Shown here piece after piece: positions 1-47,509 of a DNA stretch of 47,509 bases. The position numbers and the translations under genes are program-made. The stretch comes from a virus. Position 1 is the first letter of the stretch; each line of letters starts with the position of its first letter. Under the pieces are notes generated by a model. The model was not told the DNA's origin. It did no database searches and was given only the letters and a program-made list of their open reading frames with translations. The stretch lies in the IMG/VR virus record IMGVR_UViG_3300042387_002469, positions 1 through 47,509 of that record. The stretch is one strand, 5' to 3'.

Positions 1-650
1 AAACAGGTTTTGCAAATGGAGTTGCACCTGGTTTTCCCCTTACCGAAAAAGAAAAATGGGCAATGGTAGATGAAGCAGAAGAAGCTTATGGTAAATTTCT
101 AGATGCTTTAGGTGTTGATTGGCGAAACGACCCCAATTCAGAAGATACTCCACGCCGTGTAGCAAAAGCCTATGTATTTGATTTATTTGCAGGTCGATAT
201 AATGCAATGTCAGATATTACTTCATTCCCATCAGACGGATACGATGGTATTGTTATTGAGCGCAACATTCCTTTAACTTCAATGTGTTCACACCACCACC
301 AAACAATTGGAGGAGTAGTTCACGTTGGTTATGTAGTTGGAGAAGGTGGACGTGTTATTGGTTTATCTAAATTGAACCGTATTGTAGAACATTTTGGTCG
401 TCGAGGTGCTATTCAAGAGCAATTGACTGCAGCCATTCACCAAGCAGTAAGCAAAGTATGTGAAGGCAATCGTGGTGTAATCGTTACTACAGTAGCAACA
501 CATAATTGTGTATCTTGTAGAGGTGTTAAACACCAAGGTGCTTCAATGGTAACTACAAAAGCATCAGGTGTGTTTATGGATAATGATAATCAAGCACGTA
601 AAGAATTCTTTGATTCATTAAAAATCAATAACGGAGGACACCAGATATGA
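1..650 (+). CDS. folE: GTP cyclohydrolase I, 5' end beyond window
   Basis: Converts GTP to 7,8-dihydroneopterin triphosphate, the entry step to folate and to 7-deazaguanine (queuosine/PreQ0) compounds. The frame is open to the left edge; codons before the ATG at 63 encode a FolE-like lead-in (FPLTEKEKW), so the true start is probably upstream and 63 is an internal Met. Counting from that Met, the zinc site is C75 with H77-H79 (SMCSHHH) and C149 (HNCVSCRG), with the family motif GLSKLNRIVE at 100-109 and QEQLT at 118-122. The downstream gene overlaps by 4 bp. Family call is firm. Whether the product feeds folate or a modified-base pathway cannot be decided because upstream genes are missing. 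Confidence 0.93.
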   Translation, partial: TGFANGVAPGFPLTEKEKWAMVDEAEEAYGKFLDALGVDWRNDPNSEDTPRRVAKAYVFDLFAGRYNAMSDITSFPSDGYDGIVIERNIPLTSMCSHHHQTIGGVVHVGYVVGEGGRVIGLSKLNRIVEHFGRRGAIQEQLTAAIHQAVSKVCEGNRGVIVTTVATHNCVSCRGVKHQGASMVTTKASGVFMDNDNQARKEFFDSLKINNGGHQI

Positions 651-1195
651 GACTATTTAAAGCCTATAAAAACAAGATTCTTCCTTTCCTAGCTAAAAAG
701 GCAGTTAAGGAAGATATTCCCGAACAAACCTACGTTCCGTTTGTATCAGAAGTTGAGGAATTCAACGCAATTATGGGAAAGCCTAATAATTATGACCCGG
801 TCATTCCCGAGGAGAAGGAGTGGATGTTTGTATACAATTTCATTTTGGAAGAACTCGAGGAATATAAGCATGCGTGTGAAACGGGCAATATTGTTGAAGT
901 GCTTGATGCTCTATGTGACATTACCTATGTTTCACTGGGTAACGGTGCTATGCTACATGGTCTTAAGGATAAAGTATGGCCCGCGTATCAAGAAGTACAG
1001 GCGTCAAATCTTAGCAAAGCTTGCACTAGTGAAGAAGAGGCACAAGAGACCGTTAGAGTACGTTCCGCAGAGCAAAAGGAACCATGTCACTATGAACAGG
1101 TTGGTAAGTATTTTATCGTCTATAGAACACGCGATCGCAAAGTTATGAAGAACATTAATTACTTCAGACCCGACCTTACCCAATTTTTTAAATAA
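647..1195 (+). CDS. MazG/PRA-PH-like nucleotide pyrophosphohydrolase
   Basis: Predicted all-alpha NTP pyrophosphohydrolase, a family that hydrolyses (d)NTPs or phosphoribosyl-ATP to monophosphates and pyrophosphate. The N-terminal part has VEEFN followed by a G-x-P-N-N segment; the metal site is E68-E69-x-E71-E72 on one helix and E84, D87, D91 (EVLDALCD) on the next, and the family-like EVQASNLSK occurs at 116-124. The last 50 residues (YEQVGKYFIVYRTRDRK) look like an added beta segment. It starts inside the end of folE (ATGA-type overlap), so the two are probably co-translated. A role in nucleotide-pool control during phage replication is inferred; the substrate is unknown. Confidence 0.8.
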   Translation: MRLFKAYKNKILPFLAKKAVKEDIPEQTYVPFVSEVEEFNAIMGKPNNYDPVIPEEKEWMFVYNFILEELEEYKHACETGNIVEVLDALCDITYVSLGNGAMLHGLKDKVWPAYQEVQASNLSKACTSEEEAQETVRVRSAEQKEPCHYEQVGKYFIVYRTRDRKVMKNINYFRPDLTQFFK

Positions 1196-1212
1196 AACAA
1201 CAAATAAGAGTT

Positions 1213-3942
1213 ATGTATCAATCGGTTTTCTACAATAGATTACCCGGAGAGGATCAATGGCATTACTATCTCAGGGACGATAAAAAAGGAATACACAAAT
1301 TCCAGTATTGGCCCACTGTCTATAAACTTGATGAAGAAGGGGAATATGAAACACTATTTGGTGATAGATGTTCCCCTCTCCAAGGTAAATACGATAGAAA
1401 AGATCCTACTATTCTAGAAAAAGATATTGACCGTGAACTTGTATTGTTAAGGGATTTGTATTACAAGACAGATGAAATGCCCTCCTACCACAATACCGTT
1501 TATTTGGATATTGAGATTGAAATTCTAGGTGCACTTACACCAGTTACAATCAAAGAGGCAAATGCTGAGATTACAGCAATTGCTTTGATTGATGCTTCTA
1601 CTAAAGAAAAAATATGTTTTATCTTAGATAAAGCAGGTAAAATTGAAGACATCGATCAAGATGGTAAGCAAGTTATTTCTTGTGCAAGTGAAGATACTTT
1701 ACTACGTAAGTTTTTATTGAAATGGGAACAAATGGATCCTACAATTGTTGTAGGTTACAACAGTGATTTCTTTGATATTCCATATTTGTACTATCGAATC
1801 AAGAAAAAACTAGGAGATGAAGTATATCGCTTATCCCCAGTAGGTAAAATTGAAGAGGTACCATCCCAACCCAATTCCCCAATTCGTATTGGTTTAGTTA
1901 ACAGTCTAGACTATATGATGTTGCTTCGCAAATATATTATGAAGGAAGAACCATCATATAAACTAGGTGACATTGGAACCAAGTATGCTAAACTAGGAAA
2001 AATTGAATACAATGGTAGTTTGGATACATTGTTTAGAGAAGACCCAAACAAATTCATCGACTACAACATTCGAGATGTTGAAATCATTGAGGCACTAGAG
2101 GAAAAACAGAAGTTTATTGAATTGACTATTTTGATTTCCCACCTATGCCATACACCATATGAATCAATTTACTACAATACTGCATTAAATGAGGGTGCTA
2201 TTTTAACGTATCTAAAACGTAAAAATATTATTGCACCAAACAAACCGACAACTACAAACCCATCAATTAGGGAATTGGAATTGGGTGATCATGTTGTACA
2301 CCAACGAGGTACTTCTACAATTGAAGGTACAGTATATGCTTTTGAGGACAAGCAAGTTATAGTTAAAACAATGGCTGGAAAATATATTGCTCGTAACCCT
2401 AGAACAATTAAGAAAAAAGACAGTTACGCAGGTGGATATCTACTTGATCCTATTCCAGGATTATATTCAGATGTAAGTGACCTTGACTTTACCTCACTAT
2501 ATCCTTCAATTATCAAATCTTTAAATTTGGGTGTTGAAACGTTGGTAGGTAGAATTGTTACAAAAAACAATTACGAGCAGTACAATTCACTTGAACAGTT
2601 AAAGAAGCTTGACCCTGAAGAAAAAATACATATCCAAAAACTAAACCGATATTCATATCAACTTAAAGATGCTACAATATCAGTTGGGGCTCTAATTCGC
2701 TTGATTGAAGACAATAATTGGACTATTTCTGCTAGTGGGGCGTTTTTTACAAACGATAAGAAAAGTATTGCTTGCGAGGTACTTGAGGACTGGTTTGATC
2801 AGCGAGAACATTATCGAGCACTTAAGAAAACCGCAGGTAAAGCGGAAGATTGGGCCAATTACAAACTATATGACTTGTATCAAATGGCATTCAAGATCTT
2901 GCAAAATGCCTTGTATGGTACATATGCAATCAACTCTTGGCGCTTTACAGATGGATTCAAAATATGTTCAGCTGGGATTACAAACAGTGGACAACGTTTA
3001 ACAAAAGAATCGATTATATTTGTAAACAATTACATTTCCGATCAACTTGAAATCGACCCTAAAGATTTTGTTATCGCCTCAGATACCGATTCACTTTATA
3101 TGGAGTTGACTGATTTGCTTAAAAAACGTAACCCCGATCTAGACTACAATGATCGTGAAGAAAAAATCAAACGATTGTTGGTTTTGACAGAGGAACTCCA
3201 AGATGTAGCAAACGGAAATCTAAACAATATTACGCAGGATCTGTTCAATATGCATGGCAAACACCACTTCGTGTTGAAACAGGAGGTAATCGCTGAAAAA
3301 GCATATTGGGCTGGTAAACGTAGATACGCTATTTACATTGTAAATAAAGAAGGTGTACCTATTGAGGAACTAGAGATGAAAGGATTGGACATTATGAAAT
3401 CTAATTTCCCACCTTACTTTAGAAACTTTGGAGAGGAACTTATCAAATCCATTCTATTCAGTAAACCAAAAGAAGATATAGACAAATTTGTAATGGATTT
3501 TAAAAATTCAATGCAAACAGTAGAGTGGATTAAGTTACTTAAACCAACTGGATTGAAAAAACTAGGTGAATATATTGAACGTAAACCTATGGCTGGTGAA
3601 TTGTTTTCTAAGTTGAAATTGAAATGCCCCATCAACACCAAATCAGCTATTATTTACAATGACTTTTTGCGTTACAAGAAACTCAATGTAAAATACCCTG
3701 AATTTACAATTGGAGACAAAATGTATATTGCTTATTTAAAACCAAATCCATATCAAATTGAGGTAATCGGTTACAATGGCTACAATGATCCACCTGAAAT
3801 TACAGAATTGATCAACAAGTATATTGATCGTGATGGTTTATTTGATAGTGTAATTCGAAACAAATTAGAGGGAGTATACAATGATATTGGATGGGTATTG
3901 AATTTGAACCCGTTTAAAGCTAAATTCTTCAATTTCAGCTAG
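1213..3942 (+). CDS. gp43: DNA polymerase, family B (T4 gp43-like)
   Basis: Replicative DNA polymerase with proofreading exonuclease. At 909 aa it is close to T4 gp43 (898 aa). Exonuclease motifs: Exo I D99-I-E101, Exo II N183-x3-F187-D188, Exo III Y284-x3-D288. Polymerase motifs: A D425-FTSLYPS, B K561-x3-N565-ALYG, C D624-T-D626-S. All catalytic residues expected for an active enzyme are present. Start is the ATG at 1213 in a GAGTTATG context, 17 bp after the previous stop. It is followed 32 bp later by the sliding clamp, and clamp-loader genes lie 5 kb downstream, so the replisome is nearly contiguous. Confidence 0.96.
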   Translation: MYQSVFYNRLPGEDQWHYYLRDDKKGIHKFQYWPTVYKLDEEGEYETLFGDRCSPLQGKYDRKDPTILEKDIDRELVLLRDLYYKTDEMPSYHNTVYLDIEIEILGALTPVTIKEANAEITAIALIDASTKEKICFILDKAGKIEDIDQDGKQVISCASEDTLLRKFLLKWEQMDPTIVVGYNSDFFDIPYLYYRIKKKLGDEVYRLSPVGKIEEVPSQPNSPIRIGLVNSLDYMMLLRKYIMKEEPSYKLGDIGTKYAKLGKIEYNGSLDTLFREDPNKFIDYNIRDVEIIEALEEKQKFIELTILISHLCHTPYESIYYNTALNEGAILTYLKRKNIIAPNKPTTTNPSIRELELGDHVVHQRGTSTIEGTVYAFEDKQVIVKTMAGKYIARNPRTIKKKDSYAGGYLLDPIPGLYSDVSDLDFTSLYPSIIKSLNLGVETLVGRIVTKNNYEQYNSLEQLKKLDPEEKIHIQKLNRYSYQLKDATISVGALIRLIEDNNWTISASGAFFTNDKKSIACEVLEDWFDQREHYRALKKTAGKAEDWANYKLYDLYQMAFKILQNALYGTYAINSWRFTDGFKICSAGITNSGQRLTKESIIFVNNYISDQLEIDPKDFVIASDTDSLYMELTDLLKKRNPDLDYNDREEKIKRLLVLTEELQDVANGNLNNITQDLFNMHGKHHFVLKQEVIAEKAYWAGKRRYAIYIVNKEGVPIEELEMKGLDIMKSNFPPYFRNFGEELIKSILFSKPKEDIDKFVMDFKNSMQTVEWIKLLKPTGLKKLGEYIERKPMAGELFSKLKLKCPINTKSAIIYNDFLRYKKLNVKYPEFTIGDKMYIAYLKPNPYQIEVIGYNGYNDPPEITELINKYIDRDGLFDSVIRNKLEGVYNDIGWVLNLNPFKAKFFNFS

Positions 3943-3974
3943 GATACTTAAAATATTTTTCTTATCTTTACAAT

Positions 3975-4709
3975 ATGGTAAATAAACTAACATTACAATC
4001 AGTTATAAACAAATACTACTTAGGCGAAAACGAGTCCGTCAAGTGGAGTATCAAAGACAAAACCCTTACTATAGACTTTATGTCTGTAAACAAAGAGGTA
4101 ATTGGTAAAATCGTTCACAACAATATTGATATTGAAGATAGTGAATTAGCTATTTTTGATACTAAAAAACTATTAAACCTATTAGGTATCACTCAAGGTG
4201 ATTTAATGTTTGAACTAGAGAAAGGCAAATCGGTTTATACCAAAATGAAATTTGCGGATGCCTCCTTTAACTTAACCTATGCACTTGCCGATCCTTTATT
4301 GATTGGAAAAGTAGGTTCTGTAACTGAACCAGAATGGGATGCAGTTTTGCCTTTAGAAAAAGAATATGTTGACAATTTAGTTAAAGCAAAAAATGCTTTA
4401 GCAGGTGTTGGTTCAATGACTATTTCTGTTGAAGTTGACTTAAACGGAGACAATATGTGTTTATTTACATTTGGAGATGAGCAAGGTCATAACAACAAGA
4501 TCACTTACCAAATGTATGGTACAATCAAACAAGAAAAAGCAGAAATACCATTCAATTCAGATATGTTTAGAAACATTTTGAAGGAAAATAAGGATCTAGA
4601 AAGTGGTAGCATTTATTTGAGCTACCAGGGCCTAATGAAACTCGAATTCAAATCAGAAGATACGCTAAGCACCTATTATATGGTACGTAAAGAAGAAAGT
4701 GCTTTCTAG
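3975..4709 (+). CDS. gp45: Sliding clamp (T4 gp45-like)
   Basis: DNA polymerase processivity clamp; in T4 a homotrimer that also acts in late transcription. At 244 aa it is near the gp45 length of 228. Recognisable landmarks are the segment DIEDSELAIFDTKKLLNLLG near 52-71 and FADASFNLTYALADP near 93-107, matching the order of the gp45 AIYD / IADARS / AADP segments. There is no catalytic motif to check, so the call rests on pattern, length and position after the polymerase. A -7-like element TATCTTTA lies 7-15 bp upstream of the start, resembling the one before the nuclease gene at 11979. Confidence 0.82.
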   Translation: MVNKLTLQSVINKYYLGENESVKWSIKDKTLTIDFMSVNKEVIGKIVHNNIDIEDSELAIFDTKKLLNLLGITQGDLMFELEKGKSVYTKMKFADASFNLTYALADPLLIGKVGSVTEPEWDAVLPLEKEYVDNLVKAKNALAGVGSMTISVEVDLNGDNMCLFTFGDEQGHNNKITYQMYGTIKQEKAEIPFNSDMFRNILKENKDLESGSIYLSYQGLMKLEFKSEDTLSTYYMVRKEESAF

Positions 4710-4742
4710 TATGTATAATAGAACGTGCAAGTTCAAATAAGT

Positions 4743-4753
4743 TTTCGTATATT
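4743..4753 (+). promoter_or_regulatory. TTTCGTATATT-type phage promoter
   Basis: An isolated copy of the motif that dominates 35.7-47.5 kb, here heading the 4778-7340 unit (unknown gene, groES, groEL). Followed by TTATAAATTT, which echoes the TATAAA element seen after most copies. No clear -33 TTG at the usual 20-bp spacing. Confidence 0.6.
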
Positions 4754-4777
4754 ATAGTTATAAATTTAAATTTAGTT

Positions 4778-5130
4778 ATGCAAGAAACAAAACGCAGAGG
4801 TCGTCCGGCTCGGGACGAAAATGACACACAATCAAACTTATGTACAATTAAAGATCCTGCAATGGAGCCTTTTTATATTGTAAAGGATGCTACAAACTTT
4901 ACAGTTATGGAAAAGTCTGTTGCTACAAGAGGATTTGGAGGCGGTAAAGCATCCGGTAAAGAAACTGAAAAAGTATTAGGTTACTACAGTAACTTTGCAA
5001 ATGCCCTAAACCGCATCTCAAAAGAAAAGTTTTATCAAAATCAAGGTGAGTACGAAACCATTCAAGAGTACCTCAACACTTGGAATACAGTCAAAGAAGG
5101 AATGGAATCAATGTTAAACAAAATAGAAAT

Positions 5131-5134
<4 letters not shown>
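4778..5134 (+). CDS. Conserved small phage protein with AT-hook-like N-terminus
   Basis: A 118-aa protein of unknown function. The N-terminus carries RRGRPARDEN, an AT-hook-like RGRP core. The middle (PFYIVKDATNFTVME) and a later YYSNFANALNRISKEKF plus a Gln/Glu-rich C-terminal helix suggest a small alpha/beta domain. It has its own promoter and overlaps groES by 4 bp (ATGA), so it is translated with the chaperonin genes. A DNA-binding role is suggested only by the RGRP core. Confidence 0.75.
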
Positions 5135-7075
<1,941 letters not shown>

Positions 7076-7076
7076 T

Positions 7077-7340
7077 ATGAAAACTGAACAAGTAGAATAT
7101 AACGAACTTATCGCAACACGAGTACCCCCTGGAGATCAGTGGGTGCTCGTAAACGATAAAAGTAAAGTGATTCACAAGTCACTTACCGATGCTTTAGAAG
7201 CATGGTTTGAAGCAAACCAAGAAAAAGCAGAATTTCGTTTGGCTCCTTTGGACAGTAAACTTTATGTTATACGAAGTGAGGTAAAAGAAATCCAACCTGA
7301 ACCCGTTAAACGCTTTAACATTTACGGAGACCCTCAATAA
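7077..7340 (+). CDS. Small protein of unknown function
   Basis: An 87-aa protein starting one base after the groEL stop (taatATG). It has no recognised domain; the composition is mixed with a proline-containing C-terminus (EIQPEPVKRF). The terminator stem overlaps its last codons, so it is the last gene of the chaperonin unit. Confidence 0.7.
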   Translation: MKTEQVEYNELIATRVPPGDQWVLVNDKSKVIHKSLTDALEAWFEANQEKAEFRLAPLDSKLYVIRSEVKEIQPEPVKRFNIYGDPQ

Positions 7341-7355
7341 CGGGTCTCCTTTTTT
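7326..7355 (+). terminator. Rho-independent terminator after the groEL unit
   Basis: Perfect 8-bp stem GGAGACCC / GGGTCTCC with an 8-nt loop, followed by six T. It overlaps the stop codon of the preceding gene. Confidence 0.92.
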
Positions 7356-7369
7356 ACATATTTATAATT

Positions 7370-8329
7370 ATGAAATTGACTGACATCTTACGCGAAATAG
7401 AAGGAGAAGAAGATGGTATGCAACAAGTAAAGGTACGTTATGACCTTGCTGTTGAACCCGCTGATCTCGATAAAGCATTAGCTGCTTTAAACGACCCTAA
7501 AACCTACGGTATTTACGCACAAAACATGCGAGACCCACAAGCTATTGTAAAAGCATTCGGTCCTTCAATCCCTGCACAAAAAGCAGGCGCTGCTTGGAAA
7601 GATTGGGACTCTCGTTCAGATGACGAAAAAGCATTCAAGTTAATTGATATCAAAAACAGAGTACCTGAAGCATGGGAAAAAGCTCAAGCTGAAGCAGAAG
7701 CAGGCTATGAAAAATGGCAAGCAGAAGGAAACGATGGTAGCTTAAACGACTATTTATTTTCCCTATCAGGTAAAGAACTTCCAAAAGATATTATTGGAAA
7801 ATACGGTGCCAATTACTATCCAATGAAAACACCAGACAATTTGAAAAAATATGGTGGTAAATTGGAACAAGACATTCACTATGTAGTAAAAGATGGAAAA
7901 ATTGTTTTCCCTCATACACTAGAAAACCCATACAAAACCAAACCATATTTGTCTAAAGTATTGAAAACAATCATGGACAATGCAGGAGTTGATTTCAAAT
8001 TGGTTGATGTTGAACAAGATGTTGAGGCACCTAAAGCAGTAGAAAAACCTAAAGTAGAAGCAGTTCCACCTTTATCTTATGTAGCAGATACAAAAGACAA
8101 AGCTGAAAAAGCAAGAACACTATTCCAAAAAGAAATTGGAGAAGTACCTACTGTAACCTATGATATTGAACCAGTTGATATAAACGGTGAAAGAAAATAC
8201 AAACTTGTAGTAACTGGATTCCAAAACCCAGATCAACGTGCAAAATTGTTTGCTAAAAAAACTACGTTGAAAGAAGAACAATATTTTGAAATGCGCCAAA
8301 TGCTTGTTAGAGCAGGAATTATAAAATAG
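7370..8329 (+). CDS. Putative virion/head-associated protein with C-terminal RAGIIK tag
   Basis: A 319-aa protein of unknown function. The N-terminus MKLTDILREIEGE resembles short targeting peptides of T4-like internal head proteins, and an L/I-x-E cleavage-like site (REIEGE) is present. The middle is Lys/Glu/Ala-rich, then a VEAPKAVEKPKVEAVPP linker near 222-238, then a second small domain ending FEMRQMLVRAGIIK. That ending is shared with the gene at 11520 and is related to the N-terminal RMQMLAGIITE of 8356 and 10970. ATATTTAT lies 5-12 bp before the start. The head-protein reading is inference. Confidence 0.72.
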   Translation: MKLTDILREIEGEEDGMQQVKVRYDLAVEPADLDKALAALNDPKTYGIYAQNMRDPQAIVKAFGPSIPAQKAGAAWKDWDSRSDDEKAFKLIDIKNRVPEAWEKAQAEAEAGYEKWQAEGNDGSLNDYLFSLSGKELPKDIIGKYGANYYPMKTPDNLKKYGGKLEQDIHYVVKDGKIVFPHTLENPYKTKPYLSKVLKTIMDNAGVDFKLVDVEQDVEAPKAVEKPKVEAVPPLSYVADTKDKAEKARTLFQKEIGEVPTVTYDIEPVDINGERKYKLVVTGFQNPDQRAKLFAKKTTLKEEQYFEMRQMLVRAGIIK

Positions 8330-8335
8330 AATAGT

Positions 8336-8348
8336 ATATTTATAAATA
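8336..8348 (+). promoter_or_regulatory. ATATTTATAAATA element, possible late promoter
   Basis: Contains ATATTTAT and an exact T4-late-type TATAAATA (8341-8348), 7 bp before the ATG at 8356. Closely related sequences precede 7370 and 10970, the other genes with the peptide tag. It could equally be a Bacteroidota -7 element (TATATTTA). The short distance would give a nearly leaderless mRNA. Confidence 0.4.
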
Positions 8349-8355
8349 AAATACA

Positions 8356-8847
8356 ATGACACAAGAACAATTACGTATGCAAATGCTAGCTGGTATCATT
8401 ACAGAGGGCCAATATAAAGAAAAAATGGAAGAAGTAGATTCCATGGGTAAAATTGGAAAATCTTACCCTGCTCCTGGGTATGAAGATTCTATTTCTAATG
8501 AAAAAAACAATTCAAACAACCAAAAACTTTCTAAAAAAGAAAAATGGATGAAAAATTGGGAACCGAAATTCAAAATAATTAAAAGTATTATGGATGAATA
8601 TAAAAATAGAGGTGAAGATCCTATTGGATCGTTTACTGAATTTGGTAAAGAAGTAGGAAAAAAATTTGGATGGGAGTTTTGGAATGATCTTCAATGGGCT
8701 AATCCTCCTAAAGCTGGTTTTAGATCACTTTTTTCATGGGCAATAGATAACGTAGCATTTAATCCATCCCAAGAAAATTTAATTCCTCCACAAAATATAA
8801 TTTACCGAGGAGGTCCAAACAATTCTTGGATACTTAGAAAGTGGTAA
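8356..8847 (+). CDS. Small protein with N-terminal LRMQMLAGIITE tag
   Basis: A 163-aa protein of unknown function. It begins MTQEQLRMQMLAGIITEGQY, nearly the same as the start of the gene at 10970, after which the two sequences diverge completely. The tag ends in I-T-E followed by G, which fits the (L/I)-x-E cleavage preference of T4-type prohead proteases. The rest is Lys/Asn/Trp-rich (KKEKWMKNWEPKFK, FGWEFWNDLQWANPP) without a recognised fold. A terminator follows. Confidence 0.7.
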   Translation: MTQEQLRMQMLAGIITEGQYKEKMEEVDSMGKIGKSYPAPGYEDSISNEKNNSNNQKLSKKEKWMKNWEPKFKIIKSIMDEYKNRGEDPIGSFTEFGKEVGKKFGWEFWNDLQWANPPKAGFRSLFSWAIDNVAFNPSQENLIPPQNIIYRGGPNNSWILRKW

Positions 8848-8869
8848 AATATTAATAAAATAACTAAAG

Positions 8870-8895
8870 AAGCTTGCCTAGTGCAAGCTTTTTTT
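8870..8895 (+). terminator. Rho-independent terminator
   Basis: Stem AAGCTTGC / GCAAGCTT with loop CTAGT, followed by seven T. It separates the tagged gene at 8356 from the clamp-loader unit. Confidence 0.9.
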
Positions 8896-8908
8896 GTATA
8901 ATACGGTT

Positions 8909-9817
8909 ATGAAAGAAAATACGTTATATGTAGAACGTTTTCGTCCTACCGAACTGAAATATTATGTTGGTAACGAAAATGTTAAAGACACAATACAAAA
9001 ATACCTAGACCAAGGTGATATCCAAAACTTCATCTTCTATGGTCCTGCAGGTACAGGTAAAACTACCCTAGCAAAAATTATCGTTAAAAATCTAGACTGC
9101 GATTATCTTTATATAAACGCATCTGATGAAAACGGAATCGATACTATTCGAGAGAAAGTAAAAGGATTTGCTAGTGCTGCATCTTGGAAAGGCATTAAAG
9201 TAGTAATCCTAGATGAAGCAGATTTCATTACAATCCAGGGACAAGCCGCTTTACGAAATGTAATTGAAACATTCTCTCGCTCAACACGTTTTATCTTAAC
9301 CTGTAACTTTATTGAGCGAATCATTGATCCCCTCCAATCACGTTGCCAGGTACTTAAAATTGTACCACCAACAAAAATGGATGTGTATAACCATTTAACT
9401 TGGATTTTAGCTGATCAATTATCTTTATCATATGAGACAGAAGACATTAAAAACTTGATCGTTAAGTACTATCCCGATATGCGTAAAATGCTAAACGTTT
9501 TACAAATGTCTGTAAAAGATGATGCTGTTGTACTTGATGATACTGTTTTGACCTCAAACAACTACATCAAAGATGTATTGAAAGAACTAGCAGGTAAGAA
9601 AAATTGGATTACCATTAGACAGATTATAGCAGATTCAAACGTTAAGGATTTTGAGGAATTATATCGCAATTTATTTGAATATGCTCCAAAATATGCTCCA
9701 GGCAAGGAAGGATCAATTGCAATTATTCTAAACGAGCACCTATATCAAGCAAATTTCCGAATTGATAAAGAAATTAACGTAATGTCTGCAATTGCAAAAA
9801 TAATTGAAGTACTATGA
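8909..9817 (+). CDS. gp44: Clamp loader large subunit (T4 gp44-like AAA+ ATPase)
   Basis: Loads the sliding clamp using ATP. The 302-aa product from the ATG at 8909 (GGTTATG context) is close to gp44 (319 aa). Walker A GPAGTGKT is at 45-52, the DEAD-type Walker B LDEAD at 101-105, and the SRC motif with the arginine finger R145 near 144-146. The opening ERFRPTELKYYVG is typical of RFC/gp44 proteins. An in-frame ATG five codons upstream (8894) lies against the terminator and is less likely. It overlaps the next gene by 4 bp. Confidence 0.93.
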   Translation: MKENTLYVERFRPTELKYYVGNENVKDTIQKYLDQGDIQNFIFYGPAGTGKTTLAKIIVKNLDCDYLYINASDENGIDTIREKVKGFASAASWKGIKVVILDEADFITIQGQAALRNVIETFSRSTRFILTCNFIERIIDPLQSRCQVLKIVPPTKMDVYNHLTWILADQLSLSYETEDIKNLIVKYYPDMRKMLNVLQMSVKDDAVVLDDTVLTSNNYIKDVLKELAGKKNWITIRQIIADSNVKDFEELYRNLFEYAPKYAPGKEGSIAIILNEHLYQANFRIDKEINVMSAIAKIIEVL

Positions 9818-10026
9818 AATACCTATTAAGATATACTCTTTCGTGGATATCTCAAAATTTGGCCATACCTTTCTGGACAATCGGTCATATCCACTTGATG
9901 ACAACAATATACGCTGACATACATGAAATTGTAATGTCACTTGGATTGAACATAATTGTGGCAGCTGGATTTATAGCTGACTTTATAGATTATAGAAAAG
10001 ATAAATTAAACAATAAAAACAAATAA
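9814..10026 (+). CDS. Small membrane protein
   Basis: A 70-aa protein with two hydrophobic stretches (about 15-35 and 42-58) and a basic, lysine-rich tail (YRKDKLNNKNK). It starts in an ATGA overlap with the clamp-loader gene. Function unknown; probably an inner-membrane peptide. Confidence 0.65.
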   Translation: MKYLLRYTLSWISQNLAIPFWTIGHIHLMTTIYADIHEIVMSLGLNIIVAAGFIADFIDYRKDKLNNKNK

Positions 10027-10027
10027 A

Positions 10028-10273
10028 ATGCAAGAACAACCTAGATTAAACATCGATTTTAAAAACACAACAGCCGTAACTGGCTATGATGGAGGACAAT
10101 TGTTTGGACAAGCAGTTATCCTACGTAAAGTATCTAAATTTTTGATTGGAGCCGATGAGGATTCACTCATTCCAATTCCAGTATTCTATGATTTGGAATC
10201 TAAAAAAATCATTTTAGATACACTTCCACCAGACATTCGTGAGGAATATAAAGACATTGCCCTTGACCTCTAA
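10028..10273 (+). CDS. Small protein of unknown function
   Basis: An 81-aa protein placed between the two clamp-loader subunit genes. A beta-rich pattern is seen (GGQLFGQAVILRKVSKFLIG, IPIPVFYDLESKKIILD) with no recognised motif. The conserved position suggests a replication-linked gene, but nothing in the sequence proves it. Confidence 0.7.
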   Translation: MQEQPRLNIDFKNTTAVTGYDGGQLFGQAVILRKVSKFLIGADEDSLIPIPVFYDLESKKIILDTLPPDIREEYKDIALDL

Positions 10274-10706
10274 GAAGCAAATAAAAGATATATGGGGGTG
10301 GTTGAATGAAATCACCCTCTATAAAACTCCTGTCGAAAATATTTCAGAAGAATCGTGGGACAAATGGAACTCTTACATGATACATCGATATGTATCTATG
10401 AATATAAATTATGTTGAATTAGCTAATTTTGTTCAAACTCTACCATACGAGAACAAACAACAAACATATACAATTTATAGAGAGATGATCCCAAAAGCTA
10501 AAACGTTCTTGAAGTACGTTAAATCAAGAACACAGAGACAGCCTGCAACGTTGGTAGAGTACGTAGCAAAACATTTTGAATGCAGTTTAGGCGAAGCTGA
10601 AGAATACATTGATATTCTACGCGAACATGGTGTACGAAAAGTTTTGTACGATATGGGGATCGAAGACAAAGAAGTAAATAAGTTATTAAAAAATGACAAC
10701 AAATAG
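10239..10706 (+). CDS. gp62: Clamp loader small subunit (T4 gp62-like)
   Basis: Probable non-ATPase partner of gp44 in the clamp loader. The product is all-helical; the segment KAKTFLKYVKSRTQ, then LVEYVAKHFECSLGEAEEYIDIL and a C-terminal KVLYDMGI match the order of helices in T4 gp62. The start is uncertain: GTG at 10239 overlaps the previous gene by 35 bp, while in-frame TTG codons at 10257 or 10263 give shorter overlaps; no ATG is available before residue 47. It overlaps the next gene by 14 bp. Confidence 0.72.
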   Translation: MRNIKTLPLTSKKQIKDIWGWLNEITLYKTPVENISEESWDKWNSYMIHRYVSMNINYVELANFVQTLPYENKQQTYTIYREMIPKAKTFLKYVKSRTQRQPATLVEYVAKHFECSLGEAEEYIDILREHGVRKVLYDMGIEDKEVNKLLKNDNK

Positions 10707-10947
10707 AGAAACATTTGGAACTAATCCAACAAACCCACTTCAAACAAGAACAATCCATAAAACAGACTCAATTGTTGATTCAGTAATTGATCAATTTGTA
10801 TCTAGAGCACGTTTTGGAAAAGAAAAATATGGCACTGATTTAGATAGAAACGATTTAAGTGTTTTAGATTGGATCGAACATGCCAAGCAAGAGCATATGG
10901 ATGCCATATTGTATTTGGAAAAACTTGAACGAATACTAAAGGGCTAA
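10693..10947 (+). CDS. Conserved small phage protein, MazG-like helix pattern
   Basis: An 84-aa protein. The core DSVIDQFVSRARFGKEKYG followed by SVLDWIEHAKQEHMDAILYLEKL has the helix pattern of small phage nucleotide-pyrophosphohydrolase-like proteins (E-H-M-D-A-x-x-Y). It starts inside the end of the gp62-like gene. A catalytic role is not certain because only part of the metal-binding set is visible. Confidence 0.72.
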   Translation: MTTNRETFGTNPTNPLQTRTIHKTDSIVDSVIDQFVSRARFGKEKYGTDLDRNDLSVLDWIEHAKQEHMDAILYLEKLERILKG

Positions 10948-10959
10948 TATTTATAATAA
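10947..10959 (+). promoter_or_regulatory. ATATTTATAATAA element, possible late promoter
   Basis: ATATTTATAATAA, 10 bp before the ATG at 10970, near-copy of the element before 8356 (both are followed by AATAC). It precedes a gene with the same N-terminal tag. Confidence 0.4.
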
Positions 10960-10969
10960 AATACTTAAA

Positions 10970-11518
10970 ATGGATAAAGAAACTTTACGCATGCAAATGC
11001 TAGCTGGTGTGATCACAGAAAGTGAATATGCTGCTGCTATTAACCAAGAAGTTGAAAATACTGAAAAAGATTCACTTAACGAGCATTATGTTGCAGGTGG
11101 AATTGTAGGAATTGGAGCAATTACTCAAATCCCATCTCGTGCTAAAACAGATTACGAAGATGCTTTCGAATACTTTTTAAACCAAAAATACTCTATCAAT
11201 GAGGAAATGGAATCAGATAATAAAGTTGAAGCATTCCTAGATGATATGATCAACACTTCAATCCCAGAAGATTCTGAAGAAGGTGAAGAAATAAATGGTG
11301 TTTGGGAAGCTGAGGAATATGCTGATGAAGACGCTTATGGTGAAGCTGCTCAAGAATTTAAAAATGCTCATGAATATATTATGGGTAAAGGTGGAGAAAC
11401 CACTATTGAAGGAAATCCTGATGTAACATATAAAGCATTACCTAATGGAGATATTGCATATAGTTTAATTGCTACTCTAGATGAAGGTAAAGAAGTTGAA
11501 GAACCATACAACTACTAA
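10970..11518 (+). CDS. Acidic protein with N-terminal LRMQMLAGVITE tag
   Basis: A 182-aa protein of unknown function. It opens MDKETLRMQMLAGVITESEY, matching 8356 over about 20 residues; after the tag the sequence is unrelated and strongly acidic (repeated EE, DE, EEGEE). The tag ends I-T-E before S, a T4-type prohead-protease-like site. An acidic body with a cleavable N-terminal tag would suit an internal head or scaffold-associated protein, but that is inference. Confidence 0.72.
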   Translation: MDKETLRMQMLAGVITESEYAAAINQEVENTEKDSLNEHYVAGGIVGIGAITQIPSRAKTDYEDAFEYFLNQKYSINEEMESDNKVEAFLDDMINTSIPEDSEEGEEINGVWEAEEYADEDAYGEAAQEFKNAHEYIMGKGGETTIEGNPDVTYKALPNGDIAYSLIATLDEGKEVEEPYNY

Positions 11519-11519
11519 G

Positions 11520-11756
11520 ATGAACCCAAAAGATACAATTACAGTAGACGTTCCTCTATTCATTCGCTTATTGGAATATGCTCGTGAAGATGCTAACACA
11601 GATATGGATCTACACGATTTAGCAGAAAATATCATTGGTTTAAGCGAAGACGGAGAAGTTCTAACAATGGACGACTACAATTCAATTGTAGGTACAACTG
11701 AAGAAGAAATCGCTGAACGTAGAATGCTGCAAGTAAGAGCAGGTATTATCAAATAA
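11520..11756 (+). CDS. Small acidic protein with C-terminal RAGIIK tag
   Basis: A 78-aa protein; the ATG at 11520 is chosen because it follows the previous stop by one base, and an upstream in-frame ATG would overlap 38 bp of coding. The core VDVPLFIRLLEYAREDA then MDLHDLAENIIGLSE and LTMDDYNSIVG is compact and helical. It ends ERRMLQVRAGIIK, shared with the end of the 7370 protein. Confidence 0.75.
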   Translation: MNPKDTITVDVPLFIRLLEYAREDANTDMDLHDLAENIIGLSEDGEVLTMDDYNSIVGTTEEEIAERRMLQVRAGIIK

Positions 11757-11757
11757 G

Positions 11758-11871
11758 ATGGCTAAAGCAAGAAAAAAAGGCAAGAAAGGCCGTAACAAAA
11801 CCAATTTGGCAAAGTACCTTAAAATGATCGCTAAAAACGAGCAATTACTAAGCCAGTACAAGACGGCTTAG
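11758..11871 (+). CDS. Tiny basic protein
   Basis: A 37-aa ORF starting one base after the previous stop (taagATG). The first half is almost all Lys/Arg/Gly (MAKARKKGKKGRNK) and the second half is helical (LAKYLKMIAKNEQLLSQYK). It is probably nucleic-acid binding; expression is supported by tight spacing and by the terminator that follows about 70 bp later. Confidence 0.6.
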   Translation: MAKARKKGKKGRNKTNLAKYLKMIAKNEQLLSQYKTA

Positions 11872-11938
11872 GACCGTTTGCTAGTTATAGCAAGAGAATA
11901 CTTTTCACCGCTATCAAAGGTATTTTCAAAAAATTAAG

Positions 11939-11967
11939 AGAGCTTGGATTTTCCAAGCTCTTTTTTT
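11939..11967 (+). terminator. Rho-independent terminator
   Basis: Perfect 10-bp stem AGAGCTTGGA / TCCAAGCTCT with a TTT loop, followed by T-run. It closes the 10970-11871 unit. Confidence 0.92.
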
Positions 11968-11974
11968 ATCTTTA
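11944..11974 (+). promoter_or_regulatory. Bacteroidota-type promoter inside terminator
   Basis: TTG (11944-11946), exactly 20 bp, then TATCTTTA (11967-11974), four bases before the ATG at 11979. The -33 lies in the terminator stem, so the end of one unit doubles as the promoter of the next. Confidence 0.55.
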
Positions 11975-11978
11975 AGTT

Positions 11979-12914
11979 ATGAGAAAGAAACCTCCTGTTA
12001 TACTCAAAGAAGTAAGAGAAAAACAATTACCACAAATAGACTACGCAACACAAAAGTCTATTTCGTACTCTCAAATGTCTATGTTCAATGAGTGCCCTAA
12101 AAAATGGTCACTACAATATAGAGAAGGACATAAGCAATTTACTTCTTCCATTCATACTGTTTTTGGAACTGCACTACACGAAACGCTCCAACATTACCTT
12201 ACAGTAATGTATGAGCAAAGTGGAGCAGCAGCAGATCGTTTAAACACATCTGAAATGCTAGAGGAAAAACTTCGTGAAGAATATAAAACCCAATACAAAG
12301 CAAACAACAACCAACACTTTGTATCCCCAGATGAATTGAGAGAGTTTTATGAGGACGGAGTAGCAATTATAAGAGAGTTAGCAAAGGACAAAACAAAATA
12401 TTTTGGTAAACGAGGATGGCATTTAGTTGGATGTGAAGTTCCTATTATAGTAACTCCAAACCCCAAATTACAAAACGTAATGTTCCAAGGGTATTTAGAT
12501 GTTGTTTTATACAACGAAAAAACAAACAAAATCAAGATTATTGATATCAAAACTAGTAGACAAGGTTGGGGTAAGAAAGAAAAAGCTGATCAAAACAAAC
12601 AACTCCAACTTATTACCTACAAAAAGTATTTTTCTGAACTATACAATTTCCCAATAGATAATATTGATGTTGAGTTTATGATTGTGAAACGTAAAGTATT
12701 TGAAAGTGACCTTTATGTTATCAAACGCGTTCAAATATTTAAACCAACATCTGGTAAAGTGAAATTAAATAGAGTTGCTAAAACGATTAATTCATTTTTA
12801 GAACAAGCATTTGATCGCAATGGTTTTAAAGATGTAGACCACCAACCAAGAGAAAACAATAATTGCAAGTGGTGTCCATTTTATAAAACTCATCTATGTT
12901 CTGCGACCTACTGA
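11979..12914 (+). CDS. PD-(D/E)XK nuclease, Cas4/RecB-like with Cys cluster
   Basis: Predicted DNA exonuclease of the RecB/Cas4 superfamily. In order: FNECPKKW with C39, the family His in GTALHETL (H67), catalytic D174 (GYLDVVL) and D189-x-K191 (IIDIKTS), then three C-terminal cysteines C296, C299 and C307. C39 plus the three C-terminal cysteines is the four-cysteine arrangement that binds an Fe-S cluster in Cas4 and AddB. It probably acts in phage recombination or host-DNA processing. Starts in the AAGTTATG context under its own promoter. Confidence 0.87.
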   Translation: MRKKPPVILKEVREKQLPQIDYATQKSISYSQMSMFNECPKKWSLQYREGHKQFTSSIHTVFGTALHETLQHYLTVMYEQSGAAADRLNTSEMLEEKLREEYKTQYKANNNQHFVSPDELREFYEDGVAIIRELAKDKTKYFGKRGWHLVGCEVPIIVTPNPKLQNVMFQGYLDVVLYNEKTNKIKIIDIKTSRQGWGKKEKADQNKQLQLITYKKYFSELYNFPIDNIDVEFMIVKRKVFESDLYVIKRVQIFKPTSGKVKLNRVAKTINSFLEQAFDRNGFKDVDHQPRENNNCKWCPFYKTHLCSATY

Positions 12915-12940
12915 TCTCCTCATATATGTATATCCGATAA

Positions 12941-12948
12941 TATAAATA
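12941..12948 (+). promoter_or_regulatory. TATAAATA element
   Basis: Exact T4-late-type octamer in the short gap between the nuclease and the ribbon-helix-helix gene, 9 bp before the ATG at 12958. Significance uncertain in such AT-rich DNA. Confidence 0.3.
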
Positions 12949-12957
12949 ATAAAATCT

Positions 12958-13155
12958 ATGAGTGAAAAAAACCAACAGTTAACTAGCGTCAAGCTAGACA
13001 AAGACTTGTTTGAGCAATTCAAAGTAGAATGCATTAAACGAAAGTTTAGCTTCCAAAAATTGAGCGAACGAGCAGTTCATCTTTACTTAACAAGTGATGA
13101 ATTCAGAAAACAAATCCACAACCACAATGATTTAAGTTGGGAGACAGAAGAGTAA
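12958..13155 (+). CDS. Ribbon-helix-helix-like small protein
   Basis: A 65-aa protein with the pattern of a ribbon-helix-helix DNA-binding domain: a beta strand LTSVKLDKDLFEQFKVEC, then KRKFSFQKLSERAVHLYLTS as the second helix. It could act as a transcriptional repressor of neighbouring genes. No operator was identified. Confidence 0.6.
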   Translation: MSEKNQQLTSVKLDKDLFEQFKVECIKRKFSFQKLSERAVHLYLTSDEFRKQIHNHNDLSWETEE

Positions 13156-13168
13156 TTTCTTACATTTA
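13137..13168 (+). promoter_or_regulatory. Promoter of the glycan cluster
   Basis: TTG (13137-13139), 21 bp, then TACATTTA (13161-13168), matching the Bacteroidota TTG / TAnnTTT pattern, 15 bp before the first glycosyltransferase start. It could serve the long co-directional run to 29 kb. Confidence 0.5.
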
Positions 13169-13183
13169 AAACAAAATAGTTAT

Positions 13184-14623
13184 ATGAATTCAAGTTTTAA
13201 GTACTTACCGCAAAACGAGCGGAAAAAAATCATGCTAATTTGTGACGACATTCGAGTACACTCCGGTGTAGCGACAGTAGCACGTGAATTAGTATTGAAC
13301 ACAGCCCAACATTTCAATTGGGTAAACATTGCAGGTGCAATCAAACACCCTGAACAAGGTAAACGATTTGATATTTCTGCAGACACAAACGCAAATACAG
13401 GTTTAACAGATGCTTCTGTATTTTTATATCCAGTAGACGGATATGGAAATCCTGATTTGATTCGTCAATTAATTGCAATGGAAAAACCTGATGCAATTAT
13501 GTTGATTACTGACCCAAGGTATTTTGAATGGTTATTTCAAATCGAAAACGAGATTAGAAAAACAATGCCAATCATTTACTTGAACATTTGGGATGATTAC
13601 CCAGCTCCATTGTACAATAAAGCGTTTTATGAGTCATGTGACGCGTTGTTGGCAATTTCAAAGCAAACAAAATTAATCAATGAGCTTGTTTTAGGTGAGA
13701 AAGCAAAGAAAAAAGTAATTGAATATGTTCCTCATGGTTTGAACCAAGAAATGTATTATCCAATTGAAAAAGAGGATGAAGTAAAAGAACTAGAGCAATT
13801 CAAAGCAAATTTGTTTGGTGGTAAAGAAAAGGATTTTATTGTATTCTTCAATTCAAGAAACATTCGACGCAAACAAATTCCTGACACAATGCTTGCCTTT
13901 AGAATTTTCTTAGATACGTTGCCTAAAGAAAAAGCAGAAAAATGTGCTTTGGTAATGCATACTGAAATTGTAAGTGAGCATGGTACAGATTTGGAAGCAG
14001 TTAGAAAAATTTTATTTCCAAACTATCCTGAAGCAGTTTATTTCTCAACAAACCGTTTAGACACTAAACAATTAAACCAATTGTATAATATTGCAGATGC
14101 TCAAATCCTATTGACATCAAACGAAGGTTGGGGTCTATCATTAACAGAGGCAATTTTAGCAGGAACTGTAATTATTGCTAATGTAACTGGTGGAATGCAA
14201 GACCAAATGAAATTTGAAGACGAATATGGTAATTGGTTTGAACCAACTCCAAAACTACCTTCAAACCATACAGGACGTTTGAGAAACCATGGTTGCTGGG
14301 CATTCCCCGTTTATCCAACAAACCGCTCAATTCAAGGTTCACCTAAAACTCCTTATATTTGGGATGATAGATGTACAGCTGAAGATGCAGCTGCTCGAAT
14401 TGCTGAAGTATATGCTTTAGATAAAGAAACAAGAGATGGTCTTGGTAAAACAGGTCGTCATTGGGCAGTAAATGAAGCAGGCTTTACAGGTGAAGCTATG
14501 GGAGAAAGAGCAATTAACGCGATAGATCAATTATTTAACACGTGGACTCCACGAGAAAAATATGAGCTAATCAACGTTAATGACGTTAAAGAAGACACAA
14601 TTGATCACGAATTTGTATATTAA
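13184..14623 (+). CDS. GT-B glycosyltransferase (GT4-like)
   Basis: A 479-aa glycosyltransferase with two Rossmann-like halves. N-terminal half: LICDDIRVHSGVATVARELV (acceptor side). C-terminal half: IVFFNSRNIRRKQIPDTML and the donor-site ADAQILLTSNEGWGLSLTEAILAG with the E-x7-E spacing typical of GT4-family enzymes. It probably transfers a sugar from a nucleotide sugar; donor and acceptor are unknown. First gene of the glycan cluster, with its own promoter, and 6 bp before the next glycosyltransferase. Confidence 0.85.
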   Translation: MNSSFKYLPQNERKKIMLICDDIRVHSGVATVARELVLNTAQHFNWVNIAGAIKHPEQGKRFDISADTNANTGLTDASVFLYPVDGYGNPDLIRQLIAMEKPDAIMLITDPRYFEWLFQIENEIRKTMPIIYLNIWDDYPAPLYNKAFYESCDALLAISKQTKLINELVLGEKAKKKVIEYVPHGLNQEMYYPIEKEDEVKELEQFKANLFGGKEKDFIVFFNSRNIRRKQIPDTMLAFRIFLDTLPKEKAEKCALVMHTEIVSEHGTDLEAVRKILFPNYPEAVYFSTNRLDTKQLNQLYNIADAQILLTSNEGWGLSLTEAILAGTVIIANVTGGMQDQMKFEDEYGNWFEPTPKLPSNHTGRLRNHGCWAFPVYPTNRSIQGSPKTPYIWDDRCTAEDAAARIAEVYALDKETRDGLGKTGRHWAVNEAGFTGEAMGERAINAIDQLFNTWTPREKYELINVNDVKEDTIDHEFVY

Positions 14624-14629
14624 AAAGTT

Positions 14630-15925
14630 ATGGACAAACCAGTATTTGTAATTAGTTGCCCAATCGACACTTATAGTGGATATGGAGCACGTTCTCGCGA
14701 TATCGTTAAAGCGATTATTGAAATGGATAAATATGACGTTAAGATTTTATCTCAACGTTGGGGAGCAACTCCATTTGGATTTATCCAAGCACACCCTGAA
14801 TGGGAATTTTTAACCCAACATATTTTAAATTCCCCTCAACTCCCAGCACAACCTGAAATTTGGATGCAAATTACGGTTCCAAATGAATTTCAACCAATAG
14901 GAAAATTTAATATTGGATGTACAGCAGGAATTGAAACAACAGTAGCACCAGCTGAATGGGTTGAAGGATGTGGTCGTATGAATTTGATTTTAGGTTCTTC
15001 TGAACACACAATCAAAGTACTTAAAGAAAGTAAATTTGAAAAACGTGACCAAAAAACAAACCAACCAGTAGGATTTATTGAGTGGAAAGGTGATAATAGT
15101 GAAGTAATTTTTGAAGGTGCTAACACAGACATTTACAAACCAATCAAATCAACTTTTGATTTATCTAATGTAAAAGAAGAATTTGCTTATCTATTTGTAG
15201 GACATTGGATCCCAGGACAATTAGGTGAAGATAGAAAAAATGTAGGTTTGCTTATAAAAGCATTTTACGAAACATTCAAAAACAAATCCAAAAAACCAGC
15301 TTTAATTTTAAAAACATCTCAAGTAGGTTCCTCTTATATGGACCGAGATGAATTAATTAAGAAAATTCAAGCAATTAGAGCAACTGTAAAATCAAACAAT
15401 ATCCCAAATGTTTATCTGTTACATGGTGAATTTACAGATGAAGAAATGAATCAAATCTATAACCACTCTAAAGTTAAAGCTATGGTTAGCTTAACTAAAG
15501 GAGAAGGATTTGGTCGTCCATTACTCGAATTTTCACTTGTAAACAAACCAATTATCACAACAAATTGGAGTGGACATACAGATTACCTAAACCCAGAATT
15601 TACAACACTTCTACCAGGTACAATGACAAATGTTCATGAGTCAGCTGCAAATCATATGTTGATGAAAGAAGCTGAATGGTTTAGTGTAGATACAGGTCAT
15701 GTAGGACACTATTTAAAAGATGTATTTGAAAATTATAAAGGATATGCTGAAAAAGCAAAACGTCAAGGTTTCCAATCACGTACCAAATTCTCGTTTGACG
15801 CAATGAAAGAAAAACTTGATAAGCTATTCACTGAAAAAATTCCTGAATTTCCAAAACAAGTTCAATTGCAGTTACCTAAATTGAAAAAAATTGAATTACC
15901 AAAACTTAAAAAAGTAGAACAATAA
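14630..15925 (+). CDS. GT-B glycosyltransferase (GT4-like)
   Basis: A 431-aa glycosyltransferase. It opens VISCPIDTYSGYGARSRDIV, and the donor half has HSKVKAMVSLTKGEGFGRPLLEF followed by PIITTNWSGHTDYL. The C-terminal 40 residues form a repetitive Lys/Leu/Pro tail (LQLPKLKKIELPKLKK) that may bind membrane or a partner. Its stop overlaps the next start by one base (taATG). It is a different subfamily from 13184 although adjacent. Confidence 0.85.
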   Translation: MDKPVFVISCPIDTYSGYGARSRDIVKAIIEMDKYDVKILSQRWGATPFGFIQAHPEWEFLTQHILNSPQLPAQPEIWMQITVPNEFQPIGKFNIGCTAGIETTVAPAEWVEGCGRMNLILGSSEHTIKVLKESKFEKRDQKTNQPVGFIEWKGDNSEVIFEGANTDIYKPIKSTFDLSNVKEEFAYLFVGHWIPGQLGEDRKNVGLLIKAFYETFKNKSKKPALILKTSQVGSSYMDRDELIKKIQAIRATVKSNNIPNVYLLHGEFTDEEMNQIYNHSKVKAMVSLTKGEGFGRPLLEFSLVNKPIITTNWSGHTDYLNPEFTTLLPGTMTNVHESAANHMLMKEAEWFSVDTGHVGHYLKDVFENYKGYAEKAKRQGFQSRTKFSFDAMKEKLDKLFTEKIPEFPKQVQLQLPKLKKIELPKLKKVEQ

Positions 15926-16389
15926 TGCAACACGAAGAAATCATTAATTGTCCTAAATCAGGAGGTGACTTGTGCTATAAAGTACAAGTTGCCCCTGAAA
16001 TTTATAACTACATGAGTTTATCTTGTGGTTTTTGGACAAACTCATTTATGACTGAAGACCATGAATTTTATATGCAACAAATGGAAACATTGCCTGAGTT
16101 GTATAAAGATTTAGCTTGGAAAGATCCTCAAACAGGTTTAATTTGGTTACCAAATACTATCAACAATCTTGAACAAGGTATGGTATTTGCTAATGGTACA
16201 AACGCTTCAAACTGGAAATGGGCTGCTGTTAAAGCAATTGAAATCCCTAAAAAAGAACAGAAAAACCACCCAATCCCAGGTAAACCAGGAGAATTTATGA
16301 AATTCAAAATGGATATGAAAAACATGCAACTTTTTGAAGAGCGTGATTATATTGAAGCCCTTTCGTATATTGGAATATTACCAAATTAA
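15925..16389 (+). CDS. Protein of unknown function in glycan cluster
   Basis: A 154-aa protein wedged between glycosyltransferases with a one-base overlap upstream and 5 bp downstream. It is rich in Trp, Met and Tyr (WLPNTINNLEQGMVFANG, NASNWKWAAVKAIEIP), with no recognised catalytic motif. The tight spacing suggests a partner of its neighbours, but the function is not determined. Confidence 0.75.
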   Translation: MQHEEIINCPKSGGDLCYKVQVAPEIYNYMSLSCGFWTNSFMTEDHEFYMQQMETLPELYKDLAWKDPQTGLIWLPNTINNLEQGMVFANGTNASNWKWAAVKAIEIPKKEQKNHPIPGKPGEFMKFKMDMKNMQLFEERDYIEALSYIGILPN

Positions 16390-16394
16390 GATAC

Positions 16395-17018
16395 ATGAAA
16401 ATAAGTTATGCTATCACAGTATGTAATGAATTTAAAGAAATTCAACGTTTAGTGCACTTTTTGCTTCAACACAAACGCATACAAGACAATATTGTGATTT
16501 TATTTGATGAAGCAAATGGTGACCCTGAAGTGGAGGCATTCCTTCGCTCCCACTCCCAAAATGGAGAGTTTATGTGGCATAAAGGAAAATTTGATCGCCA
16601 TTTTGCAGACTGGAAAAACAAACTATCCAGTTTTTGCAAAGGCGATTATATTTTCCAAATTGACGCTGATGAAATCCCAAATGAAAACCTAATTGCTGTT
16701 TTACCTGAATTATTAGAAGAAAACGAAAACATTGATGTTTTCCTAGTCCCTCGAGTAAACACAGTAGAAGGTTTAACTCCCGAACACATTGCAAAATGGG
16801 GTTGGAGAGTAAATGATGAAGGCTGGGTTAATTGGCCTGATTATCAATGGCGAATCTGGAAGAATAAACCTGAAATTCAGTGGGTAAATAAAGTACATGA
16901 ACGTTTAGATGGATTTAAAATGTATACAGCAATGCCAGATGTAGAATATTTTGCTTTATATCACCCAAAAACAATTGAAAAACAAGAAAAACAAAATCAG
17001 TTATACGATACAATTTAA
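16395..17018 (+). CDS. GT2-family glycosyltransferase
   Basis: A 207-aa single-domain GT-A fold enzyme. ISYAITVCNEFKEIQRLV is the nucleotide-binding opening; FQIDADEIP carries the D-x-D motif near 95-99. Downstream, WPDYQWRIWKN and a HERLDGF-type segment match the family of short glycan transferases that act on O-antigen-like structures. Donor unknown. Confidence 0.82.
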   Translation: MKISYAITVCNEFKEIQRLVHFLLQHKRIQDNIVILFDEANGDPEVEAFLRSHSQNGEFMWHKGKFDRHFADWKNKLSSFCKGDYIFQIDADEIPNENLIAVLPELLEENENIDVFLVPRVNTVEGLTPEHIAKWGWRVNDEGWVNWPDYQWRIWKNKPEIQWVNKVHERLDGFKMYTAMPDVEYFALYHPKTIEKQEKQNQLYDTI

Positions 17019-17021
17019 GTT

Positions 17022-18341
17022 ATGGAAGAAATTTTAAAATTAGTAGAAGAGTTTATTAAAGAAAAAGACTCTAAAAAAGAATGGATTGCTGGAAGAGATT
17101 TAGTACAATATGCAGGTAATTATTTTGATGAAAAAGAATATGTAGCTGCTGTTAAAACTTTATTAGGTGGTTGGTTAGTATTAAATCAAGAAGGTATTCG
17201 TTTCGAATCTCGTTTTCCTAAACGTTTAGGTAAAAAATTAGGTATTTTAACCAATAGTGGTTCAAGTGCTAACTTATTAATGTTAGCCGCTTTAACATCT
17301 AAACGAGGTATGAATTTACCTAAAGGGACTAAAGTATTAACTCCAATTGCAGGATTTCCAACCACTATTAACCCTATTCTCCAATTAGGATTTACCCCAG
17401 TATTTGTAGACATTGAATTAGATTCATTAAATTTGGATTTAGATCAAGTAGAACAAAAATTAAAAGAAGATCCTGAAATTAAAGTAATCACATTTGCTCA
17501 CGTGTTAGGTAATCCACCAAACATGGATCGTTTAATGGAACTTATAGAAAAATACAATTTGATTCTTCTTGAAGATTGTTGTGATGCTTTAGGTTCAACA
17601 TATAAAGGACAAATGCTTGGTTCATTTGGCAAAATGGCTAGCTGCTCTTTCTACCCAGCACACCACATTACAATGGGTGAAGGTGGATTTGTAGCTTGTA
17701 ATGATATGGAAACAGAACGTATCCTAAGAAGCTTTAGAGATTGGGGTCGTGGTTGTTACTGTGTAGGTAAACAAAACCAACTTGAATGTGGTATGTGTAA
17801 CCAACGCTTCAATAATTGGCTACCAGCATTACCAGACGATGTATTTGATCACAAATATGTTTATGAAGAAATTGGTTACAATTTAAAACCAATTGAAATG
17901 CAAGCTGCTATGGCATTTATTCAAATGCAAAAACTAGAAGAAATTGGACAAATTCGTCGTAAAAACCATAAATTGATTACTTCAATATTTGAAAAATATA
18001 GCGAATATTTCATTTTACCTAAAGCAACTGAACATTCTGACCCAGATTGGTTTGCAGTAGCATTAACAGTAAAAGATGGAGCTGGATTTACACGTGCTGA
18101 ATTTTGTCAATTCCTAGAAGCAAATAAAATCCAAACACGTCCTTACTTTGCAGGTAACATTATGTTACAACCAGCATATGAAGGAATCATGGATGCAGAA
18201 CAAGTAATTAAAGACTTTCCAGTTGCAAGAAAAGTAACTACAGATACATTCTTCTTAGGTTGTAGCCCAGTTATTACAGAAGAGCAAATTGAATATATTG
18301 GTACAATCGTAGATAAATTTTTTAACACGTTAAATAAATAA
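17022..18341 (+). CDS. rfbH: RfbH-type PMP-dependent 3-dehydrase (DegT family)
   Basis: Predicted CDP-4-keto-6-deoxyhexose 3-dehydrase, which removes the C3 hydroxyl on the route to 3,6-dideoxyhexoses. The 439-aa length fits RfbH/E1. DegT/StrS fold: GILTNSGSSANLLML (79-ff), EDCCDALGS near 184-191. The usual PLP lysine is replaced by His in SFYPAHHITMGEGG (H214-H215), the hallmark of this dehydrase group, and cysteines C245, C247, C256 and C259 fit the [2Fe-2S] cluster. The matching reductase (E3) is not in the window and may be host-supplied. Confidence 0.9.
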   Translation: MEEILKLVEEFIKEKDSKKEWIAGRDLVQYAGNYFDEKEYVAAVKTLLGGWLVLNQEGIRFESRFPKRLGKKLGILTNSGSSANLLMLAALTSKRGMNLPKGTKVLTPIAGFPTTINPILQLGFTPVFVDIELDSLNLDLDQVEQKLKEDPEIKVITFAHVLGNPPNMDRLMELIEKYNLILLEDCCDALGSTYKGQMLGSFGKMASCSFYPAHHITMGEGGFVACNDMETERILRSFRDWGRGCYCVGKQNQLECGMCNQRFNNWLPALPDDVFDHKYVYEEIGYNLKPIEMQAAMAFIQMQKLEEIGQIRRKNHKLITSIFEKYSEYFILPKATEHSDPDWFAVALTVKDGAGFTRAEFCQFLEANKIQTRPYFAGNIMLQPAYEGIMDAEQVIKDFPVARKVTTDTFFLGCSPVITEEQIEYIGTIVDKFFNTLNK

Positions 18342-18344
18342 ACC

Positions 18345-19049
18345 ATGAAAAAATATTTAATCCTTACATATTCTACAGGCCAAACAGAACTAACATCCTA
18401 TACATACCCTTTTTTAGAAAGATACTGTGAAAATCATAATATTGATCTTCTTATTACAAGAGAAAAACCTTTTCATATAAAAGAAAAATTTGACCAACAG
18501 AATCAAGAATGGGCTTTAGGTGGAGGAGAAAGACTATACGCATATGATTTATTTAACCTATATGATAGAATATTATGGATAGGGTCAGATGTGCTAGTAC
18601 AACCTTATGCGCCTAATATTTTTGTAGAAACTCCAACAGGGTATGTAAGTGGGTTTGTAGAACATAGAAAAGGAGAACCTCATCACGCTGGGGATATTTG
18701 TGGAGATTGCTATAATGCTTTTGGAATACTTCCTGATCAGTATATTAATATTGATGTAATGATGGTAGATAAAGAATTAAAAGAAATATATAATTATAAT
18801 AACAAAGATTTAATAAATAATATACATAAAGGAAAATGGGTGTATCAAGATTATTTTAATTATTACATTAAAAATAATAATATCCCATTATTTGATTTAG
18901 GATATAAATGGAATTGTATGATTTCAAAATATCTTTATACAAATACTCCTCTTCCTAATGATTGGTATTTTATGCATGTCACTGGAATAAGTGGGGAACA
19001 AAGGATAAATTTTTTAAAGAATTATTTAACTTCAAATGGAATGATATGA
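18345..19049 (+). CDS. Glycosyltransferase-like protein, GT8-type pattern
   Basis: A 234-aa GT-A-like protein. It opens YLILTYSTGQTELT; the segment YDLFNLYDRILWIGSDVLVQP has the position of a DxD site but reads S-D, as in some GT8-like enzymes, and the late HVTG (near 217-220) is a common metal-binding His position in that fold. Overlaps the next gene by 4 bp. AT-richer than the genes before it. Activity is plausible, not proven. Confidence 0.65.
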   Translation: MKKYLILTYSTGQTELTSYTYPFLERYCENHNIDLLITREKPFHIKEKFDQQNQEWALGGGERLYAYDLFNLYDRILWIGSDVLVQPYAPNIFVETPTGYVSGFVEHRKGEPHHAGDICGDCYNAFGILPDQYINIDVMMVDKELKEIYNYNNKDLINNIHKGKWVYQDYFNYYIKNNNIPLFDLGYKWNCMISKYLYTNTPLPNDWYFMHVTGISGEQRINFLKNYLTSNGMI

Positions 19050-19915
19050 TAACATTTTGTATTTCAACATACAACAATCTTCCTTATCTTAAGTTAGCTA
19101 TTGAATCTGTTAGGAAAAATAGTTACTTTAAAGATGCCCCATTTATCATTCATGCTGAAAATTGTACTGATGGAACAAATGAATGGTTATTTGAAAATCA
19201 AGATAAATATGATTTAACTTTACTTGTTGAACCTGAAAATATTAAAGTTCGAGGTATTGGAGGGGGAATGAATATATGTGCTGATCATGTTAAAACAGAA
19301 TATATAATGTTTCTCCATTCAGATTTTTATGTGAGTAAAAATTGGGATTTAGCCTGTTTAGAACAATACCAAAAAGAAAACAGAGACAAACTTTGGATTA
19401 GCTCACTCAGATTAGAACCAGCAATGTTCCCAGATCATATTCATTATTTAAATGGATCTAGACCACAACCTTTAGATAATATCATTGTTCCAAAAGATTA
19501 TTTTGGAGAATATTATCACAATTTTGAAAAAGAAACCTTTGAAGAATATGCAGAAGAACTTAAATTGTTAAACAATTACACAATATTTAAAGGACAAGGT
19601 GTAAGTGGACTCATATCTAAAAAAGATTGGGATTTAATTGGAGGGAATGACCCACAATTTTCTCCAACAAGTTGGGAGGATAAGGATTTGTTTTTAAGAA
19701 TGATTCAAAACGGATTTGATTTTATTCTTACATCTCAAAGTGTAGTTTATCATTTTGGAGCAAGAGGAAGTCATAGATTAGAAGAAAATGAAGGTAAAAC
19801 TTCCCAAAGACAAATTGAAGCTGAAAATATGAATGCTCAAAAATTCATAAAAAAATGGGGTGGTCTCCCAAAATATAATGAACATATTATGATCATAGGA
19901 ATAAATAAAATATAA
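19046..19915 (+). CDS. GT2-family glycosyltransferase
   Basis: A 289-aa product from the ATG at 19046, which overlaps the previous stop (ATGA); a start at 18962 would overlap 88 bp in another frame. GT-A opening MITFCISTYNNLPYLKLAI, then IIHAENCTDGTNEWL and FLHSDFYVS, where H-S-D takes the DxD place. A later W-E-D-K-D-L-F-L-R segment is a typical GT2 acceptor-side motif. Similar in layout to 27775. Confidence 0.82.
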   Translation: MITFCISTYNNLPYLKLAIESVRKNSYFKDAPFIIHAENCTDGTNEWLFENQDKYDLTLLVEPENIKVRGIGGGMNICADHVKTEYIMFLHSDFYVSKNWDLACLEQYQKENRDKLWISSLRLEPAMFPDHIHYLNGSRPQPLDNIIVPKDYFGEYYHNFEKETFEEYAEELKLLNNYTIFKGQGVSGLISKKDWDLIGGNDPQFSPTSWEDKDLFLRMIQNGFDFILTSQSVVYHFGARGSHRLEENEGKTSQRQIEAENMNAQKFIKKWGGLPKYNEHIMIIGINKI

Positions 19916-19918
19916 ATA

Positions 19919-20887
19919 ATGGAAAAAATAGTAATAGCAAACGTAATGAGGTCAAAAAACAAACAATCGTTTTTTGCTCTCCATCAAATAAATAAAAAAA
20001 TTAAAGAATATGATTCTTCTATTGAAGTTGAATTTAATATTATTTGGGATAAAGAAATAGAAAATCCTACCACAGAGGATAAAAAATGGATTGATTTAAT
20101 AGATTCTAGTTTTAATGTAGTTTCATATGATAAACAATTTTTTATAGACTATTGTGTTGAAGCTTATGGAATGGATTTAGAAAAAGTTAATACTGACTTT
20201 AATAATTTCTTTGCTATATATGTTATATTGTTATTCCATTATTTAAGACGAGTTAAACTTTATGATTACTGTTTAAGATATGATGATGACATTTTAATTA
20301 ATTATGATTTTGCTGATGTTATTGAACTCATGCTTAATAAAACCGCAGTCCTAATTTCAGAACCATTTAATGCTAATTGTGATAAAGTTTTACTCCAAAA
20401 AATTATAAATGTGTATGGCCAAGAAGCAATTAACCTATATCAACAACGTAATCCTCAAATATTAGGATTTAATAGCGGATTTCAAGGAATTGATTTATCA
20501 ATTTATGATGATTTCTTATCAGCTGATAGATTTGAATTAATGCTTAGTTTGTTTGAGTTTAAATCTATATTTGATGAAAACGGAGAAGAAATATGGGGGC
20601 CTGAGAGATTTGTTATTGACACCCAAGAACAGTCATATGCTTCATCAATGAACTTGATTAAGGCCAAAAATATTCATATACTAGACCCAGAAAAATATTA
20701 TGTAGCACCAAATTTTGGATCACATTCTCATTTTGGTACATTAGATCCTGAAGATGAACTTGGAGGATGGGGATGTTGTTTAAATTCAAAAATTTCCCAT
20801 TTTATTGGTCATACTCGAGGAAAAGGTAAACCAAAACAATTTTTAGATAAAGTAGATGAGTATTTAAAAGCAAATAATTTTTTATAA
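19919..20887 (+). CDS. Putative glycosyltransferase with DDD motif
   Basis: A 322-aa protein with a GT-A-like pattern: YCLRYDDDILINYDF gives a D-x-D near residue 120, NSGFQGIDLS lies at the usual acceptor-loop place, and the C-terminus has HFIGHTRGKGKPKQF. No family number can be assigned from inspection. Two bases after the previous stop and one before the next gene, so it belongs to the same unit. Confidence 0.7.
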   Translation: MEKIVIANVMRSKNKQSFFALHQINKKIKEYDSSIEVEFNIIWDKEIENPTTEDKKWIDLIDSSFNVVSYDKQFFIDYCVEAYGMDLEKVNTDFNNFFAIYVILLFHYLRRVKLYDYCLRYDDDILINYDFADVIELMLNKTAVLISEPFNANCDKVLLQKIINVYGQEAINLYQQRNPQILGFNSGFQGIDLSIYDDFLSADRFELMLSLFEFKSIFDENGEEIWGPERFVIDTQEQSYASSMNLIKAKNIHILDPEKYYVAPNFGSHSHFGTLDPEDELGGWGCCLNSKISHFIGHTRGKGKPKQFLDKVDEYLKANNFL

Positions 20888-20888
20888 T

Positions 20889-21857
20889 ATGACAAAAGTA
20901 GTATACGTAACGGGATGTTTAGGATTTATAGGATCCTATGTAACAAGAAAATGCCTTGATAAAGGATGGTATGTAAAAGGAGTAGATAAAATTACTTACG
21001 CCGCTAATAAAGATTTATTAGAGGAATTTAAATCATACCCAAATTTCTCATTTGTTCATTGTGATATTAATGAATTAAAGTTTTTATATGATTGTGATTT
21101 TGTAATTAATACAGCCGCTGAAACACACGTTGGTAATTCAATTGCTAGTAGTGCTGAATTTGTTAAGTCAAATATTGATGGAGTTCATAATTTACTTGAA
21201 TTAATTAAAAACCATAGAGGAGAAAATGCTCAAAAACCAGTATTACTCCACTTTAGTACAGATGAGGTATATGGCGATATTGAAGAAGGTGCTCATGATG
21301 AAGAACACTTACTCAAACCATCTAACCCATACTCAGCAACCAAAGCAGCAGCTGATATGTTAGTTATGGCTTGGGGTAGAACACATAAAGTACCTTACAT
21401 GATTATTCGTCCAACAAATAATTATGGTATTGGACAATATGTTGAAAAATTAATTCCTAAAGCAGTTAAATTATTAAGCTTAGGACGTAAAATTCCACTT
21501 CATAACCATGGAACACCTTATAGAAATTGGTTACACGCCTCTGATACTGCTGAAGCTGTAATTACATTGATTGAAAAAGGTCAAATTGGAGAAATTTACA
21601 ATGTAGCTGGTGGTTTTGAACAGCAAAATATTGAAACCATTAAACAAGTAATTACTGAATTCGGTCAAATTATAAATTGGGAAGATTTTCACAATATTGA
21701 TCACTATGTAGATTTTTCTTGCCATCGACCAGGACAAGATGTTCGTTATGCTTTAGATGATTCTAAACTAAGAGCTTTAGGATGGGAACCAAAATGCGTG
21801 TTTTCTGAAGAAATTACTCGTATAGTTAGTTATTACAAAAGCAAATTTATATGGTAA
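20889..21857 (+). CDS. rmlB: NDP-glucose 4,6-dehydratase (RmlB-like)
   Basis: Extended short-chain dehydrogenase, 322 aa. NAD site G9-x2-G12-x2-G15 (GCLGFIG), DKITYA after strand 2, NTAAETHV, catalytic STDEVYG and Y-S-A-T-K, and a late TPYRNWLHASDTAEAV. All match dTDP-glucose 4,6-dehydratases. It makes a 4-keto-6-deoxyhexose, the substrate type needed by the RfbH-like dehydrase at 17022. The nucleotide (dTDP or CDP) is not decided by sequence. Overlaps the next gene by 7 bp. Confidence 0.88.
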   Translation: MTKVVYVTGCLGFIGSYVTRKCLDKGWYVKGVDKITYAANKDLLEEFKSYPNFSFVHCDINELKFLYDCDFVINTAAETHVGNSIASSAEFVKSNIDGVHNLLELIKNHRGENAQKPVLLHFSTDEVYGDIEEGAHDEEHLLKPSNPYSATKAAADMLVMAWGRTHKVPYMIIRPTNNYGIGQYVEKLIPKAVKLLSLGRKIPLHNHGTPYRNWLHASDTAEAVITLIEKGQIGEIYNVAGGFEQQNIETIKQVITEFGQIINWEDFHNIDHYVDFSCHRPGQDVRYALDDSKLRALGWEPKCVFSEEITRIVSYYKSKFIW

Positions 21858-23602
21858 AAATTAGTGATGTTATAGTAGATTTTCTATTAAAAAACAATAT
21901 TGAAGTTGTATTCGGAATTATAGGTTCTGCTAATTCACATATATACGATTCCATAAATAAACATCCTAATATTAAATTAGTACCCGTCCATCACGAGCAA
22001 GTAGCCGTGATGGCAATGGGTGCTTATTATCGCTCAAGTGGTAAAATGGCGGTAGCATTAGTTACTGCTGGTGGTGGTTCTTCCAATTCATTCACTGGTA
22101 TTCTATCTAATTGGGCTGATTCCATCCCAGGAATTATTATTTCAGGACAAGAACAATCATATTACATTGATCAATATTCAGATATGAGAATGTATGGTAT
22201 TCAAGGATATGATTCAGTAGACACGTTTTCAAAACATACTAAAATGTCTGTTCGAATCACTAAAGAAAACTTGTACGAGACATTCAATAATGCTTTTCAA
22301 ACAACTCAAATTAATAGACCAGGTCCTGTATTTTTGGAAGTACCATTTGATGTTCAAGGACAGATGGTTGAAGAACAACCTATTACTCCTTATAAAAAAT
22401 TAGGTAATCCAATGTTAAGTCCAAAAACATTAGACTTGATAGATTTACTTAACCAAAGTAAAAAACCAGTTGTAATTGGGGGGCATGGTGTCAAATTATC
22501 CCAATCAGAAAAATTATTTAAACAGTTTATTGAACAACATAATTTACCTACAATACTAACTTGGTCAGCAGTAGACTTACTCGAAGAAACTCATCCAAAC
22601 AATTATGGCCGCTCAGGAGTTCAAGGACAGCGCTCAGCTAATTTTATTGTTCAAAATTGTGACTTATTAATTGTAATGGGAAGTAGATTATCTTTATTAC
22701 AAACAGGATATTCTAGAGCAGATTTTGCTCCACATGCAAAAATAGTTCATATTGATATAGATCCAACCGAAACAAATAAATTTGATGGATTATCAATCAA
22801 TGAAGATATTGGAAATATTTTACATAATTTAATTTCAATCGATTCAATTAAAGTAGATACTACAGATTGGAAATCATATTGTGATGATATTCGAAACAAA
22901 TATCCTCGAGTGATGCCTGAGCATTTAGCTGATCCTACTAATTCATATACATTTATGGATTGGTTTTCAAATAAAGTACCTGATAACTATACTATTGTTA
23001 CAGATATGGGAACAGCATTATTAAGTGGTTTCTATGGGTTTAATATTAAATCAAATCAAAAGATGTTTACATCACTTGGTTTAGGTGAAATGGGATATGG
23101 AATTGCAGCTGCAGTTGGAGCTGGATTTGGCCCAAACCCAGTAATGTGTTTAAATTGTGATGGTGGGATGATGATGAATCTCCAAGAATTACAAACTATC
23201 AAAACCCAAAATCTCCCAGTTAAAATAGTTATCTTTAATAATGATGGTTATTTGATGATTAAACATACTCAAAACATGTTATTTGGAGGAACTAAAACAT
23301 GTGTTGATAAGAAAACAGGCGTTGAACTTCCAGATTATAAAAAAGTAGCAGAAGCATTTGAATATGAATACTATACTATTGATCAAGTAGATGAATTTTT
23401 ATCATCACCAAATCAAGGTATTTTAGAAGTATTCATGGATCCAAACCAAGAATTTATACCTAAAGTAAGAGGTATTAAAAATAAAGATAATACAATTCAA
23501 GCAGGTCTTTTGGAAGAAATGTCTCCTTTATTATCTTTAGACAATATTAAAGAAGCAATGATTTCTGGAATACATGAACGAAGTAATACAGTAGAAAGAT
23601 GA
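21851..23602 (+). CDS. Thiamine-diphosphate enzyme, acetolactate synthase-like
   Basis: A 583-aa TPP enzyme of the acetohydroxyacid-synthase family. The activating Glu is E49 (HHEQVAVMAMG). The ThDP/metal motif NCDGGMMMN begins near 434 and ends with N-N-D-G-Y near 463. The domain order is Pyr, central, PP. In a sugar cluster, the closest functional model is YerE, which adds a two-carbon unit to a keto-deoxysugar, rather than branched-chain amino-acid synthesis. Followed directly (4-bp overlap) by an acylating aldehyde dehydrogenase and aldolase pair. Confidence 0.85.
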   Translation: MVKISDVIVDFLLKNNIEVVFGIIGSANSHIYDSINKHPNIKLVPVHHEQVAVMAMGAYYRSSGKMAVALVTAGGGSSNSFTGILSNWADSIPGIIISGQEQSYYIDQYSDMRMYGIQGYDSVDTFSKHTKMSVRITKENLYETFNNAFQTTQINRPGPVFLEVPFDVQGQMVEEQPITPYKKLGNPMLSPKTLDLIDLLNQSKKPVVIGGHGVKLSQSEKLFKQFIEQHNLPTILTWSAVDLLEETHPNNYGRSGVQGQRSANFIVQNCDLLIVMGSRLSLLQTGYSRADFAPHAKIVHIDIDPTETNKFDGLSINEDIGNILHNLISIDSIKVDTTDWKSYCDDIRNKYPRVMPEHLADPTNSYTFMDWFSNKVPDNYTIVTDMGTALLSGFYGFNIKSNQKMFTSLGLGEMGYGIAAAVGAGFGPNPVMCLNCDGGMMMNLQELQTIKTQNLPVKIVIFNNDGYLMIKHTQNMLFGGTKTCVDKKTGVELPDYKKVAEAFEYEYYTIDQVDEFLSSPNQGILEVFMDPNQEFIPKVRGIKNKDNTIQAGLLEEMSPLLSLDNIKEAMISGIHERSNTVER

Positions 23603-24462
23603 AAATAAAAGTAGCAATTTTAGGTACAGGAAATATAGGTACTGACCTAATGTTAAAATCAATTAAAACAGATTTTATCGATGTAGTAGCATTTGTAGGT
23701 CGAAGATTAGATTCCCCTACAATGCAAATAGCCCAAGAAAAAGGTATATTAACCTCAGACCAAGGTATTAACTATTTTATCAATAATCCAAAATGTTGTG
23801 ATGTTGTATATGATTGTACTAGTGCTGCTGATGCTAGAGAACATGCTAAAGTGTTTAAAGAGCAAGGAATTAAAGTAATTGACTTGACCCCAGCTAAAGT
23901 AGGAGATATGTGTGTGCCTGATATTAACTCAGATTTGATTTTAACTGATGATAATGTAAATATGATTACTTGTGGAGGACAAGCTTCAATGCCAATGTTA
24001 CATTTAATTTCAAAACATTGTACAGGATTAGAATATGTTGAGATTGTATCTCAAATTGCATCTAAAAGTGCGGGTATGGCAACTCGAATTAATGTTGACA
24101 ATTACATTGCAACTACAAGAAAAGCAATTACTAAGTTTACAGGATGTAAAAACACCAAAGTAATCCTTAACCTAAACCCAGCTGAACCTTGTGTTGATAT
24201 GCAAACAACAATCTTTATTAAAACTAAAGATATTAATTTTAATCATTTAACAGAAGAGATTGCTGAAAAAATTGAGGAATTAAAAACATATATCCCATAT
24301 TATGAGTTAGTATTACCTCCAACTATGAATGAAAATGGAGTAGTAGTTCTAAGTATTCGAGTAAAAGGTACAGGTGATTATCTTCCAGAATATGCAGGTA
24401 ATTTAGATATTATCAATTGTGCCGCAATTAAAATTACAGAAAAATTAAGTCAAAACATATGA
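23599..24462 (+). CDS. mhpF: Acylating acetaldehyde dehydrogenase
   Basis: Interconverts acetaldehyde + CoA + NAD with acetyl-CoA. Rossmann site AILGTGNIG (7-14) and the catalytic Cys in MITCGGQASMP (C125) match DmpF/MhpF; 287 aa is slightly short of the roughly 310 aa usual. DmpF enzymes work as a channeling complex with the aldolase encoded next (4-bp overlap). In a glycan cluster the enzyme may run in reverse, giving acetaldehyde for the aldolase. Confidence 0.87.
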   Translation: MKIKVAILGTGNIGTDLMLKSIKTDFIDVVAFVGRRLDSPTMQIAQEKGILTSDQGINYFINNPKCCDVVYDCTSAADAREHAKVFKEQGIKVIDLTPAKVGDMCVPDINSDLILTDDNVNMITCGGQASMPMLHLISKHCTGLEYVEIVSQIASKSAGMATRINVDNYIATTRKAITKFTGCKNTKVILNLNPAEPCVDMQTTIFIKTKDINFNHLTEEIAEKIEELKTYIPYYELVLPPTMNENGVVVLSIRVKGTGDYLPEYAGNLDIINCAAIKITEKLSQNI

Positions 24463-25460
24463 AAAATCTAATCATTACTGATTCAAGTCTTAGAGATGGA
24501 AATCATAGTGTTAAACACACAATCAGTTTAGATAGTATTGAAAAATATTGTCAATTTGCAGACAAAGCAGGTATTCCAATTGTTGAAGTAGGACATGGTA
24601 ATGGTTTAGCAGCTTCATCTTTATTAATTGGTAAATCTCCTAATACAGATAAGGAAATGCTTACTACAGCAAGAAAAAACCTTAAAAACTCTAAATTAGG
24701 TGTTCATACTATTCCAGGGTTATCAACAATTGATGATGCTAAATTAGCTATGGATTATGGAGTAGATGTATTTAGAGTAGCAACTCATTGTACTGAAGCT
24801 ACTTTATCTAAATCCCACATTGAATATTTAGCTAAAACAGATAAAACTGTTTATGGTGTATTAATGATGTCTGCTTTGATTACTGCTGAAGAATTAGCTG
24901 AACAAGCAAAAATTATGGAAGATTATGGTGCTGAGGCTATTATTATTATGGATTCAACAGGTACTTATCTACCACGTGACGTAAGAGAAAGAATTAGTTT
25001 ATTAAAATCTAGATTGAATATTAAAGTTGGTTTCCATGCTCATAATAATTTAGGATGTGCAGTAGCTAATTCATTAGCCGCAGTAGAAAGTGGAGCTGAA
25101 TTAATTGATGCATGTATTCGAGGATTTGGAGCAGGAGCAGGTAATGCACCATTAGAACTTATTCTCCCGGTATTTGAAAAAATAGGTTACACTACAGGTA
25201 TTAGTTTTGAAGAAACCATTAAAGAAGCAGACCGTGTAATGGATTATTTAGTACCATCTGCTCCCATTACTACCCCAATTAATGTATTAACAGGATTAAC
25301 TCGCTTATTTTCAGGATTTGAAAAACCAATTGTAAAAGCATCTAAATTATATGGTATCGAGTATTCATCTCTTATCTTTGAATTAGGTAATAGAAAATTA
25401 GTTGCTGGTCAAGAAGATTTAATTTTAGAAGTTGCTCAAAAATTAAAAGAAAATAAATGA
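24459..25460 (+). CDS. mhpE: 4-hydroxy-2-oxovalerate aldolase
   Basis: Class II pyruvate aldolase, 333 aa. D8 and the SLRDGNHSVKH segment (R12, D13, with His residues) form the active-site entrance; GFHAHNNLG near 192-200 supplies the metal-binding H-x-H; D-S-T-G-T and IRGFGAGAGNAPLE complete the family pattern. It cleaves or, in reverse, makes 4-hydroxy-2-oxopentanoate from pyruvate and acetaldehyde. Genetically fused in layout to mhpF upstream, and overlaps the next gene by 4 bp. Confidence 0.9.
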   Translation: MKNLIITDSSLRDGNHSVKHTISLDSIEKYCQFADKAGIPIVEVGHGNGLAASSLLIGKSPNTDKEMLTTARKNLKNSKLGVHTIPGLSTIDDAKLAMDYGVDVFRVATHCTEATLSKSHIEYLAKTDKTVYGVLMMSALITAEELAEQAKIMEDYGAEAIIIMDSTGTYLPRDVRERISLLKSRLNIKVGFHAHNNLGCAVANSLAAVESGAELIDACIRGFGAGAGNAPLELILPVFEKIGYTTGISFEETIKEADRVMDYLVPSAPITTPINVLTGLTRLFSGFEKPIVKASKLYGIEYSSLIFELGNRKLVAGQEDLILEVAQKLKENK

Positions 25461-26368
25461 GAATTTTAATTACAGGTGGAAATGGATTCTTAGGATCTAA
25501 TATTGTTAGGAAACTAATTAAAGAAAACCATAATGTGTATGTTTTCTCTAAATCAACTAATAATATTCAAGACATTTTAAATAAAGTTAAATTTAATTTT
25601 AGTTCTAATAACGAATTAGTTAATTTTAAGAAAGAAATTTTAGATTTTTCTCCCGAAATAGTAATTCATTGTGGTTGGAGTGGTGGAAATAGTTATCAAG
25701 ATGTAAATGACTTAAACCAATTATATGAAAATGTAGAATCTAGTATTAAATTACTAGAAATTCTCAATCAACTTCCAAACAAACCTAAATTTATTGGATT
25801 TGGCAGTTTTTCAGAATATGGAAATTTACCAATACCCATAAATGAAAATAATATAGAGCAACCAATAAATTTATATGGATTATCTAAATTAACATTTAAA
25901 AATTATAGTAAAATGTTATGTAATAATTATGGGATGGAATGGGTTTGGGTTAGACCTTGTTACATATATGGTCCAAATGATGTAAAAACTAGATTGATTC
26001 CATTATTGATTAATAAATTATTAAATAATCAAAAAATTGTTTTAGATGATTGTAATAAAATTATAGATTATCTTTACATTGATGATTTTGTTAACTATTT
26101 TTACAGTTTAATCCAAAACCCCTCCAATGGAGTTTATAACATATGCTCAGGAAAACAATATAATTTAAAAGAACTAATTCAAAAAATTCATCAACTTTCC
26201 CAAAGTAAAAGTAAAATTTCATTTGACTCAAAATTAAATCGTAAATTTACTTCATCCCACATATGTGGAGATAATACAAAAATTACTACACAAAGCAATT
26301 ACTCCCCTCAAACAGATATTAACCAAGGGGTTTTATTAACAATTAACTATTATAAAAAATTATTATGA
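25457..26368 (+). CDS. NAD-dependent epimerase/reductase (extended SDR)
   Basis: A 303-aa extended SDR. NAD site ITGGNGFLGS (5-14), active-site Y-x3-K as NLYGLSKLTFKN, WVRPCYIYGP and DYLYIDDFVNYF all fit sugar epimerases/reductases of the RfbJ/RfbE/YerF type. Its place right after the aldolase suggests reduction of the keto group of the branched sugar, but epimerase activity is equally possible. Markedly AT-rich, with many Asn and Ile residues. Confidence 0.82.
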   Translation: MRILITGGNGFLGSNIVRKLIKENHNVYVFSKSTNNIQDILNKVKFNFSSNNELVNFKKEILDFSPEIVIHCGWSGGNSYQDVNDLNQLYENVESSIKLLEILNQLPNKPKFIGFGSFSEYGNLPIPINENNIEQPINLYGLSKLTFKNYSKMLCNNYGMEWVWVRPCYIYGPNDVKTRLIPLLINKLLNNQKIVLDDCNKIIDYLYIDDFVNYFYSLIQNPSNGVYNICSGKQYNLKELIQKIHQLSQSKSKISFDSKLNRKFTSSHICGDNTKITTQSNYSPQTDINQGVLLTINYYKKLL

Positions 26369-27003
26369 AAGATCTTATTACTATAAAAGACAATAAATGG
26401 GTATGGCCTGCAAATGATGAAAACAGCTGGAAAGGCCAAAATGAATTTCAGGATCTTGCTAAATGGGTTCTTCCTTATGTTAAGGAAAAAAATATTATGA
26501 TTCAAGCAGGAGGTAATTGTGGATTTATGTTAAGTAATTTTGTTGATCACTTTAATACCATATATACATTTGAACCAGATCCAATTAATTTTTATTGTTT
26601 AAACCAAAATATTACTTCTCAGAATGTTATTAAGATGCAATGTTGTTTAGGAAATGATTCAACTCCCGTTTCTACCCAACATCTTATTAGACCTGATAGA
26701 CCTAACGATATTGGTGGAGTCCATATTGCAGGCCCTGGATTCACCCCAGTAATTGTAATTGATACTCTTAATCTTCCAGGATGTGATTTAATTCAATTAG
26801 ATGTTGAAGGATATGAGTTAAATGCTCTTTTAGGCGCTGAAAAAACTATTAAGAAATATTCTCCAGTACTATGTGTAGAATTTTGTGAAAAATGGTTAAA
26901 TAGGTATGATACTTCATCTGATAAAATATTAGGTTTATTAGAAGAATGGGGGTATATTCAAGTAGAAGAATATGGAGTTGATAAAATTTTTATTAAAAAA
27001 TGA
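26365..27003 (+). CDS. FkbM-family methyltransferase
   Basis: A 212-aa SAM-dependent methyltransferase. IMIQAGGNCGFMLSNFVD is the SAM-binding strand with a G-x-G-like loop (FkbM type V-D-x-G-A-N replaced by I-Q-A-G-G-N), followed by YTFEPDPINF (acidic residue after strand 2) and LIQLDVEGYELNALLGAE, the diagnostic FkbM segment. It probably O-methylates a sugar hydroxyl. Overlaps neighbours by 4 bp on both sides. Confidence 0.88.
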   Translation: MKDLITIKDNKWVWPANDENSWKGQNEFQDLAKWVLPYVKEKNIMIQAGGNCGFMLSNFVDHFNTIYTFEPDPINFYCLNQNITSQNVIKMQCCLGNDSTPVSTQHLIRPDRPNDIGGVHIAGPGFTPVIVIDTLNLPGCDLIQLDVEGYELNALLGAEKTIKKYSPVLCVEFCEKWLNRYDTSSDKILGLLEEWGYIQVEEYGVDKIFIKK

Positions 27004-27791
27004 AAATATTAATTACAGGTGGAAATGGTTATATTGCTAAAAGTTTACATTCTTATCTATATTCAAAATATGATGTAACATTAGTATCTAGAGTTGATCT
27101 TAACCTTACTCGAAGAGAAGAGGTTCAACATTACTTTAAAGATAAATATTTTGATGTGGTAATTCATACCGCTGTAAAAGGAGGTAATAGACTTAACCCA
27201 CTTGAAGGACCAGATGTTGTACTTACAAATTTATTAATGTATGATAATTTAATGCGTTGTAGGGATAAGTTTGATAAATTAATCCATTTTGGTTCAGGTG
27301 CAGAAGAAGAAGCAAATTCCCCTTATGGATTTAGCAAACATATTATAAATCAATTAATGAAATTAGATTCAAAAAGTATAAATGTAAAAATTTATGCGGT
27401 TTTTGATGAAAATGAATTAAATACTAGGTTTATTAAAAGTAATATTTTAAGATATATTAATCGAGAGGATTTGAATGTTTATCAAGATAAACAAATGGAT
27501 TTCTTTTATATGAAAGATTTAGTTTCTATGATTGAATGGTTACTTAATCAACGTGAAGAAGAATTTCCAATTCAAGAAATTAATTGTAGTTATCTAAAAA
27601 AATATACTTTGTTACAAATAGCTGAAATTATTAATTCATTAGGTGATTATAGAGTAGGAATACGATTAGAAGATGAAATTGAAGATAAAGCATATTGTGG
27701 AATTCATCCTGTTATGCCATTTAATTTGATTGGATTAGAACAAGGAATTAAAGAAACTTATAATATATTAAAAAATGTCTCAACTAATTAG
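27000..27791 (+). CDS. SDR-type epimerase/reductase (GDP-fucose synthase-like)
   Basis: A 263-aa extended SDR, opening KILITGGNGYIAKSLHSYL with the NAD site; HTAVKGGNRLNP and HFGSGAEEE precede a Y-G-F-S-K motif (SPYGFSKHIINQL). Shorter than usual in the C-terminal substrate domain. The substrate is not known. It overlaps the next glycosyltransferase by 17 bp. Together with 25457 it gives the cluster two SDR reductases/epimerases besides the dehydratase. Confidence 0.78.
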   Translation: MKILITGGNGYIAKSLHSYLYSKYDVTLVSRVDLNLTRREEVQHYFKDKYFDVVIHTAVKGGNRLNPLEGPDVVLTNLLMYDNLMRCRDKFDKLIHFGSGAEEEANSPYGFSKHIINQLMKLDSKSINVKIYAVFDENELNTRFIKSNILRYINREDLNVYQDKQMDFFYMKDLVSMIEWLLNQREEEFPIQEINCSYLKKYTLLQIAEIINSLGDYRVGIRLEDEIEDKAYCGIHPVMPFNLIGLEQGIKETYNILKNVSTN

Positions 27792-29055
27792 TTTTTGTAT
27801 TAACACTGCTCGAAATGAACTAAATCATGTTAAACTATTGTTTAAGTCTTTAGAACAAAATTTATCAACTTTAGAACATGAAATTGTAGTATTTGTAGAT
27901 AGTGATAATCAAGGAACAACAGAGTGGTTATTAACCCAAAAACAAATATTCCCAAATCTTAAAATCCTTAAAAACGAGTTGCCTATTCCATATGGTTACC
28001 AGAGAAACATTAATGAAATGTTTGAATCTGCTTCAAACGAAATTGTTTCTTATTTACAATCAGATATGGTAATATGTAAAAACTATGATCTAGAGGTGCT
28101 TAAGTATTTAGAACCAAATATGATTCTTTGTTCCACTAGAATTGAACCCCCACTTCATGGTAATTCAGGAGAAAAGATTACATATGACTTTGGTTTAGAC
28201 CCTAAAGGATTTAATTTAGAATCATTTACACAATATGCTGAGGGACAAAAACAAGAAAAAACAACAGAATATTTCTTTGCACCATTTACATTGTATAAAG
28301 ATACTTGGAATTCAATTGGGGGGCATGATACTATATTTAGACGTTCAAGAGAAGATTCAGATGTTTTAACTCGGTTAGTTTTAAATGATACAAAGATTAT
28401 TCAAGTTTGGAATGCTTTAGTTTATCATTTTACCTGCACTTCTAGTAGAGGTAAAAATTGGTTTGATCCAAATAATCAAGAAGCCCAAGATCGAGCAAGG
28501 TTACAACAATTTGCTGATCAAATTGAAATGGGTAAATTCTTTAGAAAATGGGGTAAATTTAACCATTCTACTGATAAAATTAAACATTATGAAATATCTG
28601 CTAATATTTTAGGTCAAAATTCTAATTTGAGTAAATTTATAGCGTTTGAAAGTTTTTTTGATAAAGTATTCGTTGAAAATGAATCTTTAATCCCTTCAAT
28701 TCAAGAGGAATATGATAGACAGCAAACAGTTGCTAATCAACTTTTGAATATATCATTTAAAGATTGGGAAGAATATAACTACATGTTTAATCAATTAAAA
28801 ACTAGTGATAGAGTATACCCATTAAGTGAAAGTAAAGGAGATATTATAGTAGAATTTAATATTGATTTGACTGATGAAATTTATATGAATAGTTTCTTTA
28901 TTCATTTGCAAGATGTAATTGATCAAAATGAAGTTGGAGTTTTTGAATATGGTCCTTTTAAAATTATCATTAATGAAAAAGAAAACAAATCAAAAGACAG
29001 AATATTTATCTCCAACCCTAAAGTAAAACCAGAACACCTTTATAAAATTTTGTAA
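27775..29055 (+). CDS. GT2-family glycosyltransferase with C-terminal extension
   Basis: A 426-aa protein. GT-A core in the first 270 residues: LISFCINTARNELNHVKLL, VVFVDSDNQGTTEWL, SYLQSDMVICKNYD (S-D in the DxD place), and RSREDSDVLTRLVLN followed by HFTC. The remaining 150 residues have no recognised motif and may contact the acceptor or another protein. Last large gene of the glycan cluster. Confidence 0.82.
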   Translation: MSQLISFCINTARNELNHVKLLFKSLEQNLSTLEHEIVVFVDSDNQGTTEWLLTQKQIFPNLKILKNELPIPYGYQRNINEMFESASNEIVSYLQSDMVICKNYDLEVLKYLEPNMILCSTRIEPPLHGNSGEKITYDFGLDPKGFNLESFTQYAEGQKQEKTTEYFFAPFTLYKDTWNSIGGHDTIFRRSREDSDVLTRLVLNDTKIIQVWNALVYHFTCTSSRGKNWFDPNNQEAQDRARLQQFADQIEMGKFFRKWGKFNHSTDKIKHYEISANILGQNSNLSKFIAFESFFDKVFVENESLIPSIQEEYDRQQTVANQLLNISFKDWEEYNYMFNQLKTSDRVYPLSESKGDIIVEFNIDLTDEIYMNSFFIHLQDVIDQNEVGVFEYGPFKIIINEKENKSKDRIFISNPKVKPEHLYKIL

Positions 29056-29056
29056 T

Positions 29057-29239
29057 ATGAAATCTTTTATTTACTATAGTAAATTTGACTCAAAACAAGA
29101 ACCACAAGGTAAAATTGAGGCAGACAATGAAGAACAAGCTATTTTAATGGCAGCCATTATTAAGCAAATGCTTGTAGATGATTTTTTAAATGTTTTTGAA
29201 GTAAAAGAAGATGGAGGAAAAGTTCAAAAATCTAAGTGA
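29057..29239 (+). CDS. Small protein, EAEN-type fold
   Basis: A 60-aa protein one base after the glycosyltransferase. The pattern IEADNEEQAILMAAIIKQML resembles the small DpnD/PcfM-like proteins at 45855 and 46091. Function unknown. Its end overlaps the next gene by 29 bp. Confidence 0.55.
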   Translation: MKSFIYYSKFDSKQEPQGKIEADNEEQAILMAAIIKQMLVDDFLNVFEVKEDGGKVQKSK

Positions 29240-29594
29240 AATATTTGGCTCACTTTCTAAAGTAGAAGAAAGCCCAAAATCACTTAAGAAAAAAGATGAA
29301 GCATTCTTTATGGAATTGCTTGAGCAATTATGCCAGATTGAAGCTGTAGGTGCAGTACTTAAAACGATAGGCATACATGCAGACAAATACGAAAACCCAT
29401 TTTACAAATCAACCAAATTGTTAATGCAAAAACATTATGGTGATATGAAAACAGAAATTATTCTGTGGTGGGTATTTGATAGTTTAACACCTGAGGGGGA
29501 TGTTTATCCACTAATGGATGAAGATGAAAACAAACACATCTTGAAAACCCCTCAGCAATTATGGAAATTTTTAAAAAAATATGATGGAAAGTAG
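29211..29594 (+). CDS. Protein of unknown function
   Basis: A 127-aa, mostly helical protein (MEEKFKNLSEIFGSLSKVEE, then FFMELLEQLCQIEAVGAVLK). It begins GATGGAGGAAAAG within the previous gene and overlaps the next by 14 bp. No motif recognised. Confidence 0.7.
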   Translation: MEEKFKNLSEIFGSLSKVEESPKSLKKKDEAFFMELLEQLCQIEAVGAVLKTIGIHADKYENPFYKSTKLLMQKHYGDMKTEIILWWVFDSLTPEGDVYPLMDEDENKHILKTPQQLWKFLKKYDGK

Positions 29595-29898
29595 ATTATG
29601 CGTTAAATGTAGACAGGAAATTAATCCACTACGCTTAAAAGCTTTACCGAGTGCAAAAACGTGTGTTGATTGTTCAACAACGGGAGCAAAACGAGGAGTA
29701 CCAATGATGTTTGGAGAAAAAGATCATACATGGACAGACATGGTAATTATGGAGGCAGATGAATTTGATAAATTCGAAAAAGCATCCAAACAAAAAGCAA
29801 CATTTGATAATTTAGATAAAACAGAAATGAATACAGATGGTGATGATGATATGTCTGTTTGGGATAATACATTACTAGATGGATTAGAAGATATGTAA
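29581..29898 (+). CDS. DksA/TraR-like C4 zinc-finger protein
   Basis: A 105-aa protein with C-V-K-C at 7-10 and C-V-D-C at 27-30 separated by about 16 residues (ALPSAKTCVDC), the C4 finger of the DksA/TraR family. The coiled-coil that precedes the finger in DksA is missing; an acidic tail rich in Asp follows instead (DGDDDMSVWDN). It may bind RNA polymerase or nucleic acid, but with the coiled-coil absent the DksA mechanism cannot be assumed. Two in-frame ATGs occur at the start (29581, 29584). Confidence 0.75.
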   Translation: MMESRLCVKCRQEINPLRLKALPSAKTCVDCSTTGAKRGVPMMFGEKDHTWTDMVIMEADEFDKFEKASKQKATFDNLDKTEMNTDGDDDMSVWDNTLLDGLEDM

Positions 29899-29899
29899 T

Positions 29900-30553
29900 A
29901 TGGCATTTCCAAAACCGATATCAAAAGAGGATTGCTTACGAGCAATGAAACATACTCGCTCGGTTAAAGCAGCTGCTCGTTACTTAAACTGTTCTTACCA
30001 GCACCTCAAACCATTTATGAAAGCATACAAGGATGAAGCTACAGGCCAATCCTTATTTGACATACACAAAAACCAATCAGGTAAAGGTATTCCAAAATTC
30101 ATGAGCAATACTCCATTTGGAAGAAAAATGCCTGCAATTGAGGATATTGTAAACGGTAAAGAAGATCCTGCTTCATTTACACCTGAAAAACTTAAATTTA
30201 AGTTGATTGAAGGTGGATATTTGGTTGAACAATGTTACTGGTGTGGGTTTGATGAAAAAAGAGAAATGGATGGTAAAATTCCATTGATCATGTTCTTTAA
30301 GGATGGAAACAAACATAACTATCGTGATGCAAATTGCCAATTATCGTGCTATAACTGCTATTTTCTGCGCTTAGGTAACGTGTTCACTGAACGTGATATG
30401 GAATCGTTGGAAGGCCATCAAACGGTTTATAAAACAACTGAAATGGTAGATTTTCAAATAGACGACTATCAACAAAGACGTTTGAAAGAACTTGGTTTGT
30501 GGGATGGTAAGGTAGAAGATGATCCTTACTCACTCGTTTCCAGAAAAGTTTAA
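29900..30553 (+). CDS. HNH-like / zinc-binding protein with N-terminal HTH
   Basis: A 217-aa protein. Residues about 5-45 (LRAMKHTRSVKAAARYLNCS) look like a helix-turn-helix that reads DNA, as in several homing endonucleases. Then C-Y-W-C-G-F and, 35 residues later, DGNKHNYRDANCQLSCYNCYF form two CxxC knuckles around an HNH-like core, but the classical final histidine is replaced by Tyr (C-Y-N-C-Y). It may therefore be a degenerate HNH or a structural zinc protein. Confidence 0.65.
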   Translation: MAFPKPISKEDCLRAMKHTRSVKAAARYLNCSYQHLKPFMKAYKDEATGQSLFDIHKNQSGKGIPKFMSNTPFGRKMPAIEDIVNGKEDPASFTPEKLKFKLIEGGYLVEQCYWCGFDEKREMDGKIPLIMFFKDGNKHNYRDANCQLSCYNCYFLRLGNVFTERDMESLEGHQTVYKTTEMVDFQIDDYQQRRLKELGLWDGKVEDDPYSLVSRKV

Positions 30554-30567
30554 TATTTATCTGTGAC

Positions 30568-30723
30568 ATGAAAAAGAAAAAACATAGCAAAATCGTCAAC
30601 GATTATGACAAGCAAAAGTCTAAACATCTTGAAAAGCTTGCTAATAAGATGTTGGAGAATGACGAAAAGCTTAGTAAATTAAAGGGAAAAAATATCAACA
30701 CAGACTTTTTAAATTTATTTTGA
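30568..30723 (+). CDS. Small lysine-rich protein
   Basis: A 51-aa ORF starting MKKKKHSKIV with a helical, Lys/Glu-alternating centre (SKHLEKLANKMLENDEKLSKL). It ends one base before the next ATG. ATATTTAT lies 8 bp upstream, as before 7370, 8356 and 10970. It is supported by spacing and that motif only. Confidence 0.6.
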   Translation: MKKKKHSKIVNDYDKQKSKHLEKLANKMLENDEKLSKLKGKNINTDFLNLF

Positions 30724-30724
30724 C

Positions 30725-31030
30725 ATGGCCAAGGAAATTAGTGTATTCGATACGGATGAATTTGAACAGTTAGTTGCTAGTAGGGATTTAAGAATTTCAA
30801 AAGCGTTAGTAGAAACCATTTTGAAAAACCTAAATGGTAGAAAAAGACATATTCACGCTCTATCTGTTTTAATTGAGCAAGAGCAAACAATGTACGACAT
30901 AACAATTGATCGTCAAGAATTTATCTCCACCTTAGAACAAAACCTACCAATTTATGAAAAACATGAATTGTATGAAGGGTGTGCCGAGATAGTTAAAGCA
31001 ATCCAGTTTTTAAAAGAAAAGAAAAAATAA
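30725..31030 (+). CDS. Protein of unknown function
   Basis: A 101-aa helical protein (KALVETILKNLNGRKRHIHALSV, EHELYEGCAEIVKAIQFLKEK). No recognised motif. Begins one base after 30568-30723 and is followed by a promoter. Confidence 0.7.
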   Translation: MAKEISVFDTDEFEQLVASRDLRISKALVETILKNLNGRKRHIHALSVLIEQEQTMYDITIDRQEFISTLEQNLPIYEKHELYEGCAEIVKAIQFLKEKKK

Positions 31031-31060
31031 TTTGGTTACCTGATCTTTTGTTCGTATATT
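31031..31060 (+). promoter_or_regulatory. Full Bacteroidota-type promoter
   Basis: TTTG (31031-31034), 20 bp, then TATATT within TTCGTATATT (31051-31060). It is one of the clearest cases where the phage motif has the complete two-part structure. Start at 31078 lies 17 bp downstream. Confidence 0.78.
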
Positions 31061-31077
31061 CAAGCAAATAAAAGGTT

Positions 31078-31551
31078 ATGTTAAAGGAAACTTGGATTGT
31101 TTACAAAGATGGTACTGTTAAAACAGAGATCATATCACTCAAAGACGGTGAAGTGTTTTCTGTAAATCCACGACAAGACAATATCCAACATGCAGGTATT
31201 CGAACATTCAAATACCACGTTCCACAACATAGATATTTACCAAAAGCAATTGTTCGCCTAGGAGGAAAAACATATATTTATCCTGAACAAATAGAATGTC
31301 ATCCTGACACAACATTAGATGACATTATTGTAGATGTTGAGGAGACAGTGACAGTTGAAGAAACAACCACTCTTCAAACACCAGAGAAAAAAACATGGGA
31401 ATTTGAATCGTCAAGTGGAGATGGAAAATATTTTGTTTCACTTAACAAATTTGGAAACCCAAAATGCAATTGCCCAGGTGTTTGGAGAGCAAAAGACAAA
31501 AGATGTAAACACATCAAAGAAGTTGAAATAGAGCTTGGATTAGTGAAATAA
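31078..31551 (+). CDS. SWIM zinc-finger protein
   Basis: A 157-aa protein with two parts. N-terminal 110 residues are beta-rich (WIVYKDGTVKTEIISLKDG) with an acidic threonine linker. The C-terminal 45 residues carry a SWIM finger: C-N-C followed by 12 residues and C-K-H (KCNCPGVWRAKDKRCKH). SWIM fingers bind DNA or proteins in varied settings. Start AAGGTTATG is well placed behind the promoter. Confidence 0.75.
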   Translation: MLKETWIVYKDGTVKTEIISLKDGEVFSVNPRQDNIQHAGIRTFKYHVPQHRYLPKAIVRLGGKTYIYPEQIECHPDTTLDDIIVDVEETVTVEETTTLQTPEKKTWEFESSSGDGKYFVSLNKFGNPKCNCPGVWRAKDKRCKHIKEVEIELGLVK

Positions 31552-31576
31552 AGTTATTAGATTTAAAATAAAAAAA

Positions 31577-31684
31577 ATGAGTAAAACATCACACAAACAA
31601 AAATTAGAGGCTTTACAAAGCTGGATTAGTTGGATCACGTTCCAATCTAAAAAGAAAGGCACTAAAAAAACCCTGTCGAGGTAG
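31577..31684 (+). CDS. Tiny basic ORF
   Basis: A 35-aa ORF (MSKTSHKQKLEALQSWISW...) in A-rich leader, 25 bp after the SWIM gene. It has a helix plus a lysine-rich tail. It could be a real small protein or the leader of the structured RNA that follows. Confidence 0.4.
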   Translation: MSKTSHKQKLEALQSWISWITFQSKKKGTKKTLSR

Positions 31685-31790
31685 TGCAAGGTGGTAGTTA
31701 GACGAAAATGAAATTCCTGCTGTGATGTTAACTTTAATCAGCATATTCAGAAGTAGAAATGAATAACCGCAAATTATTCGCCACCACGAT

Positions 31791-31865
31791 GCCGATGTAG
31801 CTCAGTTTGGCTAGAGCAGCTGATTTGTACTCAGCGGGTCGGGAGTTCGAATCTCTCCGTCGGCT
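31791..31865 (+). tRNA. tRNA-Thr, anticodon TGT
   Basis: Complete cloverleaf: acceptor GCCGATG / CGTCGGC, anticodon stem GCTGA / TCAGC with loop TTTGTAC (anticodon TGT), T-arm GGGAG / CTCTC around TTCGAAT. No CCA is encoded; discriminator T. Reads ACA threonine codons. Confidence 0.9.
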
Positions 31866-32134
31866 CAAAAAAATCGCTGATGTCCTCATACGTTCGACAT
31901 CGAAGGTGTGTAATGCTAGCAGCACCTGCAGGTTAAGCGATATCCTGCCCCTACCCCACCGTTACTTGTTAACGGAACCCCATAGTGATACTATTGCTAT
32001 GGAATTTTAACAGTACCAGGAACACATACCGTAAGATCTGTGCATCAGTTCTGGTCTTCTCGTTATTGGGAAGTTGGGAAGATTTATAGGTGTAAACGCG
32101 TTACCTCTATAAACACCCATATAACTAGTAACAC

Positions 32135-32180
32135 CCCCTAGTAAGTCTGTCTGATCAACAGAAACTGCTAGGGGTTTTTT
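32135..32180 (+). terminator. Terminator closing the structured RNA
   Basis: Outer stem CCCCTAG / CTAGGGG and inner stem TCTGT / ACAGA with 7-nt loop CTGATCA, followed by six T. It ends 2 bp before the next tRNA. Confidence 0.85.
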
Positions 32181-32182
32181 AA

Positions 32183-32256
32183 GGTTTCTTAGCTCAGTAG
32201 GTTAGAGCAACTGACTCATAATCAGTAGGTGCTAGGTTCGATCCCTAGAGGAACCA
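32183..32256 (+). tRNA. tRNA with CAT anticodon (elongator Met or Ile2)
   Basis: Acceptor GGTTTCT / AGGAACC, anticodon stem ACTGA / TCAGT with loop CTCATAA (CAT), T-arm TAGG around TTCGATC. Position 1 is paired with 72, so it is not an initiator. Sequence cannot separate elongator tRNA-Met from lysidine-modified tRNA-Ile reading ATA, a codon common in AT-rich genes. No CCA is encoded. Confidence 0.88.
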
Positions 32257-32275
32257 CTAATTAAAATAAAATAAA

Positions 32276-32551
32276 ATGATTGAATTTATTGCAGGGGCGC
32301 TTTGCCTAGGAATGGCTGTAACAATGATAATTACAGCTCGTTTATTGAGTAGAATTTCCAAATTGGAAGAACAAGTACAGGATTTGAAAATATCTATTGT
32401 TGATGTTTGTCGAGACATAAATCTAGTTGAACGTACTCTTCTAAATCGAATTGATACCGTTGATCAAACACATTCACGAGTAGAAGATGAAATTCGTCAG
32501 GTAATGACGGGTTCTATGAAGAGCTCAAATAAAAGATTGTTAAAAGGGTAG
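32276..32551 (+). CDS. Membrane-anchored coiled-coil protein
   Basis: A 91-aa protein: one N-terminal membrane helix (about 2-25), then a heptad-like stretch (LEEQVQDLKISIVDVCRDINLV) to residue 70. It may be a spanin-like, holin-associated or exclusion factor, but no specific evidence exists. A terminator overlaps its stop. Confidence 0.7.
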   Translation: MIEFIAGALCLGMAVTMIITARLLSRISKLEEQVQDLKISIVDVCRDINLVERTLLNRIDTVDQTHSRVEDEIRQVMTGSMKSSNKRLLKG

Positions 32552-32570
32552 GCTTTCGCCTACCTTTTTT
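32546..32570 (+). terminator. Rho-independent terminator
   Basis: Stem GGTAGGC / GCCTACC with TTTC loop and T-run (32565-32570). Confidence 0.9.
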
Positions 32571-32595
32571 GTATATTTATCCTAAAACAGGAAAT

Positions 32596-32679
32596 ATGAA
32601 AAAGGATGAGCTAATAACTATCCTGGTAGTAATAGGTACTTTTATTACTATGGGAATAGTTGCTTTTTTATTGGGTTAA
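32596..32679 (+). CDS. 27-aa single-span membrane peptide
   Basis: MKKDELITILVVIGTFITMG...: a charged start, then one hydrophobic helix. ATATTTAT lies 15 bp upstream. Small phage membrane peptides are common. Ends 10 bp before the phosphoesterase start. Confidence 0.5.
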   Translation: MKKDELITILVVIGTFITMGIVAFLLG

Positions 32680-32689
32680 AACAAAACAA

Positions 32690-33406
32690 ATGAAGGTTAC
32701 ATTAATTTCGGATACACATACAAGACATCGCGATTGTGAAAACGATTTACCAGGTGGTGATTTGTTAATCCATGCTGGTGACTTTATGAATTCAGGTTAT
32801 CACAAAATGGAAGCCATTGGATTTTTTCATTGGTTTAATCAAATTGATAACTATACTGATAAAATATTCATTGCCGGTAACCATGATCGTATGATGCAGG
32901 ATGAACCTGAATGGGTTAAAAGTTGTTTAACTGGATATGAAACAATCGATTATCTACAAGACGAACAAGTTACACTCTACTTTGATGGACCAAATGGAGA
33001 TCATCCAGAAGATAATGTTCACATCTATGGTTCACCTTGGCAACCGGAATTTTATGATTGGGCTTTTAACTTACCTCGCAATGGAGAAGAATTAAAAGCA
33101 AAATGGGACGCTATCCCAGATAACACAGACATTTTAATCACACACGGTCCTGCTCAAACATACTTGGATACTTCAGGAGCTCCATATAACACACCTTTAC
33201 TTGGGTGTGAATTGCTAAAAGAGCGAATTGAATTGATTCGTCCAAAAATTCATGTTTGTGGACATATTCATGGAAGTTATGGATACTATTACAATGGCCA
33301 TACCCATTTTTTCAATGCTTCAGTTTTGAATGAGCGATACAGCTATGCAAATCTACCATTTCATTTTGAATGGGATCAAACAACAAATCAAATAACTTGG
33401 CTATGA
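32690..33406 (+). CDS. Calcineurin-like metallophosphoesterase
   Basis: A 238-aa metallophosphoesterase. Start is taken at 32690; the upstream ATG at 32660 lies inside the peptide gene. Metal-binding motifs: SDTHTRHRD (D-x-H), HAGDF, AGNHDR, and late THGPA and CGHIHGSYG. Similar proteins hydrolyse nucleotides, phosphoproteins or nucleic acid. The substrate is unknown. A second, shorter family member is encoded at 39819. The stop overlaps the next start (ATGA). Confidence 0.88.
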   Translation: MKVTLISDTHTRHRDCENDLPGGDLLIHAGDFMNSGYHKMEAIGFFHWFNQIDNYTDKIFIAGNHDRMMQDEPEWVKSCLTGYETIDYLQDEQVTLYFDGPNGDHPEDNVHIYGSPWQPEFYDWAFNLPRNGEELKAKWDAIPDNTDILITHGPAQTYLDTSGAPYNTPLLGCELLKERIELIRPKIHVCGHIHGSYGYYYNGHTHFFNASVLNERYSYANLPFHFEWDQTTNQITWL

Positions 33407-33768
33407 TAGGAGGAGAACAACCAAAAGTATTACTAACCCAAGATGTAAACGATGTTTTACATATGAGTCCAGAACTAACTGAAATGCTTGGTATAACTGA
33501 AAGTGAATTTAATTGGAGATTAGTTAGAGAAGGAGATGGACTAAACCTAAAATCCAAAGAGATATTATGGCTAGAATGGAATGAAGATGGCCGCTTTAAA
33601 GAAAAACATAACGATATTGCCGTTGGACGTTCATTAATTATGTCTCCATTCAACCATTTTTTCACTTGGCAAACAACTTTAGTTACCGAAGTACTTGAAG
33701 TTGCGGAAGATCTTTCGTATATTAAATTTAAGACAAAAAACAGTACATATGAATTATTCAAATTATGA
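33403..33768 (+). CDS. Protein of unknown function
   Basis: A 121-aa protein from the ATG at 33403. It contains SPELTEMLGITESEFNWRLV and ILWLEWNEDGRF; a beta-rich C-terminus (VTEVLEVAEDLSYIKFKTKN). A promoter for the next gene sits inside its last codons. Confidence 0.7.
   Translation: MIGGEQPKVLLTQDVNDVLHMSPELTEMLGITESEFNWRLVREGDGLNLKSKEILWLEWNEDGRFKEKHNDIAVGRSLIMSPFNHFFTWQTTLVTEVLEVAEDLSYIKFKTKNSTYELFKL
33695..33723 (+). promoter_or_regulatory. Promoter inside the preceding gene
   Basis: TTG (33695-33697), 20 bp, TATATT within TTTCGTATATT (33713-33723). It lies in coding sequence of 33403-33768 and 26 bp before the lipoprotein start. Confidence 0.65.
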
Positions 33769-34030
33769 TAGAGTTTTACATTTGCTAGCAGGCATTGCAA
33801 TTGGTTTTTTACTATTTAGCTGTAAAGCACCAAAACCAAGTTGTGATGCTTACTCATATGTAGAAGACTATAAATATTGTATTGAGGGAAAGAAAATAGT
33901 AGAAGGTGATACAGTTGATGTAATTGCATTTACAGACAATTACTTGACAACTTATGATAGTGTTTTCTACTTTAATTCAGATTCATCAGTTCAATCCATT
34001 TTAAGACCATATATAGTATATGAGAATTAA
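33749..34030 (+). CDS. Small predicted lipoprotein
   Basis: A 93-aa protein from the ATG at 33749 (an upstream start at 33695 would put 18 residues before the signal). It has a short basic/neutral start, a hydrophobic helix (LLAGIAIGFLLFS) and a lipobox L-F-S-C with Cys near residue 25, then an exported beta-rich domain. Phage lipoproteins often act in superinfection exclusion. It overlaps the previous gene by 20 bp but has its own promoter. Confidence 0.7.
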   Translation: MNYSNYDRVLHLLAGIAIGFLLFSCKAPKPSCDAYSYVEDYKYCIEGKKIVEGDTVDVIAFTDNYLTTYDSVFYFNSDSSVQSILRPYIVYEN

Positions 34031-34256
34031 TCACGAAAGTAAAGGTAGACCAGCTGAAAAGAAGCTAGTAACTGTAGTTGTTTACAAAAAACCTACAGGC
34101 AAAAAATACTACTTGCTAACTACTGAGTCAGAAATAGATGAGGTGCTTAGTAATTCAAAACGTAAACCACTCATTCCAAACAACTATGAAATAGTAGATA
34201 TGGGGATTGGAGAATCGTTTATCAAGTCCTTTAAAAAACAATACAACATTAAATGA
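34020..34256 (+). CDS. Small protein with GRP motif
   Basis: A 78-aa protein; the N-terminus reads SKGRPAEKK, a GRP core seen also in three other proteins here. The rest (VVYKKPTGKKYYLLTTESEIDEVL) has no known motif. Overlaps neighbours on both sides. Confidence 0.6.
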   Translation: MRINHESKGRPAEKKLVTVVVYKKPTGKKYYLLTTESEIDEVLSNSKRKPLIPNNYEIVDMGIGESFIKSFKKQYNIK

Positions 34257-34483
34257 GTTTTTACAAACACAACGACAAATACTACATTATCCATCGTCAA
34301 ATCCGAATAGCAGATTTTACAGATAAAGAAGGTAAAGTGGATTTAGACTTGGTTAAGGAAGGAAGAGATAGTATATTCAAAGTAGACCATGTATTACGAA
34401 ATGAAACACATTTTTTATTTGCTGAAACAATCCAGGATACTGAAATCATTGAAGAAATGGTGGAGGAAGCACATAGCGAGTGA
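34253..34483 (+). CDS. Small protein of unknown function
   Basis: A 76-aa beta-rich protein (YKHNDKYYIIHRQIRIADF) with an acidic end. ATGA overlap with the previous gene. Confidence 0.65.
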   Translation: MSFYKHNDKYYIIHRQIRIADFTDKEGKVDLDLVKEGRDSIFKVDHVLRNETHFLFAETIQDTEIIEEMVEEAHSE

Positions 34484-34513
34484 TTGTCCTGAACATTTAA
34501 ATGATATATTTTA

Positions 34514-34684
34514 ATGGAAAACAAATCAGGCATCCTAAAACAACTCATTGAAGAAATGAAAAACGATCCATGGCACGTCAAATTGCGTCGTTGGTTTCGT
34601 TTGCAACGTTGGGTTTGGATGTGTCGAACACGTTGGATTTGGGATTTGGATTACGAACATAATATATTTAAAAAGAAACGATGA
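34514..34684 (+). CDS. Small Trp/Arg-rich protein
   Basis: A 56-aa ORF, very rich in Trp and Arg (LRRWFRLQRWVWMCRTRWIW, positions 24-43). It overlaps the next start by 4 bp (ATGA), which supports translation. Membrane-surface or nucleic-acid association is possible. Confidence 0.6.
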   Translation: MENKSGILKQLIEEMKNDPWHVKLRRWFRLQRWVWMCRTRWIWDLDYEHNIFKKKR

Positions 34685-35229
34685 AACAGTTATTAGAAAA
34701 AATCCAATTATGGTGGCGCTTTGAAGGTAGATATTATCACAGAGACTTCATCAACGGTGTCAAAAATCTATGGAACTGGTTTCCTGTTATTTGGAAAGAC
34801 AGAGATTGGGACCAATCATTTATTTATGAAGTACTAATCCATAAATTGGAAAAACAAGCCAAATATATTGGTAATAGAGAATGGCATACTAGAGCAAAAC
34901 GCGATGCCGAAAAAATGTTGTTATGTGCTCGTTTGGCTCGTATCCAACAAGAAGATCTATACATGTATGAACATTTAGAATATCTAGATCAGGATTTTGA
35001 ATTTGTTCCAACTGATGAAACTGAAAAATATTTCACAATGGAATCAACCGTTACACGAGATGATTTAATTGATTATTTGTACAAATATAGACGTCAACAT
35101 AAATTGCTTGATAAAACAGGTAAAGATAACCACACAATTGCAATGGAAATTGCCATCAAAAACCAAGAACGTTCTCGTAAATTGTTATTCAAGATAATGG
35201 AAGAGAATATTGATGGATGGTGGGACTAA
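34681..35229 (+). CDS. Conserved phage protein, Trp/Tyr-rich start
   Basis: A 182-aa protein. The segment WWRFEGRYYHRDFINGVKN, then WNWFPVIWKDRDWD near 32-45, looks like the start of a family widespread in phages. The middle is helical with KLEKQAKYIGNREWHTRAKRD; the C-terminus is charged. No catalytic motif recognised. Confidence 0.72.
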   Translation: MKQLLEKIQLWWRFEGRYYHRDFINGVKNLWNWFPVIWKDRDWDQSFIYEVLIHKLEKQAKYIGNREWHTRAKRDAEKMLLCARLARIQQEDLYMYEHLEYLDQDFEFVPTDETEKYFTMESTVTRDDLIDYLYKYRRQHKLLDKTGKDNHTIAMEIAIKNQERSRKLLFKIMEENIDGWWD

Positions 35230-35238
35230 AAATAAATT

Positions 35239-35448
35239 ATGATGGGATTATATGAAATGATAGATGAAGCAATAGCTTTTGAGTTAGGAGTAGATGTTGA
35301 AACATATGTTGATGTAATTGAAAATAAATGTACATTAGAAGAAGCAGATGCTATCCTTGACATTATATGGAAACAAGGTGACATTGAAGAAGCCAAACAA
35401 TTATTTAATAAAGCAAAAAACAAAAATGATATCACCACAATCAATTAG
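35239..35448 (+). CDS. Small protein of unknown function
   Basis: A 69-aa acidic helical protein (MMGLYEMIDEAIAFELGVD). Its end overlaps the next gene by 23 bp. Confidence 0.6.
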   Translation: MMGLYEMIDEAIAFELGVDVETYVDVIENKCTLEEADAILDIIWKQGDIEEAKQLFNKAKNKNDITTIN

Positions 35449-35683
35449 AAAAGGAATCATCATTAAATTTGATGGTGTAGTAGTAGACAAAAAAACAGTC
35501 ATTGACGCTAGTGAAGGATGGAGTCCAAATCACGAAGTGCTCTTTAAAAAACTACTCAAACAAGGAGGACAATTCAAAATCAACGGAGTATTAGTTGCAG
35601 TCACACCTGAAGAAAAAACATTCAATTCCAGAGGTGAAACAGATGGAGGCGCTCCAAAAGTAGACCCATTAGCTCGTTTTTAA
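35426..35683 (+). CDS. Small protein of unknown function
   Basis: An 85-aa protein starting at ATG 35426. The longer start at 35348 would overlap over 100 bp of the previous gene. Beta-rich (GIIIKFDGVVVDKKTVID) and ends PKVDPLARF. Confidence 0.6.
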   Translation: MISPQSIRKGIIIKFDGVVVDKKTVIDASEGWSPNHEVLFKKLLKQGGQFKINGVLVAVTPEEKTFNSRGETDGGAPKVDPLARF

Positions 35684-35685
35684 AA

Positions 35686-35715
35686 TTTGGCTTTTTAAAA
35701 GATCTTTCGTATATT
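35686..35715 (+). promoter_or_regulatory. Early-type phage promoter
   Basis: TTTG (35686-35689), 20 bp, then TATATT within TTTCGTATATT (35705-35715). Complete two-part form; first of the dense series. Confidence 0.8.
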
Positions 35716-35731
35716 CCTAGAAAATTAGGAA

Positions 35732-35941
35732 ATGAAAGCAATCTTAAATAAAAAGAATAAACCTAAACCTGAACCAACATTCATAGTTTTGAATGAATTG
35801 GCTCAGGTTTTCTGTGGCTTACAAGGAGGTTATCCTGCATTTAGTGATGACTTTGATTCAGCTAAACATTTAGAAAATGATGAACAAGTAAAAATGATTC
35901 AAAAAGGGACTTCTTTTAAACTTGAAAAAGAATTTATTTAA
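35732..35941 (+). CDS. Small protein of unknown function
   Basis: A 69-aa protein with a Lys/Pro start (NKKNKPKPEPTF). The middle (FCGLQGGYPAFSDDFDSAK) may be a small folded core. Own promoter 17 bp upstream. Confidence 0.65.
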   Translation: MKAILNKKNKPKPEPTFIVLNELAQVFCGLQGGYPAFSDDFDSAKHLENDEQVKMIQKGTSFKLEKEFI

Positions 35942-35963
35942 GGACAAAGAGTTTTAAAAAAGA

Positions 35964-35974
35964 TTTCGTATATT
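35964..35974 (+). promoter_or_regulatory. Early-type phage promoter
   Basis: TTTCGTATATT, followed by TG and an A-rich leader. No clear -33 TTG. Confidence 0.7.
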
Positions 35975-35996
35975 TGAAGAAAATAAAGAAAAAGTT

Positions 35997-36209
35997 ATGA
36001 GAGAAGATTTTAAGTACCCATATAGAGTAATAACCCGTCAAGAAGAAATTGAGGGTAGTCAAGCAGTAGGATTTATTGTTGGGTTGATTTTATTTACTCC
36101 TATTATGTTAGTTCACAAAATTCTTAGTTTAATATTTCCTCCAATACTACTAGTTTTTGTTTACATTTTTTTGATTAGTTTTTGTTTTTTCTATTTCTTC
36201 GTTTTCTAA
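35997..36209 (+). CDS. Small two-span membrane protein
   Basis: A 70-aa protein with hydrophobic stretches at about 24-42 (VGFIVGLILFTPIMLV) and 45-70 (ILLVFVYIFLISFCFFYFFVF). Starts AAAGTTATG. Function unknown. Confidence 0.65.
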   Translation: MREDFKYPYRVITRQEEIEGSQAVGFIVGLILFTPIMLVHKILSLIFPPILLVFVYIFLISFCFFYFFVF

Positions 36210-36235
36210 TGAGGGAATAAGAGGTTAAAAGAGAA

Positions 36236-36246
36236 TTTCGTATATT
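36236..36246 (+). promoter_or_regulatory. Early-type phage promoter
   Basis: TTTCGTATATT followed by GATTG and TATAAAAAG, the full downstream extension. Confidence 0.8.
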
Positions 36247-36272
36247 GATTGTATAAAAAGAAAAGAAAAGTT

Positions 36273-37091
36273 ATGAATATTGTAAAAAGACAAACCACAG
36301 GAAAACGAGGACGCCCAGCAAAAGTAAAAAATTTGATGCCTGTTCCTTCAGTTATTGATTTTTCCTCAATCACTAAATTGAATAAATTAGACATTGACAA
36401 GCGAATGCTTGAAGCAATGCCAACAGGAGTACCTGCTCTAGATGAGTTGTTCTCACACGAACAAGGAGTACCTTGTGCAACAAATATTATGGCAATTGGT
36501 GACCCAGGTGTAGGTAAAACTACAGTAATGCTTGATGTTTTAGCATCTGTTCAAAACAAAGGACGTAAATGTCTATTCATTTCAGGTGAAATGGGTCGTA
36601 AACAAATGTTCAAATACACAGAGCGATTTAAACAATTTGGAATTGTAGATACATTGTTCACATCTGATTTTATGCAATACAATACAAAAGACGTTATTGA
36701 ACAAGCATTTGATATTGGCTATGATTTGATTTTGATTGACTCGATTGCTGAAATTATTGAAGGTGCTCGTGACGATAACGGATGGGATCGTAAAACAGCT
36801 GAATCATGGTTAGTTGAATCATGTGTTCGAAACAATAAAGGTGAGAACAAACAAAATAAATTTACATCATTCCTATTGATTCAACAAGTAACTAAATCAG
36901 GTGAGTTTGTAGGTTCAAACAAATTGAAACACATGACAGACGGAATGCTTGAAATGCGACGTGAGTCAGAACGTGATGGTGGAGGTTGCTTCATGATGTT
37001 CAACAAAAACAGAAACGGAAACGTAAATAAGAAATTGTCGTTTGCACTTTCAAATAATAAAATTGATTACGGAATTTTAGTAGATGCTTAA
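36273..37091 (+). CDS. RadA/RecA-like ATPase
   Basis: A 272-aa P-loop ATPase of the RecA superfamily, closest in pattern to RadA/Sms and KaiC-type proteins. The start is set at 36273, as 36249 falls in the promoter leader. The N-terminus has an AT-hook-like KRGRPAKVKN; LDELFSHEQG is followed by the P-loop GDPGVGKT and a RadA-like ISGEMGRKQM; Walker B is LILIDSI. A role in recombination or replication is likely (possibly the UvsX position). The C-terminus lacks the Lon-like domain of full RadA. Confidence 0.8.
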   Translation: MNIVKRQTTGKRGRPAKVKNLMPVPSVIDFSSITKLNKLDIDKRMLEAMPTGVPALDELFSHEQGVPCATNIMAIGDPGVGKTTVMLDVLASVQNKGRKCLFISGEMGRKQMFKYTERFKQFGIVDTLFTSDFMQYNTKDVIEQAFDIGYDLILIDSIAEIIEGARDDNGWDRKTAESWLVESCVRNNKGENKQNKFTSFLLIQQVTKSGEFVGSNKLKHMTDGMLEMRRESERDGGGCFMMFNKNRNGNVNKKLSFALSNNKIDYGILVDA

Positions 37092-37092
37092 T

Positions 37093-37103
37093 TTTCGTAT
37101 ATT
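37093..37103 (+). promoter_or_regulatory. Early-type phage promoter
   Basis: TTTCGTATATT then GAGTG and TATAAAAAG. Confidence 0.8.
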
Positions 37104-37124
37104 GAGTGTATAAAAAGAGAGAAA

Positions 37125-37373
37125 ATGGAAGAATTTGAAGATGAATTACCTGATGAAGCATATGAGTTACTAGCAAAAATACTCCCCATCCACCCAGCAA
37201 TCGCAAATAGTAATTTAAGTGGAAAAAACAAATGTTATTTGCAGTATGCTTTAGAGGAAGAATTTGATAACGACATTGAAAAACTATTAGAGGACATTCA
37301 AAACTTTGCTGTTGAATCAGAAGAATATGAAATAGCAGCAATGATTAGAGACGCATTAAATAAAGAAAAATAA
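37125..37373 (+). CDS. Small protein with UVR-like motif
   Basis: An 82-aa protein. The C-terminal helical pair (LEDIQNFAVESEEYEIAAMI then RDALNK) follows the UVR motif of UvrB/UvrC and Clp-linked adaptors, which mediates protein contacts. It is directly downstream of the RecA-like gene but under its own promoter. Confidence 0.6.
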   Translation: MEEFEDELPDEAYELLAKILPIHPAIANSNLSGKNKCYLQYALEEEFDNDIEKLLEDIQNFAVESEEYEIAAMIRDALNKEK

Positions 37374-37378
37374 AGGTT

Positions 37379-37720
37379 ATGGCTAAAAAAGAAAAACACA
37401 CAATTGAAGTAAAGTATTTGGATTTGAAAACACGTTTCAAAGCAGGTACCATAAGTATAGAAGAGGTAGATCAAATTACATGTGAACTAATTGCTGAATT
37501 AGCTGTATTAACAGTAAAAGGTTATACTGAAATCAACGGTACATCAATCGACTTGATGAAAGATAGAGTTTGGTGGATTGTAGAAAAAGCAGGACTACTT
37601 CCAGAATATAGAGACGATGAGGACTTCGTTGATGAGGAAATTGATGAAGAAGATGATTACTACAACGATGATGAGTTTGAGTATGCAATTGAAATAGACG
37701 ATAGTAAATTTTATAAGTAA
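37379..37720 (+). CDS. Protein with very acidic C-terminus
   Basis: A 113-aa protein: a helical first 75 residues and an end dominated by Asp/Glu (DEEIDEEDDYYNDDEF). Such tails can mimic DNA, as in anti-restriction or anti-nucleoid proteins, but no specific homology is seen. Overlaps the next start by one base. Confidence 0.65.
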   Translation: MAKKEKHTIEVKYLDLKTRFKAGTISIEEVDQITCELIAELAVLTVKGYTEINGTSIDLMKDRVWWIVEKAGLLPEYRDDEDFVDEEIDEEDDYYNDDEFEYAIEIDDSKFYK

Positions 37721-38070
37721 TGGTAAATGTAGGAAACCTATTAATAGGTATGTTTTTTGGATTTTTGGCTCAAGTGGCAACATTTTACCAATTACAAGGT
37801 CCACTTAAGTTTGAATGGTTCAAAAATCACTATTGGTTAACAGTATTAATGGGTATTCCTATTTCAATGTTATTCATGTATTCAGTGAAAAACATGGTTA
37901 TAGCATTTGATGGTCAAATGTGGCCGTCACGTTTAATTGGATTTTCAATTGGTGCAATTGTATTTAGTTGGTTGAGTTGGGCTATATTTAATGAGCCAAT
38001 AACAATGAAAACATTTATTTGTTTGATGTTAGCGCTTGCAATTCTATTAGTTCAACTTTTTGTAAAATAA
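37720..38070 (+). CDS. Four-span membrane protein, SMR/DMT-like layout
   Basis: A 116-aa protein with hydrophobic segments near 6-24, 39-58, 71-90 and 97-115, the layout of small multidrug-resistance-type proteins. The loop KFEWFKNHYWLTV and PSRLIGFSIG are notable. Transport is not shown. Confidence 0.68.
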   Translation: MVNVGNLLIGMFFGFLAQVATFYQLQGPLKFEWFKNHYWLTVLMGIPISMLFMYSVKNMVIAFDGQMWPSRLIGFSIGAIVFSWLSWAIFNEPITMKTFICLMLALAILLVQLFVK

Positions 38071-38072
38071 AA

Positions 38073-38102
38073 TTTGGAGAAGTAAAAAAGTTTTCGTATA
38101 TT
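38073..38102 (+). promoter_or_regulatory. Early-type phage promoter
   Basis: TTTG (38073-38076), 20 bp, then TATATT within TTTCGTATATT, then AAAG and TATAAA. All three elements are present. Confidence 0.85.
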
Positions 38103-38140
38103 AAAGTATAAACAAAGAAATAAATTAAAAAAAGAAAGTT

Positions 38141-38950
38141 ATGTTAGATTTAAGCCAAGACAGTTTTTTGACATTAGACGAAGTTAAGCAACGTGCTAAG
38201 TCAATTTTTACAGCAACAGCCGCTCCAACGGTTTCAGACAAATTTACTCACATTCCAACCAATCGAGTGATTGAAGATATGGAGCAACTAGGATGGGGTG
38301 TTGTTGATGCCAAAGAGGTAAAAGCCCGCAAAGAGGGAACAAAAGGATTCCAAAAACACTTAGTTGTATTCCGCAATCCAGATGTAGTAATTAATGGTGC
38401 TGATGGCGACACAGTATTTCCACAAATCCTATTAACAAATTCAAATGATGGTAAAAATGCATTTACGTTTACAGCAGGCCTATTCCGTATGGTATGTGAG
38501 AATGGTTTGGTTATTTCAACTGAGCAATTCAATGATGTAAAAATGCGTCACATGGGCTACACATTTGAGGAATTGCAAGCTCAAATTCGTGAAATGGTTG
38601 AGCAGTTGCCTTTGACAGTTGAGTCAATGAACAAAATGAAACAAATCCAATTGAACGAAGAGCAAGCTCAAGCGTTAGCTAAAAAAGCATTGACAACTCG
38701 TTTCACAGAAGAACAAGTTGAAAATATTCAAATCGATTTAGATCAATTACTTGAGCCAACACGTGATGAAGATAAAGGTACTGATTTATGGACTGTATTC
38801 AACGTGATTCAAGAAAAAATATTAAATGGTGATTTCAATTACATTTCAGGTGTTAAACAACGTAAAGCACGTAAAGTAAAAAACTTTAAACAAGACATGG
38901 AAATCAACCAAAAATTATTTGCAATGGCAGCTGAATTTGTAGCTGCCTAA
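38141..38950 (+). CDS. DUF932-type phage/plasmid protein
   Basis: A 269-aa protein whose core, FTFTAGLFRMVCENGLVIS near 108-126, and the later helical repeat with LAKKALTTRFTEEQ fit the DUF932 family of phage and plasmid proteins. No catalytic residues known. It is the longest gene in the early block; starts AAAGTTATG. Confidence 0.7.
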   Translation: MLDLSQDSFLTLDEVKQRAKSIFTATAAPTVSDKFTHIPTNRVIEDMEQLGWGVVDAKEVKARKEGTKGFQKHLVVFRNPDVVINGADGDTVFPQILLTNSNDGKNAFTFTAGLFRMVCENGLVISTEQFNDVKMRHMGYTFEELQAQIREMVEQLPLTVESMNKMKQIQLNEEQAQALAKKALTTRFTEEQVENIQIDLDQLLEPTRDEDKGTDLWTVFNVIQEKILNGDFNYISGVKQRKARKVKNFKQDMEINQKLFAMAAEFVAA

Positions 38951-38959
38951 GCAAAATAT

Positions 38960-39078
38960 AGTCAGGTGGCGGAATTGGTAGACGCTATGAGTAGAACACA
39001 GCCTAGTCCCGATTTGCGTTGGATATACAGGTTAATCAAAAAGTGTGTTCATAACAGGTTCGAATCCTGTCCTGACTA
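38960..39078 (+). tRNA. tRNA-Leu-like gene with enlarged central arm (119 nt)
   Basis: Acceptor AGTCAGG / CCTGACT, a textbook tRNA-Leu D-arm GGCGGAATTGGTAGACGC, and T-arm ACAGG / CCTGT around TTCGAAT are intact. The region between (38986-39053, 68 nt) is too long for an anticodon arm plus variable arm, and no normal 5+7 anticodon hairpin is seen. Instead TATGA (38986) can pair with TCATA (39049), ACACA with TGTGT, and GCCT with AGGT, forming one extended arm. An insertion, a tRNA remnant or a tRNA mimic are all possible. No group I intron core. Confidence 0.55.
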
Positions 39079-39108
39079 CGCTGCTTCATAACCAGTTTTC
39101 TTTTTTAC

Positions 39109-39140
39109 CCCGTCTCACAGCAATGTGGGACGGGTTTTTT
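39109..39140 (+). terminator. Rho-independent terminator
   Basis: Stem CCCGTCTCACA / TGTGGGACGGG (one G-T pair) with GCAA loop and six T, closing the tRNA-Leu-like unit. Confidence 0.93.
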
Positions 39141-39168
39141 AACAAAGGAATAGGTTTAGTAAAAGAAA

Positions 39169-39179
39169 TTTCGTATATT
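39169..39179 (+). promoter_or_regulatory. Early-type phage promoter
   Basis: TTTCGTATATT, 11 bp before the ATG at 39191. Confidence 0.78.
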
Positions 39180-39190
39180 GAAAATAAACA

Positions 39191-39463
39191 ATGAGAAAAC
39201 CACTACCAGTAATAGAAGCATTTGGACGAAACAAGATTACTCCACGTTATGACAATATGTGGGATATGAAGAAAATGGTTGGTCGCACATTGCGATGTAA
39301 TATGTTTCCAACGTTTCTAGGTAGATTGCTTTACACACACAATGAACGTTGTTATTTTGTTATGGTTGAAAACCCTGACTTTACAAAGTACAATCATTGT
39401 GCAGGTCAAGTAGAGTGGTTAAATGAATATACTGTAGCAACAATGGATTTTGAAGAAGAATAA
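39191..39463 (+). CDS. Small protein of unknown function
   Basis: A 90-aa protein (FGRNKITPRYDNMWDMKKMVG, then CYFVMVENPDFTKYNHC). Ends immediately before the next ATG. Confidence 0.68.
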   Translation: MRKPLPVIEAFGRNKITPRYDNMWDMKKMVGRTLRCNMFPTFLGRLLYTHNERCYFVMVENPDFTKYNHCAGQVEWLNEYTVATMDFEEE

Positions 39464-39775
39464 ATGGCAAAGAGATTAACACGAGAACAAAAACAAGAAC
39501 AAGCAGTAATTGACTTAGTTAATAAAATGTTTGAAATAGCAGGTCATCAAGTAACATATAATGATATTAAAGATCGTCAAGACGATTGGTTTCAAGAATG
39601 GACAATGACTGTTGAGCAAAATGAAGAATGGCAAGAATGGGGTAGAAAATACCTTATGAAATTATTCCGCATGTCCTCAAAGCGAGCTGAAATAGAAATG
39701 CAATGGGCATGTTTAGGTTGGGGATTGAAATTTTCCAATATAGAAGAATATATAGCAAATAAAATAAAGGAATAG
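39464..39775 (+). CDS. Small protein of unknown function
   Basis: A 103-aa, helical, Trp-rich protein (QEWTMTVEQNEEWQEWGRK, MQWACLGWGLKFSN). No gap after the previous gene. Confidence 0.7.
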   Translation: MAKRLTREQKQEQAVIDLVNKMFEIAGHQVTYNDIKDRQDDWFQEWTMTVEQNEEWQEWGRKYLMKLFRMSSKRAEIEMQWACLGWGLKFSNIEEYIANKIKE

Positions 39776-39790
39776 AGATCGTTAGATAGA

Positions 39791-39801
39791 TTTCGTATAT
39801 T
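39791..39801 (+). promoter_or_regulatory. Early-type phage promoter
   Basis: TTTCGTATATT, 17 bp before the phosphoesterase start. Confidence 0.78.
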
Positions 39802-39818
39802 CCAATAAATTAAAGAAA

Positions 39819-40313
39819 ATGAGTATAGTTCGATTTATAGCAGATTTACATTTATCACACGCCAATATGGCTAAGCGACGTGGTTTCTCAACTGTAGAGG
39901 AACACGATGAGCACATCATTGCTAAATGGAATAGTGTTGTAAATAAACGAGACGTTACTTATATTTTAGGTGATGTAACGATGGAAAAATCATCACCATA
40001 CCCATTACTTGATCGTTTAAATGGTATAAAACACATTGTATTAGGAAACCATGATCGCCGTCAAGACACTAAAAAACTATTTCAGTACGCTGAAAGTGTA
40101 GGTGGTATGATCAACTATAAAGGTGTTTTTCTTACTCACTGCCCAATTCACTCAGATGAACTTGAGTATGGTATCGTAAAAAACATTCACGGACACATTC
40201 ACGATAAAGTAGTGATGTTAAATGGTTGCCCTGATCCACGTTATTTTTGTGTTTCATGTGAGCAAGTAGATTATTTACCTAAATCACTTAAGGACTTAGG
40301 TATTGAAAGATAG
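39819..40313 (+). CDS. Metallophosphoesterase
   Basis: A 164-aa calcineurin-like phosphoesterase. Metal motifs are D-x-H-x-S-H (ADLHLSHANM), ILGDVTM (G-D), VLGNHDR and a final HIHDK, with LTHCP at about residue 108. Short relatives occur in many phages. The first part KRRGFSTVEEHDEHII is typical of that phage subgroup. Substrate unknown. Second member of the superfamily in this window. Confidence 0.87.
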   Translation: MSIVRFIADLHLSHANMAKRRGFSTVEEHDEHIIAKWNSVVNKRDVTYILGDVTMEKSSPYPLLDRLNGIKHIVLGNHDRRQDTKKLFQYAESVGGMINYKGVFLTHCPIHSDELEYGIVKNIHGHIHDKVVMLNGCPDPRYFCVSCEQVDYLPKSLKDLGIER

Positions 40314-40324
40314 ATTCGTATATT
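40314..40324 (+). promoter_or_regulatory. Early-type phage promoter
   Basis: ATTCGTATATT then AAAG and TATAAATA (an exact T4-late octamer at 40329-40336). Confidence 0.75.
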
Positions 40325-40342
40325 AAAGTATAAATAAAGGTT

Positions 40343-40627
40343 ATGAAAGAAAAAGCATTTGAAACAATAGTAGATAAAGAATATGGTAGGGATGGATTCC
40401 AAATGACATTTGCTAATGGTTGTACCATTAGTGTTATATTTGGAAAATATACTTACAGTGATAATGGAGAAACAACAGCTGAAGTTGCTGCTTGGCATTC
40501 AAATGGAAATTGGATGTACCATCAAGAAGGTGATTGGATTGAAATTCGAAACAGTTCAGATGTAATGCCTCGCAGAACAGCAGATGAAGTTGCAAAATTA
40601 ATTTACACATTAAGTCAATATAAGTAA
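40343..40627 (+). CDS. Small protein of unknown function
   Basis: A 94-aa beta-rich protein (FQMTFANGCTISVIFGKYTYS, EVAAWHSNGNWMYHQ). Starts AAGGTTATG. Confidence 0.7.
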   Translation: MKEKAFETIVDKEYGRDGFQMTFANGCTISVIFGKYTYSDNGETTAEVAAWHSNGNWMYHQEGDWIEIRNSSDVMPRRTADEVAKLIYTLSQYK

Positions 40628-40650
40628 AGGAATAAAAGATATAAAATAGA

Positions 40651-40661
40651 TTTCGTATATT
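40651..40661 (+). promoter_or_regulatory. Early-type phage promoter
   Basis: TTTCGTATATT then GAGGA and TATAAAAAAG. Confidence 0.8.
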
Positions 40662-40682
40662 GAGGATATAAAAAAGAAAGTT

Positions 40683-41414
40683 ATGGAAGGAAAACAATTA
40701 GATTTATTTGAAGGTATGTTGTTAACAGCCGATCAACAAGAAAAAGTTAATACATACATTGAAAATTGTAAGAAAAATTCAGAGTTTATTCAAAAACAGC
40801 ACATCAACATTGTAGGATTGTTGCTTATGAATGGTTTTTGTAAGGATGTTCATTTTGAAGAAAGTTGCAAAACAACTATTGAAACACGTACTGTAAGATT
40901 AGGTTATACCTATAACAAAACCGATTTTGAAACAGAAGTTACTGCTGAATATAGCCAATCAGATATTCGATTGCTAGGAAAAAGTTTTGATTCATATAAA
41001 GGTGAACTTAAATCATCCAAGTTCTATTTTGATGTTGAACGTGATAAAATTCGATGCGGTTCAATTACAGAGCAATATCGTTACGTTAAACCAAGAACAT
41101 TACTTGAAAAACTCAAACAACACAATGAAAATGCTGTGTATCGATTTGAAGAAGATCAAAAGCTAGTTAATTTAGAAAAAAATACAATCGAAAAATATTC
41201 AAAACTATATCCAAATGCTACAGTAATAGCTAAAGATGATTGGAGTAAATATAGTGGTTCATATCGAGTAATAGAAGTTAAGTTTAAATCAGATAGTTAT
41301 ATTCAGTTTAAGTTAGATGCTTACAACCTTAAAGAATATCTATACAAGAAATATGACGCTACATTTGAAAAACTTACAACAGAGGAATTGTTAGATAGAT
41401 TCTCAAAACAGTAA
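40683..41414 (+). CDS. Protein of unknown function
   Basis: A 243-aa protein, largest of the unknowns in this block. It begins EGKQLDLFEG, has a beta-rich centre (KTTIETRTVRLGYTYNKTDF) and a helical end with EKYSKLYPNATVIAKDDWSK. No family recognised. Followed by a terminator-promoter. Confidence 0.72.
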   Translation: MEGKQLDLFEGMLLTADQQEKVNTYIENCKKNSEFIQKQHINIVGLLLMNGFCKDVHFEESCKTTIETRTVRLGYTYNKTDFETEVTAEYSQSDIRLLGKSFDSYKGELKSSKFYFDVERDKIRCGSITEQYRYVKPRTLLEKLKQHNENAVYRFEEDQKLVNLEKNTIEKYSKLYPNATVIAKDDWSKYSGSYRVIEVKFKSDSYIQFKLDAYNLKEYLYKKYDATFEKLTTEELLDRFSKQ

Positions 41415-41420
41415 AAAAGG

Positions 41421-41451
41421 AAGCCCTCAATTAAGAGGGCTTTCGTATATT
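41421..41451 (+). promoter_or_regulatory. Fused terminator-promoter cassette
   Basis: Hairpin AAGCCCTC / GAGGGCTT with loop AATTAA, whose T-run is the first part of TTTCGTATATT (41441-41451). Termination and initiation signals share bases. Confidence 0.8.
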
Positions 41452-41470
41452 TCAAGTAAGAAAAAAGGTT

Positions 41471-41749
41471 ATGAAAGAAACATTAGTAGAAAAATTAGTT
41501 AAGCATTACAGAACAAGCGGTTGTGACAGATATGGCCAATTAAATACCATATCAGCAAGGCAAATAGCTAAAACTGATGAGGAAATGGAAGTATTGAATG
41601 AAATAGTAAAGATAAACTTGGTAGGTTATCAATACGGTACATATGAAGGTATATTTCCATGGGGTTCGTTTAAGGATAGTAATGTAGAACAGATGTGTAA
41701 GGAAGCATTTGCTCAAAACCCATCAAGAAATAATGGTAATCATTGGTAA
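41471..41749 (+). CDS. Small protein of unknown function
   Basis: A 92-aa protein (VEKLVKHYRTSGCDRYGQLN, GYQYGTYEGIFPWGSFKDSN). The next ORF follows 11 bp downstream in the AAAGGTTATG context. Confidence 0.65.
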   Translation: MKETLVEKLVKHYRTSGCDRYGQLNTISARQIAKTDEEMEVLNEIVKINLVGYQYGTYEGIFPWGSFKDSNVEQMCKEAFAQNPSRNNGNHW

Positions 41750-41760
41750 AAATAAAGGTT

Positions 41761-41898
41761 ATGAAAGTAGGAGATAAAGTACAATTCCAAATTGGAGAAG
41801 AAGTAATTCAAGATGTAATTACTTACATTGATAATAATGTCATTGAAGGTGAGAAGTTTGATTTAACTTATGTTAAACTTTCAGTAGTAGAAAAATAA
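41761..41898 (+). CDS. Small KOW/SH3-like protein
   Basis: A 45-aa ORF (MKVGDKVQFQIGEEVIQD...), with the V-G-D-K-V pattern of an SH3-like barrel start. Good start context AAAGGTTATG. Confidence 0.55.
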   Translation: MKVGDKVQFQIGEEVIQDVITYIDNNVIEGEKFDLTYVKLSVVEK

Positions 41899-41903
41899 GA
41901 GAT

Positions 41904-42422
41904 ATGGAATTTAAAAAAGGAGATATATTAGAATTCAAAGGAGTAAAAAACTACTCTGCTAAAAAAGGAGCAAAAGCTATTTGTGTCTATGTTGATAATT
42001 ATGTTTATGTAGATTGGATTCGAGATGGATTAGATAATGACCAAGATAACGGTGGTTATGAGAAAGAATGGTTTACAAAAGTAGGGGAAGTTTCTCCACA
42101 AGGAGAAAATCGTATATTTGAAGAAAATAAGAAGGATATGAAATTTGATTTTGAAAGAGGTAAACAACAATTAATAGAATGGATGGACAACGAGTTTGAT
42201 TGTACATACGGCTATTCACTCCAGTACATTAAAGAACTAAGCACTATAGAAGATGTTCAATATGAAGTAGAATCGTTTCGTCGATTTGAAGAGAGTTGGG
42301 TAGGTAAAACAGCAGCTGTTAATAGAGCTACTACAATGAGAGAAATATTTGAAGCATTGAAAGACACTGCTATTGAAGATGATGATAATTTTATTATTGA
42401 ACTTTTTACAACTGAGCAATGA
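41904..42422 (+). CDS. Two-part protein with internal promoter and start
   Basis: A 172-aa ORF. Residues 1-65 look like a KOW/SH3-type barrel (KKGDILEFKGVKNYSAKKGA, VYVDWIRDG), similar in opening to 41761. At residue 79 an in-frame ATG (42138) follows a promoter motif at 42108-42120 in coding sequence, and the remaining 94 residues (KFDFERGKQQLIEWMDNEFD) look like a separate helical protein. The ORF may be a fusion of two genes or express a shorter second product. Confidence 0.7.
   Translation: MEFKKGDILEFKGVKNYSAKKGAKAICVYVDNYVYVDWIRDGLDNDQDNGGYEKEWFTKVGEVSPQGENRIFEENKKDMKFDFERGKQQLIEWMDNEFDCTYGYSLQYIKELSTIEDVQYEVESFRRFEESWVGKTAAVNRATTMREIFEALKDTAIEDDDNFIIELFTTEQ
42108..42120 (+). promoter_or_regulatory. 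Internal promoter-like motif
   Basis: AATCGTATATTTG within the 41904 ORF, 17 bp upstream of an in-frame ATG at 42138. The leader AAGAAAATAAGAAGGAT is A-rich as in real leaders here. Confidence 0.5.
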
Positions 42423-42523
42423 GAAAATCAGCTAAACAACAAGTAGAGGAAATTGAATTCGCTAGATTTGAGATGTACATGACGCTATTTCTCTTAGATT
42501 TAGGAATAGAATTAGCAAACTAG
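42419..42523 (+). CDS. Tiny protein
   Basis: A 34-aa ORF (MRKSAKQQVEEIEFARFEMY...), ATGA overlap with the previous gene and 1 bp before the next promoter. Helical. Confidence 0.5.
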   Translation: MRKSAKQQVEEIEFARFEMYMTLFLLDLGIELAN

Positions 42524-42524
42524 C

Positions 42525-42535
42525 TTTCGTATATT
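42525..42535 (+). promoter_or_regulatory. Early-type phage promoter
   Basis: TTTCGTATATT then GAGTG and TATAAAAAAAG. Confidence 0.8.
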
Positions 42536-42556
42536 GAGTGTATAAAAAAAGAAATT

Positions 42557-42991
42557 ATGGCAACAAGAAGTAGAATAGCAATAGAAAATCAAGACGGATC
42601 AGTAACATCAATTTATTGTCACTGGGATGGACATATTAACTCAAATGGTGTTATTTTAAATGATAACTATAACACAACTGATAAAGTAAATGAATTGATT
42701 GCATTAGGTAGTTTATCATCATTGGATATAACAATAGATAGAACAGTAGCATATCATCGTGATAATGGAGAAGATTTAATACAAAGCAAATACAACAGAG
42801 TAGAGGCATTATTTGATATGGGTTTTAGTAGTGGAGTGGAATACATCTATTGCTTTACCAAAGATGGTATTTGGTTAGTGAATGAACTTGGATCTGTTAA
42901 TGTAGCAATTTTAAGTGAAGCAATTGAGGAAGAGGCTTTAATTAGACAGTTTGAAGAAGATGATTTTAATAAGAGGGACGCAGGTTTCTAA
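42557..42991 (+). CDS. Conserved phage protein (MATRSRIAIEN family)
   Basis: A 144-aa protein beginning ATRSRIAIENQDGSVTSIYC followed by HWDGHINSNGVIL, a start I recognise from many unrelated phages. Acidic helical end. Biochemical role unknown. Confidence 0.75.
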   Translation: MATRSRIAIENQDGSVTSIYCHWDGHINSNGVILNDNYNTTDKVNELIALGSLSSLDITIDRTVAYHRDNGEDLIQSKYNRVEALFDMGFSSGVEYIYCFTKDGIWLVNELGSVNVAILSEAIEEEALIRQFEEDDFNKRDAGF

Positions 42992-42997
42992 AGTAAA

Positions 42998-43008
42998 TTT
43001 CGTATATT
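42998..43008 (+). promoter_or_regulatory. Early-type phage promoter
   Basis: TTTCGTATATT then TTATTC and AAATAAAAAG. Confidence 0.75.
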
Positions 43009-43026
43009 TTATTCAAATAAAAAGAC

Positions 43027-43182
43027 ATGACAAAGAAAGAAAAAAAAGCATTAGCAGACTCATTGAAACAAGTACTCGAAAAATCAAATGAATTATTTCA
43101 AAACCAAACCCAATCACATGCTTATATTGTTGGGTATTTGGAAGGTGCAATTAAAGCAGCAGTTAGAGAATTAGAGGACTAA
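43027..43182 (+). CDS. Small helical protein
   Basis: A 51-aa ORF (MTKKEKKALADSLKQVLEKS...), a single amphipathic helix pair; promoter 19 bp upstream. Followed by another promoter. Confidence 0.65.
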   Translation: MTKKEKKALADSLKQVLEKSNELFQNQTQSHAYIVGYLEGAIKAAVRELED

Positions 43183-43197
43183 AAGTATTAAAATAAA

Positions 43198-43208
43198 TTT
43201 CGTATATT
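43198..43208 (+). promoter_or_regulatory. Early-type phage promoter
   Basis: TTTCGTATATT then AAAG and TATAAAAG. Confidence 0.8.
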
Positions 43209-43228
43209 AAAGTATAAAAGAAAAAGTT

Positions 43229-43684
43229 ATGAAGAAAGAAGAATTATTAGCAAAACTAGAAGTAGCAAAAGAAGTCACTTCAGTAGTATCAATTGATTTG
43301 ATTATCTCAGCATTGAATGAACTTGAGTTACCAACTAAAACAGGTATTACTCAGGAATTAGCAGATAAAATTGCAGATGCAATTGAACGAACATTAGATT
43401 ACAATGCCGATGATTTAGTTTATAAAGATAATATTACATTTAGTCTCAATTATGGAAATCAACTTGAAATAGATGAAGCACAAATTGATGTTGGTGAAAC
43501 AATGGAACATATCACAGCAGTTCTAGATGGATTTATCATTGAAGAAGGTATGGAGGAAATTATTCAAGATGAAGATGTGATTGAGGTTTCAAACGAAACA
43601 GGACATACATTACCAGGTTTTGAAGAAGGAATTGGTTTAGATAATTTGAATATTCGTTTTCAAGATGGTAGACAAGGAATTTAA
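43229..43684 (+). CDS. Acidic protein of unknown function
   Basis: A 151-aa acidic protein with helices at the start (LLAKLEVAKEVTSVVSIDLI) and a glycine-containing C-terminus (FEEGIGLDNLNIRFQDGRQG). No motif recognised. Confidence 0.7.
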   Translation: MKKEELLAKLEVAKEVTSVVSIDLIISALNELELPTKTGITQELADKIADAIERTLDYNADDLVYKDNITFSLNYGNQLEIDEAQIDVGETMEHITAVLDGFIIEEGMEEIIQDEDVIEVSNETGHTLPGFEEGIGLDNLNIRFQDGRQGI

Positions 43685-43704
43685 TCAAATAAAATAGATA
43701 AAGG

Positions 43705-43735
43705 AAGCCCTCAATCAAGAGGGCTTTCGTATATT
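43705..43735 (+). promoter_or_regulatory. Fused terminator-promoter cassette
   Basis: Hairpin AAGCCCTC / GAGGGCTT with loop AATCAA, T-run shared with TTTCGTATATT (43725-43735), then CAAG and TATAAAA. Confidence 0.82.
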
Positions 43736-43755
43736 CAAGTATAAAATTAAGAAAG

Positions 43756-44160
43756 ATGAATTTACAAAATTTAGACAGAGACAAATTACTAACACTACAA
43801 CAACTAATTAACAAAGCACTTGAACAACCCGAACCACCAGTGAAGGACCTTGAATATATGATCGAAGATATTATGGATGAATTTGACTTTGATCAGGTGG
43901 AACGTGCTATGGAAGCTTTAAATTGGAAATGGCGAGGTGAAACACCTTCAATTGAGGATTTACGAGAGGAAGCAGAACGTTTATTACGAGGTGCTGCTGA
44001 AAGTAGATTGGGTCACTATAGAGCTACTCATCACGATGTAGCAATTATAAATGCTTGTGGTGGTTTTGAAGCTAAAGCGTTTTGTAATGAAGACAAAACT
44101 AAAATTACAGGACTAGACCTTGCATTTGTAGTTACAAGTTGGGATTCAAGTATAGACTAA
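43756..44160 (+). CDS. Conserved phage protein of unknown function
   Basis: A 134-aa protein. The segment EFDFDQVERAMEALNWKWRG and the later RATHHDVAIINACGGFEAKAF resemble a known small phage family without assigned function. Helix-rich start, beta-rich end. Confidence 0.72.
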   Translation: MNLQNLDRDKLLTLQQLINKALEQPEPPVKDLEYMIEDIMDEFDFDQVERAMEALNWKWRGETPSIEDLREEAERLLRGAAESRLGHYRATHHDVAIINACGGFEAKAFCNEDKTKITGLDLAFVVTSWDSSID

Positions 44161-44182
44161 GGAATAAGCTTATTAAAAAAGA

Positions 44183-44193
44183 TTTCGTATATT
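44183..44193 (+). promoter_or_regulatory. Early-type phage promoter
   Basis: TTTCGTATATT then GATTA and TATAAAAAG. Confidence 0.8.
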
Positions 44194-44213
44194 GATTATA
44201 TAAAAAGAAAAAA

Positions 44214-44558
44214 ATGAAAGATATGAAGATTACAAATAAAACATTGATGGTTGAATTCCAAACAGAAGCAACATTTGGTCCACAAGGTGCAGTTAAAACA
44301 ACATTATTACACAATGCTTTTCTATCAAGAAATGACGAAGGTAAGTTAGTAGCAGATATTGATTTATGTATTGATTTTATAGATACTACATTTTTAGGTA
44401 ATAAAGTTGGAAATGGATTTGATGAATTTAAAAAATTCAAAGACACATTAAAAGGATTAGGAATTGATTTTGATGAGTTGATTGACATTGAAGAGAAAAA
44501 ATTGATAGATCAAGGAATTGAACAAAATATTTTATTTTACTTTAGAGAAGATATCTAA
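44214..44558 (+). CDS. Small protein of unknown function
   Basis: A 114-aa protein (KITNKTLMVEFQTEATFGPQ, LVADIDLCIDFIDTTFLG). A second ATG lies three codons in (44223). Confidence 0.68.
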   Translation: MKDMKITNKTLMVEFQTEATFGPQGAVKTTLLHNAFLSRNDEGKLVADIDLCIDFIDTTFLGNKVGNGFDEFKKFKDTLKGLGIDFDELIDIEEKKLIDQGIEQNILFYFREDI

Positions 44559-44563
44559 AATGG

Positions 44564-44594
44564 AAGCCCTTAATTAAAAGGGCTTTCGTATATT
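44564..44594 (+). promoter_or_regulatory. Fused terminator-promoter cassette
   Basis: Hairpin AAGCCCTT / AAGGGCTT with loop AATTAA (44572-44577), T-run shared with TTTCGTATATT (44584-44594), then TCGGG and TATAAAAAG. The stem differs from the other two copies by compensated changes (C-G to T-A). Confidence 0.82.
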
Positions 44595-44614
44595 TCGGGT
44601 ATAAAAAGAGAAAG

Positions 44615-44884
44615 ATGAATAAGACACAAAAGAAAAAAGAAGTACTAAGACGATTTTTCACATTTGTAGATGAAGTATTTACCAATTATGAAATAGATGA
44701 TTATGGTGATGGTGGTCGTGTTAGTTTTGTTCTAACCAATGGTGGATATGATGATGTAATTGAGTTTCAACGTTCATATTTAGATTTATTCACTTTAGAT
44801 AATGCTTCGGAACAAGTCAAAGAAGATTGTAAAGTAATGGAAGGAATGTTAAAAGTAATTCAAAACGAAGTAGAAGCGCTTTAA
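44615..44884 (+). CDS. Small protein of unknown function
   Basis: An 89-aa protein: Lys-rich start (NKTQKKKEVLRRFFTFVDEV), acidic middle (YEIDDYGDGGRVSFVLTNGG) and helical end. Own promoter. Confidence 0.65.
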   Translation: MNKTQKKKEVLRRFFTFVDEVFTNYEIDDYGDGGRVSFVLTNGGYDDVIEFQRSYLDLFTLDNASEQVKEDCKVMEGMLKVIQNEVEAL

Positions 44885-44944
44885 AAAAAAGTGGCTTTTG
44901 CTTTTTATATCGACCCCTATCATACTCAAATACGTATATACAAA

Positions 44945-45151
44945 ATGAAACAACGAGGCAGACCAAAGAAAAATACAGATGTACAAAACGCACCTGCACT
45001 TAAACAAGGTGATAAAGTGAGGTGTATGACGCATCCGGGTGTTTGGGAATTGGTTTGGTATAAAGAAGGAGACACAACGTGTGCTATTCAAAACAAAAAA
45101 TATAGGTGTATTGTTAAAACAAGTATTTTAACAAAGGACAAAGAAAATTAA
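44945..45151 (+). CDS. Small protein with AT-hook-like start
   Basis: A 68-aa protein from the ATG at 44945; a GTG 54 bp upstream would add an unlikely extension. It opens MKQRGRPKKNTD, a clear AT-hook core, followed by a KOW-like GDKVRCMTHPGVWELVWY. A near-match TACGTATATA to the promoter lies 8 bp upstream. Confidence 0.62.
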   Translation: MKQRGRPKKNTDVQNAPALKQGDKVRCMTHPGVWELVWYKEGDTTCAIQNKKYRCIVKTSILTKDKEN

Positions 45152-45157
45152 GAGAGA

Positions 45158-45168
45158 TTTCGTATATT
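45158..45168 (+). promoter_or_regulatory. Early-type phage promoter
   Basis: TTTCGTATATT then TCAGG and TATAAAAG. Its leader before the next ATG is about 60 nt, unusually long for this region. Confidence 0.8.
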
Positions 45169-45227
45169 TCAGGTATAAAAGAAGAAAAAATAAAAGTTTT
45201 AAACATTTAAACTAACAAGTTTCAATT

Positions 45228-45410
45228 ATGGCAAAATTAAATCAATTTCAAAAAGGAGTATTACGTGATGCATTACAAATGTATTCAGATGAATTAAAAA
45301 ATAGTATCAAAGTAATGATAGAAGATGGTAAAACACCATTTATGACGGAAGGTTTTGTTGATATGCAAATCAATGAATTGTTGGATACATTAAAAATTGT
45401 GAAAGGATGA
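45228..45410 (+). CDS. Small helical protein
   Basis: A 60-aa protein (AKLNQFQKGVLRDALQMYSD). Overlaps the next gene by 4 bp. Confidence 0.62.
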   Translation: MAKLNQFQKGVLRDALQMYSDELKNSIKVMIEDGKTPFMTEGFVDMQINELLDTLKIVKG

Positions 45411-45619
45411 TAAAAAAAACACCACTACAACCAATTATTGAATCGTTTGAGCGAGCTAGAGCATCGATTACTTCAGAAGATATGATTAAGGGAATTGATT
45501 TTGCTTTAGAGATTGTAAGATCGTATGAACGGGTTGTTGAAATGAAATTAGATAATGCTAAAATAGAAGGTGTAAATGAAACACTTAAGCAATTAAATGA
45601 AAAACTTAGAAAGGTATGA
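45407..45619 (+). CDS. Small helical protein
   Basis: A 70-aa protein with a long helix (ALEIVRSYERVVEMKLDN). ATGA overlaps on both sides put it in one unit with 45228 and 45616. Confidence 0.62.
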   Translation: MIKKTPLQPIIESFERARASITSEDMIKGIDFALEIVRSYERVVEMKLDNAKIEGVNETLKQLNEKLRKV

Positions 45620-45831
45620 GTAAAAGTGATGTAAAACGTATCCAAACTACATTAGAGGTAGTAACAGATAATTTAGATGATTTAGTGAATGAGTTGTTAC
45701 CAGACAATTATGATGCTAAAGAATTAGTAAATCATTTGTATGAAGTGATCAATGATGTTTGTAGTATATTAGAAAATGAAATTGAAAGAGAGGAAAAGGT
45801 AAAAGCAGAAAAGTTTCGTATGTTTAGGTAA
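45616..45831 (+). CDS. Small helical protein
   Basis: A 71-aa protein (VKRIQTTLEVVTDNLDDLVN). A variant promoter TTTCGTATGTT lies in its last codons (45814-45824), ahead of 45855. Confidence 0.62.
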   Translation: MSKSDVKRIQTTLEVVTDNLDDLVNELLPDNYDAKELVNHLYEVINDVCSILENEIEREEKVKAEKFRMFR

Positions 45832-45854
45832 ATAAGAAAGAAAAAGAAAAAGTT

Positions 45855-46058
45855 ATGAAGAAGTTTACAATTGTAGAACAGGTCCCAGCATTAGCAGAAT
45901 ACACTTATGAAGTGGAAGCAGAAAATGAAGATGAAGCAATGGAACTAATCAAGGAAAGAATGGTTGATTATGAAGAATATACCCTCGATATAATTTATGA
46001 TGATGTGTGTTTAGAATTTGATATAAAAGTAGTTAAGGTAGAAGATATTGAAGATTAA
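45855..46058 (+). CDS. DpnD/PcfM-like small protein
   Basis: A 67-aa beta-alpha-beta protein: FTIVEQVPALAEYTYEVEA then ENEDEAMELIKERM, following the pattern of DpnD/PcfM-type proteins. Related in shape to 46091. Function unknown. Confidence 0.6.
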   Translation: MKKFTIVEQVPALAEYTYEVEAENEDEAMELIKERMVDYEEYTLDIIYDDVCLEFDIKVVKVEDIED

Positions 46059-46059
46059 G

Positions 46060-46070
46060 TTCATATATTT
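46060..46070 (+). promoter_or_regulatory. Variant early-type promoter
   Basis: GTTCATATATT, differing by CGTATA to CATATA, then TCAGG and TATAAAAT. Confidence 0.55.
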
Positions 46071-46090
46071 CAGGTATAAAATTAAGAGAC

Positions 46091-46288
46091 ATGCCACAAT
46101 TTAGATTTGAAACAGAAGTACAAGTTACAAAAGTGTTTGAGTATCATATTGAAGCAGATACACTAGAGGAAGCTACTAGACAATTAGAAACTGGAGAACA
46201 TAGAGATAGAGGTTGGATAATTGAAACCCAAGAACATTGGGAAACAGAATTAATTGTAGATTATGAAATAGTTGAGGACGAAGATTAG
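46091..46288 (+). CDS. DpnD/PcfM-like small protein
   Basis: A 65-aa protein with VTKVFEYHIEADTLEEATRQL and an acidic end, same beta-alpha-beta pattern as 45855 (EYxxEAexxEEA), likely a distant paralogue. Confidence 0.6.
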   Translation: MPQFRFETEVQVTKVFEYHIEADTLEEATRQLETGEHRDRGWIIETQEHWETELIVDYEIVEDED

Positions 46289-46298
46289 TGAGATAGAG

Positions 46299-46308
46299 AT
46301 CGTATATT
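46299..46308 (+). promoter_or_regulatory. Early-type phage promoter
   Basis: ATCGTATATT then CCAG and TATAAATA (46313-46320). Confidence 0.68.
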
Positions 46309-46336
46309 CCAGTATAAATAAGAAAATAAGAAAAGG

Positions 46337-46492
46337 ATGTATAGTTTAGATTGTGATTATTTTGTAGAAGAGTTTAGTTCAATAGAAAAATTATTGTACT
46401 ATGTGGAACAAGTAGGGATGGACCCCAACTATGAAATAACACGAAACGGAAAATGTACTGGGGAGTATTTAAGTGAATTAATTAGTTATTAA
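46337..46492 (+). CDS. Small acidic protein
   Basis: A 51-aa ORF (MYSLDCDYFVEEFSSIEKLL...), with an A/G-rich leader. Acidic, with several Tyr. No motif recognised. Confidence 0.6.
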   Translation: MYSLDCDYFVEEFSSIEKLLYYVEQVGMDPNYEITRNGKCTGEYLSELISY

Positions 46493-46502
46493 AATTAAGG
46501 TT

Positions 46503-46565
46503 ATGGCAGTGTTTTTTATTATGTTATTAGTAGCATTTATTATGGTTCATTACAATGAGGATTAA
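46503..46565 (+). CDS. 20-aa membrane peptide
   Basis: MAVFFIMLLVAFIMVHYNED: one hydrophobic helix. Same AAGGTTATG start context as its neighbours. Confidence 0.45.
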   Translation: MAVFFIMLLVAFIMVHYNED

Positions 46566-47130
46566 CAAAAATCATCAATGAACCTCGTCAATGAATATCG
46601 TCAAAAAAACGAAAATCAACGCATATAAACGCGGAACAGGAATCGTCAATGATAATCATCATCAAAACGGAAATCAACGAAGATCATCGTCAAGGAAATC
46701 ATCACATGTGTGGAATGAAAATCAACATGGGGAACGTCAATTGTCAATAATGATCATCACCAAATGAAAATCGTCGGAATGTATGTGGAATGTTGTTTGT
46801 CCACGAAGGGTACACAAAGGTGTTGGGTCTAACCCCTATGTTGATCGTCCACGTCCCTCTTCACCCTTTCCAAAAATATATACAAAAATTATGAACAAAC
46901 ACGTGTCCCCCACGGGGGAAATGGGGGATGGGGGGATGAAAATTATTAAAAAATGGTTGTCACCCTGGATTATTTTTCGTATCTTCCCCATATGTATTAA
47001 TGAACAAAATGATGTTCTCCGTCATGGAAATAGAACAGTGATTAGCAACAGCGTATAGGGCACAAAAGTAACCACCCAGTAAACAAAACACGGAAATCGT
47101 CACGATGTTTCTCGTCATGGAAATCAACAA
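46566..47130 (+). repeat. Noncoding block of degenerate ATCRTCA / GGAAATCAAC repeats
   Basis: No convincing gene. Short motifs recur at irregular spacing: ATCATCA, ATCGTCA, CGTCAATGA, GAAAATCAAC, GGAAATCAACG, GGAAATCATCA, GAAAATCGTCGG, CGGAAATCGTCA, CGTCATGGAAATC. At least fifteen copies occur, dense at 46566-46790, then again at 47015-47130. Between lies a C- and G-rich stretch with GGGGG runs (46914-46936) and a weak promoter-like TTTCGTATCTT (46976). Base composition and motif content differ from all other parts. A replication origin, pac-like signal or protein-binding array is possible. Confidence 0.6.
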
Positions 47131-47135
47131 AAAGA

Positions 47136-47158
47136 AGCTTGCATAGGGAATGCAGGCT
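47136..47158 (+). other. Hairpin before a promoter
   Basis: Stem AGCTTGCA / TGCAGGCT (one T-G pair) with loop TAGGGAA; no T-run directly after it. It marks the end of the repeat block. Confidence 0.55.
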
Positions 47159-47168
47159 ATCAGACTGC

Positions 47169-47179
47169 TTTCGTATATT
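47169..47179 (+). promoter_or_regulatory. Early-type phage promoter
   Basis: TTTCGTATATT, 9 bp before the ATG at 47189. Confidence 0.75.
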
Positions 47180-47188
47180 GAAATAAAA

Positions 47189-47308
47189 ATGAAAACAATA
47201 GAAGTAACTCAGGAAGAAATTTATCAAGCAACTAGACCTAACATATACAGGAATAGAAAAAAGTATACTAGAAAAAGTAAACATAGGAATAAGTCTTGTG
47301 AAGATTAA
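47189..47308 (+). CDS. Small basic protein
   Basis: A 39-aa ORF (MKTIEVTQEEIYQATRPNIY...) with a Lys/Arg-rich tail. Promoter on both sides supports it. Confidence 0.58.
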   Translation: MKTIEVTQEEIYQATRPNIYRNRKKYTRKSKHRNKSCED

Positions 47309-47318
47309 TTCGTATATT
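47308..47318 (+). promoter_or_regulatory. Early-type phage promoter
   Basis: ATTCGTATATT then TCAG and TATAATTA. Confidence 0.72.
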
Positions 47319-47342
47319 TCAGTATAATTAAAAAGATAAGTT

Positions 47343-47509
47343 ATGAAAAGTGAATTAATTAAAGAAATTAAAGACGAAGTAAAAGTCATCTATGATGTAG
47401 ACGTTACAGAAGAAGTTGTCAGTGACTTTATTAGTTGGTACTTCAAAAGACAAAAAAATCCAGTATTCGATACTACTGAACGTGAGGACTTCATGTATTA
47501 CCTTGAAGA
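47343..47509 (+). CDS. Partial protein, runs off the right edge
   Basis: At least 55 residues (MKSELIKEIKDEVKVIYDVD...), starting AAGTTATG behind a promoter. Mixed helical pattern (VVSDFISWYFKRQK); function not recognised. Confidence 0.65.
   Translation, partial: MKSELIKEIKDEVKVIYDVDVTEEVVSDFISWYFKRQKNPVFDTTEREDFMYYLE

Follow-up and report, generated by a model that had tools for sequence, protein, structure and literature searches.

In the tRNA cluster of a virus we found a modular noncoding RNA, one domain of which, D1, matches the antitoxin hairpins that bacteria encode beside the abiF toxin gene. On the strength of sequence comparison we consider it probable (about 0.7) that D1 is an orphaned version of the RNA antitoxin to AbiF and that the RNA bearing it would be made from the tRNA cluster to neutralise the AbiF of the host. 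Direct support covers structural conservation, the match between D1 and the hairpins of bacterial abiF genes, and the absence of the toxin gene from the window and nearly all relatives. AbiF belongs to the Abi_2 family and is a HEPN RNase proposed as an ancestor of Cas13; its antitoxin RNA is encoded just upstream of abiF.

Modular organisation of the region between the tRNA genes

The window, i.e., the whole stretch of DNA analysed, is a 47.5-kb virus record. Its tRNA-Thr and tRNA-Met genes are separated by 316 nt devoid of a convincing ORF, in agreement with an earlier note on this DNA, which had placed a noncoding stretch after tRNA-Thr. This stretch folds at −91.4 kcal/mol vs. −72.6 kcal/mol in shuffles (3.2 SD better), and only 1 of 100 shuffles was as stable. 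A coding function was rejected because the structure covaries and the indels are not multiples of three; two ORFs (63 and 67 aa) were rejected as genes because both run through tRNA. The region comprises the following features.

31690-31785, + strand: module A, a self-contained structured RNA with the closing stem GGTGG/CCACC, from comparison with relatives
31791-31866, + strand: tRNA-Thr (UGU)
31867-31950, + strand: module B, a pseudoknotted RNA, from nine aligned copies
31873-31878/31936-31941, + strand: P1 of module B (ATCGCT/AGCGAT)
31879-31884/31896-31901, + strand: P2 of module B
31905-31908/31923-31926, + strand: P3 of module B
31914-31921, + strand: palindromic P3 loop of module B, TGCTAGCA
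31928-31932/31944-31948, + strand: pseudoknot (PK) of module B (GCAGG/CCTGC)
31952-32006, + strand: module C, two hairpins (31959-31964/31970-31975 and 31980-31985/31997-32002)
32009-32060, + strand: D1, a putative abiF-type antitoxin hairpin, from the match to model R1 and covariation
32015-32021/32049-32055, + strand: P1 of D1
32023-32026/32039-32042, + strand: P2 of D1, with the loop at 32027-32038
32062-32132, + strand: D2, a hairpin domain with a conserved GAA/AUAA internal loop; helices 3-5 covary
32062-32065/32129-32132, + strand: outer stem of D2 (GTTA/TAAC)
32135-32180, + strand: D3, a conserved hairpin and an intrinsic-terminator-like end (CCCCTAG/CTAGGGG, T6) with conserved AAG/ACT
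32152-32157, + strand: palindromic loop of D3 (TGATCA)
32183-32257, + strand: tRNA-Met (CAU)

Viral relatives were gathered by means of two flanking proteins, the RNA itself playing no part in the choice. Their comparison showed that the region consists of several modules shuffled among relatives rather than of a single RNA: module A, which precedes tRNA-Thr, the pseudoknotted module B, module C and module D (D1-D2-D3) each have a separate distribution. The locus L010 has B first, followed by a tRNA-like stretch, then A, two hairpins and finally D; in L011, B and D are kept apart by a tRNA-Leu-like gene and tRNA-Met; and in L016, L064 and others an extra hairpin, H2, lies upstream of C. The new structured RNA beside tRNA that the earlier note had proposed is thus indeed structured, conserved and without an Rfam match, but the interval 31690-32180, taken there as one RNA, contains a tRNA and at least three RNA units that can be told apart and whose arrangement differs between relatives. 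The elements it had listed could be located, namely perfect hairpins (GATGTC/GACATC, CCGTTA/TAACGG, CCATAG/CTATGG and the terminator CCCCTAG/CTAGGGG with T6) and the long-range closing stem formed by P1 of module B; the bipartite terminator is also present, as module D3.

The 3′ part, module D, is a real, conserved structured RNA found in more than 20 loci. In an alignment of 22 viral copies (A1; region 32006-32184, 39 pairs in seven helices) 95% of the cells are paired, and 28 of the 39 pairs change on both sides, vs. a mean of 16 for shuffled controls. The cells changing on both sides number 127, vs. 34 in shuffled and 5-13 in slid controls. All covariation measures but one beat 500 of 500 shuffles, the remaining one beat 498 of 500, and all of them beat the slid controls; the compensatory changes in relatives on which the earlier note had made its proposal depend are therefore present. 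D3 taken alone (20 diverse copies) has 98% of its cells paired and double changes in 8 of 11 pairs, and D2 occurs in other viruses in a short form, GAATAGCCCAAGGCATAAG.

Rfam, at gathering as well as relaxed thresholds, recognised no family except tRNA in the region, and matches to other families (freshwater-1, a group I intron) fell outside it; cmscan of 31550-32280, as the earlier note had suggested, gave nothing up to E 10 apart from tRNA-type and chance matches. GOLLD, ROOL and riboswitches were rejected for want of an Rfam match in that search, and the total length here is far shorter than that of GOLLD or ROOL. When 31867-32182 was compared by blastn with 50,697 phage records, only chance matches were returned, no longer than 28-36 nt, and no kinship with the stable RNAs of T4 emerged; among isolated phages, neither the region nor D1 gave a useful blastn match beyond the tRNAs. 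One neighbour of the tRNA cluster is a metallophosphoesterase gene (238 aa), and since its nearest named isolates are the Flavobacterium immuto phages (55-56% identity), the host of the phage is likely a member of Bacteroidota.

Match of D1 to the hairpins upstream of bacterial abiF genes

The D1 hairpin (52 nt) is by itself not unusually stable relative to shuffles (z 0.15), so that the case for it is a comparative one. When a motif representing the phage D1 core was searched across the genomes of 85,000 bacterial and archaeal species, it matched 60 bacterial contigs (62 sites), mostly from Bacteroidales, vs. about 15 matches expected by chance according to a rough base-count estimate. The bacterial sites sat within an outer stem that the motif had left unspecified, and at 37 of the 62 an Abi_2 gene in the same orientation starts within the next 700 nt. 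Pfam Abi_2 was present in 13 of 14 sampled motif-bearing genomes, and one Bacteroidales Abi_2 protein matches PADLOC AbiD (1.5e-72) and PDB 8VZ6 (5e-53). A copy lying upstream of abiF in Litchfieldella (L140) aligns to the Rfam family of abiF RNA, RF03085, with the same structure (25.0 bits), which identifies the RNA at the bacterial motif sites, as judged from the alignment, as abiF RNA. A further abiF-type hairpin was seen in a Bacteroidales contig (L119, 258-280), 173 nt upstream of a Cas9-like ORF, with no Abi_2 nearby.

In a motif-free test, Bacteroidales Abi_2 genes were chosen by Pfam alone, and a hairpin was found just upstream of most of them. Ten bacterial abiF-upstream hairpins, none of them chosen by the motif, were used to build the model R1. 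Run over the whole window without filters, R1 gave D1 (32009-32060) as the sole significant match (25.3 bits, E 1.4e-5; the runner-up had 10.3 bits, E 1.3), aligning 52 of 52 positions with all model pairs standard and in the same layout as RF03085 on L140. The RNA that the earlier note could match to nothing known thus has, in D1, a part recognised by a model of bacterial hairpins. Like abiF RNA (RF03085; RCd22, AbiFr), D1 has an outer stem, a 1-nt 5′ bulge, a short inner stem, a loop of about 12 nt and a 3′ bulge of about 6 nt. The window copy is a weak member, since the match is lost under the default filters; its identity to the closest bacterial hairpin compared is 63%, and being divergent and among the weaker members it may have lost affinity. 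Relatives scored higher (66.2 bits, E 2e-18 in L011; 36 bits in L010; 34 bits in L003), and 100 further viral loci yielded 55 matches at E ≤ 0.01.

The RF03085 model itself matched neither the window nor L016 at E ≤ 10. Its gathering score is 37 bits, and the model appears to miss the D1 subtype because even the bacterial copy upstream of abiF (L140) scores only 25.0 bits; unlike RF03085 members, the phage copy falls under Rfam detection, and D1-type RNAs escape standard Rfam annotation. R1 also picked out the hairpin H2, which in 13 loci precedes C or D and scores 30-49 bits; its flanks resemble a long-loop bacterial hairpin (L329) that is absent from R1. One more locus, L271, has D1 and, 550 nt off, a hairpin 89% identical to the bacterial L318, a third subtype. 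Several of the related phages thus have two abiF hairpins that belong to different bacterial subtypes and, to judge by these matches, such phages accumulate antitoxin hairpins of more than one subtype.

Absence of the toxin gene and the proposed role of the phage RNA

Abi_2 was not found in the window, which is a contig rather than a complete genome, and was absent from 28 of 29 relative viral records searched whole (up to 174 kb; mostly contigs), L195 being the sole exception. Among 120 viral motif sites, Abi_2 follows at only 1. D1 thus resembles a host antitoxin RNA while the toxin gene is absent, as a mimic would; it lacks the position of an abiF RNA, with no abiF/Abi_2 gene directly downstream. 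Unlike bacterial abiF RNA, the phage copy lies inside a longer C-D1-D2-D3 RNA within a tRNA cluster. An orphan abiF hairpin among phage tRNA genes, likewise matched by R1 (34.4 bits), is found in the lytic cyanophage S-CREM1 between tRNA-Asn and tRNA-Gly, and its complete genome (178 kb) has no Abi_2; unlike the window D1, this copy is of the canonical Rfam subtype and comes from an unrelated phage lineage. The S-CREM1 abiF sRNA has been annotated, and the authors, in the available part of their text, propose that it functions during infection and give it no anti-AbiF role (PMC9964418).

In C. difficile, the abiF RNA neutralises AbiF both in cis and in trans through direct protein binding, for which its stems are required (PMC12373285), and in the structure of PbAbiF with RNA (8VZ6) one RNA is bound per monomer and an RNA bulge blocks the nuclease (reviewed in PMC12737573). 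Because the same hairpin binds and blocks AbiF in these cases, the phage RNA should sequester or silence the host AbiF. In the mechanism we propose, the phage tRNA cluster would express a multi-domain noncoding RNA carrying D1, co-transcribed with the tRNAs in the window, as we assume; during infection this RNA would act in trans on the AbiF of the host, binding it and so preventing abortive infection. D3 would end the RNA and probably stabilise it too, and the adjoining phage tRNAs could stand in for host tRNAs that nucleases of this sort cleave. In two relatives (L187, L236) D1 is directly preceded by TAnnTTTG, which we take to be the Bacteroidota-type −7 box consensus, suggesting that D1 has its own promoter there; no such box was found in the window at 31000-32300.

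Imitation of an antitoxin by a phage RNA is already known: the pseudo-ToxI RNA of phage TE imitates the antitoxin of ToxIN (PMC3475682). In both cases a phage noncoding RNA imitates the RNA antitoxin of an abortive-infection RNase, here as inferred from sequence; in contrast to pseudo-ToxI, the toxin would be the HEPN protein AbiF rather than ToxN, the RNA fold is different, and many phages have the D1 RNA as a stable and conserved gene rather than as a rare escape repeat. If this is true, antitoxin-RNA imitation is a common, gene-like form of phage counter-defence directed at AbiF, not a rare escape mutation, and some of the noncoding RNA that lies in the tRNA clusters of phages, a puzzle dating from the stable RNAs of T4, gains a function.

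Three other explanations have to be weighed. The RNA may have a regulatory or structural function in the phage, D1 having a protein-binding hairpin in common with abiF RNA but serving another partner, such as an RNA-binding protein of phage or host, and not defence evasion. This would fit the five further conserved modules that have no known link to defence, the cores of D2 and D3, whose conservation equals or exceeds that of D1, and the outcome of a search with a D3 model in 395 Bacteroidota genomes, where the 19 matches at E ≤ 0.01 were mostly ordinary terminators, so that D3 has no bacterial cognate there. We nevertheless regard it as unlikely, given that the D1 loop, the 3′ bulge and the flanking AACAGUACC...GGUCUUUU match the hairpins adjoining abiF and that abiF hairpins of several subtypes occur together in phages. 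That the RNA instead belongs, as the antitoxin, to an AbiF toxin-antitoxin system of the phage itself, the toxin being lost or lying outside the contig, is an idea to which the presence of both RNA and abiF in the viral contig L195 and the prophage-borne C. difficile system (PMC12373285) lend some weight; it appears very unlikely in view of the lack of Abi_2 from nearly all relative records, several of them exceeding 100 kb, and from the complete S-CREM1 genome. Moreover, the structural constraint on the RNA persists without the toxin, and complete genomes of close relatives without abiF have largely been seen already.

It is hardly credible that the RNA is a mere processing or termination element punctuating a polycistronic tRNA transcript. 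The terminator-like hairpin of D3 with its T6 often ends no more than 5 nt before the next tRNA, just as such an element would, but the conserved loops and internal loops of D1 and D2 exceed what punctuation needs, and D also occurs where no tRNA follows (L010, L070). An abiF hairpin was not found in the Flavobacterium immuto phages, the closest named isolates by the neighbouring protein, nor in the lactococcal phage sk1. Protection of phage 712 against AbiF by sk1 DNA has been reported, according to a title cited in PMC12737573; as sk1 has no such hairpin, this protection is not explained by one.

Modules beyond D1 and neighbouring sequences

AbiF does not explain D2, D3, B, C and A. Module A (about 95 nt) is very conserved in sequence (90% identical in L010) and was seen in 13 viral contigs, mainly between tRNAs. 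Its closing stem changes on both sides, to GATGG/CCATC in L361 and GGGTGG/CCACCC in L010; its folding energy is no better than that of shuffles (z 0.12), and it has no Rfam match. Module C lies upstream of D in L041, L038, L068, L050, L002, L064 and others, with differing stem sequences. In module B, P3 covaries (GGTG/CACC, GAGC/GCTC, GACG/CGTC). The pairs of the GCAGG/CCTGC pseudoknot, whose sequence elements are present as the earlier note had stated, are invariant in the nine copies, and covariation therefore gives no verdict for or against it.

The P3 loop of B (31905-31926 of the window compared with L011, L355, L015 and L038) is palindromic throughout the subtypes seen while its sequence varies: TGCTAGCA, TACCGGTA, GTGCAC, TGATATCA and ACCGGT. 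The loop of D3 (window 32150-32159; L201, L248, L269) is a palindromic TGATCA, TGGCCA or TAGCTA, and in some copies it is swapped for a longer stem with a GACG loop, D3 thus having two exchangeable ends. Because the loops stay palindromic as their sequence changes, they suggest that B and D3 form homodimers, in B through kissing loops. A bolder and doubtful extension is that the modules together constitute a modular anti-defence array in which, in addition to D1, modules A, B, C, D2 and D3 would each be a decoy or inhibitor of other RNA-controlled toxins, shuffled between phages to match the host's arsenal, and in which palindromic-loop dimers would match dimeric HEPN toxins.

Several further observations were made in passing. 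In L002, a close relative of the window, a freshwater-1 RNA (RF02979, 74.5 bits) at 1435-1496 directly precedes tRNA-Thr. Some cmscan tRNA matches are 105-125 nt long (L002, 1167-1273 and 2154-2278; L012, 5002-5125; L065, 513-621), which exceeds the normal length, as if these tRNAs had inserts or large variable arms. An inter-tRNA RNA of a Flavobacterium phage immuto (L352, about 3320-3400) contains GGACTGGGGTGTCCCCGGTCG, which nearly equals the H2 loop hairpin of L014 and L012 in a different context. Elsewhere in the window the phage encodes a GroEL-like chaperonin (5429-7075), and acetolactate-synthase-like, acylating aldehyde dehydrogenase-like and aldolase-like genes (21851-25460) adjoin sugar-nucleotide epimerases, a metabolic cluster unusual for a phage.

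Follow-up and report, generated by a model that had tools for sequence, protein, structure and literature searches.

The window analysed here, a 47.5 kb IMG/VR virus record (47,509 nucleotides) whose phage genes include a DNA polymerase and a phage GroEL, encodes at positions 38960–39078 an RNA with the ends of a tRNA-Leu and without an anticodon hairpin. This RNA is probably a phage RNA without a decoding role, in which a tRNA scaffold carries an exchangeable structured payload; the payload is likely to be the effector, possibly acting on a host factor. It combines the paired acceptor stem, T-arm, uncallable anticodon arm and structured interior that characterize a wider tRNA-scaffolded class, relatives of which occur in Bacteroidota.

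Organization of the RNA Gene

The features of the element and its surroundings are listed below.

38960..39078, + strand: whole tRNA-ended RNA gene, 119 nt, CCA absent from the DNA (sequence, Rfam tRNA model)
38960..38966, + strand: acceptor stem 5′ strand AGTCAGG, 7/7 pairs with 39071–39077; covaries to AGCGCAG/CTGCGCT in locus L286
38969..38985, + strand: D-arm GCG-GAATTGGTAGA-CGC, tRNA-Leu type (sequence, Rfam tRNA model)
38986..39053, + strand: structured core (payload) standing in for the anticodon and variable arms; L286 and L296 have a core that is nearly the same
38994..39000, + strand: core helix P1 5′ strand GAACACA, partner TGTGTTC at 39044–39050; one A-C mismatch in L296
39001..39004, + strand: core helix P2 5′ strand GCCT, partner AGGT at 39029–39032
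39006..39009, + strand: core helix P3 5′ strand GTCC, partner GGAT at 39021–39024
39011..39014, + strand: proposed pseudoknot strand GATT, putative partner AATC at 39034–39037, followed by AAAAA at 39038–39042
39054..39070, + strand: T-arm ACAGG-TTCGAAT-CCTGT (sequence, Rfam tRNA model)
39071..39078, + strand: acceptor 3′ strand CCTGACT and discriminator A73 (sequence, Rfam tRNA model)
39109..39140, + strand: intrinsic terminator, 11-pair stem (39109–39134) followed by T6
38141..38950, + strand: upstream gene, DUF932 (phrog_12094), stop codon 9 nt before the RNA

The tRNA-Leu-like ends and intact D-stem of the preliminary description are borne out: a 7/7 acceptor is followed by U8, a GCG/CGC D-stem closing a Leu-type loop that contains GG, a 5/5 T-stem and A73. 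The D-arm and T-arm are separated by 68 nt of non-tRNA sequence. The Rfam tRNA model scores 35.0 bits at 38960–39078 (gathering score 29) and leaves the anticodon arm unaligned; a scan of the whole window with default filters missed the element. ARAGORN, proposed as a check, called only Thr and Met tRNAs in the window. By both tools a 5-bp anticodon arm with a 7-nt loop is absent, in agreement with the claim that an extended arm replaces the anticodon hairpin. The terminator assigned to the element is likewise present and strong. Because the RNA begins 9 nt past the DUF932 stop codon, it is probably the co-transcribed tail of the DUF932 transcript rather than a separately promoted unit. A repeated intergenic element of ~40–60 nt carrying TTTCGTATATT was noted in the window at 38058–38140, 39138–39199, 40621–40690 and 41439–41480; it is probably a phage promoter family.

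The three pairings previously assigned to a single arm (TATGA/TCATA, ACACA/TGTGT and GCCT/AGGT) are all found. The best core helix, GAACACA/TGTGTTC, takes up bases that TATGA/TCATA would also need, and therefore at most TAT/ATA can stack outside it. A possible model of the core comprises GAACACA/TGTGTTC, GCCT/AGGT, GTCC/GGAT and a potential GATT/AATC pseudoknot before AAAAA. The isolated fold of the window RNA is only mildly better than that of shuffled sequences (z −1.7 for the whole RNA, −1.3 for the core alone and −2.1 for the best crossing helices), so the case for this element rests on comparison and not on energy.

A Recurrent Core on Two Acceptors

Pattern scans identified the window core, nearly unchanged, in L286, where it is carried by a fully paired acceptor of different sequence (AGCGCAG/CTGCGCT). 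L286 is a 65 kb contig, and the 8.8 kb fetched from it encode no protein with detectable similarity to the window. A further copy lies at 47547–47664 of G001 (L296), from a close relative and the same contig as L006, in which the slot homologous to that of the window, 6.2 kb from the core copy, holds an RNA of another family (F-C; see below). This core family consists of three near-identical members, with covariation confined to the scaffold part; GATT/AATC is identical in all three copies (window, L286 and G001/L296) and gives no covariation signal either way.

The occurrence of one core in three contigs on two acceptors excludes an assembly error, which the preliminary description had allowed for, and speaks for selection acting on the core as a unit. 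Taken as a whole, an origin of the element by decay, chimerism or misassembly of a tRNA gene is hardly credible. It draws on the normal tRNA-Leu that occupies the same slot in distant relatives (see below); against it stand the perfect stems, the compensatory acceptor changes in many phages, the presence of the class in contigs from many metagenomes, and the independent recurrence of the core, which contradicts it directly.

The Slot Downstream of the DUF932 Gene

Eighty IMG/VR loci with a DUF932 gene were surveyed for the segment that follows it. Where this gene is 71–99% identical to that of the window, a tRNA-ended RNA with a wholly different interior occupies the slot in nearly every case. 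In L002 and L003 (99 and 97% identity in the DUF932 gene) this RNA is 80 nt long and belongs to another family, L004 and L007 carry a third and a fourth family, L011 has two tRNA-ended RNAs in tandem, and L013–L015 and L017 have a 69–75 nt form with a hairpin loop lacking U33. The exchange shows in a Blast alignment of the window with L002, which runs at 96% identity up to 38961, leaves 38962–39048 unaligned and resumes at 39049 near the T-arm.

A normal tRNA-Leu (anticodon TAA), which according to the preliminary description would have indicated a decayed gene or an assembly error, is found in the slot of nine distant relatives (L044, L048, L050, L059, L060, L065, L067, L071 and L075). These have ~62–65% identity in the neighbouring DUF932 gene, their acceptor and T stems differ from those of the window, and the tRNA-Leu(TAA) is usually the first of a tRNA cluster. 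Close relatives, by contrast, have non-canonical tRNA-ended RNAs almost throughout. Since they do, and since the window core survives in another phage, the normal tRNA-Leu of the slot was probably replaced rather than left to decay.

Several other elements were observed in or near the slot. ORFs at L020 3814–4563 and L021 3881–4519 resemble by eye GIY-YIG homing endonucleases, with no match of these slot ORFs in Pfam; by analogy with SegB near the T4 tRNAs, they could drive cassette exchange. In the stretch that separates the DUF932 gene from the tRNA-ended RNA, each of several relatives has one of at least three other kinds of RNA that look compact and structured, with long closing stems (L002 3812–3917; L006, L013, L014 and L015, with AGTAGATGACCATGAA...; L007, L009, L018, L019 and L022, with ATCGTCGCAAGTAGAACCGACGG...). 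None has an Rfam match at gathering score, and they are possibly ribozymes or more cargo RNAs. The non-canonical RNA at L011 4217–4338 has a second T-arm (GTGGTTCGAATCCAC) nested within its interior.

Distribution and Diversity of the Class

A motif defined only by D-loop and T-loop letters (AATTGGTAGACRC, a gap of 55–85, GGTTCGAATCC; the acceptor ignored) matches at least 120 viral stretches in an IMG/VR scan, with at least 101 distinct interiors. A near-identical motif has 10 matches in 84,980 cellular genomes/species, some of which are ordinary tRNA-Leu genes with long variable arms (by reading; L210) or lie in prophages. The class is nearly restricted to viruses. One cellular match, L216 from Sphingobacterium (S. 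paludis), is in a prophage, as shown by the adjoining terminase and portal genes. Its tRNA-ended RNA (6471–6558), that of L215 from another Sphingobacterium genome and that of the viral L087 have a common payload family (GTTATAAGTTGAAACGC...AGTATCC) on differing acceptors.

The scaffold is intact in most of the class. Among the 101 distinct interiors the acceptor is paired at 7/7 positions in 86 cases and the T stem at 5/5 in 93, and A is the discriminator in 77. Acceptors that differ from AGTCAGG occur in 44, in 34 versions; 37 of these 44 are fully paired, against 2.4 expected (maximum 8) when the 3′ strands are shuffled. Over all loci scanned, a set chosen by paired ends, which includes some scan artefacts, comprises 217 distinct tRNA-ended sequences that ARAGORN does not call; their interiors fall into 174 clusters, 144 of them with a single member. 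The diversity is also seen within a single phage: L300, a 41 kb contig, has 25 callable tRNAs, Leu(taa) and Leu(tag) among them, and ~11 non-canonical RNAs that alternate with small ORFs. The acceptor and T-arm of these ~11 RNAs are nearly the same, while their interiors differ except for one near-duplicate pair.

A near-match search of annotated phages with the window gave no match. BLAST of the whole element against phages returned only generic tRNA pieces, but through it candidates lacking annotation came to light in Leuconostoc and T5-like phages. By reading, RNAs of similar type, likewise unannotated, were recognized in a 735 kb phage, a Manatee Spring podovirus, the crAss-like phage cr4_1, a Leuconostoc phage and the T5-like phage HdH2. 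The last (L204 1408–1527) is a 120-nt tRNA-ended RNA (ATTCTAG...CTAGAAT) within a tRNA cluster. Leuconostoc phage phiLM33_01 (L202 ~1498–1605) has, directly before tRNA-Trp, a long-arm tRNA-Leu-like gene (TGACAGG...CCTGTCA) with a degenerate T-loop, and cr4_1 (L218 1440–1525) a tRNA-ended RNA (GTAAGTAG...CTTACTAC) in which a D-arm is not obvious.

Structure and Covariation of the Interiors

Compared with dinucleotide shuffles made sequence by sequence, which take no account of kinship among payloads, the interiors fold better at a modest mean significance (mean z −0.81, s.e. 0.11) and have an excess of crossing helices (mean z −1.16, s.e. 0.16). Two families allow covariation to be followed, the shuffles in both being made irrespective of relatedness. 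Family F-A has 19 distinct members, every one in a tRNA scaffold. In the 18 that were aligned, 99.6% of cells are paired and covariation is 0.276 versus 0.118 in shuffled alignments (0/500). It features a covarying 4-bp stem, a GGG/CCC pairing and a TTATAG/CTATAA crossing helix, invariant and hence read from complementarity. The D-loops of six F-A members (L263, L270, L264, L267, L272 and L282) hold an extra insert, often a hairpin, so the scaffold appears to tolerate a second insertion site there. Family F-C has 28 distinct members, 21 of them aligned, with 12 pairs showing double changes and covariation of 0.330 versus 0.168 (0/500); a D-arm-like hairpin (GTGA, a loop with GG, TCAC) is kept behind an added covarying stem AATGC/GCATT, as a relocated D-arm. 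On this comparative evidence the structure of the interior appears to be selected.

The preliminary description had also raised splicing of the arm. A tRNA-Leu with a small intron or insert in its anticodon region, spliced to a normal tRNA, would account for the intact D- and T-arms and for the Leu-type D-arm. Excision of one stretch yields ARAGORN-callable tRNAs from 60/60 real interiors, but also from 59/60 shuffled ones, and the ~95 callable variants per real interior lie within the 89–113 of shuffled interiors. The D-arm of F-C is relocated, and L300 has canonical Leu tRNAs as well. An insert of ~70 nt is far below the size of a group I intron and bacteria are not known to have the archaeal bulge-helix-bulge splicing system. 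We regard the intron as very improbable.

A different reading gives weight to the scaffold only. The acceptor/T-arm unit would serve as punctuation of an operon or mRNA 3′ end, with RNase P and the 3′ tRNA nuclease cleaving there; alternatively it would be a sponge that titrates these two enzymes, LeuRS or EF-Tu. The interior would be mostly filler. The position of the element just past a gene and ahead of a terminator fits this, as do the small ORFs of L300 and the frequent A discriminator; LeuRS recognition is independent of the anticodon. Filler, however, would be expected to shrink or drift, whereas the interiors are structured, two families show covarying stems alongside motifs that do not vary, and a near-identical interior recurs in a dissimilar phage. 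A scaffold without a functional payload is an unlikely explanation.

Proposed Function

In the scaffold-and-payload reading that we favour, the acceptor stem, T-arm and D-loop elbow are retained as a constant scaffold, while a compact, probably pseudoknotted core replaces the anticodon and variable arms and passes between phages as a cassette. Without an anticodon the RNA cannot decode. It would be trimmed and protected by host enzymes (RNase P, the 3′ tRNA nuclease and the CCA-adding enzyme), as their known substrate requirements suggest: the transcript would be cut at 38960 and at the 3′ end and then shielded by CCA. The 3′ nuclease and the CCA enzyme recognize the acceptor/T-arm domain; because an acceptor plus T-arm suffice for RNase P and the other enzymes read the same domain, the RNA should be cut and CCA-protected. 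The RNase P requirement is known from cleavage of model hairpin substrates (PMC11143913). Transcription, maturation and stability of the window RNA would follow from these considerations.

The payload is most likely an effector because it is structured, exchanged and conserved within families. We speculate that its binding partner is a host factor and that it could serve, for instance, as a decoy or inhibitor in the conflict between phage and host; antagonism of host factors would be the simplest reason for the fast turnover of payloads. Antisense pairing between the payload and the rest of the window gave nothing significant. Precedents are the RNA mimicry of phage PhiTE against ToxIN (PMC3475682) and the tRNA-based conflict involving Septu and T6 tRNA-Tyr with SegB (PMC13096335). 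The PhiTE case and the excess of crossing helices would also suit a more specific version, in which the payloads mimic ToxI-like pseudoknots, the RNA antitoxins of type III toxin-antitoxin systems. ToxN (PF13958) is above cut-off in 0/296 genomes of the phylum of G012, a Sphingobacterium genome, and no Rfam ToxI match was found in the window and 20 loci, a sample covering few payload families; such mimicry seems quite improbable.

Relation to Known RNAs

The nearest documented possible relative is T4 species 1 RNA (rnaC), which like rnaD is a small stable RNA of a phage tRNA cluster without an assigned decoding role. The sequence of rnaC closes with a perfect T-arm (CCGGG-TTCGAAT-CCCGG) and a 3′ strand resembling that of an acceptor, but the sole 7-bp acceptor partner found lies ~45–50 nt inside the annotated 139-nt RNA and not at its 5′ end. 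The resemblance to the window element is limited to T-arm and acceptor logic, no common core having been seen, and a scan of rnaD revealed no such T-arm. RnaC and the unannotated T5-like RNA may be distant members of the class.

The likeness to tmRNA proposed in the preliminary description holds in form only. Both have a tRNA-like end domain and a long arm at the anticodon-arm position, but the window element is only 119 nt long, has a complete D-stem where the D-arm of tmRNA is degenerate and stemless, and has no reading frame; moreover, a real, separate tmRNA adjoins a tRNA-ended RNA in L040. A tmRNA identity was rejected, with no tmRNA called by ARAGORN and the Rfam scans giving no tmRNA hit, either at gathering score or with E values up to 5.

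Class II tRNA-Leu shares with the element its D-arm (GGCGGAATTGGTAGACGC), T-arm and A73, and in F-A the arms can be interpreted as a larger anticodon arm that forms a knot with a long variable arm. The window element differs in lacking an anticodon arm, in escaping ARAGORN and in its 68-nt interior, that of E. coli tRNA-Leu being about 36 nt. Engineered tRNA scaffolds for recombinant RNA are reportedly the work of Ponchon and Dardel. In this method (noted in PMC3753655) the insert is likewise placed at the anticodon arm for processing and stability, but such scaffolds are man-made, whereas the phage class is diverse and occurs naturally in viruses. The tRNA-like structures at the 3′ ends of plant viruses also represent viral tRNA mimicry and are RNase P substrates (PMC11143913); they are the 3′ ends of RNA genomes, unlike the separate DNA-phage genes of this class. 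Theta ribozymes (PMC10879173) are structured RNAs associated with phage tRNA genes, as self-cleaving modules beside normal tRNAs and not within them.

Searches of Rfam 15 with the window and 20 loci gave generic tRNA and no other family above gathering score, and no description of the class was found in the open-access papers to which the literature search extended. A large class of phage RNAs that keep tRNA ends and have a rapidly exchanged structured core in place of the decoding arm apparently went unrecorded. Tentatively, Bacteroidota phages, and probably those of other hosts, may possess a horizontally exchanged, virus-specific repertoire of structured effector RNAs that share one tRNA scaffold. 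Such a repertoire would be the RNA counterpart of anti-defence gene islands, with the RNAs of T4 and T5 tRNA clusters as distant members.

If this reading is correct, a large class of viral non-coding RNAs was overlooked by annotators because tRNA finders skip such RNAs or file them as undetermined tRNAs. It could explain the decades-old stable RNAs of phage tRNA clusters that lack a known function, and would provide many natural cases in which a tRNA scaffold bears RNA cargo. The payloads would be structured RNA effectors whose host targets are open to discovery by pull-down and defence assays.
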